Origin: Yinghuangia soli
GTDB taxonomy: Bacteria > Actinomycetota > Actinomycetes > Streptomycetales > Streptomycetaceae
Length of the DNA stretch: 64,000 nt
Assembly (NCBI RefSeq): GCF_021502675.1
Contig: NZ_JAKFHA010000012.1
Location: 62,001-126,000, forward strand
Reading direction: 5' to 3'
The notes under the pieces are model-generated. The model was not told where the DNA came from. It worked only from the letters and a program-made list of their open reading frames with translations, and searched no databases. A program made the position numbers and the translations under genes. Within the stretch, counting starts at the first letter, position 1. Every line of letters starts with the position of its first letter. This document shows positions 1 to 64,000 of the stretch, piece by piece.

Positions 1-2320
<2,320 letters not shown>

Positions 2321-2372
2321 TCATACAAACGCCAGGGTGCGGGGTGGCGGCCCGCGGAACTCCGGTCAGGCA

Positions 2373-2442
2373 GCGCTGCTCCGGGAGTGCTGCTCAGGCC
2401 GTGCTGCTCGGACAGTGCTGCTCAGGCCGTGCTGCGTACCCG
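2373..2442. repeat. 14-bp tandem repeat, five units, over the matB stop codon
   Basis: Five head-to-tail 14-bp units start at 2373, 2387, 2401, 2415 and 2429. The consensus is GTGCTGCTCAGGCC, and units 2 and 4 are identical. The matB stop codon (complement of 2422-2424) lies inside unit 4, so the last matB codons are written by the repeat. The array may have arisen by slippage; no hairpin with a T-tract is seen here. Confidence 0.8.
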
Positions 2443-4818
2443 CCCGAGTTCCTCGGCTGCCGAACCGGTCCGCTGCATGCGGTGCCAGCGCAGCCGGTTG
2501 CCCAGCACCGCGGTCACCACGGACTGGATCACCACCAGGTACATCAGCTGCCGGTACACGAACTGCTGCAGCGGCAGCGTCCAGATCGGCCCGAACTTCT
2601 CCCGGTCCAGGCGCAGCGCGTACATCGCGGTCAGCAACTGCGCGACCAGGAAGGCCGACCAGATCCCGACGGTCTGCCACGGGTCCAGGAAGACCACGCC
2701 GTACAGCGCGAACACGTCGACCACCGGCGCGAGCAGCGGCATCAGCACCTGGAACAGGAACAGGTACGGCAGCCCGCGGCGCCCCAAGTGCCCGGCCGGG
2801 CCGCGCTCGACGAGCGCCTTGCGGTGCTTCCACATCGCCTGCAGCGTGCCGTAGCACCACCGGTAGCGCTGCCGCCACAACTGCCGCAGCGACTCAGGCG
2901 CCTCCGTCCAGGCCAGCGCCCGCTCCTCGTAGACCACGCGCCAACCGGAGCGGCAGAACGCCATCGTCAGGTCGGTGTCCTCGGCCAGCGTGTCCTCGCT
3001 GACGCCGCCGACACCGGCCAGCGCGGTGCGCCGGAAGCCGCCGATCGCGCCCGGAACCGTCGGCATGCACTCCAGCACGTCGAACATCCGGCGGTCGAGG
3101 TTGAACCCGATCACGTACTCCAGATGCTGCCAACGGCCCAGGATGCCGCGCCTGTTGCCCACCTTGGTGTTGCCGCTCACGGCACCGACCGCCGGGTCCG
3201 CGAACGGCTGCACCAGGTGGTGCACGGCATCCGGTTCGAAGACGGTGTCGCCGTCGATCATGACCACGAGCTCATGGCTCGACCACGCGATCCCGGTGTT
3301 CAACGCGGCCGCCTTGCCCGCGTTGCGCTGCCGGATCACCGAGACCCCGGGCAGCTTCAGCGACTCGGCGATGTCCGCGGTGCCGTCCGTCGAACCGTCG
3401 TCCACGACCACGATCTCGACATTCGGGTGCGTGGAGGCCGCCAGCGAGCGCAAAGTCGCCTCGATGCCCGCCGCTTCGTTGTACGCCGGCACGATCACCG
3501 ACACCGGGTCCCACACCTCGGGCAGCCGGAAGCGCCGCTTCTGGGACCGCCGCGTCCGGCGTACGTGGATGCGCGCCACGACGAGCAGCACCACGAGCCG
3601 CAGCACGGTCAGCACGCCCGCGATGGCCAGCGTCCAGGTCATGCCGACGGTGAACCAGTGCGCGCCGCGCTGCGCCCAGATGAGCGCACCGCCGCGCAGT
3701 TCGGCCGTCGAGTCGGCCCGCGCGGTGGGCGGCAGCCCGACACCATCCGACACCGTGGTGAACCGGTAGCCCTGCTTGCCGAGTTCGGTGAGCAGCATGT
3801 CGAGGCCCTCGACGGTCTGCGTGCGGTCGCCGCCGCCGTCGTGGAACATCACCACCGCGCCCGCCCCGCCCTTCGGCATGGCGGCGGCCGCGATCGCCGC
3901 GGCGCCCGGCTTGGCCCAGTCCTTCGAGTCCAGGTCGGTGGTGACGGTCAGATAGCCGTCCTGACCGGCCCTGCGGACCGCCTCCCAGGTCTCCCCGCAC
4001 AAGGCGGAGGGGACCGACGAGTACGGCGGACGCATCAACCGCGGCCGCAGGCCCGCGGCACCGGCGATGGCGTTGTCGGTCAGCGTGAGTTCGAGATTGG
4101 TCCGCCACGCGGGCTGGGCGCCGATGTCGGTGTGCGTATACGTGTGCGAACCGATCTCGTGGCCGGCGTCGCGTACTTTGCGTACCAGACCGGGATGCGT
4201 CGCGGCCTCGGCGCCCACCATGAAGAAGGTGCCCTTGGCGTTGTGCCGTTCGAGTACTTCGAGGACCCGCGGCGTCCACGTCGGGTCGGGGCCGTCGTCG
4301 AACGTCAGTGCCACCGTCTTCGGCGGCATCGACGCCGACTCCGTACCGCCCTCGGTGGCCCGGATGACCGGGCCGCCCTCACGTACCGCGGTCGGCGCCG
4401 GGGCGCAGGAAGCCTCGTCGGCCGACGCGGTGCCGGAACGGCCTACGGTGTGCCGGGCGTACCCGTCGAGCAGCAGCGCCGACGCGACGACCACGAGGAC
4501 GAAGGCCAGCATGAGCCAGTGCGCCTTGGGCTCGCGCGGCGGCCGCGGCGCGGGGGCACCGGCCGCCGGGCGGGCCGGGGGACCGGCTGCAGGGGTCCTC
4601 GGTGCCGGGACGGAGTCGTCCCGGAAGGTGTCATCCGGTGCGGGGCCGCCCCGGAAAGAGTCGTCCGGTGCGGAGCCGGCCCGGAAGGTGTCATCCGGGA
4701 AGGATTCATCCGGAAACGGGACATGTGAAAACGTGCCGTCCGGACCCGGGCCGGCCGCAGGCGATGCGACCGGCGCGGCACCCGGCAGGGCCTGCCCTTT
4801 ACGACGCCGACCGGCCAC
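2422..4818 (-). CDS. matB: MatB-type bifunctional polysaccharide deacetylase / family 2 glycosyltransferase
   Basis: 798 aa membrane enzyme that fuses the functions of PgaB (deacetylase) and PgaC (synthase). In Streptomyces the matAB pair makes an extracellular poly-N-acetylglucosamine that glues pellets together. Order: cytoplasmic Pro-rich tail with PDDSF-like repeats (36-65), TM about 100-118, NodB domain with TFDDGPD (172-178) and HTYTH (225-229), a second TM segment, GT2 domain with VIVPAYNE, DGDTVF, EDTDL and QRYRW (650-654), then three C-terminal TM segments. GTG start directly abuts the matA stop (TGAGTG), so translation is probably coupled. MatB assignment rests on domain order plus the small partner gene. 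Confidence 0.85.
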   Translation of the reverse strand: MAGRRRKGQALPGAAPVASPAAGPGPDGTFSHVPFPDESFPDDTFRAGSAPDDSFRGGPAPDDTFRDDSVPAPRTPAAGPPARPAAGAPAPRPPREPKAHWLMLAFVLVVVASALLLDGYARHTVGRSGTASADEASCAPAPTAVREGGPVIRATEGGTESASMPPKTVALTFDDGPDPTWTPRVLEVLERHNAKGTFFMVGAEAATHPGLVRKVRDAGHEIGSHTYTHTDIGAQPAWRTNLELTLTDNAIAGAAGLRPRLMRPPYSSVPSALCGETWEAVRRAGQDGYLTVTTDLDSKDWAKPGAAAIAAAAMPKGGAGAVVMFHDGGGDRTQTVEGLDMLLTELGKQGYRFTTVSDGVGLPPTARADSTAELRGGALIWAQRGAHWFTVGMTWTLAIAGVLTVLRLVVLLVVARIHVRRTRRSQKRRFRLPEVWDPVSVIVPAYNEAAGIEATLRSLAASTHPNVEIVVVDDGSTDGTADIAESLKLPGVSVIRQRNAGKAAALNTGIAWSSHELVVMIDGDTVFEPDAVHHLVQPFADPAVGAVSGNTKVGNRRGILGRWQHLEYVIGFNLDRRMFDVLECMPTVPGAIGGFRRTALAGVGGVSEDTLAEDTDLTMAFCRSGWRVVYEERALAWTEAPESLRQLWRQRYRWCYGTLQAMWKHRKALVERGPAGHLGRRGLPYLFLFQVLMPLLAPVVDVFALYGVVFLDPWQTVGIWSAFLVAQLLTAMYALRLDREKFGPIWTLPLQQFVYRQLMYLVVIQSVVTAVLGNRLRWHRMQRTGSAAEELGRVRSTA

Positions 4819-5355
4819 TCAGTGCCCGCCCTTGTTGGTGTTCTCGGCGGTCGGGCGGCGCGTCTGGCCGGGAGGCTCGGTAGGCGCATTGCCGGGCTTG
4901 TCGGTGCTCTGGCCGGGCGCGGAGGCCGCGTTGCCCGGCAAGCTCGAGGCCGGAGCCGGCACCGCGGTCGGGCCGGCAGTAGCAGCGGGAGCCGTGCTGC
5001 GCGCTCCCGAGGGCCGGGCAGTGGCCGGCGGCCGGCTCGGCGCCTTGCTGGCCTCCGCACTGCCGGTCGGCCCCTCCGAAGCATCCGGTTTCGCCCCCTC
5101 GCCGGGACGCTTCCCATCAGCGTCGCCCGGCTTTTCGGCCACCCACGGGGGCGTGCCGAGCGGCGATGACGCGACGATGCCGGTGGCGAGCAGACCGAGA
5201 TATCCGGCCGCCGCGACGCACACGGCAATCGCGCCGCGCCGCAGCCACCGCTTCCGGCGGCCCCCCGCGTCGACGAATATCTGCGTCGGGGCGTCGTCTT
5301 CGACGGCCCCGCGGCCGAGGCTGTGCCGCCCGCGAGACTGATCCGGCAGTGTCAT
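4819..5355 (-). CDS. matA: MatA-like single-pass membrane protein
   Basis: 178 aa. A charged cytoplasmic N-terminus (about 1-37) is followed by one TM helix (about 41-62, AIAVCVAAAGYLGLLATGIV). The rest is a long extracytoplasmic tail rich in Pro, Ala, Gly and Ser with no recognisable fold. Size, topology and position immediately before a NodB-GT2 fusion fit MatA, the accessory protein of the matAB locus; the sequence alone would not identify it. ATG start; no Shine-Dalgarno, but a TAAACT hexamer lies 8 nt upstream, so the mRNA may be nearly leaderless. Confidence 0.65.
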   Translation of the reverse strand: MTLPDQSRGRHSLGRGAVEDDAPTQIFVDAGGRRKRWLRRGAIAVCVAAAGYLGLLATGIVASSPLGTPPWVAEKPGDADGKRPGEGAKPDASEGPTGSAEASKAPSRPPATARPSGARSTAPAATAGPTAVPAPASSLPGNAASAPGQSTDKPGNAPTEPPGQTRRPTAENTNKGGH

Positions 5356-5387
5356 GGCGCCGGAGTTTAGCCACGCTCCCCGGCGCC
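5356..5387. promoter_or_regulatory. inverted repeat and -10-like element before matA
   Basis: Perfect 8-bp arms GGCGCCGG (5356-5363) and CCGGCGCC (5380-5387) abut the matA start codon. Between them, on the minus strand, lies TAAACT, 8 nt before the ATG. A repressor bound here would cover the transcription start. No convincing -35 is seen. Confidence 0.4.
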
Positions 5388-5504
5388 GTGAGACACCCTC
5401 CGCTCCATCGTCACAGTTGGCCGGTTCGTCCCCCCTGCCCGGCCGCGTTCCGGAACCCGCCGCACCGGCCGCGATACGGTCGGGCCATCCGACGGGGAGT
5501 GGCC

Positions 5505-6281
5505 ATGACGTCCGTTTTGCTCGACGACCTCGGGTACGAGGTGACCGTGCCGCGCGAGGTCCGCCGCGTGGTCTCCCTCGTGCCGTCCCTCACCGAGGCG
5601 GTCGCGGAGACCGCCCCCGGCCTGCTCGTCGGCGCGACCGACTGGTGCAGCCATCCCGCCGATCTCGACGTGACCCGGGTGCGCGGCACCAAGAACCCGG
5701 ACCTCCAGGCCGTCACCGCCCTCGCCCCGGACCTCGTGATCGCCAACGAGGAGGAGAACCGCGTCGCCGACCTCGACGCCCTACGGGCCGCAGGCCTCGC
5801 CGTGTGGGTCACCCAGGTCCGCACCCTGGACGAGGCCTTCTCCTCCCTCGACCGCCTCCTCGGCGACGCCCTCGGGCGCGACGCCCCGCCCTGGCTCGCC
5901 GCCGCCCGGCACGCCTGGGCCGCGATCGACCCCGCCGCCTTCCCGCGGCGCATCGCCATCGTCCCCATTTGGCGCCGCCCCTGGATGGTCCTCGGCCGCG
6001 ACACCTTCGCCGGCGACCTCCTGACCCGCTTCAACATCGCCAACGTGTACGCCCACCACGCCGACCGCTACCCCCGCATCCCGCTCCCCGACCTCGTCGC
6101 CACCCGCCCCGACCTGGTCGTCCTCCCCGACGAGCCCTACCGCTTCACCCCCGAAGACGGCCCGGAGGCGTTCCCGGAAACCCCCGCCGTCCTCCTGAGC
6201 GGCCGCCACCTCACCTGGTACGGCCCCTCCCTGACCGAAGCCGCCCAGGCCCTCACAGCGGCCCTGACGTCATCCGACTGA
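5505..6281 (+). CDS. helical-backbone metal receptor (BtuF/FecB-like), apparently cytoplasmic
   Basis: 258 aa protein of the periplasmic-binding-protein class III fold that carries cobalamin or siderophore ligands in ABC uptake. Seen: the family pattern VVSLVPSLTEAV near residue 22, GATDWCSHP, a GTKNPD turn, and DLVIANEEENR. There is no signal peptide or lipobox, unlike transport receptors, so a sensing or salvage role is as likely as transport. No permease or ATPase adjoins it. ATG 5505 was chosen for the GGGGAG ribosome site 7 nt upstream and because the fold begins there. It is divergent from matAB. Confidence 0.75.
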   Translation: MTSVLLDDLGYEVTVPREVRRVVSLVPSLTEAVAETAPGLLVGATDWCSHPADLDVTRVRGTKNPDLQAVTALAPDLVIANEEENRVADLDALRAAGLAVWVTQVRTLDEAFSSLDRLLGDALGRDAPPWLAAARHAWAAIDPAAFPRRIAIVPIWRRPWMVLGRDTFAGDLLTRFNIANVYAHHADRYPRIPLPDLVATRPDLVVLPDEPYRFTPEDGPEAFPETPAVLLSGRHLTWYGPSLTEAAQALTAALTSSD

Positions 6282-6305
6282 CGGGGCGACCCGGACCGCC
6301 CGGCG

Positions 6306-7397
6306 TCAGTCGGCCGCCGAGCGCCGCTCCTGAGCGTGCTGGTAGTTCCGCCAGATGCGGTGCCACGGGTACGCGTCCTCCGGAGGTTCTGCGACCGCGG
6401 GCGGGAACGGAGCCGTCTCGATCAGGTGGACGAGGGTGTACCCCAAGCCGTAACAGCCGTCCGGGCCGAAGCAGGTGGCGAGCAGCGCGGCCTCGGCCTC
6501 GCTGACGGGACGGGCAATGGCGAGCAGGGCCCGTTCCTGCTGTTCGAGGAGGACGGTCACGTCGTCGCCGTCGTCCGCCTCGGACACGAGGGGAGCCAGC
6601 CGCGCGAACTCCCGTACCGCAGGCCGGATCTCCAAGGCGGACCGGCAGCGCGTGAGCATTTCGCGCACCGCGGCGTGCGGAAAGCCGTCCCCTTCCTCGC
6701 CCGTGTCCTTCGACTTGCCGTACGACTCCGGGCGGACGCGGAGGCTGTAGAGCTCGGGGCCGTCCAGCGGGGCGGCGGCCTCCTGGGGGAACGCGTCGCC
6801 TGACGGATCCGTCACCCACATGACACCCGCACCGCGCAGGTCGCGGCTTTCCGTCCACTCGGTGGAGTCCGGCCAGTACGGCTCCGGTTCCCCGGCAGCC
6901 GAGCTCTCGCCGGCGGTGCGCGGCCGCAGCGCGGCGAACGACGCATCGAGCCGCCGCGCGAACGCCTCGACGTCGTCGCCATCCACGGCGAACGCGAACC
7001 GGGCGAGCAGCGCGAGCAGCGGTCCGGGATGGGGGAGCCCGGGATCCCGCAGGGCCGCGGCACGGCACACCAGGTCGAGTTCCTCCGGGCGGAACACATG
7101 AGGGTGCCAGTGCGCCTGGTCGTCCCAGCCGAGCGTCCGGTCCTCGGAGGGGTCGCCGGTGCGCACGGCCAGGTCGAAGTACCCGGTGTCGACGTCCAGG
7201 GCCAGGACCAGGGCGTGGTCGTCGGTCACCTCGACGACGACCTCGCAGTCCTCGAGATCCGGGAAGAGCAGGCCGTCATCGTCGAGGACCTCCTGACGGC
7301 CTTCGCAAAGGTCGTCGAGGAGGTCCTCGCGGAAGTGGTACGCGGCCCAAAAGCGCGGATCGGCGAGGCGGGCCGACAGGGGTTCGGGGAGTGGCAT
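6306..7397 (-). CDS. hypothetical acidic protein
   Basis: 363 aa, soluble, rich in Asp/Glu, with no signal peptide or TM helix. It opens MPLPEPLSARLADPRFWAAY and carries a WDDQAHWHPHVFR segment and a Pro/Glu linker near the middle. I do not recognise a family. Codon use is typical for the neighbours, and the ATG at 7397 is the first in frame. It is convergent with the metal-receptor gene, with only 24 bp between stops, and is followed by the ABC operon on the same strand; no shared function is evident. Confidence 0.6.
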   Translation of the reverse strand: MPLPEPLSARLADPRFWAAYHFREDLLDDLCEGRQEVLDDDGLLFPDLEDCEVVVEVTDDHALVLALDVDTGYFDLAVRTGDPSEDRTLGWDDQAHWHPHVFRPEELDLVCRAAALRDPGLPHPGPLLALLARFAFAVDGDDVEAFARRLDASFAALRPRTAGESSAAGEPEPYWPDSTEWTESRDLRGAGVMWVTDPSGDAFPQEAAAPLDGPELYSLRVRPESYGKSKDTGEEGDGFPHAAVREMLTRCRSALEIRPAVREFARLAPLVSEADDGDDVTVLLEQQERALLAIARPVSEAEAALLATCFGPDGCYGLGYTLVHLIETAPFPPAVAEPPEDAYPWHRIWRNYQHAQERRSAAD

Positions 7398-7432
7398 GTG
7401 CCGAACCTAGTCAGGGCTGCCGACAGCGCGGT

Positions 7433-8347
7433 TCAGGCGTCTCGTTTGGTCAGGGTGAGGGTGCCGAGGGCCAGGGAGGTTGCGGACCAGGCGGTCAGGA
7501 TGGCCAGGCCCGGCCAGGGGCCTATGGGCAGTTGGTCGAGGTTGCGGGTGGCCTGGATGGACATGCCGGCCGAGGCCGGGGCGGCCTTGGTGAGGCGGTC
7601 GGCCCACTTCTCGTCGCCGATGGCGGAGACCAGGATCGGGAACGCGTACAGCAGGACCAGGACGATGGTGAGGGCGCTTGCGGTGTCGCGGAAGGCCCAG
7701 GCCAGGCCGAGGGCCAGGAGGGCGATCAGGATGAGGAATATGACGGTGCCGAACGCAGCCCGGGCGGTGGGGCCGTCCAGGAGGGAGATGCGTTCGTAGC
7801 CGTGCGCCGGGGTGAAGCCGCCTGCGGCCACCAGGAAACGGCCTGCGATGAGAGAACCGAGAACGGCGACGGCGCCGGCCGCTGCGGTCAGGGCCGAGAC
7901 GACCAGGGCCTTGGCGGCCAGGACGCGCGTGCGGCTCGGCATTGCGGTGAGGGTGGTCCGGATGGTGCCGGTGCCGTACTCGGACGTCACCGCCAGCACG
8001 GCCAGGACCGCCACCGCGACCTGTCCCGGCCACACGCCGGTCAGGCTGAGCTTGACGACGTCCTCGTTGCAGGACTCCGGCGTGCGGCAGGCGGATGTGT
8101 CCACGGCTCCGGCGGACGCCGCGCCCACGGCGACGGTGAGCACGACCATGGTCGCCAGCAGCCACCAAGTGCTGTGCAGCGTACGGAGCTTCTCCCACTC
8201 GGCACGCAGCTCGCCGAGCAGGCGCGGCGGCATCGAGGTGCCGGGAGCGCGCGGCGCGGGGGAGCGGCGCGGGTGGGGCGTCGTGGTGCCGTCCGGGTCG
8301 CGGCCGGGCGTGCCCGCGACCCGGAACGTACCCGTGTCCGCGCTCAC
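7433..8347 (-). CDS. ABC transporter permease, second subunit
   Basis: 304 aa ABC-2-type permease. A Pro/Arg-rich cytoplasmic N-terminus leads to LRAEWEKLRTLHSTWW, the usual lead-in to TM1, followed by about six TM helices and the internal EYGTGTIRTTL motif typical of Streptomyces exporter permeases. The GTG start at 8347 overlaps the stop of the upstream permease (GTGA), which implies coupling. An ATG at 8233 is a weaker alternative that would remove the Pro-rich tail. It forms the exporter with the next two genes. Confidence 0.85.
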   Translation of the reverse strand: MSADTGTFRVAGTPGRDPDGTTTPHPRRSPAPRAPGTSMPPRLLGELRAEWEKLRTLHSTWWLLATMVVLTVAVGAASAGAVDTSACRTPESCNEDVVKLSLTGVWPGQVAVAVLAVLAVTSEYGTGTIRTTLTAMPSRTRVLAAKALVVSALTAAAGAVAVLGSLIAGRFLVAAGGFTPAHGYERISLLDGPTARAAFGTVIFLILIALLALGLAWAFRDTASALTIVLVLLYAFPILVSAIGDEKWADRLTKAAPASAGMSIQATRNLDQLPIGPWPGLAILTAWSATSLALGTLTLTKRDA

Positions 8348-9912
8348 ACGGGCCGCCGGCGCAGCTTCCACGCGGCCGCGGCGAGCACCACCGCCGTGTA
8401 CGCGGCCAGGACCAGGAGTCCCGACCAGGGGCTCGAACCGGTGCACCCGTTGTCCGGCAGGCACACGTCGTCGACCTGCGGCACGTCGACGCGGGTGTCC
8501 TGGACCCCGAAGCCCGCCACCGGAGTCGCCCGCATGATGAACCGCGAGACCTCCAAAGGCAGTCCGGACACCAGCACCTGCGGCAGCACCATCACCACCA
8601 CGAGCAGCGTGACCGCCGCGGCGGTGTTGCGCAGCAGGGCGCCGAGTCCCAGGGCCAGCAGCGCGACCAGGGCGAGGACCGCGGCCGTGCCGACGATCGC
8701 CCGCAGCGCGGGACCGTCCGTCCAGGCCACGTCCGGGAACATGGGCGGCCGATGCCCGGCATCGCGCAACGCCTTGATCCCCAGCGCCGCCGAGACCGCC
8801 GCCGCGACCACGCCCACCGCGAACACCGTCCCGGACAGCACCACCGACTTCGCGGCCAGCACCCGGCCGCGCCGCGGGCTCACCGTGAAGGTGGTCCGGA
8901 TCATGTCCTTGCGGTACTCGGCGGTGATGAACAGGACTCCCAGGGCCGCGAACGGGATCAGCCCGATCGCCGCCCCCGACAGGGCGGTCTGCACGAGGTC
9001 CATGTCGGTCTCCGTCGGCGCGATGTCGCCCGACGCGGACACCGTGTGGATGCCGTCCCGCTCCTGCGCCTCCCCTTGGTCGCCCGGCGCCTGGCCGACG
9101 AAGTCGTCCCCGAGTTCGCCGCCTGTGCGGCCCTGCACCGAGAACTGCCCGAAGTCGGCCTGCGAGATGGTCGGGAACGAGCTGGCCGACGTGGTCCCGA
9201 ACGCCCGCTCGTACGTGTTCGCGAACGGCGACGCGACGAACATGCCGACCTCGACCGTCCCCGGCAGGCCCTTGAGCCGGGTCGAGCCGACCTTGTCCCA
9301 GGAGACCCCGTCCGCCGACTCGTAGCCGGTCACCAGATCGCCGGCCCGGACCAGCCGCAGCCAGCGCGGCACCTCCGGCTTGGCCGCACTGCCGGCCGTG
9401 TCGTGCACGAAGTCCGATTGGAAGCGCACGCCATGACTGCGGGTCAGCATGACCGCGGCGTACGTCGCCCCCGGCTTCGTCGAGGCCTTGACCAGCAGCC
9501 CGGCCTTCGCCCACGGCGCCGGCGTCAGTTGCTTGTCGCCCGGCTCCGAAGCACCGCCGCCCGGTACCAGGCGGTCCACCCGCACAGTCACCGTGCCGTC
9601 GCCGTCGAGCGGTTGGTGCACGAAGCGGAACGAGTCGCTGACCGTGGTGCCGTCCGGCCCGCGCAGGACGTCGCTCGGCCCGTCGCCGCTGATCTCGCTC
9701 CCGTTGGCCGAGAGCAGCGAGATCAGCACCGTCAGCCCGAGCCCGGTGATCAGCACGACGGTCCAGCGCCGCACACTGTGCAGCTTGGTCCACTCGGCGG
9801 CCAGCAGGCGCCCGAAGCCGTCTTTGCCGGGCCCGAGCCGCGACCGGTACGGGGCCGGCGGAGCCGAAGCCGAATCGGTGGGCGGCGGAGGAGCAGGTGC
9901 GGACGTGCTCAT
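8344..9912 (-). CDS. ABC transporter permease with a large extracytoplasmic domain
   Basis: 522 aa. N-terminal cytoplasmic segment, AAEWTKLHSVRRWT, TM1 (about residues 50-68), then about 220 residues outside the membrane before TM2. That insert is beta-rich and reads like a concanavalin/DUF1349-type fold (HDTAGSAAKPEVPRWLRLVR, GYESADGVSWDKVGSTRLKG). The remaining five or so TM helices include EYRKDMIRTTF. The insert is known in Streptomyces exporters but its ligand is not. Its ATG overlaps the ATPase stop (ATGA) and its stop overlaps the next permease start. Confidence 0.85.
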   Translation of the reverse strand: MSTSAPAPPPPTDSASAPPAPYRSRLGPGKDGFGRLLAAEWTKLHSVRRWTVVLITGLGLTVLISLLSANGSEISGDGPSDVLRGPDGTTVSDSFRFVHQPLDGDGTVTVRVDRLVPGGGASEPGDKQLTPAPWAKAGLLVKASTKPGATYAAVMLTRSHGVRFQSDFVHDTAGSAAKPEVPRWLRLVRAGDLVTGYESADGVSWDKVGSTRLKGLPGTVEVGMFVASPFANTYERAFGTTSASSFPTISQADFGQFSVQGRTGGELGDDFVGQAPGDQGEAQERDGIHTVSASGDIAPTETDMDLVQTALSGAAIGLIPFAALGVLFITAEYRKDMIRTTFTVSPRRGRVLAAKSVVLSGTVFAVGVVAAAVSAALGIKALRDAGHRPPMFPDVAWTDGPALRAIVGTAAVLALVALLALGLGALLRNTAAAVTLLVVVMVLPQVLVSGLPLEVSRFIMRATPVAGFGVQDTRVDVPQVDDVCLPDNGCTGSSPWSGLLVLAAYTAVVLAAAAWKLRRRPV

Positions 9913-10865
9913 CGCGGGTCCCCGTTCTCGTGTCCGGTGCCGTCGGCCGCATGCACGACGGCCTGGAACTCGGCCGCGTCGCGCGTCAGTTCCATGTACG
10001 CCTCCTCCAACGTCGCGCGGTGCGCGGACACCTCGGAGAAGGGCACCGAGTGCTCGGTCAGCAGCGCGATGATCCGCTGGGTGGTCAACCCGGTGACGGT
10101 CAGCGAGTCCGGCCCGTTGGCGGCCACCGTCGCCCCTTCGCGGGCCAGCAGGCCCATCGCCTCGGTACGCGCCGCCGTGCGCAGCGCCACGCGTTCGCCG
10201 GACGCCGCGGCCAGCAGCTCCGCCACGCTCGTCTCGGCGATCAGCCGCCCCCGGCCGATCACGATCAAATGGTCCGCACTGTCCTCGAGTTCGCTCATCA
10301 GGTGACTGGAGATCAGTACCGTCCGGCCCTCGGCGGCCAGCGCCCGCAAGAACCCCCGTATCCAGCGGATGCCCTCCGGGTCGAGGCCGTTGACCGGCTC
10401 GTCCAGCATCAGCACCGGCGGATCGCCGAGCAGCGCCGCGGCGATGCCCAGGCGCTGCCGCATGCCCAGCGAGTAGCCGCCCGCCCGGCGCTTGCCGGCC
10501 GTGCCCAGCCCGACCAGTTCGATCAGCTCGTCCACCCGCTTCCGGGACATCCCGTGCGAACGGGCCATCCAGAGCAGGTGGTCGCGGCCGCTCCGGCTCG
10601 GATGCACGGCACCCGCGTCCAGCAGCGCCCCGACCTCGTGCAGCGGGGCGCGCAGCTCGCGGTACGGGCGGCCGCCGATGGTCGCGCGCCCCTCGTCCGG
10701 TGCGTCCAGGCCCAGCAGCATCCGCATGGTCGTGGACTTGCCCGCCCCGTTGGGCCCGACGAAGCCGGTGACCTGGCCGGGCCGGGCACCGAACGAGAGC
10801 CCGTCCACGGCGACCGCCCGCCCGAACCGCTTCCGCAGGTCGTGCACTTCAATGGTTGCGTCCAT
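9909..10865 (-). CDS. ABC transporter ATP-binding protein
   Basis: 318 aa DrrA/CcmA-like ATPase that powers the two following permeases. Walker A GPNGAGKS at 37-44, signature YSLGMRQR at 131-138, Walker B VLMLDEP at 151-157, and a C-terminal extension of the drug-exporter type. First gene of a three-gene leftward operon linked by 4-nt overlaps. No Shine-Dalgarno is seen; TAGCTT lies 7 nt before the ATG, which predicts a leaderless transcript. Divergence from a two-component system suggests that system controls the exporter. Confidence 0.92.
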   Translation of the reverse strand: MDATIEVHDLRKRFGRAVAVDGLSFGARPGQVTGFVGPNGAGKSTTMRMLLGLDAPDEGRATIGGRPYRELRAPLHEVGALLDAGAVHPSRSGRDHLLWMARSHGMSRKRVDELIELVGLGTAGKRRAGGYSLGMRQRLGIAAALLGDPPVLMLDEPVNGLDPEGIRWIRGFLRALAAEGRTVLISSHLMSELEDSADHLIVIGRGRLIAETSVAELLAAASGERVALRTAARTEAMGLLAREGATVAANGPDSLTVTGLTTQRIIALLTEHSVPFSEVSAHRATLEEAYMELTRDAAEFQAVVHAADGTGHENGDPR

Positions 10866-11133
10866 GGCAGCAAAGCTAGGGATCCGGGCCCGTCCGGGTC
10901 GTCACGCAGGGGAGCCGTCTTCGCGGTCCCGGAACAGGGGGACGGGACGCCCGCGGGCATCCCCCGCGCGGGGGACGGCCGAGCGGCTGCCGGGAGTGAC
11001 GCGGCCGCGCCCGGACCCGGCCACAATGGCATTCGTGCAGTTCAGCGCCGCGGCACCCGGCAGAATCGGGCAGCGCACGCGGGCCGGCCGGCCGGCCGCC
11101 CGGGCCGGCGGAGGGAGGAGGGGGAGCAGCGGC
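10866..11133. other. divergent promoter region, exporter operon / two-component system
   Basis: 268 bp without a gene. At the left edge a minus-strand TAGCTT lies 7 nt before the ATPase ATG. At the right edge GAGGGAGGAGGGGG (11111-11124) is a very strong ribosome site for the kinase. The middle is GC-rich and I see no clear operator. Confidence 0.5.
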
Positions 11134-12339
11134 ATGGCAGCACTCCGGCAGCAGCTGACACGCTGCGGACCGCAGTTCGGCGGGGCCGTCCTCGGTCTGC
11201 TCGCCGTGGTGGAGACGCTGAACCGGATGGGCAGCGGCATGGCGCTCGACGACCCCGAGTCCCGGCCTTTCCTGCTGATCCTCGCGCTGCTGACCACCGT
11301 CCCGATCGCGCTGCTGCCCGCCTACCCGACCGCGGTCGGGGTGCTCGTCACCGCCGCTGCGGTGCTCTCGCTGCTGCCGTTCCGGGTGCTGACCGTGCCC
11401 GGCCTGGCCGCCCAGCTGATCGTCCTGTACCACCTCGGCCGGCACAGCTCGCGGCTCTTCGCGCTGGCCCCTTTGCCGGTGTTCGGGGCGTACGCGCTGG
11501 CCGCCTCCGGGGACATCGACCAGGCCGAGCGGACCTATGCGGTGATGGTCGCCCTGCTCGCCTTCGGCGCGGTCGCGGCCGGGCTGTCCCGGCGCGTCCG
11601 CACCGAGGCCCAGGTGCACAGCGCGGCGGCGCAGGCCGTCGCCGACACCATGTACGAGCACGCCGCCCGCGGCGAACGCGCCCGCATCGCCCGCGAACTC
11701 CACGACGTCGTCGCGCACCACATCTCGATGATCGCGGTCCAGGCCGAGACCGCCCGCTTCACCACGGCCGGCATGCCGCCCGAGGGCGCCAAGCGCCTGC
11801 TGGCCATCGGCGACACCGCCCGCGCGGCACTGACCGAGATGCGCAGGCTGCTCGGCGTCCTGCGCGAGGACGCGGGCACCACCGGCGGCCGCAAGCCGCA
11901 ACCCGCCCTGCAGCAGCTCGTCGACCTCGTCGACGAAGCCCGGGAAGCCTCCGGCACGGCCACCCGGCTGATCGTGCGCGGCGACATCGTGCCGCTCGAC
12001 CCGGGTATCGAACTCACCGCGTACCGCATCGTCCAAGAAGCCCTCACCAACGCGCGCCGGCATGCTCCGGGCGCCGCGGTCGACGTCGAATTGCACTACA
12101 CCGGCGGCGCGCTCGCGCTGCGGATCCGCGACAACGGGCCGGGCCCGCGGCGGACCGCCGCGACGGGCACGGCGGCCGCGGCAACCGGGACGGCCGGAGA
12201 GGTCGCGGCCGGGCACGGCTTGGTCGGCATGCGCGAGCGGGCCGCGATGGTCGGCGGGGAACTGCACGTGGGGGAGGCGGTCGGCGGGGGATTCATCATC
12301 GACGTACGCCTGCCCGTCCCGGACGCGGAGACGGCATGA
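11134..12339 (+). CDS. sensor histidine kinase (HisKA_3 / NarL partner type)
   Basis: 401 aa. Five or six TM helices without an extracytoplasmic sensor domain (about 14-150), then the dimerisation box ERARIARELHDVVAHHISMI with phospho-acceptor His190, an N-box ALTNARRHAPG, a G1 box DNGPGP and GHGLVGMRERAAMVGG. This is the DesK-like class that reads membrane state or bound drug through its TM helices. ATG 11134 is set by the strong purine-rich site upstream. Its TGA overlaps an ATG that opens the repeat ladder before the response regulator. Confidence 0.93.
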   Translation: MAALRQQLTRCGPQFGGAVLGLLAVVETLNRMGSGMALDDPESRPFLLILALLTTVPIALLPAYPTAVGVLVTAAAVLSLLPFRVLTVPGLAAQLIVLYHLGRHSSRLFALAPLPVFGAYALAASGDIDQAERTYAVMVALLAFGAVAAGLSRRVRTEAQVHSAAAQAVADTMYEHAARGERARIARELHDVVAHHISMIAVQAETARFTTAGMPPEGAKRLLAIGDTARAALTEMRRLLGVLREDAGTTGGRKPQPALQQLVDLVDEAREASGTATRLIVRGDIVPLDPGIELTAYRIVQEALTNARRHAPGAAVDVELHYTGGALALRIRDNGPGPRRTAATGTAAAATGTAGEVAAGHGLVGMRERAAMVGGELHVGEAVGGGFIIDVRLPVPDAETA

Positions 12340-12425
12340 CCGGGGAGCCCGCAAGACAGGGAAGGCCGCATGACAGGCAGGCCCCTATGACAGGCAAGTC
12401 CGTATGACGGGAGAGTCCGCATGAC
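12336..12425 (+). repeat. 17-bp tandem repeat forming a ladder of mini-cistrons
   Basis: Six 17-bp units begin at 12336, 12353, 12370, 12387, 12404 and 12421. Five of them begin ATGAC; the second has AAGAC. The first ATGA carries the kinase stop and the last ATG is the response-regulator start. From 12370 on, each unit reads ATG plus five codons and then a TGA that overlaps the next-but-one phase of the array; the 12404 unit (M-T-G-E-S-A-stop) ends exactly on the regulator ATG. Each unit also carries a GGGAG- or GGCAG-like Shine-Dalgarno. Confidence 0.85.
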
Positions 12426-13182
12426 CGCACCGGGCCCGGCGGAACCGGGGGTCATCAAGGTCGTCGTGGTCGACGACCACGAGGTGGTGCGCGCCGGGTT
12501 CGCCGGACTGCTCGCCACCCAGCCGGACTTCCGCGTCGTCGGCACCGCCGCGGACGGCGCCGAGGCGGTACGCGTGTGCGCCGCGGAGCAGCCCGACGTG
12601 GTGCTGATGGACGTCCGCATGCCCGGCATGGACGGCATCGAGGCCACCGGCCGCATCGTGGCCGGCCAGGAGCAACGGGATCAGCGCCGGGATCAGCATC
12701 GGGATCAGCACCGGCAGCAGCAGCCGTCCGCGGACGGACCGCGGATCCTCATCCTCACCACGTTCGACCTCGACGAGCACGTCTACGACGCGCTGGCCGC
12801 GGGCGCCAGCGGCTTCCTGCTCAAGGACGTCACCGCCGAGCGGCTGTTCGATGCGGTACGCGTGGTCGCCTCCGGCGAGGCGCTGCTCGCCCCGACCGTC
12901 ACCCGGCGCCTGATCGGCGAGTTCGCCCGGATGCGCCCCAAGCCGGCCGCGACCGCGACGCCGATGGCCGCACTCACCCCGCGTGAGACGGAAGTCCTGC
13001 GGCTCATCGCGGGCGGCATGTCCAATCCGGAGATCGCCGGACGGCTGCTGGTCAGCGAGGAGACGGTCAAGACGCACGTGAGCCGCGTGCTGGCCAAACT
13101 CGGCCTGCGGGACCGCACCCAGGCGGTGGTCGCCGCGTACGAGTCGGGCCTGGTCGTCCCCGGAACCGGCCCGGCCTCCTGA
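12421..13182 (+). CDS. NarL/LuxR-type response regulator with a repeat insertion in the receiver
   Basis: 253 aa. Receiver domain with acidic pair D18-D19, phospho-acceptor D64 (VLMDVRMPGMDG), T113/T114 and K135. LuxR helix-turn-helix at about 185-250 (LTPRETEVLRLIAGGMSNPEIA). Between D64 and the fourth beta strand lies a Gln/Arg/Asp/His-rich insertion (about 83-103) encoded by four 12-bp units at 12673-12720; the family is about 20 residues shorter here. Ribosome site GGGAG lies 7 nt upstream. Partner of the preceding kinase; likely target is the divergent ABC exporter. Confidence 0.93.
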   Translation: MTAPGPAEPGVIKVVVVDDHEVVRAGFAGLLATQPDFRVVGTAADGAEAVRVCAAEQPDVVLMDVRMPGMDGIEATGRIVAGQEQRDQRRDQHRDQHRQQQPSADGPRILILTTFDLDEHVYDALAAGASGFLLKDVTAERLFDAVRVVASGEALLAPTVTRRLIGEFARMRPKPAATATPMAALTPRETEVLRLIAGGMSNPEIAGRLLVSEETVKTHVSRVLAKLGLRDRTQAVVAAYESGLVVPGTGPAS

Positions 13183-13221
13183 CCCGTTCGCCGACCGGCG
13201 GCCCGACCGCGCTCCATGCCG

Positions 13222-13268
13222 TTGCAACCTCGGGCACCCGCGCCTAACCTGCGCTGACGCAGAGTCAG
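13222..13268 (+). promoter_or_regulatory. promoter and operator for the fusion dehydrogenase gene
   Basis: TTGCAA (13222-13227), a 17-nt spacer and TAACCT (13245-13250) form a good vegetative promoter. CTGACgcagaGTCAG (13254-13268) is a perfect 5+5 inverted repeat lying on the expected transcription start and is a candidate operator. Confidence 0.55.
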
Positions 13269-13299
13269 ATACGCCCGTCTGCCCGGCGGCGCAGCTCTG

Positions 13300-13345
13300 C
13301 TCGGCTCGGATCAGCTCGGCCCGGATCAGCTCGGATCAGCTCGGC
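13300..13345. repeat. 10-bp tandem repeat in a 5' leader
   Basis: About four imperfect units of CTCGGATCAG lie between the promoter and the start of the fusion dehydrogenase gene, so they would be transcribed in its leader. The function is unknown. Confidence 0.6.
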
Positions 13346-13364
13346 AAACGGAAAGGCGTGCCCC

Positions 13365-14705
13365 ATGCCTCAGGTCGCGGTCGTCGGCGTCGGGATGATC
13401 GGTTCGGGCGTGGCCCGGGCCCTGATCAAGGCCGGGTACGAGGTCGCCGTGCACGACGTGCGGCCCGAAGCCACCGCGGCGTTCGGCACCGCGGCCACCG
13501 TCGCCCCGACCCCGGCGTCCGCTGCCGCAGGCGCCGAGGCGCTGATCGTGGCCGTCTTCGACGACGCACAGGCCCGTGCCGCGCTGACCGGCCCCGACGG
13601 GGCGTTCGCCGCGCTGCCGACGGGCGCTGTGGTCCTCGTGCTCAGCACCGTGGCGGTCCCCACCCTCGCGGAACTCGCCGAGGACGCCGCGAAATACGGC
13701 GTCCACGTCGTCGACTGCGGCGTCACCGGCGGCCCGATGGCAGCCCTCGACGGCCGCCTCGTCTCGATGGTCGGCGGCACCGCGGAAGCAGTCGAGCGGG
13801 TACGCCCCGTCGTGGCCGCGTTCAGCTCGAAGGTCGTGCACATGGGCGGCCCGGGCACCGGCATGCAGGCGAAGCTGATTCGCAATCACATGCAGTACGG
13901 CATATGGGCGGTGGCCGCCGAAGCGGCCGGCGTCGCGGAGGCGGCGGGCATCGACGTCAGTCTCCTCAAGGAGATCGTCACCGCGGGCGACGAGCTGACC
14001 GGCGGCCCCACCGCGCTGATGGGTGTGCGGCCCGCCGACCCGGAACTGATGCGGGGCGCCGCCGCGATGGCCCGCAAGGACCTGCGCGCCTCGATCGCGC
14101 TGGCCGACGAAGTGGGCGCCGACGTGCCCATCGCGCGCCTGGCCGAGCCGGGCTACCACCGCGTCTTCGGCGTCGCCGACGCCTTGCCGGAGCCGACCGA
14201 GCCCGCGCCCGAGCCCGAACCCGCGCCCGAGTCTGAACCCACGACCGGCGCGGCCGGCCGGCACGACGAGGCAGCAGACGAAGCCGCCGAACTGCGCGCC
14301 CGCGGCCTGGCCATGATGTCCGCGGTCTACAGCCTGCCGATGAGCCTCGACGGTGCCAGTGGACCGTACGTCGACCTCACCGTCGACCACCTCTTCGGGA
14401 AGATCTGGACGCGCCCCGGACTCGACATCCGGCAGCGCCGCCTGCTCACCATCGGCGTGCTGGCCGCGCTCGGCAAGGACGAACTGATGGAGCTTCAGTT
14501 CAGCAGCGCCCTGGAACGCGGCGAACTCACCGGCGACCAGCTGCGCGAGGTGGTCGTGCACCTCGCGCACTACGTGGGCTGGCCGCTGACCGCGGGGCTC
14601 GGCGGGCTGGCCGAAAAGGTCGCCCGCAAGCACGAGCAAGCCGCGTCCGAGGCAGCCCGCACCCCCGGCGACACCTCAGGAGCTCCGGGCACCGCGAAGA
14701 GCTGA
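13365..14705 (+). CDS. NAD(P)-dependent 3-hydroxyacid dehydrogenase fused to a carboxymuconolactone-decarboxylase domain
   Basis: 446 aa, two domains. Residues 1-270 are a beta-hydroxyacid dehydrogenase (3-hydroxyisobutyrate dehydrogenase family): GVGMIGSG (8-15), VTGGPMAAL (substrate loop, 120-128) and catalytic Lys170 in GMQAKLIRNH. A Pro/Glu linker (about 275-295) leads to residues 306-430, a CMD domain (RQRRLLTIGVLAAL, ELREVVVHLAHYVGWP-like end). The CMD half lacks an obvious CxxC, so it is decarboxylase- or lactonase-like rather than AhpD-like. Start from an AAAGG site. The substrate cannot be told from sequence. Confidence 0.85.
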   Translation: MPQVAVVGVGMIGSGVARALIKAGYEVAVHDVRPEATAAFGTAATVAPTPASAAAGAEALIVAVFDDAQARAALTGPDGAFAALPTGAVVLVLSTVAVPTLAELAEDAAKYGVHVVDCGVTGGPMAALDGRLVSMVGGTAEAVERVRPVVAAFSSKVVHMGGPGTGMQAKLIRNHMQYGIWAVAAEAAGVAEAAGIDVSLLKEIVTAGDELTGGPTALMGVRPADPELMRGAAAMARKDLRASIALADEVGADVPIARLAEPGYHRVFGVADALPEPTEPAPEPEPAPESEPTTGAAGRHDEAADEAAELRARGLAMMSAVYSLPMSLDGASGPYVDLTVDHLFGKIWTRPGLDIRQRRLLTIGVLAALGKDELMELQFSSALERGELTGDQLREVVVHLAHYVGWPLTAGLGGLAEKVARKHEQAASEAARTPGDTSGAPGTAKS

Positions 14706-14733
14706 GCCCGCGGGGCCGGCGGCCGCCGCCGCG

Positions 14734-15627
14734 TCACGACGCGGGTTCCGCGGCCGCCGCCCCCGCTTCGCCGACCGGTGCCGCGACCGCCTTCTCCGCT
14801 GCCCGGCTGGTGCCCTCCCACGCCGCCCACGTCTCCATGCGCTTGCGCGAGACGTCGAACGCCAGGTCGTACACCATGCTGCCGAGCAGCAGGCGCAGCG
14901 GCGGCTCGTCGCTGTCCACCAGCTTCAGCAGCGCCTCGGCGGCCAGCCGCGGCTCGCTGTCCACCGAGCCTTCCGCCCACATCTTCTCCAGCTCGGCGCG
15001 CAGCGGGGCGTATGCCTCGAGCGGTGTCGCCGCCTTCATCGCCGTGTAGAGGTCGGTCCAGTAGCCGCCCGGCTGGACGATGCTGACCTTGACCCCGAAC
15101 TGCGCCGCCTCCATGGCCAGCGCCTCGCTCATGCCCTCCAGCGCGAACTTGCTCGCCGCGTACAGGCCGGAGAGCGGGAAGCCGGCCAGGCCGCCGATGC
15201 TCGATATCTGCACGATGTGGCCGGAGCCCTGGGCACGCAGGTACGGCATGACCGCCTGGCCTACCCACAGCGCGCCGAAGAAGTTGGTCTCCATCTGCGC
15301 GCGGGCCTCGGCCTCGGTGAACTCCTCGACCATGCCCATCGACAGCGTGCCCGCGTTGTTGACCACGACGTCGAGCCGGCCGAAGTGCGCCACAGCGGCC
15401 TCGACCGCCCGGGACACCGCCTCGCGGTCCGTCACGTCCAGGGTCAGCGGCAGGACGCGGCCCGGGTGGGCGGCGGCCAGCTCGTCCAGCGCGGCCGTGC
15501 TGCGCGCCGCCGCGGCGACCCGGTCGCCGGCGCCCAGCGCCGCCTCGGCGAACGCCCGGCCGAGACCGCGGCTGGCCCCGGTGATGAACCAGGTGCGGGG
15601 AGTGCGGCCGGCAGCGGTGGTCGTCAT
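14734..15627 (-). CDS. short-chain dehydrogenase/reductase
   Basis: 297 aa classical SDR: TGASRGLG at 16-23, NNAG at 90-93, catalytic Ser about 142-143 and YAASK at 156-160. The C-terminal extension of about 40 residues (to AEPAS) is longer than usual. ATG 15627 chosen for GGAG 9 nt upstream; an upstream in-frame ATG would add a Thr/Gly-rich tail with no homology. It is divergent from a TetR gene through a strong operator and is almost certainly its target. The substrate is unknown. Confidence 0.9.
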   Translation of the reverse strand: MTTTAAGRTPRTWFITGASRGLGRAFAEAALGAGDRVAAAARSTAALDELAAAHPGRVLPLTLDVTDREAVSRAVEAAVAHFGRLDVVVNNAGTLSMGMVEEFTEAEARAQMETNFFGALWVGQAVMPYLRAQGSGHIVQISSIGGLAGFPLSGLYAASKFALEGMSEALAMEAAQFGVKVSIVQPGGYWTDLYTAMKAATPLEAYAPLRAELEKMWAEGSVDSEPRLAAEALLKLVDSDEPPLRLLLGSMVYDLAFDVSRKRMETWAAWEGTSRAAEKAVAAPVGEAGAAAAEPAS

Positions 15628-15734
15628 GGGGACTCCTTCGGTGTGCACGGTGCTGGTGGTGTCGGTAGTGCCGGTACTGCTCGCAGGCCCCGTGGAGGCG
15701 CCGGCTTCCGGGATGTTCATGCGGACCCGATTCT

Positions 15735-15830
15735 CTAGACGAGACGTTGCGTCTTGCTTGCGGACTTCACTCTGCCGTGCCGATCCCCCGATGTCAAGAC
15801 GCAACGTCTCGTCTAGTTTTTCGCTAGCAT
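15735..15830. promoter_or_regulatory. TetR operator pair and promoter
   Basis: Two 22-bp sites, 15735-15756 and 15795-15816, are exact reverse complements of each other, 38 bp apart. Each contains its own dyad AGACGcaaCGTCT (or complement), so each can bind a dimer. TAGCAT (15825-15830) is a -10 placed 7 nt before the tetR ATG, with the right-hand site covering the -35 position. The left-hand site lies in the SDR promoter. One regulator would thus shut both genes. Confidence 0.8.
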
Positions 15831-15837
15831 CGACGGC

Positions 15838-16491
15838 ATGACCACGAAGACGCCCAACGCCGCCCGCCGCAGCGAGGCCTCCCGCCGCGCGATCCTCACC
15901 GCGGCCTTCGAGCTGGCCGGCGAGATCGGCTACGCGAAGCTGACCATCGAGGCCATCGCGGCCCGGGCCGGCGTCGGGAAGCAGACGATCTACCGCTGGT
16001 GGCCGTCCAAGGGCGCGGTGCTCTTCGACGCGTTCCTCATGCTCAGCGAAGGGCAGCTGCCCGCCGGTGTCGGGGACGGCGGCGAAGCCGAAGGCGAGGC
16101 CGCGGTCGGCGACACCGCAGCCGCACTGCCCGACACCGGCGACCTCGAAGCCGACCTCAAGGCGGTCCTGCGGGCCACCGTCGCGGAGTTGGCCGACCCG
16201 CGGTACGACCTCCCGCTCCGCGGCCTGACCAGCGAGATCATGCACGACGCCGACCTCGCCGCGCTCTACGCCGAGCGCCTCCACGAGCCGGTCCAGGAAA
16301 TGAAGCGCACCCGGCTGCGCGCCGCCCGGGCGGCCGGGCAGCTCGACCCCGATGTGGACCTCGACGTCGCGGTCGAACTCATGTGGGGACCGGTGCTCAG
16401 CCGCTGGCTCATGCGTACCGCGCCGCTCACCGAGGAGTTCGCCGACAGCGTCGTCGAAGCCGCACTGCGCGGACTCGCCCCGAAGGCCTGA
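15838..16491 (+). CDS. TetR/AcrR family regulator of the divergent SDR
   Basis: 217 aa. N-terminal helix-turn-helix about 15-62 (RRAILTAAFELAGEIGYAKL, ARAGVGKQTIYRWWPSKGAV), followed by a helical ligand domain and the VELMWGPVLSRWLM pattern of the TetR_C_11-like group. No Shine-Dalgarno; the -10 spacing predicts a leaderless message. It is likely autoregulated through the 22-bp sites upstream and regulates the SDR at 14734-15627. Confidence 0.9.
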   Translation: MTTKTPNAARRSEASRRAILTAAFELAGEIGYAKLTIEAIAARAGVGKQTIYRWWPSKGAVLFDAFLMLSEGQLPAGVGDGGEAEGEAAVGDTAAALPDTGDLEADLKAVLRATVAELADPRYDLPLRGLTSEIMHDADLAALYAERLHEPVQEMKRTRLRAARAAGQLDPDVDLDVAVELMWGPVLSRWLMRTAPLTEEFADSVVEAALRGLAPKA

Positions 16492-16642
16492 TCCGCACCG
16501 CCGCGGGGCGGTCGGCCCACTCCTGAAAGCCTCCTGACCTGCTGATATCACGCTGCGTATCGCTTCGACAGGCGGAACGTGACGGCCGGTGCCACAGTGA
16601 AAGGGAGTCCAGCCCCATGGACTTCCCAAGGAGGAACACACC

Positions 16643-16840
16643 ATGGCCAAGAACAAGGCCAAGCCGCACCTGCAGAACAAGAGCGCGCTGTTCACCGACG
16701 CCGCGGACCGCGGCCAGGAGGCCCGAGCGCAGGAGACGGACACGCTCGTCGCCGAGAACAACGAGGCGCAGCAGAACCGCCGTGCGAAGGGTCGCAAGCA
16801 GTCGCGCGGCAGTGACGGCCCCGGCCGCCGCCGCAGCTGA
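16643..16840 (+). CDS. small basic hydrophilic protein of unknown function
   Basis: 65 aa, Lys/Arg/Gln/Asn-rich, no hydrophobic core (opens MAKNKAKPHLQNKSALF, ends GPGRRRS). A very strong AAGGAGGA lies 9 nt upstream and a large hairpin follows the stop, so it looks like a highly translated monocistronic gene. The composition suggests an intrinsically disordered nucleic-acid-binding or stress protein, but that is inference only. I do not recognise a family. Confidence 0.7.
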   Translation: MAKNKAKPHLQNKSALFTDAADRGQEARAQETDTLVAENNEAQQNRRAKGRKQSRGSDGPGRRRS

Positions 16841-16851
16841 GCGACGGATCC

Positions 16852-16894
16852 CCGAGGCCCCGCCCACCGCACACCGCGGTGGCCGGGGCCTCGG
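16852..16894 (+). terminator. nested GC-rich hairpin terminator
   Basis: Perfect 11-bp outer stem (CCGAGGCCCCG, 16852-16862 with 16884-16894) encloses an inner stem CCACCGC/GCGGTGG. It begins 12 bp after the small-protein stop. There is no T-tract, as is common in actinomycetes. Confidence 0.7.
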
Positions 16895-17008
16895 CATGTC
16901 CGGGACCGGCCCCCCGGGGCGGCCGGACCACCCGGCACGTTCGCGCTCCGCGGCTGCGGGTAGGCCCTGAAGTGCGGGGGTCTGCTCGCACCGAACGAGG
17001 GTTGCGCC

Positions 17009-17578
17009 ATGACCAGGCACGAAAGGGCCGTCGAGGTCGCAGCGTCGCAGGACGACGTTTTCCGCCTCCTGGCCGATCGGCACCGCATGCACACGTACTT
17101 CCCGATGATCACGGCCGTCCGGGACCACGGGCCCGACTCGGTCACCATCACCACCGCGGACCGCGACGGGGTCAGCCGGGAGTCCCTCCTCCGCCTGTTC
17201 GCAGACGGCGACGAGATGCATATCGCCTGGGAATTGGACGACCCGCGGATCCGCGGCGAGATCGTGGTCGCGCCCGGACCGGACCTCGAGGGCTGGAACC
17301 ACTGCATCGTCAGCGCGATCGTCGACGACGAGCACTGGCCCGGAATCCCTGCCAGTGCCGAAGCGCGCACGGGCTACCTCCGCGCTCCCGGAGTCTTCGG
17401 CGGTACGCCGGGCCGCGAGGGCATGGCCCTCGGCCGGGCCGGCAGCGGCGGCGGCATGGCCGGCCCGACGACCCTGGTCGACCCGGTCACCGGCGACGTC
17501 ATCGTCCCCGGCGAAGCCCTCGAACGCGGCCTCGCACAACTACGCGACCACCTCTCCGCCCTCGCCCACCGCACCTGA
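17009..17578 (+). CDS. SRPBCC/START-type protein
   Basis: 189 aa. The N-terminal 100 residues fit a polyketide-cyclase/START barrel (ERAVEVAASQDDVFRLLADRHR, then alternating beta strands). The C-terminal part is Gly-rich with GRAGSGGGMAGPTTLVD and ends in a helix. No catalytic residues can be named. Ribosome site GAGGG about 8 nt before the ATG. It stands alone between two hairpins; the ligand is unknown. Confidence 0.65.
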   Translation: MTRHERAVEVAASQDDVFRLLADRHRMHTYFPMITAVRDHGPDSVTITTADRDGVSRESLLRLFADGDEMHIAWELDDPRIRGEIVVAPGPDLEGWNHCIVSAIVDDEHWPGIPASAEARTGYLRAPGVFGGTPGREGMALGRAGSGGGMAGPTTLVDPVTGDVIVPGEALERGLAQLRDHLSALAHRT

Positions 17579-17625
17579 TCAGGGGCAGCCCTGAAATCAC
17601 CAGGTCCGGGCAACCGGTCTGCATC

Positions 17626-17663
17626 CCTGGCCCGTCGTCCCAAGGACGGAACGACGGGCCAGG
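17626..17663 (+). terminator. 13-bp perfect hairpin between two rightward genes
   Basis: Arms 17626-17638 and 17651-17663 (CCTGGCCCGTCGT and its complement) with a 12-nt loop. It lies 48 bp after the START-domain gene and only 15 bp before the next start codon, so it may terminate the first transcript or fold in the leader of the second. Confidence 0.7.
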
Positions 17664-17678
17664 AATCCGGGGGGAACG

Positions 17679-18296
17679 ATGCGGGCAAGGAAGCGTGCCA
17701 TGGCGGCCGCAGGTGTCGCGGGGGCGGTGATCGCAGCCGTGCTGCCGGCGACCGCGGCCGCGACGGCGAACACGAGCGGCACCGCGCATGCGGGGGAGGC
17801 AGGTAGGCGCCCGGCCAGTGTGACCGTCGAACGCGGCCACGCGCTCGGCTGCCAGGGGAGCAGCGCGGGCGTCGAGGTCGCGGTCGAGCTCTACGAGAAC
17901 TCGGAATTCGGCACGCACGCAAGCGTGTTCGTGCAGTCCCCGGACGGCGCCTACCGCGGCGGGTACGGCCCGGGCGACACCGGGATCTTCCGGCACGGCC
18001 GGATCGCGGCAGCCGTCGCGCTGGAGCCGATGGGCGAACCGGGCGGCGCGGAGCCGGGTGCGACAGCGGCCCCACACTCCGCCGAAGCGGTCGTCACCGG
18101 GACCTATGTGCGCAGCGGACGGCCGACGCCCGTGCACGAAGTCATCGAGGACGCCGGGCAGACCATCGTCATCGACGGTCTGAACACGGCCCTGCGCACC
18201 GCCGCGACGGTCGCCGTCCTCGGCCGGACCATCCCGCTGACCTGCGACACGGCCTTCGCCTTCGACCTGCTCGTACGCAAGTACCCGATGCCGTAA
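17679..18296 (+). CDS. secreted protein of unknown function
   Basis: 205 aa. Sec signal peptide: MRARKRAM, hydrophobic AAAGVAGAVIAAVLPATAAA, likely cut near residue 27. The mature part is about 175 residues, Ala/Gly/Thr-rich, with two Cys (GCQGS and LTCDT) that could form a disulfide. No family recognised. A GGGGGAA ribosome site lies just after the preceding hairpin. Confidence 0.65.
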   Translation: MRARKRAMAAAGVAGAVIAAVLPATAAATANTSGTAHAGEAGRRPASVTVERGHALGCQGSSAGVEVAVELYENSEFGTHASVFVQSPDGAYRGGYGPGDTGIFRHGRIAAAVALEPMGEPGGAEPGATAAPHSAEAVVTGTYVRSGRPTPVHEVIEDAGQTIVIDGLNTALRTAATVAVLGRTIPLTCDTAFAFDLLVRKYPMP

Positions 18297-18330
18297 GCCG
18301 AACGGCGGGTCGCCGCGCCGGCAGCCTGCG

Positions 18331-20154
18331 CTACTTGGCCTCGGCGTACGCGTCCACCACGACCGGGACCATCGGCAGGCGCACGGGAGTGTCGCCGAAG
18401 ACCAGCCGCGTTGCCTCGTCCGCCGACGCCGTGATCGCTGCGACCACGGCTTCGGCGGCGTCGCGCGGCGCGTGCACGATGATCTCGTCGTGCTGGAAGA
18501 ACACCAAGTGCGGCCGCCCTGAAGCGCTTTCCTCCAGCGCGGTCAGGCGTCGGCGCAGCATCGCGAGCAGCACCAGCGCCCAGTCGGACGCACTCGACTG
18601 GATCACGAAGTTGCGGGTGAAGCGGCCGCGGGCGCGCGTCGAGCGCCCGACTGCATCGCCTTCCCCGTCCCGGCCGCCGTCGCGCGCCGCGGCCCAGTCC
18701 CGCACCCCGTCCGGCTCGGCGGCCTGGTCCTGCCGGCCCTGCTCGGCCCGGTCCATCCACTCCGCCGACGGCGGCGGACACGGCCGGCCCAGCACCGACC
18801 GTACGATGCCGCCCTCTTCGCCGGTCCGCGCGGCCGCCTCGACATAGCCCATGGCCGCCGGATACTGCCGCCGCAAGGTGGCCAGCAGCGGCCCGATGTC
18901 ACCGCTGGTCTGGCCGTACATCGCGCCCAGCAGACCCAACTTGGCCTTGTCGCGCTCGCCGCGGAACGCGGCCGCGGCCAGTGCCTCGTACAGGTCGCCG
19001 CCGGCCGCGGTACGCGCCAAACCGGCGTCCCGCGACAGCGCGGCCAGCACCCGGGGTTCGAGCTGCGCCGCATCCGCGACGACCAGGCACCAGCCGGGGT
19101 CGGCGACCACCGCGCCGCGCAGGATCCGCGGAATCTGCAGCGCCCCGCCCCCGCGGCCGGCCCAACGCCCCGAGACGACACCGCCCACCACGTACTCGGG
19201 GCGGAATCGGCCGCCGCGCACCCACGCGTCCTGCCAGGCCCAGCCGTGCGCGGCGTGCAGGCGCGAGAGTTCCTTGTAGCGGATCAGGATCTCGGCCGCC
19301 GGATGGTCGATCTCGCGGACCACCCACGAACGCGTCGAGGTCAGCCGCAGCCCGGCTTCGCCGAACGCCTTGATGACCTGGGTGTGCGAATCCGGATTGA
19401 ACGGCCGGGCGCCGAGCGCCTCCTGCAGCCGGACCGTCAGCTCGGCCAGGCGCTGCGGTATGGCACCGGGGATCTGCGGCCGCGGGCCGAGGAGTTCGGT
19501 CAGCAGCGCGTTGTGCACGTCGACCCGCCAGGGCAGCCCGTCGTACGCCATCTCCGCGGCCACCAGGCCACCGGCCGACTCGGCCGCGACGAGCAGCTTG
19601 AAGCGGTTCCGCTGCCCGGCATCGGCGATCGCCGCGATCCGCCGCACCTGGTCGGCGTGCACCGCCACCACGGCGGTCAGCGCGTCCACGCCCGGGGGAA
19701 GCTGGAGCCGGTCCGGGGCGAAGAGGCTCTCCTGGTCGCCGCTGTCCGCGGAGGCCGGCAGATCCTCGGGAACCGGAAGCCCCTTGAGGCGCGCCCAAGC
19801 CGCCCCCAGCGAACGCGGCGCACCGAACCACCCCTCGTGGGCGCACAGCAGCGCCTCCACGAGAGCCAGGTCATGGCAGCGGCCCACGCGCACCGGCAGC
19901 AGCGGCGCGTACGCACTGTCCGCCGACGCCCACACCCACCGAGGGGCGGCGGCCCCCGCAGCCCCCTCGATCTCCGCGACCGCCTCGGCGAGGACCCGTA
20001 CCTGCCGGGCCGCCCCCGCCGGACTGCCGTCCTCGTTCAAGGGCTGGATACGACCCCCCGGCCCGTGCGCATCCGCAACCAGCGCCGCCCGCGGGGGAGC
20101 CGGCACAGGAGCAGAAGCCGCCTCACCGTCGGCGCGCCCGGACACAACGGACAC
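18331..20154 (-). CDS. family A DNA polymerase (polymerase with degenerate 3'-5' exonuclease domain, no 5' nuclease)
   Basis: 607 aa, PolA-like but lacking the N-terminal 5' nuclease of true Pol I (about 900 aa). The N-terminal half is an exonuclease-like fold without the usual DxE signature. Motif A is VVADAAQLEPRVL, motif B RDKAKLGLLGAMYGQ, motif C QHDEIIVH. A charged low-complexity insert (about 45 residues, from SAEWMDRAEQ to TRARGR) sits between motifs B and C. GTG 20154 was chosen because GGGAGG lies 7 nt upstream; GTG 20160 is the alternative. Streptomyces carry this as a second, non-essential PolA-like enzyme, probably for repair. Confidence 0.88.
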   Translation of the reverse strand: MSVVSGRADGEAASAPVPAPPRAALVADAHGPGGRIQPLNEDGSPAGAARQVRVLAEAVAEIEGAAGAAAPRWVWASADSAYAPLLPVRVGRCHDLALVEALLCAHEGWFGAPRSLGAAWARLKGLPVPEDLPASADSGDQESLFAPDRLQLPPGVDALTAVVAVHADQVRRIAAIADAGQRNRFKLLVAAESAGGLVAAEMAYDGLPWRVDVHNALLTELLGPRPQIPGAIPQRLAELTVRLQEALGARPFNPDSHTQVIKAFGEAGLRLTSTRSWVVREIDHPAAEILIRYKELSRLHAAHGWAWQDAWVRGGRFRPEYVVGGVVSGRWAGRGGGALQIPRILRGAVVADPGWCLVVADAAQLEPRVLAALSRDAGLARTAAGGDLYEALAAAAFRGERDKAKLGLLGAMYGQTSGDIGPLLATLRRQYPAAMGYVEAAARTGEEGGIVRSVLGRPCPPPSAEWMDRAEQGRQDQAAEPDGVRDWAAARDGGRDGEGDAVGRSTRARGRFTRNFVIQSSASDWALVLLAMLRRRLTALEESASGRPHLVFFQHDEIIVHAPRDAAEAVVAAITASADEATRLVFGDTPVRLPMVPVVVDAYAEAK

Positions 20155-20344
20155 GGCCACGCCTCCCTTCCCGGATCCGGATGTCGGCCATGGCCCGGAC
20201 GACCGCAGCCGCCCGCTGACCAGGACCCCCGACCCTAACGCCACGATGGGCCGCTGCTGCGCATGCCACGAGGGCGACGCGGCAGCCCCGCGTGCGGCAG
20301 CGGCGACGCGGGGGAGCCGGGCGGCCTCGTGGTGCGGCGCCTGA

Positions 20345-21265
20345 TCAGGCGGTGGGATGCTGCGCGTCGGTCCCCGTCTGCGGGGTGGCCTGGTGCGGGA
20401 TTGCGGCGCCCGCGGGGTCGGCGGTGAGTGCCTTGTCCTCGGTGCTTGCAGCCTCGTCCAGGGTGGGGTCGTCGGCTTCGGCTTCTGCTCGGGCCTGGGT
20501 GAGGCGCTCGGTCATTGCCGTCGTGCGGGCGCGGAGGGCCGCGGCCCGGGCGTAGGCGTCCTCGGTGAGCGGCGGGGCGGGTGTGACCGGGACGCCGTGT
20601 GCCCGGGCGGTGGCGACCAGGCTCGCTGCCACCTCGGGCCGCTGGGCGAGCAGTGCGGTCGCGAACAGGCTGGCCTGCATCGTCTTCTGACGGCCCAGCA
20701 GTCCCTTGTAGGTGATCTCGCAGGCCACCTCGACGGTGTCCAGGCGGCGTTCCGCGGCCTGCTCCAGCGACGCCAGTACGACCGTCGCGGCCGCCTCGAC
20801 CGCCTTGCCGACCACCCACTTGCGGCCCGGGATCGGCGGCAGCACGTCGCGGACCCGGTCGATCTCCGCGTCCAGTCCTTCGTTCGTCATCACCGCGAAC
20901 GCGTCGTGCAGACGCAGCCCGGTGACCTTCTCCCACGGCACGTCCTCGCCGTCGAAGCCCACCTCCTCGGGGCCGAACCGCACCGCGCCGAGCCCGTCCA
21001 GCGCGCGCAGCAGCTTGGCGGTCGCGGCCGGGACCCGCGGATGGCGGCAGATCAGCACACCGAGCGAGTACTCCCAGACCTCGGTCGCAGGGGAGTCCGG
21101 GACGTCCAGCGCCCCCAGCGCGCTGCGTGCCCAGTCGCCGGAGGCGAGGCCTTCGCGTCCGGCCTCGACACGGCGGCCCACGGCGCTGCGCCCCGCGGCG
21201 GCCGCCGAACCGACCGCACCTCCGACCGCGCCGCCGATGCCGCGTACCCGATCCCCGATGCCCAT
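20345..21265 (-). CDS. hypothetical protein
   Basis: 306 aa. The start is Gly/Ala-rich and amphipathic (MGIGDRVRGIGGAVGGAVGS), followed by a mixed alpha/beta body and a Thr/Gln/Pro tail. There is no signal peptide and no convincing TM segment. The glycine-zipper-like N-terminus could associate with membranes. No family recognised. AAAGG lies about 9 nt before the ATG. Both flanks (20155-20344 and 21266-21474) are GC-rich with no feature I can support. Confidence 0.6.
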   Translation of the reverse strand: MGIGDRVRGIGGAVGGAVGSAAAAGRSAVGRRVEAGREGLASGDWARSALGALDVPDSPATEVWEYSLGVLICRHPRVPAATAKLLRALDGLGAVRFGPEEVGFDGEDVPWEKVTGLRLHDAFAVMTNEGLDAEIDRVRDVLPPIPGRKWVVGKAVEAAATVVLASLEQAAERRLDTVEVACEITYKGLLGRQKTMQASLFATALLAQRPEVAASLVATARAHGVPVTPAPPLTEDAYARAAALRARTTAMTERLTQARAEAEADDPTLDEAASTEDKALTADPAGAAIPHQATPQTGTDAQHPTA

Positions 21266-21474
21266 GCTGCGGTGCCTTTCCGTCCTTGTGCTGCTGCGGC
21301 TGCCGCGACCCTTCCGAACCCGCCGAGTGCACCGCAGTCCCCGTGTACCGACCGCGTGCCACCCTAATCCGCTGGTCCCGGAGCCGCTGCGCGAGCTCCC
21401 GCAGGGCCGCACGTAGGCTGAGGCTGCCGGACCGGCGGGGTCGCCGGTCCGCCGAACGATGCGGGGAGTTGCGC

Positions 21475-22875
21475 GTGCGGGTCGTGCTCGTGGTGGTGGG
21501 GATCGTCGCCGTGCTCGGCGTGCTGAGCGCCGTGCACTGGTACGTGTGGCGCCGCATGGTCCGCGACACCACCCGCCCGGGCGGCGCGGCCCGCCGGATC
21601 GGGACCGCCGCGGTCGTGGCGCTGCCGCTGCTCTCCGTCGGTGCGATGGTGTCGGTACGGGCCGAAGCCCCCTTCGCACTGCAGCAGATCCTGGCCTGGC
21701 CCGGCTACCTGTGGCTGGCCACGCTCCTCTACCTGGTCCTCGCCCTGATCATCGGCGAAGCGGTCCGGCCGATCCTCGGCCGGGTCCTGGCCCGCCGCGG
21801 CCCCGCCGCACTCCGCGACCGCACGGCACCGCAGCAGGCGGACCCGGCGGCGGAGCCGGAACGCGCAGCGGAGCACGCGGCGGAATCCGCACGGGAACCC
21901 GCCGAAGCCGTCACCGTCGGCGCGGATGGCCGCCCGATCGAGGCGCCTCCCGGCGGCGTGCGCGACGGCCGCTCGGGAGCCGGCCGCGAAACGGCGCCGA
22001 GTCCGGCGTCCGACCTCGGGGGATCAGGCGATGCCGCCCCGGAACCGGCCCTCTCGCGACGCCTGTTCGTCGCCCGTACGGTCGCGGTCGGCGCCGCCGC
22101 GGTGGCCGCCGGAACCGTCGGGTACGGCACGTACGGCGTGCTGCGCGGCCCGACCACCAAGCGGGTGACCGTCCCGCTGGCCAAGCTGCCGCGCAGCGCC
22201 CACGGGTTCCGCATCGCGGTGGTCAGCGACATCCACCTCAGCCCGGTCCTCGGCCGCGCCCACGCGCAGCGGGTCGTCGACGCGGTCAACCGCACGAACG
22301 CGGACCTGGTCACCATCGTCGGCGACATGGTGGACGGCAGCGTGGAGAACCTCGGCTCCGCCGCCGAACCGCTGCGCGGACTGCAGTCCCGGTACGGGAC
22401 GTTCTTCGTCACCGGCAACCACGAGTACTTCTCCGGCGCGGCTCCCTGGGTCGAGCACGTCCGCCAACTGGGCATGCACCCGCTGGAGAACGCCCGCGTG
22501 GAGATGCCGGGCTTCGACCTCGCCGGCGTCAACGACTTCGCCGGCGAGGACGAAGGCCAAGGCCCCGACTTCGTCCGCGCGCTCGGCGACCGGGACCGCT
22601 CGCGCACGTCGGTGCTGCTCGCCCACCAGCCGGTCGCGATCCACGACGCCGTGAAGTTCGGCGTCGACCTGCAGCTCTCCGGACACACCCACGGCGGCCA
22701 GCTGTGGCCGGGCAACTTCATCGCCGAGCTGGACAACCCGACCGTCGCCGGGCTGGAACGTTACGGCGACACGCAGTTGTACGTGACGCGCGGCGCAGGA
22801 GCCTGGGGGCCGCCGGTACGCGTCGGCGCGCCGTCCGACATCACCGTGGTGCAGCTGGCTTCGCCGGCGGCCTGA
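21475..22875 (+). CDS. membrane-anchored metallophosphoesterase
   Basis: 466 aa. Three N-terminal TM helices (about 3-22, 42-60, 67-90), an Ala/Glu/Pro-rich linker, a fourth hydrophobic segment (about 198-216), then a calcineurin-like phosphoesterase: VVSDIHLSPV, GDMVDG, GNHEYF, LLAHQP and SGHTHGGQLWPG supply the two-metal ligands. This YkuE/YpbG-like layout faces the phosphoesterase outward. The likely substrate is a phospholipid or UDP-sugar lipid, not defined here. GTG start with GGGGAG 6 nt upstream. Confidence 0.88.
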   Translation: MRVVLVVVGIVAVLGVLSAVHWYVWRRMVRDTTRPGGAARRIGTAAVVALPLLSVGAMVSVRAEAPFALQQILAWPGYLWLATLLYLVLALIIGEAVRPILGRVLARRGPAALRDRTAPQQADPAAEPERAAEHAAESAREPAEAVTVGADGRPIEAPPGGVRDGRSGAGRETAPSPASDLGGSGDAAPEPALSRRLFVARTVAVGAAAVAAGTVGYGTYGVLRGPTTKRVTVPLAKLPRSAHGFRIAVVSDIHLSPVLGRAHAQRVVDAVNRTNADLVTIVGDMVDGSVENLGSAAEPLRGLQSRYGTFFVTGNHEYFSGAAPWVEHVRQLGMHPLENARVEMPGFDLAGVNDFAGEDEGQGPDFVRALGDRDRSRTSVLLAHQPVAIHDAVKFGVDLQLSGHTHGGQLWPGNFIAELDNPTVAGLERYGDTQLYVTRGAGAWGPPVRVGAPSDITVVQLASPAA

Positions 22876-22944
22876 GGCGCGCCCGGGCCCCGGGCCCGGC
22901 CGTTCGAGTGATCATGTGTCGGCGTGCCTCGGCATACTGGCGGG

Positions 22945-23325
22945 ATGACACCCGACGAGCTCAAGGACGCGTGTCTCGCGTTCAACGGCGCGACCGAGGA
23001 GTTCCCGTTCCCGCGGCACCCCGAGGTGTCCGTGTTCAAAGTGGGCGGCAAGATCTTCGCGCTCAGCCAGTTGACCGACAAGCCGCTCACCGTGAGCCTC
23101 AAGTGCGAACCGGAACTCGCGCTGCGGCTCCGCGCCAAGTACCCGGCGATCGTGGGCGGCTACCACCTGAACAAGCGGCATTGGAACACCGTCACCCTCG
23201 ACGGCACGGTCGCGGACGACCTGGTCCGGGACATGATCGAGGACTCGTACGACCTGATCGTGGCCGCGCTCCCGAAGATGGAGCGCCTCAAGCTCGACTG
23301 GCCCGGTGACCGCCCCGCGCCTTGA
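22945..23325 (+). CDS. MmcQ/YjbR family protein
   Basis: 126 aa, the complete length of the YjbR/CyaY-like DNA-binding fold. It shows the family pattern EEFPFPRHPEVSVFKVGGKIFAL, SLKCEPELALRLRAKY and GYHLNKRHWNTV. The exact role is unknown. CATACT 6 nt before the ATG and the lack of a Shine-Dalgarno suggest leaderless translation. The 3' end overlaps the convergent flavoenzyme gene by 38 bp. Confidence 0.88.
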   Translation: MTPDELKDACLAFNGATEEFPFPRHPEVSVFKVGGKIFALSQLTDKPLTVSLKCEPELALRLRAKYPAIVGGYHLNKRHWNTVTLDGTVADDLVRDMIEDSYDLIVAALPKMERLKLDWPGDRPAP

Positions 23326-24295
23326 ACCCGCTCGGCGCGACCACCAGGTCGGCGCCCGCGGCCAGCAGCCGCTCGGCGGTCTGCCGGCCGCCGTCGGTCG
23401 GCGGCGGTCCGCAGCGGCCGTGCACCGGGTTGCCGATCAGCATGCCCGGCCAGGCTCTGCGGATGCCCCGGAAGACCGTGTCGCCCGGATCGACGAACAC
23501 CACGTGCAGGTAGGCGAGTTCGAATCCGGAAAGAGCTTCGGTCAAGGCCGCGTAGATGTCCGCGGTGTCGCCCTCCTCGATGCCGTTCACCCCCGCGCCC
23601 GGCGCGATCCGCACCCCCACCCGCTCGGCGCCGATCTCGGCCGCGACCGCCGCCACTACCTCTGTTGTGAAGCGGATGCGTCCGGCCGCGCTGCCGCCGT
23701 ACGCATCGGTGCGCCGGTTCGTGTTCCCGGCGAGGAACTGGTGCAGCAGATAGCCGTCCCCGGCGTGCACCTCGACACCGGCGAACCCCGCGTCGACGGC
23801 CTTTCGGGCGGCGGCCGCGAAGTCGGCGACCGTCTCCTCGATGTCCGCGACCGTCATCTCGCGCGGGACGACCGCGTCCTGGGTGCCTTTCGGGGTGAAC
23901 ATGCTGCCGGGCAGCGCGATAGGCGACGGGGCCAGCGGCGTGCGGCAGCTGGTGTCGGGGTGGCCGACCCGGCCGCCGTGCCGGATCAGCGCGAACATCC
24001 GGCCGCCCGCGGCACGGACCGCGTCGGTGACCCGGCGCCAGCCCGCCACGTGCGCGCCGTTGTACAGCGCCGCGCTGTTCGGGTACGCCTTGCCGACCAG
24101 GCTCGGAGTCGACGCCTCGGCGATGATCAGGCCCGCCGACGCACGCTGCGCGTAGTAGGCCGCCGCGGCCGGCTCCGGGACTCCCGCGGCGTCCGCGCAC
24201 CTGCGCGTCATCGGGGCCGCCACCACGCGGTTCGGCAGGTGCAGGGAGCCGAGCCGGGCCGGCGTGGACATTGCCCTGGCGGCGTCCGTGGTCAT
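23288..24295 (-). CDS. Old Yellow Enzyme-type NADH:flavin oxidoreductase, short C-terminus
   Basis: 335 aa FMN barrel that reduces activated C=C bonds. It opens LGSLHLPNRVVAAPMTRRC, with HGGRVGHP, GFAGVEVHAGDGYLLHQFL and TNRRTDAYGGS as family blocks. The C-terminus ends soon after the AAGADLV strand (GFKARGGHRASRA) and lacks the usual FGRPFLANPDL segment that helps hold the FMN phosphate. It therefore looks clipped, and its end overlaps the convergent yjbR gene. Start ATG 24295. Activity is uncertain. Confidence 0.85.
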   Translation of the reverse strand: MTTDAARAMSTPARLGSLHLPNRVVAAPMTRRCADAAGVPEPAAAAYYAQRASAGLIIAEASTPSLVGKAYPNSAALYNGAHVAGWRRVTDAVRAAGGRMFALIRHGGRVGHPDTSCRTPLAPSPIALPGSMFTPKGTQDAVVPREMTVADIEETVADFAAAARKAVDAGFAGVEVHAGDGYLLHQFLAGNTNRRTDAYGGSAAGRIRFTTEVVAAVAAEIGAERVGVRIAPGAGVNGIEEGDTADIYAALTEALSGFELAYLHVVFVDPGDTVFRGIRRAWPGMLIGNPVHGRCGPPPTDGGRQTAERLLAAGADLVVAPSGFKARGGHRASRA

Positions 24296-24301
24296 GTCGT
24301 G

Positions 24302-24346
24302 CTCCCTGTCGCTGGTGCGTGCGGTGCCGGCCTTGCCGACAGGGAG
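24302..24346. promoter_or_regulatory. 10-bp inverted repeat upstream of the OYE gene
   Basis: CTCCCTGTCG (24302-24311) and CGACAGGGAG (24337-24346) are exact complements, 25 bp apart. They begin 6 bp before the OYE start codon. This could be an operator or a leader hairpin that hides the ribosome site. Confidence 0.5.
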
Positions 24347-24453
24347 GACATTGCCGAGGGCTGCTTCGGGCCGGCTGACGGTCCGCTGACGAGCTCCGCG
24401 CAGTGCCTGGGCCGTCCCCGATCGAGGACGCTTCCTGCCGCGTCCGTACCGGC

Positions 24454-25236
24454 TCAGGACTGTTCGAGGAAGTCCGCGACCAGCGGCGACGCGATGTCCT
24501 GGAACTCCTCGAAGTAGCCGTGCCGGGCGCCCTCGATCATGTGCAGCACGGCACCCGGGATGCGCCCCGCGATCAGCGGCGCGTTCGCGGCCGGGTTGAA
24601 CAGGTCGTCGGTGCCGTGCACGACGAGCGTCGGGGCCTGGATCGACGGCAGGGCGTCCCACGCGTCGTGCTTGGCGCTGGCCCGCAGATGCCACCGCCGG
24701 GCGTACGCGGGCATGTCCCGGTCGCCGAGCGTGAAGTACGGCCCGGGGGTACGGGCCAGCCACTCCGGCGTGTACATCAGGTCGAGCAGCGCGCGGCGCA
24801 GCGCGGCCGGTTCGGTCACGGCCAGCGACCTGCGGACCTCGGCACTGCGCTCGACCCCCGAGCGGCCGCCCGGCGAGGTGCAGCCGAGCACCAGCCGGTC
24901 GACGCGCTCCGGCCGGTCCGCGGCCAGCCACTGGGCGATGCGGCCGCCCATCGAGGTGCCGTACACGTGCGCCCGGTCGATACCGGCCGCGTCGAGCACC
25001 GCGGCGACGTCGGAGGCGAAGCGCCGGGTGCTGTAGACGTCGGCGTCCGGGCAGTCGCTCTTCCCGGTGCCGAGGTGGTCGAGCACGATCGTGGTGAACC
25101 GCGCGGCGAAGTCGTCGCGTACGCGGTCCCACCAGTGCAGCGAGTTCGACTGGCCGCTGAGCAGGACCAGCGGGCGGCCGCTGCCGTGTATCTCGTAGTG
25201 GACGGCGAAGCCGTCCGATGTCCGGGCGAAAGGCAC
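24454..25236 (-). CDS. alpha/beta hydrolase
   Basis: 260 aa. Lipase-type fold with oxyanion region LLSGQS, DHLGTGKSD after strand 4, nucleophile Ser95 in GTSMGG, acid in VHGTDDLF and His in GARHGYFEE. This is the canonical triad order and length. GTG 25236 was chosen because the fold begins immediately (MPFARTSDGFAVHYE). It precedes the OYE gene on the same strand with a 158-bp gap, so co-transcription is possible. The substrate is unknown. Confidence 0.88.
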   Translation of the reverse strand: MPFARTSDGFAVHYEIHGSGRPLVLLSGQSNSLHWWDRVRDDFAARFTTIVLDHLGTGKSDCPDADVYSTRRFASDVAAVLDAAGIDRAHVYGTSMGGRIAQWLAADRPERVDRLVLGCTSPGGRSGVERSAEVRRSLAVTEPAALRRALLDLMYTPEWLARTPGPYFTLGDRDMPAYARRWHLRASAKHDAWDALPSIQAPTLVVHGTDDLFNPAANAPLIAGRIPGAVLHMIEGARHGYFEEFQDIASPLVADFLEQS

Positions 25237-25304
25237 AGGCCAGCCTAACCGGCGGCGGTCCGGCGGCCCTGCGGCCCGTTGGCCTGCCGAGCCGCCCGGC
25301 CGCC

Positions 25305-25340
25305 GCACCGCGGAGCTCCGGTACGTCCGCTCCGCGGTGC
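25305..25340 (-). terminator. 12-bp perfect hairpin after helR
   Basis: GCACCGCGGAGC (25305-25316) pairs with GCTCCGCGGTGC (25329-25340), loop 12 nt. It lies 15 bp beyond the stop of the HelD/HelR gene on the minus strand. Confidence 0.7.
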
Positions 25341-25354
25341 CTCCCGCACCACGT

Positions 25355-27634
25355 CTACCGGGCCGCGAGCCCCTCGCCGTCGAGGCCGGCCGGCAGTGGC
25401 CGGTCGTACACGATGCCGAGCTGCTGCGTGGGGCGCGTGAGGGCGACGTACAGGTCGTTCGGCCCGAAGTCGGCGGGCTCGACGATCACGACCGTGTCGA
25501 ACTCCAGGCCCTTGGCCTGCCGCGGTTCGAGCAGCACCACCGGGCGGGTCAGGTCCGGCACACCGCCCGCTCCCACGCCCGTCCCCGGGTCCGCGGCGTC
25601 GTCCAGATGCCCGGCGGCGACCAGCGCCGCGCGCACGGCCGGGCCGTGTTCGCGCGGTGCGATCACCGCGAGGCGTCCCTCGGGGCCGAGTTCGCGGGTG
25701 ACCGCCTCCGCGGCCGCCTTCGCCAGGTCGCCCGCGTGCTGCGCCCACGGGTGCACACCCGTGGAGCGGACCGACTGCGGCGGCTCGAACCCGCCGCCGG
25801 ACGCCTCCAGCACCCTGGCCGCGAGTGCCATGATCTCGGCCGGCGTCCGGTAGTTGACGCCCAACCGCACGTGCTCCCAGCGGTCTTCCATGTGCGGCGC
25901 CAGGATCTTCTCCCACGAGCCGCAGCCGCCCGGTTCGGACGTCTGCGCCGGGTCGCCGACCAGCGTCATCGACCGGGTCGGGCTGCGCCGCATCAGGAGC
26001 CGCCACACCATGGCCGAGAGCTCCTGCGCCTCGTCGACGATGATGTGCCCGAAGGCCCAGGTCCGGTCGGCCGCGGCGCGTTCCGCGGCAGTGCGGTGGT
26101 CGGCCTCCTCGTGGCGCTCCGCGAGGCGCTCCGCGTCGACCAGGTCGTGCGCGGACAGCACCTCGGAGTCCTCGTCCTCGCGGTCCTCGAACTCCTGGGT
26201 GCGCGAGCCGTAGGTCATGTCCAGCACGCCCTGCGCGTACGCGATGCGCCGCAGCCGGTCGGCCTCGGCCGCGGCCCGCGCGGCACTGTCGTCCACGCCG
26301 AGCAGTTCGGCGGCCTCGTCGAGCAGCGCGACGTCCGCCGGGGTCCACGCGCCGCCGGAGCGGCGGATCAGGGCGGCATCGGCGTCGTCGATGTGGACCG
26401 GGTCGGTCAGATAGTCGGCGAGCAGCTCCTCGGGGGTGAGCACCGGCCACAACTCGGCGATCGCCGCGTGTACTTCGGAGCTGGCCGCGACGGCCATGGT
26501 CAGCTGCGCCACGTCGGCGGCGCCGAGGAGGTTCGGGCCGCCGTAGGGGTCCGCACCGATCCGGTCGACCAGTTGCGCGGCCAGGCCGTCGACCACCTGA
26601 GCGGCGAAGTACGGGCGGGCCAGGTTGTGCGGGAGCAGTGAGCCGCGCGCGGCGTGCCGGGCGTCCGAGGCGATGTCGGCGTCCAGGTACAGCTCGCCGT
26701 CGTCGTGCGCGATCACCAGCGCGGGATCCGGCAGGCGCTGCTGGTCGCGGACGAACTCGGCCAGGGCGTCGGCCATTTCGGCGCGGCCCTTGATCTCGGC
26801 GGCGGCCGGCGTGTCGACGCCGGTCGCGGTCACGCCGGGGAAGAGCTCGCCGGGGGTGGCGAACAGCACGCCGGTCTCGCCCAGCGCGGGCAGCACGTCG
26901 CCGATGTAGCGCAGGAACGTCGGGTTGGGGCCCACCACCAGCACCGCACGCCGGGCGAGGTGCTCGCGGTACGCGTACAGCAGGTACGCGGCGCGGTGCA
27001 GCGCCACGACGGTCTTGCCGGTGCCGGGCCCGCCCTCGACCACCAGCAGGCCTTGGTGCGGTGCCCGGATGATGCGGTCCTGGTCGGCCTGGATGGTCTG
27101 CACGATGTCGTGCATGCGGCCGGTGCGCGCGGAGTCGAGGGCGGCGAGCAGCACTTCGTCGGCGTCCGCGCTCTCGTGGCCGGTGCGCAGCGGGTCGCTG
27201 AGGTCGAGGATCTCGTCGTGCAGCGCGGTCACGACGAGGCCCTCGGAGGTGATGTGCCGGCGGCGGCGCAGGCCCATCGGGGTGTGGCCGGTGGCGAGGT
27301 AGAAGGGCCGGGCGACGTCCGCGCGCCAGTCGAGCACCAGGGGAGTGTGCTCGGCGTCGTCGCGGCGGATGCCGATGCGTCCGATGTGGTGGTCGCGGCC
27401 GTCCCGGAAGACCAGCCGCCCGAAGCACAGGCCGTGCTCGCCCGCGTCGAAGGCGGCCAGCAGCGCGGACTGCTCGCCGACCAGCACCTCCCGCTCGACG
27501 CGCGCCTGGTGCCCGGTGCCGGACGGGCCCAGTGCCTTCTCGACGGCCGCGGTCGCCTCCGCGCGCAGTTCTTCGAGACGCGCGTGCAGCACGTCGACGA
27601 ATTCCTGTTCGCGTCGCAGTTCCTCGTTTGACAA
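25355..27634 (-). CDS. helR: HelD-family RNA polymerase recycling motor (HelR-like)
   Basis: 759 aa UvrD-like ATPase that binds stalled RNA polymerase and removes nucleic acid; actinobacterial HelR members also dislodge rifamycins. Seen: an N-terminal coiled coil (about 3-35) that probes the secondary channel, the DWRAD block at 102-106, IQADQDRIIR, Walker A GGPGTGKT at 201-208, and late UvrD motifs DEAQELS, NYRTPAEIM and VALTRPTQQLG. The start is a TTG at 27634 with GGGAG 7 nt upstream; no ATG or GTG gives a better N-terminus. HelD versus HelR class is inferred from lineage. Confidence 0.88.
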   Translation of the reverse strand: MSNEELRREQEFVDVLHARLEELRAEATAAVEKALGPSGTGHQARVEREVLVGEQSALLAAFDAGEHGLCFGRLVFRDGRDHHIGRIGIRRDDAEHTPLVLDWRADVARPFYLATGHTPMGLRRRRHITSEGLVVTALHDEILDLSDPLRTGHESADADEVLLAALDSARTGRMHDIVQTIQADQDRIIRAPHQGLLVVEGGPGTGKTVVALHRAAYLLYAYREHLARRAVLVVGPNPTFLRYIGDVLPALGETGVLFATPGELFPGVTATGVDTPAAAEIKGRAEMADALAEFVRDQQRLPDPALVIAHDDGELYLDADIASDARHAARGSLLPHNLARPYFAAQVVDGLAAQLVDRIGADPYGGPNLLGAADVAQLTMAVAASSEVHAAIAELWPVLTPEELLADYLTDPVHIDDADAALIRRSGGAWTPADVALLDEAAELLGVDDSAARAAAEADRLRRIAYAQGVLDMTYGSRTQEFEDREDEDSEVLSAHDLVDAERLAERHEEADHRTAAERAAADRTWAFGHIIVDEAQELSAMVWRLLMRRSPTRSMTLVGDPAQTSEPGGCGSWEKILAPHMEDRWEHVRLGVNYRTPAEIMALAARVLEASGGGFEPPQSVRSTGVHPWAQHAGDLAKAAAEAVTRELGPEGRLAVIAPREHGPAVRAALVAAGHLDDAADPGTGVGAGGVPDLTRPVVLLEPRQAKGLEFDTVVIVEPADFGPNDLYVALTRPTQQLGIVYDRPLPAGLDGEGLAAR

Positions 27635-27719
27635 TTCGACTCCCGGCCGGATAGCATGCGTTTATCGAGTTCTTCTGTCCGCTCTTTTGGAGCGTGGCAC
27701 AGAAAGCTCCAATATACGC
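27635..27719 (-). promoter_or_regulatory. A+T-rich promoter region of helR
   Basis: This 85-bp stretch is visibly richer in A+T than anything nearby. On the minus strand it contains TGCTAT about 30 nt before the TTG start, with CGGACA some 19 nt further upstream, and a GGAGC...GCTCC dyad (about 27689-27710). I do not see the rifamycin-associated element reported upstream of inducible helR genes. Confidence 0.45.
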
Positions 27720-27760
27720 AAGGAAATACCCCGGACTCAAGTCGTCCGGGGTATTTCCTT
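27720..27760. terminator. strong 17-bp hairpin terminator
   Basis: Perfect 17-bp stem, 27720-27736 with 27744-27760 (core AAATACCCCGGAC), 7-nt loop. It lies 47 bp past the stop of the leftward glycosyltransferase gene and just before the helR promoter, so it insulates the two. Confidence 0.9.
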
Positions 27761-27807
27761 TTCCGGCACCGGCACCGGCACCTGGTCCGGTGCCGACCGG
27801 CCGCCGG

Positions 27808-29346
27808 TCAGTAGTAGCGGCGCAGGTCCGGCCACAAGGCCGACCACGGCCGCGACGTCCCGTCGCAGACCAGCACCTCGGCGTCCTGCTCCTCGTTGTC
27901 CAGGTCCTTGCCGTTGTCCACCCGCGCGGCCGGGCGGCAGCCGGTGAAGAAGCGGTCCTGCCCGGTGGCCCCCGCGATGTGCACGACGAGCACCGGCCCG
28001 TTCGCGGAGTCCGGCGGCGGTCCCCAGTCGGCGAAGCTCATGTGCCCCGAGTAGGCCTTCGGGAGCCCGCGTTCCGGCCCGTAATACCGCAGTGCGCCGG
28101 CCTCGCCGTAGTTCCCCGCGAAAATCACGGTACGCGGCCGCTGTTCGGCGGGAATCCCGGCCCAGGCGGCCGCCACCGCGTCCGCCAATTCCGGCCACCC
28201 CACCTGTTCGCCCTGTTCCTGGTTCACCGCCATCGGGACGTCCAGTGCGTCGGCGGGCAGCACGGGCAGCGTGACGACCGCGTTGATCACCGCGGACAAC
28301 GCCAGCGCGGCGGCCACCAGCACCCCGCGGGCGCTGCGCCGACTGCTGCGCATCCAGCGCAACACCGGGTCGCAGCCGGCCGCGGTCAGGACCAGCAGCG
28401 GAGGCAGGGCGTAGTACGACTTGCCGCCCATGGCCACGACCGCGACGCACACCACCGGGTAGGCCACCGCGAGCGCCCGCGCCCAGCGCACCTGCGGGTC
28501 CCGGAAAAGCCGGACCAGCCCGGCGATCCAGACGGGCACGAAGAACGGGGACAGGAAGAGGAGTTGCTGCGGGACGAACATGGCGCGGTTCTCTGCGCCG
28601 TCGTCCTCGGCGATGCCTTCGGCGACGGTCAGCTGCGGCCAGCCGTGGTCGATCTGCCACAGCACGTTGGGCAGCGCGAACAGCGCGGCGATCAGTACGC
28701 CGACCGGCATCAGGCGGCTGCGCAGCACCGAGCGCGGCCCGACCAGCAAGACGCCGGCCAGCAGCGCCGCGACCAGCAGGACGACCAGGTGCTTGTTGAA
28801 CGCGCCGATGCCGATCGCCGCGCCCAGGACCGGCCACCAGCGGCCGTCCCCGGTGCGCAGCAGCCGCAGCGCGACCCAGCAGATCGCCAGCCACGCCAGC
28901 AGATCGAACGTCGAGGTCGACACCATGTGCCCGGACGCCAGCACGAAGCCGGACGTCGCGGCAAAGGCGGTGGCCAGCACCTGGCCCGGCGTACCGCTGC
29001 CGAGTTCGCGCGCGGCCAGCGCGACGAGGAACAGCGCCGCGACGGCCGCCAGGATCGCCACCACCCGCAGACCGACCGGCGAGGACCCGAACAGTTCGGT
29101 CGACGCCCGTGCCAGCAGCGGTGTCAGGGGCGGCTGGTCCACGTAGCCCCACGCGGGATGGTCACCGGCCGCCATGAAGTACAGCTCGTCGCGGTGGAAG
29201 CCGTAGCGGCCGGACAGGCCGCTCTGCACTGCGGCGAAGACGACCGCGATGGCGGCGACCGGCTTGAGGGCGAACGCCGGCAGGGCGGGCTCCGGGACAT
29301 CGGCGTCCCCGGCATCGTCCGCTGTCTGGCTCTGGTTCGAACTCAC
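27808..29346 (-). CDS. PMT/ArnT-type membrane glycosyltransferase (GT39-like)
   Basis: 512 aa with 10-12 TM helices. After TM1 comes GRYGFHRDELYFMAAG, in which the Asp-Glu pair of the first outer loop is the catalytic motif of polyprenyl-phosphate-sugar transferases, then WGYVDQPPLTPLLAR. The C-terminal 170 residues form an extracytoplasmic domain. Likely acts on a lipid- or protein-linked acceptor at the outer membrane face. GTG 29346 was chosen for GGGGGA 4-9 nt upstream. It ends in a strong terminator and has no partner gene. Confidence 0.85.
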   Translation of the reverse strand: MSSNQSQTADDAGDADVPEPALPAFALKPVAAIAVVFAAVQSGLSGRYGFHRDELYFMAAGDHPAWGYVDQPPLTPLLARASTELFGSSPVGLRVVAILAAVAALFLVALAARELGSGTPGQVLATAFAATSGFVLASGHMVSTSTFDLLAWLAICWVALRLLRTGDGRWWPVLGAAIGIGAFNKHLVVLLVAALLAGVLLVGPRSVLRSRLMPVGVLIAALFALPNVLWQIDHGWPQLTVAEGIAEDDGAENRAMFVPQQLLFLSPFFVPVWIAGLVRLFRDPQVRWARALAVAYPVVCVAVVAMGGKSYYALPPLLVLTAAGCDPVLRWMRSSRRSARGVLVAAALALSAVINAVVTLPVLPADALDVPMAVNQEQGEQVGWPELADAVAAAWAGIPAEQRPRTVIFAGNYGEAGALRYYGPERGLPKAYSGHMSFADWGPPPDSANGPVLVVHIAGATGQDRFFTGCRPAARVDNGKDLDNEEQDAEVLVCDGTSRPWSALWPDLRRYY

Positions 29347-29711
29347 GTGTCCCCCTGGGGAGTCGGCCGGGACGGAGCGAGGAACCAGGATGCCGCGTCC
29401 CCGGGGTCTGCGGAACGGGACGGCGTCATCACCGAGAGCCCGCCTGCCCCTTACACCCCGCATTCCGTGCGAAACGGTTGCGAGGCGGCGGAGCGGCGAC
29501 AAGGCTGGAGGCGTTCCCCGGTCGGCGCGGGGCAGCGTTCGCCGGCAAGACGCGCGCGGCACGCAACTCGCATGCGCCCCCGCGCGTAGTACTGCCGAAC
29601 GCGTCGCCGATTCCGTCCGCACCGAACTCGGCGCCTTCCGCGACGCCGGTCACGCATCGCACACGCAAAGCACACTGCCACGAGCAACTGCCACGAGCAC
29701 TGGAGCCCGGC
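29347..29711. other. 365-bp intergenic region with a 13-bp direct duplication
   Basis: This divergent region separates the glycosyltransferase and epoxide hydrolase genes. The right end holds an exact tandem duplication ACTGCCACGAGCA (29674-29686 and 29687-29699), 12 bp before the epoxide hydrolase ATG. The frame upstream of that ATG is open, but its translation looks non-coding. I see no clear promoter pair. Confidence 0.5.
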
Positions 29712-30851
29712 ATGACCTCCGACATCACGCCGTACCGCCTCGACGTCCCCCAGCAGCAACTGGACGACCTCCGCGAGCGCCTGGCCCGCACCCGCTGGCC
29801 GGTCCAACTCCCCGAGACCGACTGGTCGCGCGGCGTCCCCGCCGACTACTTGCAGGGCTTGGCCGACTACTGGGCGAACGGGTACGACTGGCGCAAACAC
29901 GAGGCGCGGCTCAACAGCCACCCGCAGTTCACCACCGTGATCGACGGCCAGGAGATCCACTTCCTGCACGTGCGGTCACCGCACGAGGACGCTCTGCCGC
30001 TGCTCCTCGCACACGGCTGGCCGGGCTCCGTGGTCGAGTTCATCGACATGATCGAGCCGCTCGCCAATCCGGCCGACCCCGCGGACGCCTTCCACCTGGT
30101 CATCCCGTCACACCCCAACTTCGGCTTCACCGGCCCCGCGACCAGCCCCGGCTGGGACAGCACCCGCATCGCCGCCGCCTACGCCGAGCTGATGAAGCGG
30201 CTCGGCTACACCCGGTACGGCGCGCAGGGCGGCGACTTCGGCGCCTTCATCGCCCCGGACCTCGGCCGTGCGGCCCCCGAGCAGGTCGTCGGCGTCCACG
30301 TGAACGCCGCCACGGCCGGCTTCATCCCGTGGGGCGAGGTCGACGAGGAGACCAAGGCAGGCCTGAACGAGCGCGAACTCCGCTCCCTCGAAGGCCTCAA
30401 CGCCTTCATGGCCGACGGCAACGGCTACTTCCAGATCCAGGCCACGAAGCCCAACACCATCGGATTCGGCCTCGCCGACTCGCCTGCCGGGCAACTCGCC
30501 TGGATCATCGAGAAGTTCAAGGACTGGACGCACGGCGACGGACTGCCCGAGGACGCCATCGACCGCGACCTCATCCTCACCAACGTGATGCTGTACTGGC
30601 TCTACAACACCGGCGCCTCCTCGGCGCACATGTACTACGACAGCATGCACTCGGGGAACTGGCCGACCCCGTCCGCGACTCCGACCGCGGTGGCGCACTT
30701 CGCCGAGGATGTCGCGATCCGGAAGTACGCCGAAGAGCTCAACAACATCGTGCGCTGGACGGACTTCGACCAGGGCGGCCACTTCGCCGCGCTGGAGGTC
30801 CCCGAGTTGCTGGTCCAGGACGTACGCGCGTTCTTCCGCACGGTCCGCTGA
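29712..30851 (+). CDS. epoxide hydrolase (EHN-domain, microsomal type)
   Basis: 379 aa, full length for the family. The N-terminal EHN lid domain (about 1-110: ITPYRLDVPQQQLDDLRERL, TRWP) is followed by an alpha/beta hydrolase with oxyanion HGWPG (101-105), nucleophile Asp175 in GGDFGAFI, and His357 in GGHFAALE. It hydrolyses epoxides to trans diols; the natural substrate is unknown. ATG 29712; the ribosome site GGAG is about 10 nt upstream. Monocistronic: the following hairpin and the convergent phosphatase close the unit. Confidence 0.93.
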   Translation: MTSDITPYRLDVPQQQLDDLRERLARTRWPVQLPETDWSRGVPADYLQGLADYWANGYDWRKHEARLNSHPQFTTVIDGQEIHFLHVRSPHEDALPLLLAHGWPGSVVEFIDMIEPLANPADPADAFHLVIPSHPNFGFTGPATSPGWDSTRIAAAYAELMKRLGYTRYGAQGGDFGAFIAPDLGRAAPEQVVGVHVNAATAGFIPWGEVDEETKAGLNERELRSLEGLNAFMADGNGYFQIQATKPNTIGFGLADSPAGQLAWIIEKFKDWTHGDGLPEDAIDRDLILTNVMLYWLYNTGASSAHMYYDSMHSGNWPTPSATPTAVAHFAEDVAIRKYAEELNNIVRWTDFDQGGHFAALEVPELLVQDVRAFFRTVR

Positions 30852-30857
30852 GCCGTC

Positions 30858-30898
30858 CGGCCGGGTCCTGCCGCACCGCGCGCGGCGGGACCCGGCCG
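30858..30898. terminator. bidirectional hairpin terminator
   Basis: CGGCCGGGTCC (30858-30868) pairs with GGACCCGGCCG (30888-30898), and the inner TGCCGC/GCGGCG extends the stem to 17 bp with one G-U pair. TTCTCT follows on the plus strand. It lies between the convergent epoxide hydrolase and phoD genes. Confidence 0.85.
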
Positions 30899-30908
30899 TT
30901 CTCTCGGC

Positions 30909-32753
30909 TCAGGAGATGCGAGCGGTGCCGATACGGCGGAGCCTGGCCGTGCCGGACGGGTCGCGCACCGCACGGTCGAGGACGAGTTCGGCACGGCGAC
31001 CGTCCAGCACGAGCGTCATCAGGTGGTTCCCGAACCACGGGCCGCCCAACTTCCGCCAGCTGACCGGCTTTTCCGGCAGTTTCGCGTGCCGGGCGAGCAG
31101 CGAGCCGATGAGGTCGGCGGGCCTGCTCCAACCGAACCGGAAGCCGAGGCGGATCGCCGGCGGGACGGAGTTGTGCAGCGGCGAGCACGTCAACTGCAGG
31201 ACGCGGGCGGCCTTGCCGTCGACCGGCGCCGTCGATCCCGACTCCTTCGATCCCGACTCGTTCGATCGCGGCTGCGGCCATTGCGCCTCGGCGGCATACG
31301 CATGGTGCACATCGCCGGACAGCACGCATACCGTCGCGGGCGGCGTGCCGGTTTGGTCGTCGGCCGGTCCGTGCGTGGCGAGCCGGCGCAGGCTTGCGGC
31401 CAGCGCCTCGAACGAGGACCGGAATGCCGCCCAGTGCTCCAGGTCGCCGGCCCGGCGCAGCTTCTCGCTCCACCGCGCCGCCCGCGAGCCGCGGGTCCCG
31501 TCGCACAGCGCCTCGTTCCAGGACTCCAGGTCGTGGATGCCGCGCGGCAGCAGCCACGGCAGCGAACTGCCGACCAGGAGGTGGTCGTACCCTCCCTCGT
31601 CGAACTGCTCTTGCACCCAGGAAAACTCGGCCGGATTGACGATGCTGCGCGCACCGGGCTGCAGGACGCGGCCGGCCCGGGTGTCCAGCATGACCAGGCG
31701 GGTGCGGCCGAAATCGCGGCGGAAACTCCAATAGATCCGGGACGGATGCGAGGCGGCGTCGGCCCCGGCGTCGGTCCCGGAGCCCTGGGTCGCGCCCCCG
31801 GAACCGCCCCTGGAAGCGCCCGCGGAATCGGCGGTCTCGGACTCCGCGTGCGTCCCGGCGTCCGCGTCCGCCGTGGCGTCCGCACGCACGGCGAAGGTGC
31901 GCAGCAGCGCATCGCTGCGCTCGTTGTCCGCCGCGGCTCGTACCGCCGCGAACGTGGGATCGGCGGCCAGGTCGTCCGGCGCCAGGTTCCCGAGGTGCTG
32001 GTACACCCAGTACGACGCGAAGGCGCCGACGATCCGCTCCTCCCACCATGGCAGTTCCGCCATCTCGCGGCGCCAGGCCCGCGAGGTGTTCCAGTCGTCG
32101 ATGATCTCGTGGTCGTCGAAGATCATCGCGCTGGGCACGGTGGAGAGCAGCCAGCGGATCTGCGGATCGCCCCACGACTCGTGGTAGAGGAGCGCGTACT
32201 CGTCGAAGTCGCGCACCTGGCTGCCGGGCGGGCGCTGCGTGCCGCGGCGGCGGGCCAGGCGGTCGCGCATCGCGTGCGACACCTCGTCGGCGTAGACCTG
32301 GTCGCCGAGCAGGAGGAGGGCGTCCGGGAGCTCGTCCGGAGTGCCGCGGGCGAGCTGCAGCGCCAGGGTGTCCAGGACGTCCGGGTCGAGGTGCCGCTCG
32401 CCTTCGTCGCCGCGGTTCGGCGGGCGCGACCAGCGGCACGAGCCGAACGCGATGCGCTGCGGCGCGTCGGCGTCGCCGGCCGTGCGGATCACGCTGTCCG
32501 GGAAGACCGACGGGTGCGGCGGCCACACCTGGCGGCCGTCCAGCCGCACCCGGTACGGCCGGGTGCGGCCCGGGGCCAGCCCCTCGACGACCACGAGCGC
32601 GTAGTGCCGCCCGAACACCGACCACGTGGACGCCTTGCCGACCGCGTCCTCGCACTCCACGGCGACCTCGCCGGGCCCGTCGGTCTCCAGCCACACCGTC
32701 GCGGACGTCCGCCCTGCGTAGCGCAGGACCGGGCCCAGCAGCAGATCGGCCAT
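30909..32753 (-). CDS. PhoD-like alkaline phosphatase/phosphodiesterase
   Basis: 614 aa. Metal-site blocks GSCRWSRP (104-111), GDQVYADE (150-157), FDDHEIIDDW (212-221) and SGDVHHAYAAE. No Tat or Sec signal is present, unlike secreted PhoD, so this member is probably intracellular. A low-complexity Ala/Ser/Thr/Gly/Asp insert (about 290-337) interrupts the core. ATG 32753 is fixed by a perfect AAGGAGGA 8 nt upstream. The open frame continues upstream into marR antisense and is not coding there. The region 32754-32956 shows no clear promoter. Confidence 0.85.
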   Translation of the reverse strand: MADLLLGPVLRYAGRTSATVWLETDGPGEVAVECEDAVGKASTWSVFGRHYALVVVEGLAPGRTRPYRVRLDGRQVWPPHPSVFPDSVIRTAGDADAPQRIAFGSCRWSRPPNRGDEGERHLDPDVLDTLALQLARGTPDELPDALLLLGDQVYADEVSHAMRDRLARRRGTQRPPGSQVRDFDEYALLYHESWGDPQIRWLLSTVPSAMIFDDHEIIDDWNTSRAWRREMAELPWWEERIVGAFASYWVYQHLGNLAPDDLAADPTFAAVRAAADNERSDALLRTFAVRADATADADAGTHAESETADSAGASRGGSGGATQGSGTDAGADAASHPSRIYWSFRRDFGRTRLVMLDTRAGRVLQPGARSIVNPAEFSWVQEQFDEGGYDHLLVGSSLPWLLPRGIHDLESWNEALCDGTRGSRAARWSEKLRRAGDLEHWAAFRSSFEALAASLRRLATHGPADDQTGTPPATVCVLSGDVHHAYAAEAQWPQPRSNESGSKESGSTAPVDGKAARVLQLTCSPLHNSVPPAIRLGFRFGWSRPADLIGSLLARHAKLPEKPVSWRKLGGPWFGNHLMTLVLDGRRAELVLDRAVRDPSGTARLRRIGTARIS

Positions 32754-32956
32754 CGGGTTCCTCCTTCGGCGCGGTGTGCCGCGGCCGGCCCGGTGCTGCG
32801 GTTCGTGCTCCGCGGTCCCGGCCTTGCGGCGGCATACGCATCGTGTGGCGGTGTTCCTCCATCCTGCGTGGAGCTCTGCCCGATCGGCGTATTGCGACAC
32901 GGCCGCACGGCGATATTCGGCGCCGGCCCTCCGGAGCCGGGGGCGGAGACGGGGGC

Positions 32957-33553
32957 CTAGACGGCCCGCGCGGATCGCCGGCCTGCCGCGGGGACCGCCG
33001 GGGGCGGCGCGGCCGGCGGCGCCGGGGCGGGCGGTGCCCAAGGCCCCAAGGTGGCGATCAGGAGCCGCAGCGCCCGGTCCACGGTCTGCCGGTCCTCGGC
33101 GGTGAGCGGTTCGAGAAGCGTGTCGAGGGCGGACAGGCGCGTGCGCATCGCGGTCCTGGCCTTCTCGCGGCCCTCGGCGGTGAGGCAGACGAGGACCGAG
33201 CGGCGGTCCGCGGGGTTGGGGCGGCGTTCGACGAGCGCCTTTTTCTCCAGCCGGTCGACGCAGTGCGTCATGCCGCCGGACGAGTACATGACCAGCGGCT
33301 GCAGCTCGCGCAGCGTCAGGCCGTCGATGTCGGTGCGCACCGCGAGCACGGCCAGGACCATGTACTCCGGCGCGGTCAGGTCGAGGCCCCCGATGCTGCG
33401 CCGGTCGAACTCCTCCATCGCGATCATCGCCTGGTGCAGCCGGACCACGAAGCCCAGCGACGAGGCGTCCACGTCCGGCAGCACCTGCGACCACGCGGTG
33501 ACCACGTCGTCGGCGTAGTCCCCGGCCGGGTGCCCGTCGGGCTGCTTGGTCAC
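32957..33553 (-). CDS. MarR family regulator, last gene of the sulfate-activation operon
   Basis: 198 aa winged helix protein: LTAPEYMVLAVLAVRT, recognition helix GGMTHCVDRLEKKALVERRP and the wing NPADRRSVLVCLTAEG. A Pro/Ala-rich tail of about 25 residues (from GPWAPP) is longer than normal. GTG 33553 overlaps the cysN stop (GTGA). A MarR gene co-transcribed with sulfate-activation genes is unusual. I infer that it binds the palindrome at 37593-37628 and is released by the substrate of the pathway. Confidence 0.9.
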   Translation of the reverse strand: MTKQPDGHPAGDYADDVVTAWSQVLPDVDASSLGFVVRLHQAMIAMEEFDRRSIGGLDLTAPEYMVLAVLAVRTDIDGLTLRELQPLVMYSSGGMTHCVDRLEKKALVERRPNPADRRSVLVCLTAEGREKARTAMRTRLSALDTLLEPLTAEDRQTVDRALRLLIATLGPWAPPAPAPPAAPPPAVPAAGRRSARAV

Positions 33554-34914
33554 GTGTGCTCCCTGGTGCTGTCCTCGGCGCTTTCCCCGGGCCCGGCTTC
33601 CACGGACCCGTCCACCCCGATGATGGCAGCGCCGGCGGTGTCCCCGGTCGCCTCGTCGATCAGGATGAAGCTGCCGGTCGCGCGGGAGTCCCGGTACGCG
33701 TCGTACATGAGCGGCGCCGACGTGCGCAGCCGGACCCGGCCGATCTCGTTGAGGGCCAGCTCGCCGGCGTCCGGCTCGGGGCGCCCGGTGCCGACGTCCA
33801 GCCGGTGCACGACCTCGGCGACGCGCGCCCGCACGGTCCGGGTGGTGTGCTTGAGCAGGTACGTGGCGCCCGGGCGCAGCGGGTGGCGTGCGGTCATCCA
33901 GCAGACCGTGGCGTCGATGTCCTGCCCGAGGTGCGGGGGATGCGCGGCGGAGCAGATCATGTCGCCGCGGGACACGTCGAGTTGGTCGTCCAGGGTGACC
34001 GCGACGGCAAACGGCGCGCGGGCCCGGCCGACCGGCCCGTCGGGGCCGTGCACTTCGGCGATGCGCCCGGTCCGGCCGGACGGGAGGACGATGACCGCAT
34101 CGCCGGGCTGCAGGGATCCGGCGGCGATGCTGCCCGCGTAGCGGCGGTGTCCGGAGCCAGCCGGGCGCAGCACGTACTGGACCGGCAGCCGCGCGGCCGA
34201 GCCCGGTCCGCCCGGCGGCGGGACCCGGAGCGTCTCCAGGTGGCGGAGCAGCGGCGGCCCGCCGTACCAGGGCATCGCGGTGCCGGGCTCCACGACGTTG
34301 TCGCCGTGCAGCGCGGACATCGGTACGGCGGTGACGCTGCCGATCCCGGCGAGGCCGGCGAACTCGGCGAAATCTTCTCGGATTTCGTTGAAAGCGGCCT
34401 GGCTGTGCCCGACCAGGTCCATCTTGTTCACGCACAGGACCACGTGCGGGACGCGCAGCAAGGAGGCCAGCAGCGCGTGTCGCCGGGACTGCTCGACGAG
34501 GCCTTTGCGGGCGTCCACGAGGACCATCGCGACGTCGGCGGTGGACGCTCCGGTGACCATGTTGCGCGTGTACTGCACGTGCCCGGGGGTGTCGGCGATG
34601 ATGAACGTCCGTGCCGGGGTGGCGAAGTAGCGGTACGCGACGTCGATGGTGATGCCCTGCTCGCGTTCCGCGCGCAGGCCGTCGGTGAGCAGCGACAGAT
34701 CGGTGGAGGAGGCGCCGCGGCGCTCCGATGTGGCGGCCACGGCGGCGAGTTGGTCCTCGAAGACGGCCTTGGCGTCGTGCAGCAGGCGGCCGATCAGGGT
34801 CGACTTGCCGTCGTCCACGGACCCGGCGGTCGCAATACGCAGCAGGCCGGTGGATCCGGCGGACTCGGTGGGGTCGGCGGACTCGGCGCCGTGCTCCGGC
34901 GATTCGACGAGCAT
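33550..34914 (-). CDS. cysN: sulfate adenylyltransferase large subunit (GTPase)
   Basis: 454 aa EF-Tu-like GTPase that drives adenosine 5'-phosphosulfate synthesis by CysD. G1 GSVDDGKST (31-39), G3 DTPGH (108-112), G4 NKMD (163-166), then two beta-barrel domains. There is no fused APS kinase (CysC) at the C-terminus, so PAPS formation needs a kinase from elsewhere. The ATG lies 2 nt after the cysD stop. Within this operon it sits beside SDRs and a MarR rather than cysH, cysC or sirA, which argues for a dedicated, non-assimilatory role. Confidence 0.93.
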   Translation of the reverse strand: MLVESPEHGAESADPTESAGSTGLLRIATAGSVDDGKSTLIGRLLHDAKAVFEDQLAAVAATSERRGASSTDLSLLTDGLRAEREQGITIDVAYRYFATPARTFIIADTPGHVQYTRNMVTGASTADVAMVLVDARKGLVEQSRRHALLASLLRVPHVVLCVNKMDLVGHSQAAFNEIREDFAEFAGLAGIGSVTAVPMSALHGDNVVEPGTAMPWYGGPPLLRHLETLRVPPPGGPGSAARLPVQYVLRPAGSGHRRYAGSIAAGSLQPGDAVIVLPSGRTGRIAEVHGPDGPVGRARAPFAVAVTLDDQLDVSRGDMICSAAHPPHLGQDIDATVCWMTARHPLRPGATYLLKHTTRTVRARVAEVVHRLDVGTGRPEPDAGELALNEIGRVRLRTSAPLMYDAYRDSRATGSFILIDEATGDTAGAAIIGVDGSVEAGPGESAEDSTREHT

Positions 34915-34916
34915 GC

Positions 34917-35882
34917 TCAGAAGTACCCTTCGCGCTTGCGGTCTTCCATGCCGGCCTCGGAGACCCGGTCGTCGGCACGGGTGGCCCCGCGTTCGGTGAT
35001 CCGGGTCGCGGCGATCTCGGCGGCGACCCGGCGGGCGTCGGCGGCGCCGGACCGGACGGCGCCGGTGCATGTGGCGTCCCCGATGGTGCGGAAGCGCACG
35101 GTCTCCTCGAACGGAGCCTCGCCGTCCGCGAGGGTGAGGAACCGGGTGAGCGCCAGCAGCATGCCGTCGCGGGCCACGACGCTGCGCCGGTGGGCGTAGT
35201 AGAGAGAGGGGAGATCGATGCCCTCGGCCGCGATGTAGCGCCAGATGTCCAGCTCGGTCCAGTTGGACAGCGGGAACACCCTGATGTGCTCGCCGGACCG
35301 GTGCCGGCCGTTGTAGAGGTTCCACAGTTCGGGCCGCTGGTTCTTCGGGTCCCACTGCCCGAACTCGTCGCGGAAGCTGTACACCCGCTCCTTGGCCCGG
35401 GCCTTCTCCTCGTCGCGCCGGGCACCGCCGAAGACGGCGTCGAAGCGGTGCTCGGCGATCGCATCCAGGAGCGTCGTGGTCTGCAACCGGTTCCGCGAGG
35501 CGCGCGGACCGGTCTCCTCGGCGACCCGGCCCCGGTCGATGGACTCCTGGACGGATGCCACCACGAGCCTGACCCCCGTGGCGGCGACGTGCCGGTCGCG
35601 GAACTCCAGCACCTCGGGGAAGTTGTGACCGGTGTCGACATGCATGACCGGAAACGGCAGCGGGCAGGGCGCGAACGCCTTGAGTGCGAGGTGCAGCATG
35701 ACGATCGAGTCCTTGCCGCCGCTGAACAGCAGCACGGGGTTCTCGAACTCGGCGGCGACCTCGCGGATGATGTGGATCGCCTCGGACTCCAGCAGCGCCG
35801 GCAGCGGAGGCGGGTCCGCGTCCGCACCCTCCCGGGGCGATGGGCGGGCGGACATGCCGACGTGCGTGACGGCTTCCGTCAT
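34917..35882 (-). CDS. cysD: sulfate adenylyltransferase small subunit
   Basis: 321 aa PP-loop ATP sulfurylase subunit that makes APS from ATP and sulfate with CysN. PP-loop SGGKDS at 54-59, VMHVDTGHNFPEV, GGARRDEEKARAKERVYSFR, and the C-terminal signature RISERG-like TRITERGATRADDR with KREGYF at the end. The first 25 residues are a Pro/Asp-rich extension. ATG 35882 overlaps the stop of the upstream SDR (ATGA). Confidence 0.94.
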   Translation of the reverse strand: MTEAVTHVGMSARPSPREGADADPPPLPALLESEAIHIIREVAAEFENPVLLFSGGKDSIVMLHLALKAFAPCPLPFPVMHVDTGHNFPEVLEFRDRHVAATGVRLVVASVQESIDRGRVAEETGPRASRNRLQTTTLLDAIAEHRFDAVFGGARRDEEKARAKERVYSFRDEFGQWDPKNQRPELWNLYNGRHRSGEHIRVFPLSNWTELDIWRYIAAEGIDLPSLYYAHRRSVVARDGMLLALTRFLTLADGEAPFEETVRFRTIGDATCTGAVRSGAADARRVAAEIAATRITERGATRADDRVSEAGMEDRKREGYF

Positions 35883-36646
35883 TCCGGCCTCCGCGACGCC
35901 ACCCGGTAGTTCGCCTGTACGACGACGCCCGACACCAGGGCCGCATCGTCGGACGCCAGCCAGGCGATCACCGCGGCGACCTCGTCCGGGGTGCTCATCC
36001 GGCGGAGCAGCGCGCTGCGCCCGAACTCCTCGGCGCCGCCCGGCATATCCGCCAGCCAGCGGAGCATCGGCTCGGTGGCCGTGGGCCCCGGCGTGACCGC
36101 ATTGCAGCGGATGCCTTCCTCGGCGTACTCCATGGCCACGGTCTGGGTGAGGTTGATGACGGCCGCCTTGTGCGCGGCGTACGCGCCCAGGCCGTACTCG
36201 CCGCCGATGCCGGCTCCCGATGCGGTGGTCACGATCGAACCTCCGCCTTGCCCGATCATGTGCGGCAGCGCGGCCCGGATGCCGTAGAAGACGCTGTCCA
36301 GGACGACGCGTTGCTGGGTGCGCCAGTCCTCGTCGGTGATGTCGCCGACCCGGCCGGAGATGGAGAACGCGGCGTTGTTGTGCAGGATGTCGAGGCGCCC
36401 GTGCCGCTCGACCGCCGCACCGATGAGCTCGCGTACGTAGGCGTCTTCGGCGACGTCGCCGTCGACGGCCACCGCATCGCCGCCTTGCGCCCGGATGTCC
36501 GCGACGGTCCGCGCGGAACGCTCGGGGCGCAGGTCGCCCAGGACCAGAGCGGCCCCTTCGGCGGCGAACCGCAGCGCGGTGGCCCGCCCGATGCCGGATC
36601 CGGCACCCGTGATCACGGCGGCCTTGCCGGCCAATCGTCCGTCCAT
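35879..36646 (-). CDS. SDR family oxidoreductase, coupled to cysD
   Basis: 255 aa classical SDR: TGAGSGIG (13-20), D-rich adenine pocket GDLRPE, NNAA (variant of NNAG), catalytic Ser in TTASGAG, YAAHK, and the PGPTATEP loop. It ends with a near-canonical VQANYRVASRRPE. Probably NAD(H)-linked oxidation of a secondary alcohol. GAGGGG lies 8 nt upstream of ATG 36646. Its stop overlaps cysD, so it belongs to the same operon. Confidence 0.9.
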   Translation of the reverse strand: MDGRLAGKAAVITGAGSGIGRATALRFAAEGAALVLGDLRPERSARTVADIRAQGGDAVAVDGDVAEDAYVRELIGAAVERHGRLDILHNNAAFSISGRVGDITDEDWRTQQRVVLDSVFYGIRAALPHMIGQGGGSIVTTASGAGIGGEYGLGAYAAHKAAVINLTQTVAMEYAEEGIRCNAVTPGPTATEPMLRWLADMPGGAEEFGRSALLRRMSTPDEVAAVIAWLASDDAALVSGVVVQANYRVASRRPE

Positions 36647-36738
36647 GCGTGCGACCCCTCCCGTGGTCGGTGGCCCCTCGGGCCGGTGGCTGGTGACTGG
36701 CGGTCGGCGGTCGCGCCGCACACGCGCGGCGCCCGGGC

Positions 36739-37569
36739 TCAGGCCCGCATCTGGCCGCCGCCGTCCACCATGAACGTCTCGCCGGTGATGTACTGCGACG
36801 CGTCGGAGAGCAGGAACAGCACCGGCGGTGCGATGTCCGCGTCCGGATCCCCGTCCCGGCCCATCGGGTGCTGCGCGTACATCGCGTCGAACACCGCGCG
36901 GCGGTCCGGGTCGTCGGCGGGCGGCCGCCGGTGCGCGGCCGAGGCCGGGCACACGCAGTTGACGGTGACGCCGTACCGGGCCCACTCGCGCGCCGCGGTA
37001 CGCGTCAGCGAGCGCACCGCCTCCTTGGACGCGCTGTACGGCCCGTAGCCGGCACCGCCGCTCATGCCCACCGCCGAACCCATCGTGACGATGCGGCCCC
37101 GGCCCGCGGCACGGAAGTACGGCAGCACCGCCTGCATGGCCCACAGCGTGCCCTTGGGGCCGGTGTCGAAGAGCAGGTCCATGTCCGACTCGGTGACCTC
37201 CTCGAGCGGCGTGACCGGACGGAACGACTGCGCGTTGGCGACCAGGCCGTCCAGCCGCCCGAAATGCTCGTGGGCCCGCCGGGCCAGGTCGACCGCGGCG
37301 GCCTTGTCGGCGACGTCGCAGGCCACCGCCAGGTGCTCGATGCCCAGCGCGTCGAATTCGGCCGAGGCGTCGGCAAGGCGCTTCGGGTTCCGGCCGGTCA
37401 CCGCGAGCCGGGCGCCGCGGCGCCCGAGGTGCCGGGCGATCCCGCGGCCGATGCCGCGCGAGGCCCCGGTGACGATGACGACGTGCCCGCGCACGCCGTA
37501 CGGATCGGGCGCCGGACCAGGTCCCGGACCGGGGTCCGCGGCGCCGGCCGGGTTCGCGTCCTGCCGCAC
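36739..37569 (-). CDS. SDR family oxidoreductase, first gene of the cysDN operon
   Basis: 276 aa. A Pro/Gly-rich N-terminal tail (about 1-25) precedes TGASRGIG, RNPKRL, CDVADKAAAV, the variant VANAQSF in place of NNAG, GSAVGMSG and YSASK; it ends with GETFMVDGGG. The loss of the NNAG asparagine pair is unusual for a classical SDR but the Tyr-Lys pair is kept. GTG 37569 has AAGGAGG 7 nt upstream. The 92-bp gap to the next SDR shows no terminator. Confidence 0.9.
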   Translation of the reverse strand: MRQDANPAGAADPGPGPGPAPDPYGVRGHVVIVTGASRGIGRGIARHLGRRGARLAVTGRNPKRLADASAEFDALGIEHLAVACDVADKAAAVDLARRAHEHFGRLDGLVANAQSFRPVTPLEEVTESDMDLLFDTGPKGTLWAMQAVLPYFRAAGRGRIVTMGSAVGMSGGAGYGPYSASKEAVRSLTRTAAREWARYGVTVNCVCPASAAHRRPPADDPDRRAVFDAMYAQHPMGRDGDPDADIAPPVLFLLSDASQYITGETFMVDGGGQMRA

Positions 37570-37592
37570 AGTGGGCCTCCTTCTCGTCGGCC

Positions 37593-37628
37593 CTTGAAAA
37601 GTATCTTCACACGAAGCTACTTTTCAAG
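37593..37628. promoter_or_regulatory. 36-bp palindrome that is a promoter on both strands
   Basis: Thirty of 36 positions are two-fold symmetric: outer arms CTTGAAAAGTA (37593-37603) and TACTTTTCAAG (37618-37628), inner arms CTTC (37605-37608) and GAAG (37613-37616), four central bases unmatched. The plus strand reads TTGAAA, 17 nt, CTACTT; the minus strand reads TTGAAA, 17 nt, ATACTT. Predicted starts lie about 34 nt before the sulfotransferase ATG and about 23 nt before the SDR GTG. The inner dyad fits a MarR-type site. Confidence 0.85.
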
Positions 37629-37663
37629 AAGGAAGATCCGGGATTCCGAGGGGAGCGGCCGGG

Positions 37664-38980
37664 ATGAGCGGTCCAGCACGGCAGCAGCACCGACAGCCAG
37701 GCGCCGGCCCAGGCGCCGCGTCAGGCGCCGAGACAGAGGCGGAACGCCCTTCCTGGGTAAGCCTGGTGAACGACGGTCAGGTCGGCCCGCTGCTCGCCGA
37801 ATCGGCCGAGCCGTTCACCCGGGCCGCGCTCACCGGGCGCGCCCGCGCCCTCACCGGCCTGTCCGACTTCGGCGCCGACGACTTCCACGAACCGCTCGAC
37901 CTGCTCCTCCGCGACCTCGAGGAGCACGCCCGGCTCACCCCACTCGGCCGCTGGCAGACGTACCGGTACCTGCTGCGCCTGCTCCGCGTCCGCCTGCAGA
38001 TCCAGGACCTCGCAAGCCGCGACCCCGGCGTGCTCCGCGAACGCATCGAGGCCCCGCTGTTCGTGGTCGGCGCGCCCCGAACCGGGACGTCGATCCTGCA
38101 CGCCCTGCTGGCCCAGGACCCCGCACACCGCGTACCGGAGGGCTGGGAGCTGCTGCTGCCCGTGCCGCCGCCCCCGGCCGACCCCGAGGCCTTTGCCGCC
38201 GATCCGCGCATCCTCGCCGCGGACCACGAGCTGCGCTTCTTCGACCAGGTGACCGGCACTCTCGACGCCATCCACGTGTACGGCGCCCGACTGCCCAAGG
38301 AGTGCCTGTCCGCGCACTCGTTCGCGTTCCGGTCCCAGGAGTTCCCGGCCCGCTACCACCTGCCGAACTACACGGCGTGGCTGCTGGATTGCGATATGGC
38401 CCCGGCCTACGAGTACCACCGCCGCGTGCTCGGCATCCTGCAGCGCGGCTTCCCGCCCGGCCGCCGCTGGGTCCTCAAGAGCCCCGCCCACCTGCATTCC
38501 CTGCCGGAACTGCTGCGCACCTACCCGGACGCCCGGATCGCGGTCACGCACCGCGACCCGATCACCGTCCTCGGCTCGGTCACCAGCCTCATCGCCACGA
38601 TCCGCTCGGTGCACAGCGACGCCGTCGACTACCCGGCCATCGGCCGCTACCACGCCGACCTGTACGCCCGCGACCTCGGCGACCTCGTCGACCACGACGC
38701 GACCGGCCTGCTCGCGCGCGACCGCGTGCACCACAGCCAGTACGCCGACTTCATCACCGCACCGCTGGAGACCGTGCGCGCGCTGTACGACGCGCTCGGG
38801 CTGGACCTGACGCCGGAGGCAGAGAGCCGCATGCGGACTTACCTGGACGGCCGACCGAAGGACAAACACGGCGTGCACCACTACTCGTTCGACGACCTCG
38901 GGCTCGACCGGGCGCACGAAAACGCCCGGTTCGGCCGCTACCGCACGCACTTCTCGGTACCGGCAGGCCGCAATGGCTGA
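37664..38980 (+). CDS. PAPS-dependent sulfotransferase
   Basis: 438 aa. 5'-phosphosulfate loop GAPRTGTS (136-143), 3'-phosphate loop VTHRDPITVLGSVTSL, and a conserved KSPAHLHSLPELLRTYPDA block, all of the Sulfotransfer_3 group that acts on small alcohols, lipids or carbohydrates. The N-terminal 30 residues are Gln/Gly/Ala-rich and probably disordered. ATG 37664 with GGGGAG 8 nt upstream. It is driven by the palindromic promoter shared with cysDN, so sulfate donor and sulfotransferase are likely induced together. The acceptor is unknown. Confidence 0.88.
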   Translation: MSGPARQQHRQPGAGPGAASGAETEAERPSWVSLVNDGQVGPLLAESAEPFTRAALTGRARALTGLSDFGADDFHEPLDLLLRDLEEHARLTPLGRWQTYRYLLRLLRVRLQIQDLASRDPGVLRERIEAPLFVVGAPRTGTSILHALLAQDPAHRVPEGWELLLPVPPPPADPEAFAADPRILAADHELRFFDQVTGTLDAIHVYGARLPKECLSAHSFAFRSQEFPARYHLPNYTAWLLDCDMAPAYEYHRRVLGILQRGFPPGRRWVLKSPAHLHSLPELLRTYPDARIAVTHRDPITVLGSVTSLIATIRSVHSDAVDYPAIGRYHADLYARDLGDLVDHDATGLLARDRVHHSQYADFITAPLETVRALYDALGLDLTPEAESRMRTYLDGRPKDKHGVHHYSFDDLGLDRAHENARFGRYRTHFSVPAGRNG

Positions 38981-40226
38981 GGCGTACGGCACCGGCGCCG
39001 AGGCCGGCCTCGACCCTGCGTCCGGACCGGGCCCCGACCACGCTGCGTGGCAGGCCTTCTGCGATGCCCTCAAAGCGGCCGGCGACCGCATCCTCGAGTC
39101 CGACTTCCCGACCGCTCCCGAAGACCGCGCGGAAGGCTTCCGGCACCTCGCCCAGCAGGCGGTATGCTGGCTCACCTGGGGCGTCGGGCACCTCGACCCG
39201 CAGGACCCGCGCTTCATGCGGCAGAACGACCTGCTCACCCGCTGGGGCGGGCCCAACGTCGACAACGTCTACAAGCATGCCCGCATCGACGACGACGGCG
39301 TCTACCGCATCCGCGGACTCATGCACAGCTGCGAGGAGTTCCTGCTCGCCCTCCGCATCGGCAACATGCACCAGGAGAAATACGGGACGCTCCACGAGGT
39401 GACCGCCACCGACCTCGGCATCGGCCCCGGCGACGCCTTCGAGCTGGTCCTGGGCGGCCCCGAACCAGCTGCGGAGGACCCGGCGGTGCGCTGGATCCCC
39501 CTGCCGCCCGGCACCCGCATGGTCGCGATCCGCGAGTACTACTACGACTGGCGCGAGACCGAACCGGCGGTCTTCACCATCGAACGCCTCGACACCCGCG
39601 ACCCGGTATCGGCCCCGCCGCCGCCCCGCCTGAGCCCCGTCCGGATGGCCGAGCAACTGCACGAGGCACGCTCGCAGTTCGAGCGGTCGATCACCTACTG
39701 GAACGACTACCAGCGGGCCGCCCGGGCCCGCGGCGACGACAACACCTTCATCCAGCCGCGCACCGAACCCAAGGGGCTCAAGGGCCTCGTCTACGGGTTC
39801 TGCTTCTACCGGCTGGCGCCCGGGGAGGCGCTGGTCGTCGAGTGCGAGGCCCCCGTCGCCCGCTACTGGTCCTACCAGCTCTACCAGTTGGGCTGGTTCG
39901 AGCCCGTCGAATCGATCCACCGCACCGGCGGGCTGAACCACCGGCAGACCGCAGTCGACCCGGACGGCCGGGTGCGCGTCGTCGTCGCCCACGCCGACCC
40001 CGGCAGCGCCAACTGGCTGGACACCGAAGGGCGTCCGGAAGGCATGCTCACCTTCCGCTGCGCCTGGTCCGACAACCGCCCCGAACCGACCGCGCGGGTC
40101 GTACGCCTCGACGAGCTTCCCGGCGTGCTCGGCCCGGACGGCGCCGGCGGCACGGTGGCCCCGGCCCGGCGCGCCGCACACATAGCGGCCCGCCGCGCCA
40201 ACGCAGCCTGGCGCTTCCGTACCTGA
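38973..40226 (+). CDS. DUF1214-type protein coupled to the sulfotransferase
   Basis: 417 aa, soluble, no signal peptide. It carries LTWGVGHLDPQDPRFMRQND, HARIDDDGVYRIRG and the closing block YWSYQLYQLGWFEP through a beta-rich C-terminus typical of DUF1214 proteins, which are of unknown biochemistry. Its ATG overlaps the sulfotransferase stop by 8 nt, so the two are tightly linked. A role in binding or converting the sulfated product is inference from position only. Confidence 0.75.
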   Translation: MAEAYGTGAEAGLDPASGPGPDHAAWQAFCDALKAAGDRILESDFPTAPEDRAEGFRHLAQQAVCWLTWGVGHLDPQDPRFMRQNDLLTRWGGPNVDNVYKHARIDDDGVYRIRGLMHSCEEFLLALRIGNMHQEKYGTLHEVTATDLGIGPGDAFELVLGGPEPAAEDPAVRWIPLPPGTRMVAIREYYYDWRETEPAVFTIERLDTRDPVSAPPPPRLSPVRMAEQLHEARSQFERSITYWNDYQRAARARGDDNTFIQPRTEPKGLKGLVYGFCFYRLAPGEALVVECEAPVARYWSYQLYQLGWFEPVESIHRTGGLNHRQTAVDPDGRVRVVVAHADPGSANWLDTEGRPEGMLTFRCAWSDNRPEPTARVVRLDELPGVLGPDGAGGTVAPARRAAHIAARRANAAWRFRT

Positions 40227-40307
40227 CGGCATCTCGCGACCGCGAAGGGAGGCAGAGACCGACCGGGCAAAGGGATCCAAGCCTTTACCTGACGGTCGAC
40301 CGCGGCC

Positions 40308-40341
40308 GGGTGATCGTCGACTAGCGTCGTCGACATCACCC
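40308..40341. promoter_or_regulatory. bulged inverted repeat upstream of the cupin gene
   Basis: GGGTGAT (40308-40314), a bulged C, GTCGAC (40316-40321), a 7-nt loop, GTCGAC (40329-40334) and ATCACCC (40335-40341). It lies 55 bp before the cupin start and 80 bp after the DUF1214 gene, so it could be a terminator or an operator. Confidence 0.5.
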
Positions 40342-40396
40342 GAACACCGCACAACGTGCGCCCCGCCCAGGGGCGTACGTCGGAAAGAGGCATGCC

Positions 40397-40711
40397 ATGA
40401 CCAGCATCAAACTGCCCGAAATCGCCGCAGAACTCCCTGACTCGTGGAACTCCCACGTCGTCGACCGCGTCGGCCCGGCCTACCTCAAGGTCATGCGCAT
40501 GGACGAGATGCCCGGCGAGGACGACATCCATCCCGAGCCCGAAGCGCTGCTGGTCGTCGAGGGCCGCATGGAGATAGCCGTCGGCGGCGTGGCCCGGTCG
40601 GTCGGCCCCGGCGAGCTGTGCGTCGTGCCCGCCGACACCGTCCACCGCGTGCTGCCCGGCAGCCGCGGGACGCTGTTCCTCGTCAACCTCAACGCCCCGG
40701 ACCCGGTCTGA
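40397..40711 (+). CDS. small cupin-domain protein
   Basis: 104 aa single cupin barrel. Metal motif 1 is weak (HPEPEALLVVEGRMEIAVGG has one His and Glu) and motif 2 is PADTVHRVLPGS, so a complete 3-His-1-Glu site is not certain. AAAGAGG precedes the ATG. Small cupins of this kind serve as isomerases, dioxygenases or sensors; none can be chosen. It may belong to the sulfotransferase unit or be separate because of the hairpin in between. Confidence 0.85.
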   Translation: MTSIKLPEIAAELPDSWNSHVVDRVGPAYLKVMRMDEMPGEDDIHPEPEALLVVEGRMEIAVGGVARSVGPGELCVVPADTVHRVLPGSRGTLFLVNLNAPDPV

Positions 40712-40743
40712 CGAAGCTCCGGTATGTCCGGGTACGCGGGGCG

Positions 40744-42357
<1,614 letters not shown>

Positions 42358-42421
42358 CGGAACCCCTTCGGATCCGGCCGACACGGCGGAGGAGGCAGAG
42401 CGTCGGAGCCCGCCCCGGGTC

Positions 42422-43837
42422 TTATACGAGGTGCACGTACTCGTACGCGAAAGGCCGCCCGTCGATGCCCTGCTTCGGCGGGGCGATCCACGACGCGACG
42501 CGCCCCGGCTCGTACACCGGCTGCATGAGCGAGGCGACGAACGCCATGTCGTCGTCGCTCGGCAGCCACTGCGGTACGCCGGCCGCCCACTGCTCGGCGT
42601 CCAGCACCGTGCCGTCGGGAGCGATGCGGTGGCCCGCGTACGCGCCGACCGCCCGGTTGAAGCCGTGGTGCGGGAGGAGCAGGCGCTCGCCGATGCCGTA
42701 CTCGGCGAGGATGCGGTTCCAGCGGGTGACACCGCTGCCGCAGTCCGCCGTGTACTCGGTGCGCAGGTCCTGGTTGAGTGCGACGAGCAGCGGCGTCTCC
42801 ACCGCGGTGATGCGCCCGTCCGCGACCGTCTCGACCGCCGTGTGGCCCTCGGCCAGCACATGGTCGTCCTTGCGGCGGTCCTCCTGCCAGCGGCCCTTCA
42901 GCCCGTTGGTGAAGTAGTTGGCGACGTTGGTCGACGTCTCCGAGCCGAACAGGTCCAGCGAGACGCTGTAATGGAAGTTGAGGTAGCGCTGCAGCACCCC
43001 GAGCGGGATGCCGCCGTACCGCGCGATGTCGTCGGTGTCGTGCTCGCGCATCAACTCGGCGGTACGCGCCACCACGCGGTCCACGCCCGTGGTGCCCACC
43101 ATCATGTGGTGCGCTTCCTCCTTGAGCATGAAGTCGCAGGTGCGCGCGAGCGGGTCGAAGGCGCTCTCCTTCAGCGTGCCGAGCTGGTACTTCCCGTCCC
43201 GGTCGGTGAAGTAGGTGAACATGAAGAACGCCAGCCAGTCGGGCGTGGGTTCGTTGAACGCGCCGAGGATGCGCGGTGCGTCCTCGCTGCCCGAGTTCCG
43301 CAGCAGCAGCGCCTCGGCTTCCTCGCGCCCGTCGCGCCCGAAGTACGCGTGCAGCAGGTACACCATCGCCCACAGGTGGCGGCCCTCCTCCACGTTGACC
43401 TGGAAGAGGTTGCGGAGGTCGTACAGGCTCGGCGCGGTCGCCCCGAGGTGCCGCTGCTGCTCGACGGACGCGGGCTCGGTGTCGCCCTGCACCACGATCA
43501 GCCGCTGCAGGTCGGACCGGTGCTCGCCGGGCACCTGCTGCCACACCGGCTCGCCCTTGTGCCGGCCGAACCCGATCGCCCGGTCCGGACTGCGCTCGGA
43601 CAGGAAGATGCCCCAGCGGTATTCCGGGAGCGCCACGTGCCCGAAGTGCGCCCAGCCCTCGCGCCCGACCGACACGGCGGTCCGCAGGTACACGTCGCGG
43701 GTCGGCAGCGCCGGGCCCATCTCGGCCCACCAGGCCAGGAACTTCGGCTGCCACGACTCCAGGGCCCGCTGCAGGCGGCGGTCGCCGGCCAGGTCGACGT
43801 TGTTGGGGATGCGTCCGGTGTAGTCGATGGTGCCCAC
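42422..43837 (-). CDS. boxB: benzoyl-CoA 2,3-epoxidase, oxygenase component BoxB
   Basis: 471 aa class I diiron oxygenase that epoxidises the ring of benzoyl-CoA. N-terminus GTIDYTGRIPNNVDLAGDRR and the core QGDTEPASVEQQRHLG match BoxB closely. Iron-ligand blocks are VNVEEGRHLWAM (about 148-157) and KEEAHHMMVG (239-248). GTG 43837 is preferred because GAGG lies 6 nt upstream and the family begins here; GTG 43849, which overlaps the boxC stop, is the alternative. It needs electrons from a BoxA-type reductase not present in the window. Confidence 0.96.
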   Translation of the reverse strand: MGTIDYTGRIPNNVDLAGDRRLQRALESWQPKFLAWWAEMGPALPTRDVYLRTAVSVGREGWAHFGHVALPEYRWGIFLSERSPDRAIGFGRHKGEPVWQQVPGEHRSDLQRLIVVQGDTEPASVEQQRHLGATAPSLYDLRNLFQVNVEEGRHLWAMVYLLHAYFGRDGREEAEALLLRNSGSEDAPRILGAFNEPTPDWLAFFMFTYFTDRDGKYQLGTLKESAFDPLARTCDFMLKEEAHHMMVGTTGVDRVVARTAELMREHDTDDIARYGGIPLGVLQRYLNFHYSVSLDLFGSETSTNVANYFTNGLKGRWQEDRRKDDHVLAEGHTAVETVADGRITAVETPLLVALNQDLRTEYTADCGSGVTRWNRILAEYGIGERLLLPHHGFNRAVGAYAGHRIAPDGTVLDAEQWAAGVPQWLPSDDDMAFVASLMQPVYEPGRVASWIAPPKQGIDGRPFAYEYVHLV

Positions 43838-43845
43838 GGTCTGCC

Positions 43846-45531
43846 TCACACTCGCTCGGTGTCGAAGTCGGCGCGGCGGCCGGTGCCGTAGCTGCGCAGC
43901 GCGCCTTCCGGGCCGGCCGCGTTCGGGCGGTTGAAGATCCAGTTCTGCCAGGCGGACAGCCGGCCGAAGATCTTCGTCTCCGGGGTCTCGGGGCCGGTGA
44001 AGCGGTGGTTGGCCTCCATACCGGTCAGCGCGTCCGGGCTCAGGGCGGCGCGCTCCTCCAGGGCGAGGCGCACCTCGTCGGCGTAGTCGATGTCGTCCGG
44101 CGCGAACGTGACCAGGCCCAGCGCAAGCGCCTCGGCGGCCGCGAGGTCCTTGCCGGCGTGATCGGCGAGGAGGTCCGGATGCTCCGGGGCGCCGTGGAAG
44201 CGCGACTGCAACCGGGTGCGGCCGTTTCCCATCGGGTACGCACCGAAGTTCGCCGCGGTCATCCGCAGCCGAGCAGGCTGCGCATCCCCGTCCTGCTCGT
44301 CCTGTTCCTCCTCGAAGACGCCGTCGAGCATGTACTGCCGGTCTGCGGCCAAGGCGAGTTCCAGCAGCGGCCCGGCGAAGCAACTCCCGGGCTCCAGCAG
44401 GGCGATGAGCGTCCGACTCGTCACGTCCAGCCGCTTGAGCGTGCGCTTGAGGTAGTGGCGTGTCTCGTCGATCAGCCAGTGGCCTTCGTGCGCGGACAGG
44501 AAAGCGTCGTACGCCGCCACCTGGTCGGAGTCGCCGGCGGTCTTGAGGATCCAGGTGCCCAGGGTGTTCTCGTTGGTCCGCAAGTGCAGGATGGCGTCGT
44601 CGAGTTCGCGGGTCATCGCAAGCGGCCAGAACCCGGCGCCCTCGCGTACGGCGGCCTCGGGGGAGTCCGGCGGCGGCGCGCCCGGCCCGGCGACGGTGAT
44701 CGTGGCAGTCCGCGCGGCCCGGTCCAGGACCACGGCCACATGTGTGTACGCGATGCCGTCCGGCCCTTCGCTGCGCACGAGCGGCTTCAGCACGACACCC
44801 TCGGTCCCGTCGTCGGTCGGACGCGGCGACCGCTCCGCCGCCTCGCGGGCCCGCTGCGCCACCGTCTCCGCGAACCGGCTTCGCGGCACGGCTTCGTCGA
44901 CCAGCCCCCAGTCCAGCGCGGTGCGTCCGCGTACCCCGTCCGCCCGGGTGGCGAAGACGTCGGCGAGGTCCTTGCGCACCCCGCGCTTGTCGACCACGCG
45001 CACCAGGCCGCCGGTACCGGGCAGCACGCCCAGCAGCGGCACTTCGGGCAGCGACACGGCCGACGAACCGTCGTCGACCAGCAGGATCTCGTCGCATGCC
45101 AAGGCCAGTTCGTACCCGCCGCCTGCCGCGGTGCCGTTGACCGCCGCGAGGAAGGCGAGCCCCGAGTGCGCGGACGCGTCCTCCATCCCATTGCGCGTCT
45201 CGTTCGTGAACTTGCAGAAGTTCACCTTCCAGGCATGCGAACTCTGCGCCAGCATGCGGATGTTCGCACCCGCGCAGAAGACTTTGTCCTTGGCGCTCCC
45301 GATCACCACCGCCTTCACACCGGGGTGCTCGAAGCGGATGCGCTGCAGCGCGTCGTACAACTCGATGTCCACGCCCAGGTCGTACGAGTTCAGCTTGAGC
45401 TCGTAGCCGGGCACCAGGCCGCCCTGCTCGTCCACGTCCAGCATCAGCCGCGCGACGCTGCCTTCGATCTCCAGGGACCAGTGCCGGTACGTGTCGGGGT
45501 GGACGTCGAAGCGGACCGGTCCCGGGGGCAT
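43846..45531 (-). CDS. boxC: 2,3-epoxybenzoyl-CoA dihydrolase / benzoyl-CoA-dihydrodiol lyase BoxC
   Basis: 561 aa crotonase-related enzyme that opens the epoxidised ring hydrolytically with release of formate. It opens with FDVHPDTYRHWSLEIEG; the first crotonase-like half has GSAKDKVFCAGANIRML and AAVNGTAAGGGYELALACDE. The second half ends in ETKIFGRLSAWQNWIFNRPN, a BoxC signature. ATG 45531 with AAAGG 8 nt upstream. First gene of the operon boxC-boxB-bclA, divergent from a PaaX-type regulator. Length and blocks fit the family throughout. Confidence 0.96.
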   Translation of the reverse strand: MPPGPVRFDVHPDTYRHWSLEIEGSVARLMLDVDEQGGLVPGYELKLNSYDLGVDIELYDALQRIRFEHPGVKAVVIGSAKDKVFCAGANIRMLAQSSHAWKVNFCKFTNETRNGMEDASAHSGLAFLAAVNGTAAGGGYELALACDEILLVDDGSSAVSLPEVPLLGVLPGTGGLVRVVDKRGVRKDLADVFATRADGVRGRTALDWGLVDEAVPRSRFAETVAQRAREAAERSPRPTDDGTEGVVLKPLVRSEGPDGIAYTHVAVVLDRAARTATITVAGPGAPPPDSPEAAVREGAGFWPLAMTRELDDAILHLRTNENTLGTWILKTAGDSDQVAAYDAFLSAHEGHWLIDETRHYLKRTLKRLDVTSRTLIALLEPGSCFAGPLLELALAADRQYMLDGVFEEEQDEQDGDAQPARLRMTAANFGAYPMGNGRTRLQSRFHGAPEHPDLLADHAGKDLAAAEALALGLVTFAPDDIDYADEVRLALEERAALSPDALTGMEANHRFTGPETPETKIFGRLSAWQNWIFNRPNAAGPEGALRSYGTGRRADFDTERV

Positions 45532-45594
45532 GGCGTGCGCCTTTCGGCCGACGGTGCAGAACCTCGCTGGGCATCGGTTCTACTCCATGATGTG

Positions 45595-45651
45595 CTACAT
45601 ATCAACGCCTTGGCGTCACGTTGATGTAGAAGATCGCGGGACTGCGATACT
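45595..45651. promoter_or_regulatory. operator and promoter between boxC and the PaaX-type regulator
   Basis: CTACATatCAACG (45595-45607) and CGTTGATGTAG (45619-45629) form an 11-bp inverted repeat with a 2-nt insertion in the left arm. On the plus strand TTGATG (45621-45626) and GATACT (45646-45651) make a promoter with a 19-nt spacer for the regulator, so the right arm covers its -35. The site is well placed to control both directions. Confidence 0.65.
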
Positions 45652-45699
45652 CCGGGCAACGGCCGTACGAAGATCACCGAACGACCAGGGAAGGTGCCC

Positions 45700-46566
45700 A
45701 TGCCGCAGGCGAGCACGCCGGACGACCCCACCGCCGCGGCCGCGCCGCGCCGCCGGCCCGCCGGGGCCACCGGTGCCCGCTCGCTGCTCATGTCGCTGCT
45801 CGGCGAGTACGTCCTGCCGCACGGCGGCACCGTCTGGACGGCGACCGTCCTGCGCGTCCTCGACGGCCTGGGCATCGAGGAGAAGTCGGCCCGCCAAGCC
45901 CTGGCCCGCACCGCCGCGGACGGCTGGATCGCCGCCGAACGCCACGGCCGCCGCACCCGCTGGGCCCTCACCCCGCCGGGCCGCCGCCTGCTCACCGAAG
46001 GCGCCGCGCGCATCTACGGCTTCGGCGAACCAGGCCCCGAATGGGACGGCAGATGGCTGGTCCTGATGGCCACCGTCCCCGAGGCCCAGCGCAAGCTGCG
46101 CCACCAGCTCCGCACCCGCCTCACCTGGGCCGGCTTCGGCAGCCCGTCCCCCGGAGTGTGGATCAGCCCGCACCCGGAACGCGCTCCCGAAGCCGACACC
46201 ATCCTGCGCGAACTCGGCCTGGCCGACGACGCGTTCTCCTTCCACGGCACCTTCGGCGGCACCGGCTCCGAACGCGCCATGGTCGACCGCGCCTGGGACC
46301 TCGCCGCAATCGACGCCGAGTACGCCGAGTTCGTCGACCGCTTCACCGAGCTGCGCCCCACCCCCGGGCTCCCCGTCGTGCTCGCCCAAGTCCGCCTCGT
46401 CCACGAATGGCGCCGCTTCCCCTTCCTGGACCCGCAGCTACCCGCCGCCCTACTTCCCGCCACCTGGACCGGCACCAAGGCCGCAGACCTCTACAACACC
46501 CGCCGCCAAACCTGGCAAACCACCGGCGAAACCGCCTGGCACCACCTGACCGCAGCCGCGGAGTGA
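45700..46566 (+). CDS. PaaX-family transcriptional regulator of the box operon
   Basis: 288 aa. PaaX winged helix at about 30-95 (RSLLMSLLGEYVLPHGGTVW, SARQALARTAADGWIAAER), the central PaaX fold WLVLMATVPEAQRKLRHQLR with GVWISPHP, and a C-terminal domain with WRRFPFLDPQLPAALLP. The classical PaaX senses phenylacetyl-CoA; beside box genes a benzoyl-CoA-type effector is likely (inference). ATG 45700 has AGGGAAGG 5 nt upstream; GTG 45694 is less good. Confidence 0.88.
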   Translation: MPQASTPDDPTAAAAPRRRPAGATGARSLLMSLLGEYVLPHGGTVWTATVLRVLDGLGIEEKSARQALARTAADGWIAAERHGRRTRWALTPPGRRLLTEGAARIYGFGEPGPEWDGRWLVLMATVPEAQRKLRHQLRTRLTWAGFGSPSPGVWISPHPERAPEADTILRELGLADDAFSFHGTFGGTGSERAMVDRAWDLAAIDAEYAEFVDRFTELRPTPGLPVVLAQVRLVHEWRRFPFLDPQLPAALLPATWTGTKAADLYNTRRQTWQTTGETAWHHLTAAAE

Positions 46567-46606
46567 CGGCGTAACGTCTGTGGCCCGACCGCCAAAGGGG
46601 GAGCGC

Positions 46607-47155
46607 GTGTCCGAGAACTACTGGAACCCGGTGCCCACCGCACAGGAGATCGTCCGCGCATACGGTGTGGACCATCTGTGGTTCGGCGGCAAGTGGGCCG
46701 AGCGCAACTGGCGCAACGTGCCGGGGCCGTTCTACGGCGCAATGACCGACACTTGCTGGACCGGCCGGATGGACGCGCCCGACCATGTCGCGTACGACGA
46801 CCGGGGCGGGGAGTTCGTCTATCGCCAGCCTCGCACGCCTGATGAAGTCCGCCTGATCGTGGCCGCGGCGGACGCCGACCCGGTTGCCGGGTATGGCTGG
46901 GACGGCGACGACCATTGGACCGTCCAATCCGTCCGCGATTGGTGGGCCGCCCGTGACCGGGTCCGCGCCTGGGCGGTGGAATCGGCCCGCCACCGTACGG
47001 ACTCCGGAAGCGCCGCTGCCGAGGATGCGGCCGACGGCCTCCACGACTACATCGCCTACATCGACGGCGACCTGGAGCGCGACCTCCGCCGCTACATGTT
47101 CTGGCTGGACCAGCGCCGGGCACCGCTGCCCGGCGAGCCGCTTCCCGAGCTGTGA
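46607..47155 (+). CDS. hypothetical protein
   Basis: 182 aa, acidic, Trp-rich, soluble. It opens MSENYWNPVPTAQEIVRAYG and contains LWFGGKWAERNWRNVPGPFY and DGDDHWTVQSVRDWWAARDR, blocks I recall from conserved Streptomyces proteins without known function. GTG 46607 was chosen for AAAGGGGGAG immediately upstream; an in-frame GTG lies at 46580. It follows the PaaX-type gene by 40 bp, so read-through is possible, though no functional link is evident. Confidence 0.7.
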   Translation: MSENYWNPVPTAQEIVRAYGVDHLWFGGKWAERNWRNVPGPFYGAMTDTCWTGRMDAPDHVAYDDRGGEFVYRQPRTPDEVRLIVAAADADPVAGYGWDGDDHWTVQSVRDWWAARDRVRAWAVESARHRTDSGSAAAEDAADGLHDYIAYIDGDLERDLRRYMFWLDQRRAPLPGEPLPEL

Positions 47156-47180
47156 CATCGCCGGCGCTGGGCAGCGCCCC

Positions 47181-48458
47181 TCAGTAGGCGACCGGGTCGC
47201 GGACGATGGGGCAGGTCATGCAGTGGCCGCCGCCTCGGCCGCGGCCCAGTTCTGCGCCGACGATGGTGATGACCTCGATGCCCGCCTTGCGCAGTGCCGT
47301 GTTGGTGGTGGTGTTGCGGTCGTAGGTGAAGACCACGCCGGGTTCGAGGGCCACCGCGTTGTTGCCGCTGTCCCATTGCTGGCGTTCGGAGGCGTACTCG
47401 TCGCCGCCGGTCTCGATGACCCGCAGTGCGGACAGCCCGAGGGCCTTGGCCACCACGTCGGTGAATGCGGTGCTGCCCTCGTCGATGACGTCCAGGCCTG
47501 CCGGGTTGTCGGCCGGGCGCAGGGAGAACGCGCGGACCGCGTCCATGATGCGCGGGTAGAGGGTGACGGTGTCGCGGTCCGCGAAGGTGAACACCGTGTC
47601 CAGGTGCATCGCGGCGCGGAGCTTCGGCATGCCGGCCACCACGACGTGTTCCGCGGCGCCCTGCGCGAACAGCGCGGCGGCGACCTGGGTGATCGCCTGG
47701 CGGGACGTGCGCTCGCTCATGCCCATCAGGACCACGCCGTTGCCCACCGGCATGATGTCGCCGCCCTCGAACGTGGCCTGGCCCCAGCTCTGTTCGGGAT
47801 CGCCCCACCACACCGTGGAGTCGGCGTAGTCGGGGTGGAAGCGGTAGACGGCCTTCATCAGCAAGGTCTCGTCGTGCCGCGCGGGCCAGTACAGCGGGTT
47901 GAGGGTCAGGCCGCCGTAGAGCCAGCAGGTGGTGTCGCGGGTGTAGAGGGTGTTGGGCAGCGGCGGCATCAAGTACTCGCGGGCGCCGACCTGTTCGCGG
48001 GCGAGTGCGACGGCCGGCGGCCGGAAGTCGTCCGGCAGGTCGGCGGTGGCCAGGCCGCCGATCAGGTACTCGGCGAGCCGCCACGGTTCGAGGGTGTCCA
48101 GGAACGCATGCGTGCTGTCCACGAGGCCGACGCCGACCTGGTTCGCGGTGATCTTGCGTTCCAGCAGCCAGGCCTTGGCCTCCGGGATTGCCATGGTCTG
48201 CGCGAGGAGGTCGTGCAGTTCGACGACCTCGACGCCGCGCGTGGTCAGCTTGTTCACGAAGTCCGCGTGGTCGCGCTGGGCGTTCTCGACCCACATCACG
48301 TCGTCGAAGAGCAGTTCCTCGGCGTTGGTCGGCGTGAGCCGCCGATGGGCCAGGCCCGGTGCGCACACCAGGACCTTGCGGAGCCGCCCGACCTCGGAAT
48401 GCACGCCGTGCCGCCGGGGCGCCGCTGCGCTGCCGTCCACGGCCTCGATGCTGGTCAT
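47181..48458 (-). CDS. arcA: arginine deiminase
   Basis: 425 aa. Converts arginine to citrulline and ammonia, the first step of the ADI pathway that yields ATP and raises pH. Conserved blocks: [32 protein letters not shown], and the catalytic Cys413 in GGGHCMTCP. The N-terminus is about 10 residues longer than in pseudomonads. ATG 48458 with GAAAGG 8 nt upstream, 21 bp after the antiporter stop, so the two are an operon. Ornithine carbamoyltransferase and carbamate kinase are not in the window. Confidence 0.96.
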
Positions 48459-48479
48459 GCGCTGCCTTTCGGTACGACG

Positions 48480-49982
48480 TCAGATGCTTACGGCCCCGGT
48501 GGCCAGGGCCGCGACCCCGGCCACCGCGCCGGCCAGCGAGAACACGAACAGGCCGAGCTCGGCGCGCGAGAAGACCCGCCGGCCCTGCTCGCGCCGGGCC
48601 ATCGCGAACAGCACGGTGGCCGGTGCGTAGATGATGAACGACACGAGGACGTACTTGAGTCCGGCGGCGTACAGCAGGAACGCCGTGTACACGGTCGCCA
48701 GGACGGCGTACGTCAGGTCCCGGGACCGCCCGGATCTGCCGCCCGGCGCGTCCCGCGGCACCAGCAGCTTGACCGCGTACGCCGCGGCCAGCAGGAACGG
48801 GATGAGACTGAGCGCGCTGGTCAGGTCCAGCGCGAAGTTGAACGCGTCGTCGGAGAAGAGCGTCGCGATCAGGACGACCTGGGTGAGCAGCGTCGTGGCG
48901 ACCAGCGCGGGCACCGGTACGTCCTGGTCGGTGGACCGGCCCAGGAAGCGGGGCATGTCGTCGTCCTGCGCGGCGACGTACAGGACCTCGGCGGCCATCA
49001 GCGTCCACGCGAGATAGGCGCCCAGGACCGACACGATCAGCCCGACGCTGATGAATACGCGCCCCCAGGTCCCGACTTCGTGCTCGAGGACGCCGGCCAT
49101 GGACGGCTGGCGCAGTTCGGCGATCTCGCCCATCGGCATGATCCCGTACGACACGATCGTCACCGACGCGAACACCGAGAAGACGCTCAGGAAACCGAGC
49201 ACGGTCGCCCGGCCCACGTCCTCGCGCCTGCGCGCGTGCCGCGAGTAGACGCTGGCGCCCTCGACGCCCAGGAAGACGAAGACGGTGGCCAGCATGGTGC
49301 CGCGCACCTGGTCGAACAGCGAGCCGGCGTAGTCCGCGCCGCCGAAGTTGTCGGCGAAGACCGACGGGTCGAGGTAGAACAGCGCCAGCACGATGAAGAA
49401 CAGGATCGGGACGATCTTCGCGACCGTCACGATCTTGTTGATCGCCGCGGCCTCCTTCACGCCGCGCCGGATCAGCAGGAAGAACGCCCACAGGCCGACT
49501 GACGACAAGGCCACCGCGAGCACGGTGTCGCCGTCGCCGAGTGCCGGGGCGAGCGCGCCGACCGTCGACATGATCAGCACCCAGTACGTCACGTTTCCCA
49601 CGCAGGCACTGGCCCAGTAGCCGAACGCCGAGAAGAAGCCCGGATATTCGCCGAAGCCGGCCTTCGCGTAGGCGTACACGCCGGCATCCAGGTCCGGGCG
49701 GCGCACCGCGAGCAGCTGGAACACGAAGGCGAGCATGAGCATGCCCGCCCCGGCCACCGCCCACGCGATCAGCGCCCCCGCGACACCGGTCTCCTGCGCG
49801 AACCGGCGCGGCAGCGAGAACACCCCGGCGCCCACCATCGACCCGACCACCATCGCGGTCAGCGCCGGCACGCCCAGCTTCACGGCCTTCCCGGCCGCTC
49901 CGGAAGATCCATCCGACCCGGAAGATCCGGCCGCCGCACCGACCGCGGCACCAGCCGGGCCCGAGTCCTCCGAGGACGTCAC
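48480..49982 (-). CDS. APC-family arginine/ornithine antiporter-like permease
   Basis: 500 aa, about 12-13 TM helices. A Ser/Gly-rich N-terminal tail (1-30) precedes the APC signature LTAMVVGSMVGAGVFSLPRRFAQ, then GVEGASVYSRHARRREDVG and AAEVLYVAAQDDDMPRFLGR, typical of the basic amino acid/polyamine antiporter branch that includes ArcD and LysI. Its place before arcA supports arginine:ornithine exchange. GTG start; the ribosome site is weak. The 197 bp upstream (49983-50179) are relatively A+T-rich near 50020-50060, with no operator I can defend. Confidence 0.88.
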   Translation of the reverse strand: MTSSEDSGPAGAAVGAAAGSSGSDGSSGAAGKAVKLGVPALTAMVVGSMVGAGVFSLPRRFAQETGVAGALIAWAVAGAGMLMLAFVFQLLAVRRPDLDAGVYAYAKAGFGEYPGFFSAFGYWASACVGNVTYWVLIMSTVGALAPALGDGDTVLAVALSSVGLWAFFLLIRRGVKEAAAINKIVTVAKIVPILFFIVLALFYLDPSVFADNFGGADYAGSLFDQVRGTMLATVFVFLGVEGASVYSRHARRREDVGRATVLGFLSVFSVFASVTIVSYGIMPMGEIAELRQPSMAGVLEHEVGTWGRVFISVGLIVSVLGAYLAWTLMAAEVLYVAAQDDDMPRFLGRSTDQDVPVPALVATTLLTQVVLIATLFSDDAFNFALDLTSALSLIPFLLAAAYAVKLLVPRDAPGGRSGRSRDLTYAVLATVYTAFLLYAAGLKYVLVSFIIYAPATVLFAMARREQGRRVFSRAELGLFVFSLAGAVAGVAALATGAVSI

Positions 49983-50179
49983 AAGTGCACCGCCATTCCG
50001 GCTCGACAGGCGACCAGGGAATGATTTGCACCTTATGGCTGATCATGGTCTTCCGCCTGGCGAGTGCGGCGTCTCCCACATGCCTCCCAGGCGCCCGCGC
50101 GCAGCGCGAAGCCCTCGCGGGCAGCGCCGGATTCGGCGCCGCCTACGAGGGCTTCAGGACCGGCTGACCAGCAGCTTCT

Positions 50180-51334
50180 CTACTTCGGCAGGTTGCGGGC
50201 CATGACGATGCGCTGGACCTGGTTGGTGCCTTCGTAGATCTGGGTGATCTTGGCGTCGCGCATCATGCGCTCGACCGGGTAGTCGCGCGTGTAGCCGTAG
50301 CCGCCGAGCAGCTGGATCGCGTCGATGGTGATCTCCATCGCGGCGTCCGACGCGTAGCACTTGGCGGCCGCACCGTAGAAGGTCAGGTCGGCGTCGCCGC
50401 GCTCGGACTTCGCCGCGGCCTGGTACGTCAGCGCGCGGGCGGCTTCCAGCTTCATGGCCATGTCGGCGAGCATGAACTGCACGCCCTGGAAGTCCGCGAT
50501 CGGCTTGCCGAACTGGCGGCGCTCCTGCACGTAGTTCTTGGCGTAGTCGAGCGCGCCCTGCGCGATGCCCAGCGCCTGCGCGGCGATGGTCACGCGGGTG
50601 TGGTCCAGGGTCGCCATCGCGGTCGCGAAGCCGGTGCCCTCCTCGCCGATCATGCGGTCCGCCGGGATGCGGACGTTGTCGAGGTACACCTCGCGCGTCG
50701 GGGAGCCCTTGATGCCGAGCTTCTTCTCCGGCGCGCCGAACGAGACGCCCTCGTCGGACTTCTCCACGACGAACGCCGAGATGCCCTTCGAGCGCTTGTC
50801 CGGGTCGGTCACCGCCATCACGGTGTAGTACTCCGACACCCCGGCGTTGGTGATCCAGCGCTTGACGCCGTTCAGCACCCAGTAGTCGCCGTCGCGCACC
50901 GCGCGGGCCTTCATGCCGGCCGCGTCCGAGCCCGCCTCGGGCTCCGAGAGGCAGTACGAGAACATCGCCTCGCCGCGCGCGACCGGGGTCAGGTAGCGGC
51001 GCTTGAGGTCCTCCGACGCGGACAGCATCAGCGGCATCGTGCCGAGCTTGTTGACCGCGGGGATCAGCGACGAGGACGCGCAGACCCGGGCGACCTCCTC
51101 GATCACCAGCACGGTGGCCAGCGCGTCGGCGCCCGCGCCCTCGTACTCCTCGGGGATGTGCACGGCCTGCAGGTCGGCGGCCGACAGCGCGTCCAGCGCC
51201 TCCTGCGGGAAGCGGCCCTGCTCGTCCACCTCGGCCGCGAACGGCGCGATCTTCGCCTCCGCCAGCGCGCGCACGGTGTCGCGCAGCATCACGTGCTCGT
51301 CGCCGAGACGGAAGAGGTCAAAGTCCTTGTTCAC
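50180..51334 (-). CDS. acyl-CoA dehydrogenase
   Basis: 384 aa, full-length flavoenzyme of the short/medium-chain type. FSYCLSEPEAGSDAAGM and WITNAGVSEYYTVMAVTD are the FAD/substrate blocks; the catalytic Glu lies in QIYEGTNQVQRIVMAR near the C-terminus. The N-terminus starts FDLFRLGDEHVMLRDTVR. GTG 51334 chosen because the fold begins at once. Divergent from a TetR gene, an arrangement conserved for the Streptomyces fatty acyl-CoA dehydrogenase AcdH; that exact identity is likely but not proven here. Confidence 0.93.
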   Translation of the reverse strand: MNKDFDLFRLGDEHVMLRDTVRALAEAKIAPFAAEVDEQGRFPQEALDALSAADLQAVHIPEEYEGAGADALATVLVIEEVARVCASSSLIPAVNKLGTMPLMLSASEDLKRRYLTPVARGEAMFSYCLSEPEAGSDAAGMKARAVRDGDYWVLNGVKRWITNAGVSEYYTVMAVTDPDKRSKGISAFVVEKSDEGVSFGAPEKKLGIKGSPTREVYLDNVRIPADRMIGEEGTGFATAMATLDHTRVTIAAQALGIAQGALDYAKNYVQERRQFGKPIADFQGVQFMLADMAMKLEAARALTYQAAAKSERGDADLTFYGAAAKCYASDAAMEITIDAIQLLGGYGYTRDYPVERMMRDAKITQIYEGTNQVQRIVMARNLPK

Positions 51335-51392
51335 GAGCGGGCACTCCGATCGGGGCGGCGGGGGTACTGCAAGCGGGGGAACTGCAGGCAGG

Positions 51393-51437
51393 CACGGCAA
51401 GCGGGTACGGCAAGCGGGTACTGCCAGGGGTACGGCG
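51393..51437. repeat. 13-bp tandem repeat upstream of the acyl-CoA dehydrogenase gene
   Basis: CACGGCAAGCGGG (51393-51405) and TACGGCAAGCGGG (51406-51418) are followed by two shorter variants, and a diverged copy lies at 51365-51376. The array would be in the leader of the acyl-CoA dehydrogenase mRNA. Confidence 0.65.
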
Positions 51438-51449
51438 TTCCATCATTCG

Positions 51450-51511
51450 ATGGCACTCAGTACCCCAGACTATGCGCACCGAGTGCCATAGCCAAGCTCC
51501 GGTGCTAGGTT
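51450..51511. promoter_or_regulatory. inverted-repeat operator and leaderless promoter of the TetR gene
   Basis: ATGGCACTC (51450-51458) and GAGTGCCAT (51481-51489) are exact complements, 22 bp apart. TAGGTT (51506-51511) is a -10 placed 7 nt before the tetR ATG, and the right arm lies over the -35 position. The left arm would act on the divergent acyl-CoA dehydrogenase. Confidence 0.65.
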
Positions 51512-51518
51512 CCCGACC

Positions 51519-52226
51519 ATGACGACGGGACCGGCCAAGCCCCCGATACGCGACGCGCTCGTCGCCGCCGCCTTCCAGCTGTTCCCGGAACGCGGCTACG
51601 ACCAGACCACCGTCGACGACATCGCCGCGCTCGCCGGGGTCGGCCGCCGCTCGTTCTTCCGGTACTTCCCGAGCAAAGAGGACGTCGTCTTCCCGGACCA
51701 CGAGCGCTCGCTCGCCGACATGACCGCCTTCCTGGCGGCCGGCCCCGACGACGAGGACCCGGTCGAGCGCGTGTGCGAGGCGGCCCGCCTGGTACTCCGG
51801 CTCTACGCCGACGACCCCGTCTTCTCGGTGCAGCGCTACCGGCTCACCAAGCAGGTCCCCGGCCTGCGCACCTACGAGCTCTCGGTGGTCCGCCGCTACG
51901 AGAGCGCCCTGGCCCACTACCTGCGCGGCCGCTTCGCGGACCGCCCGGACAACGCGCTGCGCGCCGACGTCCTGGCGGCCTCCGTGGTCGCCGCGCACAA
52001 CAACGCGCTGCGCGGCTGGCTGCGCTCGGACGGCGAGGGCGACGCGGCCGCAGCCGTCGACCACGCCCTCGATTTCGTGCGCCGCACGTGGAGCCCCGAC
52101 ACCGGCGACGGCTCCCCGGGCGCCGCGGCGACCGAGCCCGACGACGTCGTCGTGGTCATCGCCAAGCGCCGCACCCCGATGTGGCGCGTGGTCCGCGACA
52201 TCGAATCCGCCCTCGCGGACGACTGA
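51519..52226 (+). CDS. TetR family regulator, probably of the divergent acyl-CoA dehydrogenase
   Basis: 235 aa. Helix-turn-helix about 12-58 (RDALVAAAFQLFPERGYDQT, VGRRSFFRYFPSKEDV), then a helical domain with FSVQRYRLTKQVPGLRTYEL and an acidic C-terminal extension. No Shine-Dalgarno; the -10 spacing predicts a leaderless message. The ligand is probably an acyl-CoA given the neighbour (inference). Confidence 0.9.
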   Translation: MTTGPAKPPIRDALVAAAFQLFPERGYDQTTVDDIAALAGVGRRSFFRYFPSKEDVVFPDHERSLADMTAFLAAGPDDEDPVERVCEAARLVLRLYADDPVFSVQRYRLTKQVPGLRTYELSVVRRYESALAHYLRGRFADRPDNALRADVLAASVVAAHNNALRGWLRSDGEGDAAAAVDHALDFVRRTWSPDTGDGSPGAAATEPDDVVVVIAKRRTPMWRVVRDIESALADD

Positions 52227-52235
52227 CACCGGCGC

Positions 52236-52269
52236 GGCCCCGTGCCCGGGGGGGCTCGATCACGGGGCC
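52236..52269 (+). terminator. hairpin after the TetR gene
   Basis: GGCCCCGTG (52236-52244) pairs with CACGGGGCC (52261-52269), 16-nt loop, starting 10 bp after the stop. The rest of the 262-bp gap to the HdeD-like gene shows no clear operator. Confidence 0.6.
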
Positions 52270-52488
52270 CTGCGACGCCGCGCACCCCCTCGCCGACCCG
52301 GCTTCTCGCCGCCCGCGCGCCCGCTGCCCTCCCGCCCTCTGCCGCCCGCGGTCCCGGCCGGCGGCCCGCCGTCGCATCTCTCGCGTTGCGGGAGTGATCG
52401 GACGCTGTTCTAGTCGAGGTGGGATCCGTGATGGCGCGTATCCGCCGATATGCGCCGCACGGCGCGCACGGCTAGGAGCGTGGAAGCC

Positions 52489-53124
52489 ATGGAAACCGAG
52501 ACCAATCCGAGCATCCAAGGCATGTGGGGCCAGCTCGCGCAGGCCGCCTGGCAGGCCGTTCTGCTGGCCGGCCTGGCCACCCTCGCCCTCGGCTGCGTCA
52601 TCCTGGCGTGGCCCGAACCCACCCTGATGGTGGTGGGCGTGCTGTTCGGCGTCTACCTGCTCATCACCGGTGTGGCCCAGCTGATCGCCGCCTTCGGGAC
52701 GCACGCCGCCACCTCCATGCGGGTGATGGCGTTCATCAGCGGTGCGCTGTCCGTCCTGCTGGGCCTGTTCTGCTTCCGCGGCACCACCCAGTCGATCTTC
52801 CTGCTGGCCGTCTGGATCGGCATCGGCTGGCTGTTCCGCGGCATCACCGAGACCATGGCGGCCGTCTCCGACTCCGACATGCCGAGCCGCGGCTGGCAGG
52901 TGTTCCTCGGCGTCATCACCGCGATCGGCGGCGTGGTTCTGATCGTGGCGCCGTTCGGCTCGATCAGCGTGCTGACGGTCTTCGCCGGCATCTGGCTGAT
53001 CCTGGTGGGCCTCGTGGAGATCGTCACCGCGTTCCGCATCCGCGGGCACGCCAAGAAGATCAGCGAGGCCGAGGCCGAGTGGGCCGCCGACAACGCCGCC
53101 GCGCGGACCGTCATGGGGGAGTAG
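52489..53124 (+). CDS. HdeD-family membrane protein
   Basis: 211 aa with six TM helices in three hairpins, the HdeD/DUF308 pattern: AVLLAGLATLALGCVILAWPEP, a repeat near FISGALSVLLGLFCF, and GWQVFLGVITAIGGVVLIVAP. HdeD is an acid-resistance membrane protein in enterobacteria; the molecular function is unknown. ATG 52489 with AGGAG 10 nt upstream. It runs into the molybdoenzyme gene with a 5-nt gap, so the two are one transcript. Confidence 0.88.
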   Translation: METETNPSIQGMWGQLAQAAWQAVLLAGLATLALGCVILAWPEPTLMVVGVLFGVYLLITGVAQLIAAFGTHAATSMRVMAFISGALSVLLGLFCFRGTTQSIFLLAVWIGIGWLFRGITETMAAVSDSDMPSRGWQVFLGVITAIGGVVLIVAPFGSISVLTVFAGIWLILVGLVEIVTAFRIRGHAKKISEAEAEWAADNAAARTVMGE

Positions 53125-53129
53125 CGACC

Positions 53130-55484
53130 GTGGTGAGTGCGAACGAGTTGCCGAAGACCGCGGACGAGCCGGCCCCGGCACCCGGAGGACCGGCGCCGGC
53201 CGCCGCGTACAGCCGTCCGACGGCCGGGTGGGGCGCCGCGTTCAGCGTCGGCAAGGTCCTCCTGCGTCGGCACGGCGCCCCGGTCGAGGACCTGCGCGCC
53301 ACCCTGCGCATGAACCACGCCGGAGAGGGCTTCGACTGCCCCGGCTGCGCATGGCCGGACGACCCGGACGGCCTGCACCTGGACGTCTGCGAGAACGGCC
53401 TCAAGCACGCCGCCTGGGAGATGACCCACAAGCGCGTCGACCGCGCCTTCTTCGCCGCGCACACCGTCGGCGAGCTGTCCGGCTGGTCCGACCACGCCCT
53501 CGAGGACCAGGGCCGGCTGACCGAGCCGATGGTGTACGACCGGGAGACCGACCGGTACGTGCCGATCAGCTGGGACGACGCGTTCGCCCTCACCGGCGAC
53601 ATCCTGCGCGGCCTCGACAGCCCGGACCGCGCCGCGTTCTACACCTCCGGCCGACTCGGCAACGAGGCGTCGTTCCTCTACCAGCTGCTGGCCCGCGAGT
53701 TCGGCACCAACAACATGCCGGACTGCTCCAACATGTGCCACGAAGCCAGCGGCCGTGCCCTCACCGCGGCCATCGGCAGCGCCAAGGGCACCGTCGACCT
53801 GCGCGACTGGCAGCACGCCGACACCATCTTCGTGCTGGGCGTCAACGCCGCCTCCAACGCGCCGCGCATGCTCACGTCGCTGGCCCAGGCGTACCGGCGC
53901 GGCGCGCAGATCGTGCACGTCAACCCGCTCGTGGAGGCAGCCGCCGGACGCACGATCGTGCCCCACGAGCTGCGCACGATGGCCACCTTGAAGGCCACCC
54001 CGACCGGCACCTTCGACCTGCAGCCGCGCATCGCGGGCGACATGGCCCTGATGCGCGGCATGGCCAAGGCGCTCCTGGAGACCGCGGAGACCGACCCGAG
54101 CGCCGTCGACCACGTCTTCCTCGAACGCTTCACCGCGGGCTTCGAGGAGTACCGCGAGCTGTGCCGGGCCACCGAATGGACGGACATCGAGCAGGGCAGC
54201 GGGCTGGCGGTCAGCCAGATCCGCCGGGCAGCCGAGATGTACCGCGCCGGCGCCCACACGATCGTGGCGTGGTGCCTCGGCGTCACCCAGCAGGAGCACG
54301 CGGTCGACACCATCCGCGAGATCGTCAACCTCCTGCTGCTGCGCGGCAACATCGGCCGCGAAGGCGCCGGACCCTGCCCGATCCGCGGGCACAGCAACGT
54401 CCAGGGCAACCGCACCTGCGGCATCAACCACCGGCCCGACGACGCATTCCTGGACCGCCTCGCCGACGCCTGCGGCATCGAACCGCCGCGCGAGGCAGGG
54501 CTCGACACGGTACGCACCATCCAGGCCATGCACGACGGCGAAGTCCGGGTGTTCGTCGGCATGGGCGGCAACTTCGCCCTCGCCACCCCCGACACCCCGT
54601 ACACCGCCGAGGCACTGCGCCGCTGCGAACTGACCGTCCAGGTCAGCACGAAGCTCAACCGCAGCCACCTCGTACACGGCCGCCACGCGCTGATCCTGCC
54701 GTGCCTGGGCCGCACCGAGAAGGACCACCAGGCCACCGGCGTGCAGTCCGTGTCGGTCGAGGACTCCATGAGCATGGTCCACCTGTCCCGCGGCATGAAG
54801 CAGCCCGCCTCGCCCCACCTGCGCTCCGAACCGGCGATCGTGGCCGGCATCGCCCTCGCCACGCTGCCGGACAGCCCTACCCCATGGCGCGAGTACGCCG
54901 AGGACTACGACCTCATCCGCGACACCATGGCCCGCGCGCTGGACGGCTTCGACGACTTCAACCAGCGCGTACGCCTCCCGCACGGCTTCCGGCTGCGCCA
55001 GCCCGCCCGCGAACGCGTCTTCCTGACCCCCTCCGGCCGCGCCGAGTTCTCGCACGCCCCGCTCCCGCCCCTGGACGCCACCCCCGGGCGGCTCGTCCTC
55101 GGCACCATGCGCTCGCACGACCAGTGGAACACCACCATCTACTCGGAGAACGACCGCTACCGCGGCATCGAGGGCCTCCGCACCCTCGTCTTCATGAACC
55201 CCGCCGACATGGCCGAACGCGGCCTCGCGGACCGGGACTTGGTGGACATCACCAGCTTCGCCAAGGACGGCACGCAGCGAAATCTGCGGAACTACACGGC
55301 CGTCGCGTACGACATCCCGCCCGGCTGCGCGGCCGGCTACATGCCGGAGATGAACGTCCTGTGCCCGGCCGGCGACTACAGCGAGCAGAGCGACCAGCCG
55401 CTGATGAAGCACCTCAACGTCGAGATCGCCCCCGCGGCCGCCGACCTTGCCGCCCCCGACGGCACGGCGACGGCGTCCGGTTAG
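53130..55484 (+). CDS. FdhF/YdeP-type molybdopterin oxidoreductase
   Basis: 784 aa, close to the YdeP length. An N-terminal Pro/Ala tail is followed by Cys70-x2-Cys73 and Cys87 (GFDCPGCAWPDDP), a 4Fe-4S-type site, then NMCHEASGRAL with Cys203 in the molybdenum region, GRLGNEASFLYQLL, IRGHSNVQGNRTCGI and a C-terminal cofactor domain (TMRSHDQWNTTIYSENDRY). YdeP is linked to acid resistance in E. coli; the true substrate is unknown. GTG 53130 with GGGGGAG 8 nt upstream. Confidence 0.92.
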   Translation: MVSANELPKTADEPAPAPGGPAPAAAYSRPTAGWGAAFSVGKVLLRRHGAPVEDLRATLRMNHAGEGFDCPGCAWPDDPDGLHLDVCENGLKHAAWEMTHKRVDRAFFAAHTVGELSGWSDHALEDQGRLTEPMVYDRETDRYVPISWDDAFALTGDILRGLDSPDRAAFYTSGRLGNEASFLYQLLAREFGTNNMPDCSNMCHEASGRALTAAIGSAKGTVDLRDWQHADTIFVLGVNAASNAPRMLTSLAQAYRRGAQIVHVNPLVEAAAGRTIVPHELRTMATLKATPTGTFDLQPRIAGDMALMRGMAKALLETAETDPSAVDHVFLERFTAGFEEYRELCRATEWTDIEQGSGLAVSQIRRAAEMYRAGAHTIVAWCLGVTQQEHAVDTIREIVNLLLLRGNIGREGAGPCPIRGHSNVQGNRTCGINHRPDDAFLDRLADACGIEPPREAGLDTVRTIQAMHDGEVRVFVGMGGNFALATPDTPYTAEALRRCELTVQVSTKLNRSHLVHGRHALILPCLGRTEKDHQATGVQSVSVEDSMSMVHLSRGMKQPASPHLRSEPAIVAGIALATLPDSPTPWREYAEDYDLIRDTMARALDGFDDFNQRVRLPHGFRLRQPARERVFLTPSGRAEFSHAPLPPLDATPGRLVLGTMRSHDQWNTTIYSENDRYRGIEGLRTLVFMNPADMAERGLADRDLVDITSFAKDGTQRNLRNYTAVAYDIPPGCAAGYMPEMNVLCPAGDYSEQSDQPLMKHLNVEIAPAAADLAAPDGTATASG

Positions 55485-56593
55485 TTCCCGCCTGCGTCCG
55501 GCCCGGTCCCGTTCCCCACGGGGAGGGGCCGGGCCAGCGGGATCCCGGCCTCCTGGAGCAGCGCGGCCTTGGCGAAGAACTCCTCGCCCAGCGGGTCCAC
55601 GTCCAGCAGCGGCATCAGCGCCCGCCACAGCGAGATGTGCTCCGGGGACTCGGCGGCCAGCCGCTCGTAGCGCCGCCGCGCCGCATCCGGGTGCCCGTTG
55701 CGGACCAGCCACACCGCCAACGCCGCTTCGGTACGCGCCTGTTGCCCGGCCGCATCGGCCGTCGGCGTGTGCGCGGCCACCTCCTCCTCGGTCAGGCCGC
55801 TGTCGCCGGCGGTCACCCACCGCCGCAGCGCGGCCATCGCCGGACCGGACGGCACGTCCGTGAACACCGTGAAGGTGTCCGACGGGTACTGCGTGTCGTT
55901 GGGGCGGACGATCCGGCCCGCCTCGTCGATCCACACCACCGTCGGCACATTCGCCACCTGGTACAGCGCCGCGACCCGCTGCTCCGTGTCGACGACCACC
56001 GGATGCGTCGGCTTCGCCTCCTCGATCCACGGCCGCGCGTCCTCGACCCGGTGGTCCAGCGACACGCTCAGCAGCACGAACCCCTGGCCGCTCAGCTCCT
56101 GGTGGCGCGCCTCCCAGTGCGGCAGCTCCCACCGGCACCCGCACCACGACGCCCAGAAGTTCAGCGCCACCTTGCGCCCGCGCAGATCCGAAAGCCGGTG
56201 CATCCGCCCGTCGACGTCCGGCAGTTCGAAGTCCGGAGCCTCCCCATCGGCGCCCGCCCCCAGCCCGGCTGCCGCAGTCCCGACGACGGCCACCGCCGCC
56301 TCCGTCTCGACCGCATAGGGCCGCCCGAGCACCCCGGCGAAGGCCGCTAGATCGACCAGCCCGTCGTCGCCCCGCACCGGCACCGTCGACGTGTGCGGAA
56401 TGCAGACGTCGCCCCGGCACCACCCGTACTCCTGCCACGCCCACCCCAGCGCGGTCTGCACGGCTTCGATGCCCAGGAACACGCCGCCGTCCGGGCCGGT
56501 GCGGACCTCGACCTCCGAGGCCCGCCCCTCGTCGAGGACCGTCCACACTGCCTGCCCTGATTGCTGCCCTGACTGCTGCCCTGACTGCTGCAC
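55481..56593 (-). CDS. TlpA/AhpC-type thioredoxin-fold protein with a CXC motif
   Basis: 370 aa. The N-terminal 110 residues are of unknown fold (with WCRGDVC), followed by a redoxin domain at about 117-250: APDFELPDVDGRMHRLSDLRG, NFWASWCGCRWELPHW, VPTVVWIDEAGRIV. The active site reads C151-G-C153, one residue shorter than CxxC. The C-terminal helical part could be a TPR-like repeat. GTG 56593 has GGAGGAG 6 nt upstream; the first codons are a QQSG repeat from the 12-bp array. No signal peptide. Its stop overlaps the molybdoenzyme stop. Confidence 0.8.
   Translation of the reverse strand: MQQSGQQSGQQSGQAVWTVLDEGRASEVEVRTGPDGGVFLGIEAVQTALGWAWQEYGWCRGDVCIPHTSTVPVRGDDGLVDLAAFAGVLGRPYAVETEAAVAVVGTAAAGLGAGADGEAPDFELPDVDGRMHRLSDLRGRKVALNFWASWCGCRWELPHWEARHQELSGQGFVLLSVSLDHRVEDARPWIEEAKPTHPVVVDTEQRVAALYQVANVPTVVWIDEAGRIVRPNDTQYPSDTFTVFTDVPSGPAMAALRRWVTAGDSGLTEEEVAAHTPTADAAGQQARTEAALAVWLVRNGHPDAARRRYERLAAESPEHISLWRALMPLLDVDPLGEEFFAKAALLQEAGIPLARPLPVGNGTGPDAGGN
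56552..56587. repeat. 12-bp tandem repeat at the start of the redoxin gene
   Basis: Three units of CTGCCCTGACTG (56552-56563 with one change, 56564-56575, 56576-56587), coding on the minus strand for repeated SGQQ right after the start codon. Confidence 0.85.
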
Positions 56594-56743
56594 CGGAGCT
56601 CCTCCCGACGGATACGACGACTCCTCGGACGGACGCCGCGGCACCGTCATATCCCGACCGGACGCGGGAAGCCAGACGGCCCGCAGCCCGGTTCCCGGAC
56701 CGCCGACACGGCCCCCGCGACCCTTGTCGATACAGGAATGCAT

Positions 56744-56763
56744 CGGATACGTTTTTGTATCCG
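56744..56763. promoter_or_regulatory. TetR operator between the redoxin and TetR genes
   Basis: CGGATAC-gttttt-GTATCCG is a perfect 7+7 dyad. On the plus strand it overlaps the -10 region of a possible promoter with TTGTCG upstream (about 56725). It is the natural site for the TetR encoded 50 bp downstream. Confidence 0.7.
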
Positions 56764-56812
56764 ACGGGCGAGAACGCCCGGGCCGGGTTCCGGTGGCGCG
56801 AGGCGGCGGGTG

Positions 56813-57481
56813 ATGACGGCGGCGGTCAGTGCGCGGAGGTCGCAGACGCGGCAGCGGTTGCTGGACGCCGCGATGGAGGCGTTCGCCGAGGAGGGCTTCG
56901 GGCGGACCACCGTCGAGCGGCTCTGCGAGCGGGCCGGGTTCACGCGCGGCGCGTTCTACTCGAACTTCACCTCGCTGGACGAGGTCTTCCTGGCCATGTG
57001 GGAGGACCGGTCCACGCGGATGCTCGCGGACGTGCGGGCCGCGCTCGCCGAGGTCTCGGCGGAGGACCCGGGCCAGGCGCTGCGGGCCGCGCTGGCCGCG
57101 ATTCCGGTGGACGACGCCTGGTACCGGGTGACGGCCGAGTTCACCGCGCACGCCTTGCGCAACCCGGCGCTGCGCAGGGTCATGGCGGCCCGGGAGCAGG
57201 CCATCCAGGACACCGTCCTGCCGGTGCTGGTCGCCGCGCTGGCCCGGACCGGGCGGCAGGTGCGCGACGAGGCTGCGCTCGGCCGCGCGCTGGTCGCGGT
57301 GCACGACGGGACGGCCGTCCAGGTGCTCCTGGAACCGGACGACCCCGGGGCGTGGGCCCGGCGCGAGGAATTGTTCATGAGCGTCCTGGCGGCCTACAGC
57401 ACGCCCGGCGGCGACACCAGGGACCTGGACGCCGCCCCCGGCCCGGACGCCGCCACCGACTTGCTGGAGGAACCGCGATGA
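56813..57481 (+). CDS. TetR family regulator heading a FAD dehydrogenase-SDR operon
   Basis: 222 aa. Helix-turn-helix about 10-58 (TRQRLLDAAMEAFAEEGFGR, RAGFTRGAFYSNFTSLDEVF), then a helical ligand domain and an Asp/Ala-rich tail. ATG 56813 chosen with GAGG 9 nt upstream. Its stop overlaps the next start (ATGA), so the regulator, flavoenzyme and SDR are made from one message. Autorepression through the GATAC dyad is likely. Confidence 0.9.
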   Translation: MTAAVSARRSQTRQRLLDAAMEAFAEEGFGRTTVERLCERAGFTRGAFYSNFTSLDEVFLAMWEDRSTRMLADVRAALAEVSAEDPGQALRAALAAIPVDDAWYRVTAEFTAHALRNPALRRVMAAREQAIQDTVLPVLVAALARTGRQVRDEAALGRALVAVHDGTAVQVLLEPDDPGAWARREELFMSVLAAYSTPGGDTRDLDAAPGPDAATDLLEEPR

Positions 57482-59139
57482 GCGCAGACGCCGATGTGAT
57501 CGTGGTCGGCGCCGGGCTGGCCGGCCTGGTCGCCACCTACGAGCTGACCCGGGCCGGGCGCCGCGTCCTCGTGGTCGACCAGGAGAACGAGGCCAACCTC
57601 GGCGGACAGGCGTTCTGGTCGCTGGGCGGGCTGTTCTTCGTGGACAGCCCCGAGCAGCGCCGGATGGGCATCAAGGACTCGTACGAACTGGCCATGTCCG
57701 ACTGGCTGGGCTCGGCCGGCTTCGACCGCGAGCGCGAGGACCACTGGCCGCGCCAATGGGCTCATGCGTACGTCGACTTCGCGGCCGGCGAGAAGCGGCA
57801 GTACCTGTACGACCTCGGGCTGCGCGTGATGCCCACGGTCGGCTGGGCGGAACGCGGCGCGGGCACCGCGACCGGGCACGGCAACTCGGTCCCGCGGTTC
57901 CACCTCACCTGGGGCACCGGTCCCGAGGTGGTACGCGTGTTCCTGGAGCCGGTGATGGCCGCCGCGGCGCGCGGTCTGGTGACCTTCAAGTACCGGCACC
58001 GCGTCGACGACCTGATCGTCGAGCAGGGCGCCGCCGCGGGTGTGCGCGGGACCGTCCTGGAGGCGTCCGTGCAGCCGCGCGGCGTCGCGTCGTCGCGCAC
58101 CCCGGAAGGGGAGTTCGAACTGCGCGCGCAGGCCGTCGTGGTCACCTCGGGCGGCATCGGCGGCAACCACGAACTCGTGCGCAAGAACTGGCCGGTGGAC
58201 CGGATCGGGCCCGCACCGCAGTCGATGATCACCGGCGTCCCGGCGTACGTGGACGGCCGCATGCTGGAGATCACCGAAGGCGCCGGCGGCTCGATCGTCA
58301 ACCGCGACCGCATGTGGCACTACACCGAGGGCATCAAGAACTGGGACCCGGTCTGGCCCGACCATGCGATCCGGATCATCCCCGGCCCGTCGTCGCTGTG
58401 GCTGGACGCCGCCGGACGCCGGCTGCCCGCACCGCTGTTCCCCGGCCACGACACCCTCGCGACGCTCCGGCACATCGTCGGGACCGGCCACGACTACACG
58501 TGGTTCGTGCTGACCCGGTCCATCGTGGAGAAGGAGTTCGCGCTGTCCGGGTCCGAGCAGAACCCGGACGTGACCGGCAAGGACCTCAAGCTCGTGCTGT
58601 CCCGCGTGAAGAAGGGGGCGCCCGGTCCGGTCCAGGCGTTCCTGGACCACGGCGAGGACTTCGTGGTGAAGCCCACGCTGCGCGAACTGGTGGACGGCAT
58701 GAACGCCATCGCCCCCGGGCCGGCCCTCGACTTCGCGCAGGTCGAGCGCGAACTGGTGGCGCACGACCGCGAGGTGGCGAACGCGTACTCGAAGGACCTG
58801 CAGCTGATGGCGGTCCGCAACGCCCGGGCCTACTGGCCCGACAAGATCACCCGGGTCGCCGCGCCGCACCGCTTCCTCGACCCCGCGCACGGTCCGCTCA
58901 TCGCGGTCCGCCTGCGCGTGCTGACCCGGAAGACGCTCGGCGGCCTGGAGACCACGCTGGACTCGCAGGTCGTCCGCCCCGACGGGAGCACCTTCGAAGG
59001 GCTGTACGCGGCGGGCGAGGTGGCCGGGTTCGGCGGCGGCGGCGTGCACGGGTACAACGCGCTGGAGGGGACGTTCCTCGGCGGCTGCATCTTCTCCGGC
59101 CGGGCGGCCGGGCGGGCGCTCGCGAAGGCGCTCGGATGA
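57478..59139 (+). CDS. FAD-binding dehydrogenase (3-ketosteroid dehydrogenase-related)
   Basis: 553 aa flavoprotein of the fumarate reductase/KstD superfamily. FAD site VIVVGAGLAGLVATYELTRAG (residues 7-27), VVTSGGIGGNHELVRKNWP, and the closing FAD block LYAAGEVAGFGGGGVHGYNA. Members of this branch are annotated simply as FAD-binding dehydrogenases; they resemble enzymes that desaturate ring ketones next to a carbonyl. Steroid activity is not shown here. ATG overlaps the tetR stop and its own stop overlaps the SDR start. Confidence 0.9.
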   Translation: MSADADVIVVGAGLAGLVATYELTRAGRRVLVVDQENEANLGGQAFWSLGGLFFVDSPEQRRMGIKDSYELAMSDWLGSAGFDREREDHWPRQWAHAYVDFAAGEKRQYLYDLGLRVMPTVGWAERGAGTATGHGNSVPRFHLTWGTGPEVVRVFLEPVMAAAARGLVTFKYRHRVDDLIVEQGAAAGVRGTVLEASVQPRGVASSRTPEGEFELRAQAVVVTSGGIGGNHELVRKNWPVDRIGPAPQSMITGVPAYVDGRMLEITEGAGGSIVNRDRMWHYTEGIKNWDPVWPDHAIRIIPGPSSLWLDAAGRRLPAPLFPGHDTLATLRHIVGTGHDYTWFVLTRSIVEKEFALSGSEQNPDVTGKDLKLVLSRVKKGAPGPVQAFLDHGEDFVVKPTLRELVDGMNAIAPGPALDFAQVERELVAHDREVANAYSKDLQLMAVRNARAYWPDKITRVAAPHRFLDPAHGPLIAVRLRVLTRKTLGGLETTLDSQVVRPDGSTFEGLYAAGEVAGFGGGGVHGYNALEGTFLGGCIFSGRAAGRALAKALG

Positions 59140-59963
59140 GCGGCGGCGGGACCTCCGGTACGCGGGCGACCGGTGGCACTGCGCTGGTCACCGGGGCGTC
59201 GTCGGGCATCGGCGCGGCGGTCGCGGAGGCGCTGGTGGCCCGCGGATACCGGGTCTTCGGCACGACACGCGAACCCGGCAAGGTCGCCGCGCCCATCGCG
59301 GGTGTGGAGTACCTGCGCCTGGACCTGACCGACGACGCGTCCATCACCGCATGCGCGGCCGCGGCCGGTGCGGTGGACGTGCTGGTCAACAACGCGGGGG
59401 AGAGCCAGAGCGGCCCGTTCGAGGAACTCCCGATGGACGCGGTGCGGCGGCTGTTCGAGACCAACGTCTTCGGCGCGGTCCGGCTGTCGCAGCTGCTGCT
59501 GCCGGGCATGCGGGAACGCCGCCGCGGGCGGGTGGTCATGGTCGGCTCGATGCTGGCCAGTTTCCCGCTGGCCTACCGCTCGTCGTACGTGGCCTCCAAG
59601 GCCGCCGTGAAGGGCTTCGCGAATGCCGCGCGCCGGGAGTTCGCGGCCTACGGCGTGCACATCACCACGGTCGAGCCGGGCTCGATCAACACCGGAATCA
59701 GCGAGCGCCGCACCGAGTACCTGCGCGACGGATCTCCGTTCACCGCCGAGTACCGCACCATGCTGGCGGCGCTGAACAGCAATGAGGCCGAAGGCGTTTC
59801 GGCCGCCGCGGTGGCGGCGACGGTGGTGAAGGCCATCGAGGCCGGCCGGCCGAAGCCGCTGTACGCGGTGGGCAGCAACGCTCCGCTGGTGTTCGCGCTG
59901 CGGCGCCTCCTGTCCCGGACCGCGGCGGAGCGGCTGGTGTCCCGGCGGCACGGCCTGCGCTGA
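59136..59963 (+). CDS. SDR family oxidoreductase, last gene of the FAD dehydrogenase operon
   Basis: 275 aa. TGASSGIG, NNAG, GSMLASFP catalytic Ser region and YVASK, with the C-terminal extension seen in oxidoreductases acting on bulky substrates (RRLLSRTAAERLVSRRHG). Uses NADP(H) judging from TTREP after strand 2 (inference). ATGA overlap with the flavoenzyme gene. Possible alcohol dehydrogenase that prepares a ketone for the flavoenzyme. Confidence 0.9.
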   Translation: MSGGGTSGTRATGGTALVTGASSGIGAAVAEALVARGYRVFGTTREPGKVAAPIAGVEYLRLDLTDDASITACAAAAGAVDVLVNNAGESQSGPFEELPMDAVRRLFETNVFGAVRLSQLLLPGMRERRRGRVVMVGSMLASFPLAYRSSYVASKAAVKGFANAARREFAAYGVHITTVEPGSINTGISERRTEYLRDGSPFTAEYRTMLAALNSNEAEGVSAAAVAATVVKAIEAGRPKPLYAVGSNAPLVFALRRLLSRTAAERLVSRRHGLR

Positions 59964-59996
59964 GGCGCCCGGCCGAGCCGCCCGGACCACGGAACC

Positions 59997-60656
59997 TCAG
60001 GACGTAAGCTCCACCAGGCCGGCGGCCGCATCCCCGACCGGGGTGTCGCCGCCGGTCAGTTCGACGATGCCGCGGCCCAGCCCCGGCTGGTGCAGGGCGG
60101 CGGCGATGAAGGCCGCCACGTCGTCCCGGGGCACGTCGCCGTACTCGATGGCCGGGCCCGCCGTGACGCGTCCCGTGCCGGGGCGGTCCACGAGCGTGCC
60201 GGGCCGGACGATGAGCCAGTCGAGTGCGGTCCGGACGAGGTACACGTCGGCGGTCTTCTTGACCTTCATGTAGTGCTCGAAGCCCGCGCTGGGTTCGCGC
60301 CCGCGGCCCGCGTCCGGGAACACCGACACCAGCACGAACCTGCGGACCCCGGCGCGCAGCGCGGCCTCGGCGGACTTCTCCAGCCCGCGGCCGTCGATCA
60401 GCGTCGTCTTGTCCAGGCCGGTCCCGTGCGCACCGGCCGAGAACACCACCGCGTCGTGGCCGGCCATCTTCGCGGCGAGGTCGTCGACCGAGTCGCCGAT
60501 CAGGTCGCCGGCCAGTGCGGTGGCTCCGGCCGCGTGCACGGCATCGGCCTGCGCGGGATTGCGGAACATCCCGGTGACCTCGTCCCCGGCATCGGCCAGC
60601 AGCCGGGCGAGCCTGCTCCCGACGCCGCCTGCGGCCCCGACCACGAACACCTTCAT
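59997..60656 (-). CDS. NAD(P)-binding atypical SDR
   Basis: 219 aa, NmrA/YwnB-like Rossmann protein: VVGAAGGVGSRLARLLADAG at the start, FRNP for the adenosine phosphate, VRTALDWLIVRPGTL and no YxxxK pair. These act as redox sensors or weak reductases. ATG 60656 with GAGGAG 7 nt upstream. It is divergent from the VOC gene and convergent with the SDR. Confidence 0.88.
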   Translation of the reverse strand: MKVFVVGAAGGVGSRLARLLADAGDEVTGMFRNPAQADAVHAAGATALAGDLIGDSVDDLAAKMAGHDAVVFSAGAHGTGLDKTTLIDGRGLEKSAEAALRAGVRRFVLVSVFPDAGRGREPSAGFEHYMKVKKTADVYLVRTALDWLIVRPGTLVDRPGTGRVTAGPAIEYGDVPRDDVAAFIAAALHQPGLGRGIVELTGGDTPVGDAAAGLVELTS

Positions 60657-60674
60657 CGACGACTCCTCTTCCGC

Positions 60675-60710
60675 TTCCCGGGTGCGTTCCCGGGTGTGTT
60701 CCCGGGTACG
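60675..60710. repeat. 12-bp tandem repeat, three units
   Basis: TTCCCGGGTGCG, TTCCCGGGTGTG and TTCCCGGGTACG at 60675, 60687 and 60699. It lies 19 bp upstream of the atypical SDR start and would be in its leader or promoter. Each unit contains the palindrome CCCGGG. Confidence 0.8.
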
Positions 60711-60798
60711 TGTCGGCCCTCGACCCGTGTCCCACGACCGGTCCGTCCAAACGTCGGCCGGAAGTGTGCGATGCACCCTACTTAGCGATCGTTCGTTC

Positions 60799-60828
60799 TT
60801 GACCCTTCGCGGCGGACGGGACTAGCGT
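60799..60828 (+). promoter_or_regulatory. promoter of the VOC-hydrolase operon
   Basis: TTGACC (60799-60804), 18-nt spacer, TAGCGT (60823-60828), 36 nt before the ATG. Immediately upstream GCGATCGTTCGTT (60785-60797) resembles the GAACGATCGTTC-type sites bound by some TetR proteins, though it is imperfect. Confidence 0.6.
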
Positions 60829-60863
60829 CGCCACACCGGTATCGGGGCGGGGAGGCGGAAGCC

Positions 60864-61424
60864 ATGACCAACACCGAATTCGAGCTCGGCGGACTGTGCC
60901 ACCTGGCGCTGGTCTGCCAGGACATGCAGCGGACGGTCGAGTTCTATACCGAAGTCCTGGGCATGCGGCTCGCCAAGACCGTCGAAATCCCGGATGGGGG
61001 ACAGCACTTCTTCTTCGACATGGGCGGCGGGCAGTTCCTCGCGTTCTTCTGGTTCCGGGACGCTCCCGAGCGCGCACCCGGCGTGGCGTCGGCATCCGCA
61101 CTCCCCGGGGTGGGCGACATCCGCACCGCGCACGCGTCGATGAACCACGTCGCGTTCAAGATCCCGGCGGACCGGTTCGAGGAGTACAAGGCCAAGCTGG
61201 AGGCGAAAGGCGTGGTCACCGGGCCCGTGCTCAACCACGACGACAGCGAGCGCGGCGTCAGCATGGAAATGAACGAGGGCACCTACGTGCGGTCGATGTA
61301 CTTCTTCGACCCGGACGGCATCCTCCTCGAATTCGCGGCCTGGACCCGCGAGTTGAACGAGGACGACGTACGGCACCCGGCCGTCGACCGGTTCGGTGTC
61401 GTCCCGGCCGCCCGGCCGCGATGA
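60864..61424 (+). CDS. VOC-family protein, type I extradiol dioxygenase-like
   Basis: 186 aa, two paired beta-alpha-beta units of the vicinal-oxygen-chelate fold. A likely 2-His-1-carboxylate metal site is His13 (CHLALV), His95 (MNHVAF) and Glu156 (LLEFAAW), as in extradiol dioxygenases and glyoxalase-like enzymes. Only one VOC module is present, as in short ring-cleaving enzymes. GGGGAGG 10 nt before the ATG. It overlaps the hydrolase gene (ATGA), which suggests ring cleavage followed by hydrolysis; inference only. Confidence 0.87.
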   Translation: MTNTEFELGGLCHLALVCQDMQRTVEFYTEVLGMRLAKTVEIPDGGQHFFFDMGGGQFLAFFWFRDAPERAPGVASASALPGVGDIRTAHASMNHVAFKIPADRFEEYKAKLEAKGVVTGPVLNHDDSERGVSMEMNEGTYVRSMYFFDPDGILLEFAAWTRELNEDDVRHPAVDRFGVVPAARPR

Positions 61425-62593
61425 CCCCCGGGACGGGGAAGCCGGGCAGGCCGCGGACCATGCGCCCGACGGTTGCGGAGTTCGTCGGCAGCGAATCGCC
61501 GGGAGCGCCGCGCGCCGGGGCCGGCGGCCACCCGTGCCAGGGGCTCTACCACGCCCCGGACGGCGCACGGCCGCGCGTCGCGCTCATCGCCACGCACTAC
61601 CAGATCGATTTCGCGGAGCACTATCTCGCCGAATTCCTCGCCGCGCGAGGCCTCGGATTCCTCGGCTGGAACACCCGGTACCGCGGCTACGAGGGCGACT
61701 TCGTGCTCGACCGGGCGCTGGTCGACATCGGCGTGGGGGTGCGCTGGCTCAAGGAGCAGGCCGGCGTCGAGCACGTCGTGCTGCTCGGGAACTCCGGCGG
61801 CGGGTCCCTCATGGCCGCGTACCAGTCGCAGGCCGTCGAGCCGTGCGTCCCGCCCGGCATCGGGCTGCCGCCGGCCCCCGGAGCCGGCGAACTCCTCCCC
61901 GCGGACGCGTACATCTCGCTGGCCGCCCACCTCGGCCGCCCCGACGTGCTCACCGCGTGGATGGACGCCGCCGTCACCGACGAGGACGACCTGACGCGCA
62001 CCGATCCGTCGCTCGACCTGTTCGATCCGGCCAACGGGCCGCCGTTCACCGCGGAGTTCGTGGCCCGCTACCGCGCCGCGCAGGTGGCCCGCAACCACCG
62101 GATCACGGCGTGGGCGCAGGCCGAACTCGACCGCATCACCGCGGCGGGCTACTGGGACCGGCCGTTCGCGGTCCACCGGACCTGGGCCGATCCGCGCATG
62201 GCCGACCCGGCACTGGAGCCCACGCGGCGCCGGCCGGGCCGGTGCTACCGCGGCGACGTGCGCGCCGCGAACCGCGGCGGCCGCGGCATCGCGGGCGAGA
62301 CGACACTGCGCAACTGGCTGGACATGTGGAGCCTCGCCACGTCGCCGTGCCGCTCCGAAGCGCACCTGGCGAAGGTCACGGTGCCCGCGCTCGTCCTGAA
62401 CGCGGACGCCGACACCGGGGTGTTCCCGAGCGACGCGGATCTCGTGCACAAGGCGATCGGGAGCACCGACAAGACCCGCCCCGACGACCTCGCCGGCGAC
62501 CACTACTTCCGCACCCCGGACGGTGCGCGCGACATCGTCGCGGACGTGATTGCCGACTGGATCGCCGAGAGGTTCCCGGGCGCGCACGGCTGA
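61421..62593 (+). CDS. alpha/beta hydrolase coupled to the VOC protein
   Basis: 390 aa. ALIATHYQIDFAEHYLAEF, GWNTRYRGYEGDF and nucleophile Ser125 in LLGNSGGGSL; probable acid in LNADADTGVFPSD and His in LAGDHYF. A cap of about 150 residues lies between strands 6 and 7, longer than average. ATG 61421 overlaps the VOC stop. May hydrolyse the ring-cleavage product or an ester; not certain. It has no secretion signal. Confidence 0.82.
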   Translation: MTPGTGKPGRPRTMRPTVAEFVGSESPGAPRAGAGGHPCQGLYHAPDGARPRVALIATHYQIDFAEHYLAEFLAARGLGFLGWNTRYRGYEGDFVLDRALVDIGVGVRWLKEQAGVEHVVLLGNSGGGSLMAAYQSQAVEPCVPPGIGLPPAPGAGELLPADAYISLAAHLGRPDVLTAWMDAAVTDEDDLTRTDPSLDLFDPANGPPFTAEFVARYRAAQVARNHRITAWAQAELDRITAAGYWDRPFAVHRTWADPRMADPALEPTRRRPGRCYRGDVRAANRGGRGIAGETTLRNWLDMWSLATSPCRSEAHLAKVTVPALVLNADADTGVFPSDADLVHKAIGSTDKTRPDDLAGDHYFRTPDGARDIVADVIADWIAERFPGAHG

Positions 62594-62624
62594 GCCCGCG
62601 CCACCGACCGCGCTGCCCCAGTAC

Positions 62625-62692
62625 GCATTTCGGACGACCGGAAAGTTGTGCCGGTGTTGCCCGGCACAACTGCTTTCGCGTGCCCGAAATGC
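62625..62692. other. large nested hairpin between hydrolase and monooxygenase genes
   Basis: Outer arms GCATTTCGG (62625-62633) and CCGAAATGC (62684-62692); middle arms GAAAG (62641-62645) and CTTTC (62673-62677); inner arms GTTGTGCCGG (62645-62654) and CCGGCACAAC (62661-62670). It begins 32 bp after the hydrolase stop. It may be a terminator, but two concentric perfect dyads could also be binding sites. Confidence 0.75.
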
Positions 62693-62742
62693 GGGGAAAC
62701 TTCTGCTCCTCACGAGGCACGGGATAGGCACAACCCAGCGCG

Positions 62743-62772
62743 TTGACTGCCCGTCGGCGCGAAAAATACCTT
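62743..62772 (+). promoter_or_regulatory. promoter giving a leaderless monooxygenase transcript
   Basis: TTGACT (62743-62748), 18-nt spacer, TACCTT (62767-62772), 6 nt before the ATG at 62779. The start codon would be the first transcribed codon; no Shine-Dalgarno is present. Confidence 0.65.
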
Positions 62773-62778
62773 CGCGTC

Positions 62779-64000
62779 ATGACAACGGTGGGGGACATTC
62801 TGGTGATCGGTGCCGGTCCCGGCGGGGTCGCAGCCGGCGCGTGGCTACGCCGCGCGGGGTTCGACTTCCTGGTGCTGGAGCGTGGGTCCGAGGTCGGCGG
62901 GACCTGGCGCGACAACAACTACCCAGGCTGTGCATGTGACATCGCGGCCTCGCTGTACTGCTTCTCGTTCGCGCCGAATCCGGACTGGAAGCGCGCCTAC
63001 GCCGAACAACCCGAGCTCCGCGACTACTTGCAGCGGACCGCGGACGAGTTCGACGTGACACGCTCGATACGCTTCAACGAGGAAGTGAAGTCCGCCCGTT
63101 GGGACGGACAGGCCTGGCAGGTCGAGTCCACCGGCGGTTCGTACACCGCCCGTGTGCTGGTCACCGCCACCGGGCCGTGGAGCGCCCCGCTCGTCCCGGA
63201 CCTCCCCGGGCTCGACCAATTCCCCGGCGCGGTCTTCCATTCCGCGCAGTGGGACCACGACTTCGACCTCAAGGGAAAGCGCGTCGCGGTCATCGGCACC
63301 GGCGCGTCCTCGGTGCAGTTCCTGCCCCTGGTGCAGCCCGAGGTGGAGAAGCTCCACCTCTTCCAGCGCACCGCGCCGTGGATCATTCCGAAGACCGACT
63401 ATGCCCTGTCCGAATTCGAACGCAAGATGTACCGCAAGTACCCCGGGGCCCTGAAGGCAATGCGCAAGACGCAACTCGGCATCCTGGAATCCCTGGGCTT
63501 CTTCTTCCGCCACCCGAAGGCGATGCCGGCACTCCAGAAGCTCGCGCTCTGGAATATCCGACGCGGCGTCAAGGACAAGGCACTCCGGGAGATCCTGACA
63601 CCGAACTTCATCATGGGCTGCCGGCGCGTGCTGTTGTCCAACACCTACTACCCGGCGGTCGCCTCGGACAACGTCGAGGTCATCCCGCAGGAGCTGGTCC
63701 GCATCGAGGGCAGCAAGGTGATCGGCGCGGACGGCACCGCCCGCGAGGTGGACGCGATCCTGTTCGGCACCGGCTTCCACTACAGCGACCCGCCGATCGC
63801 GGGCAAGATCCGCGACGAGAAGGGCCGCACGCTCGAAGAGATGTGGGAGGGCAGCCCGCAGGCCTACCTCGGCACCAACGTGCACGGCTACCCGAACCTG
63901 TTCATGCTGCTCGGCCCCAACATGGGTTCCGGTACGGGCTCGGCGATCGCGGGCATAGAGGCCCAGGTCCGCTACGCCCTCAGCGCGCTCACCACGATGC
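62779..64000 (+). CDS. Baeyer-Villiger-type flavin monooxygenase, 3' end outside window
   Basis: 407 codons visible. FAD site VIGAGPGGVAAG (9-20), GGTWRDNNYPGCACD (40-54), the Baeyer-Villiger fingerprint FPGAVFHSAQW (148-158, FxGxxxHxxxW), and NADPH site VIGTGASSVQ (171-180). A later ATG-like motif DAILFGTGF is the second family signature. It inserts oxygen next to a ketone; the substrate is unknown, but neighbours (VOC, hydrolase, SDRs, FAD dehydrogenase) suggest cyclic ketone catabolism. Frame is open to the last base. Confidence 0.94.
   Translation, partial: MTTVGDILVIGAGPGGVAAGAWLRRAGFDFLVLERGSEVGGTWRDNNYPGCACDIAASLYCFSFAPNPDWKRAYAEQPELRDYLQRTADEFDVTRSIRFNEEVKSARWDGQAWQVESTGGSYTARVLVTATGPWSAPLVPDLPGLDQFPGAVFHSAQWDHDFDLKGKRVAVIGTGASSVQFLPLVQPEVEKLHLFQRTAPWIIPKTDYALSEFERKMYRKYPGALKAMRKTQLGILESLGFFFRHPKAMPALQKLALWNIRRGVKDKALREILTPNFIMGCRRVLLSNTYYPAVASDNVEVIPQELVRIEGSKVIGADGTAREVDAILFGTGFHYSDPPIAGKIRDEKGRTLEEMWEGSPQAYLGTNVHGYPNLFMLLGPNMGSGTGSAIAGIEAQVRYALSALTTM

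Follow-up and report, generated by a model that had tools for sequence, protein, structure and literature searches.

Genes whose translation is coupled usually overlap directly or sit only a few bases apart. An overlap of −4 nt is described as the commonest coupling geometry (PMC6728339, PMC10666635, PMC12548453). For native gene pairs, reinitiation was reported to be abolished at 22–23 nt in Haloferax and to fall by 80–100% at 38 nt in E. coli (PMC10666635), and a review places a 3- to 10-fold loss of coupling near +40 nt (PMC12548453). The same review mentions cases of coupling at +52 and +62 nt, explicable by RNA unfolding, as well as coupled genes supplied with ribosomes by a short ORF upstream (PMC12548453).

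Repeats situated between genes have been described in mycobacteria. MIRUs are repeats of 40–100 bp that are scattered over many loci and apparently mobile (PMC12548453, PMC4213456, PMC2734929). Those between senX3 and regX3 are given as 77 and 53 bp long, and promoter activity was reported in the same region (PMC4213456); by simple arithmetic, both lengths are of the form 3n+2. In M. tuberculosis, variable repeats also lie between rnc and fpg1, and differential translation within an operon is cited as one proposed function of MIRUs (PMC2734929). Among the openly licensed papers on coupling, overlaps, repeats, two-component junctions and MIRUs that were searched, none dealt, to judge by title or opening of the abstract, with the tandem duplication of a stop–start junction, which is weak evidence of absence. 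The closest precedent for the array described below is provided by the MIRU repeats between mycobacterial senX3 and regX3.

The array lies in a window of 64,000 nt from the 9.7-Mb genome of Yinghuangia soli (NZ_JAKFHA010000012.1, positions 62,001 to 126,000), where a gap of 81 nt separates a sensor histidine kinase gene from a response regulator gene (Table 1). The kinase sequence used as query carried one additional residue, encoded by 11131–11133. None of the 8 kinase matches in NCBIfam reached the curated cut-off, nor did any of the 25 regulator matches listed out of 78. The receiver-domain match of the regulator is broken into two stretches, and at 12662–12722 the regulator gene contains a 12-bp tandem repeat encoding an insert rich in Q, R, D and H.

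Table 1. Features of the kinase–regulator junction, in positions of the window
Feature	Position	Strand	Sequence or remark
Sensor histidine kinase, HisKA_3 + HATPase_c	11134–12339	+	401 aa from the ATG at 11134
Unit k0	12336–12352	+	ATGACCGGGGAGCCCGC; kinase stop and start of the first mini-ORF
Unit k1	12353–12369	+	AAGACAGGGAAGGCCGC; ATG and TGA lost
Unit k2	12370–12386	+	ATGACAGGCAGGCCCCT
Unit k3	12387–12403	+	ATGACAGGCAAGTCCGT
Unit k4	12404–12420	+	ATGACGGGAGAGTCCGC; Shine-Dalgarno-like GGGAGAG of the regulator at 12409–12415
Relay mini-ORF 1	12336–12407	+	23 codons; begins on the kinase stop and ends on the ATG at 12404
Relay mini-ORF 2	12404–12424	+	6 codons; ends on the regulator ATG at 12421
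Side mini-ORF	12370–12390	+	6 codons; ends on the ATG at 12387; off the path from the kinase stop
Side mini-ORF	12387–12407	+	6 codons; ends on the ATG at 12404; no separate step of the kinase path
Response regulator, receiver + LuxR/GerE domain	12421–13182	+	253 aa

Lattice sites recur every 17 bp at 12336, 12353, 12370, 12387, 12404 and 12421, and ATGAC stands at five of the six, the exception being AAGAC at 12353. A preliminary description had counted six 17-bp units, five of them with ATGAC; the tally of ATGAC is right, but the complete units number five (12336–12420), as the sixth site is the start of the regulator itself. At a lag of 17 bases, self-identity reaches 0.77 over the 90 bases of the array, compared with at most 0.52 anywhere else in the window (90-base segments in steps of 5, with 12200–12500 excluded from the comparison), and Tandem Repeats Finder reports 12334–12425 with periods of 17 and 34. 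A 161-bp query including the array matched only its own place in its own genome at E ≤ 0.001, with 40 of 116 first-look candidates scored. The same genome contains another 17-bp-spaced RTGA array (L443; G000:C1:56577-56665, minus strand), which falls outside the list of arrays flanked by genes on the same strand. The regulator frame is blocked upstream by the TGA at 12388–12390, and 12421 is the sole ATG, GTG or TTG in that frame between this stop and the start of the regulator match; thus, the array lies outside the regulator.

The kinase stop, TGA at 12337–12339, sits within the ATGA at 12336–12339. As 17 has the form 3n+2, any frame that begins at an ATGA finds the TGA one unit on in phase and ends there; where that unit is damaged, the following chance to close the frame comes three units further on. 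Unit k1 has lost both codons, so the path from the kinase stop consists of two mini-ORFs and not five, running from the kinase through a frame of 23 codons and another of 6 codons into the regulator; the former owes its length to the lattice (four units of 17). The hops at 12336, 12404 and 12421 are all ATGA overlaps and have the −4 nt geometry of NTGA coupling. All five intact ATG or GTG starts of the array lead into the regulator through exact ATGA overlaps, including those at 12370 and 12387, which, if used, also step into it. Lattice and frames together bear out the earlier claims that the junction was tandemly duplicated and that frames of 6 to 23 codons are each closed by a TGA on a later ATGA. 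It had also been pointed out that 17 is not divisible by 3; this does matter, and can be sharpened to the statement that the unit length must be 3n+2. Of the proposed hopping of ribosomes through the chain, a stop–start path from kinase to regulator exists on paper, but it skips units 2–4. By enumeration, the relay would survive in two of four cases in which one of the four internal units is damaged; consequently, the array locus is weak evidence when taken alone.

We regard it as likely that the array represents translational coupling preserved through the 3n+2 length of its unit. The ancestral junction would have been a simple ATGA overlap of 4 nt, closely preceded by a Shine-Dalgarno (SD) sequence, as in most orthologs, and SD, spacer and ATGA would then have been tandemly duplicated as a 17-bp unit. 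With a unit of 3n+2, each frame would end in the unit that follows, or four units on where that unit is damaged, and the kinase stop would remain linked to the regulator start by way of the 23- and 6-codon frames. Ribosomes would terminate and reinitiate along this path, and selection would keep the coupling, so that expansions that break the link would tend to be lost. Judged by the published distance limits, little or no direct coupling would be expected across a gap of 81 nt; with the relay, consecutive −4 overlaps again join the two genes. This reading draws on the array, its frames and the path of the five starts, together with how often overlaps or relays occur among orthologs and how widely relays are scattered across the kinase tree.

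The strength of the ribosome sites complicates matters. Computed anti-SD pairing at the six sites amounts, in order, to −6.6, −7.1, −8.4, −8.1, −3.5 and −9.3 kcal/mol, against a background with a median of −3.7 kcal/mol and a best tenth at or below −7.7 kcal/mol. Site 12404, which lies on the kinase path, is therefore at background level, and the SD-like core that had been ascribed to each unit is not present in all of them. The regulator's own site is the strongest of the array. Taken together, these two values mean that the regulator could be translated independently, which counts against preserved coupling.

Transcriptional and RNA-based explanations were also considered. The preliminary description had raised a promoter inside or after the array that would uncouple the regulator, and neither a sigma-70-type promoter nor a terminator was found in 11900–12700. 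That the array harbors a promoter or operator serving the regulator has a parallel in the activity reported for the MIRU-bearing senX3-regX3 intergenic region (PMC4213456); in view of this negative search, and of array sequences that differ by lineage whereas the relays persist, we consider such an element very unlikely. A role of the mini-ORFs as a functional small peptide or as a leader/attenuator is highly improbable. The first frame does have 23 codons at the source locus and likewise in L132 and L135, yet that number is dictated by the lattice, and relay frames at other junctions range from 3 to 49 codons. The predicted RNA fold of 12310–12460 is no better than that of shuffled sequences (z 0.58), and no Rfam family matched at the gathering threshold in 11900–12700. 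These negative findings on promoter, terminator, fold and Rfam family speak for preserved coupling. The array thus displays neither of the features, structure beyond chance or an Rfam family, by which a leader peptide/attenuator or riboswitch would be recognized.

Orthologous kinase–regulator pairs provide evidence for preserved coupling. Of 307 loci, 288 passed the filters (tblastn identity of at least 47% for the kinase and at least 55% for the regulator) and were collapsed to 232 distinct junctions. Direct overlaps account for 211 of these (116 ATGA, 91 GTGA, 2 TTGA and 2 one-base overlaps), complete mini-ORF relays for 17, including the source locus, and 4 junctions have neither. One of the four (L267) is a paralog hit, which entered neither the tree nor the set of 20 gapped junctions; in another (L182) the relay is interrupted past the first hop, and in the remaining two (L255 and L293) no start overlaps the kinase stop. 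The L255 gap exceeds 300 nt and contains many ATGA and GTGA sites that form no strict relay; its appearance suggests an array of longer units that has decayed. Relays thus occur in 17 of 20 gapped junctions, compared with 7.3 expected from shuffled gaps with random phase (P 2.1e-6), or with 9.2 when the phases are weighted by the 35:18 baseline described below (P 8e-5). In a kinase tree (FastTree, 231 kinases, junction codons excluded), the state changes between direct and non-direct 19 times for 20 non-direct tips, a count that may include reversals; hence, most expansions look like separate events. The array is real and above chance, and probably a trace of selection for translational coupling. 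Some observations on the same junctions point the other way. L182, L255 and L293 have no strict relay, and 487 of 1082 single-base deletions within relay gaps leave some coupling. Weak coupling over longer gaps has moreover been reported (PMC12548453), so a relay is not strictly required.

The relays are built in various ways. In the genus of the source genome, one junction is a plain ATGA (G002) and another has a relay frame of 33 codons (G001); by eye, the last unit of the array is identical to the single junction of congener G002 at 19 of 21 bases. A further genus, g9, is taken to be Streptomyces on the basis of a junction common to L129 (g9) and L062 (S. pseudovenezuelae), and it has 17-bp ladders of its own with full relays, of five units in L132 and six in L135. 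L198, the nearest row to L132, has no extra unit, and neither does L152. In L136, an array of 15/17 bp lies in frame inside the 3' end of the kinase gene and extends the C-terminus to the regulator's ATGA. Units read by eye comprise one additional 17-bp step in L083 (Hamadaea tsunoensis), two 44-bp units in L080 (Nonomuraea basaltis) and duplications of 14 bp (L266), 23 bp (L127) and 38 bp (L119).

These ladders bear on a proposal that copy number could tune the kinase:regulator ratio. The number of units would set this ratio either through ribosome loading at each intact unit or through loss at each hop, a possibility that we consider rather unlikely. All five intact starts of the array feed the regulator, and unit numbers of 0, 5 or 6 occur among related Streptomyces. 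The comparison of copy number among close strains that had been suggested is in part supplied by these counts, which do differ, but between species and with one genome per species. Tuning sits poorly with the decay of units, such as k1 here and, by eye, three of the four internal sites in L132, and with SD strengths that vary widely between units. Nor is the direction of an effect predictable, since more units could raise regulator output through loading or lower it through loss per hop. Preserved coupling and tuning by copy number are compatible readings.

A different view follows from the frequency of such arrays in general. Among 104 genomes of the order, four-copy RTGA lattices occur at a spacing of 17 in 48 and at a spacing of 16 in 52. 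A special preference for 17 bp is thereby ruled out genome-wide. Counting overlapping matches, RTGA lattices gave 124 matches in the 104 genomes, compared with 32 for a reversed-pattern control. For each spacing, a part of the listed places was fetched, and arrays with 8-bp units were dropped. Among the matches listed, fetched and placed, same-strand genes flank 25 of 75 arrays at spacing 17 and 18 of 58 at spacing 16, and 51 of the 75 arrays at spacing 17 sit at the end of an upstream coding frame. A strict relay into the downstream gene is found in 5 of the 75 and in 0 of the 58 arrays among the matches listed; because a 16-bp step cannot close the frame on the next copy, the zero at that spacing is no independent evidence. 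Gapped gene pairs in general show no excess of relays, with 16 complete relays in 94 gaps. The corresponding null means after base insertion are 24.8 (+1), 53.0 (+2) and 15.7 (+3), an asymmetric null in which regulator frames equal to the frame of the upstream gene become direct overlaps after +2.

These figures fit neutral slippage, according to which RTGA arrays arise often and the relay is a by-product, next to a regulator with a strong ribosome site of its own. In favor of it are the abundance of lattices at both spacings, the strict relay in 5 of the 75 analysed 17-bp arrays among the matches listed, the lack of a relay excess at gapped pairs generally and the SD of −9.3 kcal/mol before the regulator. 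Neutral slippage does not readily account for relays in 17 of the 20 gapped orthologs, where 7.3 or 9.2 are expected, and on balance we find it unlikely. For preserved coupling, the equal frequency of arrays at spacing 16 and the absence of a general excess are adverse points. As RTGA lattices are common and gapped pairs show no general relay excess, the claim of preserved coupling is restricted to this family of kinase–regulator junctions.

The phase of junction duplications was assessed in fetched DNA amounting to about 3.2 Mb, some of it overlapping (L001–L307). A scan for similar RTGA copies between consecutive coding frames, with 70% similarity over up to 20 bases, gave 27 hits, or 20 loci after merging; the window's own array is not among them, and the pairs at 105, 125 and 39 bp are probably due to chance. 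Of 28 duplication steps, 14 are 3n+2, 13 are 3n and 1 is 3n+1, and the first steps of the merged loci are distributed as 9, 10 and 1. The sole 3n+1 case (L098) stops, by eye, one base short of another possible start. Without the similarity requirement, the baseline over all RTGA pairs is itself uneven (129 for 3n, 35 for 3n+2 and 18 for 3n+1), which weakens the mod-3 test; composite steps such as 64 = 2×32 and 85 = 5×17 are not taken as 3n+1 in the similarity-based scan. Against this baseline, the shortage of 3n+1 among junction duplications is modestly significant (P 0.017 by steps and 0.097 by loci), and its small size likewise weighs against preserved coupling and slightly in favor of neutral slippage.

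Ladders were also encountered at other gene pairs. In L244, a complete relay at 8074–8127 is formed by three 17-bp units in which none of the four ATGA sites is damaged, and the flanking frames resemble those of a class I histidine kinase and an OmpR-type regulator. Ladders of 17/18-bp GTGAGCA units are present in L299 (13634–13723) and in L101 (minus strand, near 9389); both look as though they lie between two ABC permease frames, the ORFs being listed for L299. L053 contains a ladder of two 32-bp units at another gene pair, and L403 a ladder after a gene taken for a glycosidase. If the relay reading of such ladders is true, it would apply beyond the kinase–regulator pair considered here (L244, L299, L101, L403). 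In its broadest form, stop–start ladders would constitute an evolvable ribosome relay, in which 3n+2 units slip in and out, pass on and load ribosomes and set the ratio of two proteins. We offer this generalization as a speculation that is unlikely to hold. A 3n+2 relay would explain how the link survives in a junction that has expanded to 80 nt or beyond, and it would fit the MIRU lengths quoted above. The 3n+2 rule for junction duplications is simple and testable, and the Streptomyces junctions with 0, 5 and 6 units would offer a natural series for measuring repeated reinitiation against the kinase:regulator ratio.

The array can finally be set beside the known systems. As in NTGA coupling, each hop is a −4 nt stop–start overlap, and an SD-like sequence precedes most sites; unlike it, the array multiplies the overlap, and two full genes are linked through mini-ORFs made of the junction itself. 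With short upstream ORFs, it shares a short ORF that would bring ribosomes to the next start; it differs in that this ORF starts on the stop of a full gene and that two such ORFs are chained. We rejected its assignment as a MIRU, as it is not a repeat of 40–100 bp found at many loci: its 17-bp unit is the local SD–ATGA junction, and no second match was found in the genome among the 40 of 116 candidates scored. What the array has in common with MIRUs is the combination of −4 overlaps with a unit of frame-compatible 3n+2 length (17 = 3×5+2), and by analogy it may work like a MIRU relay.
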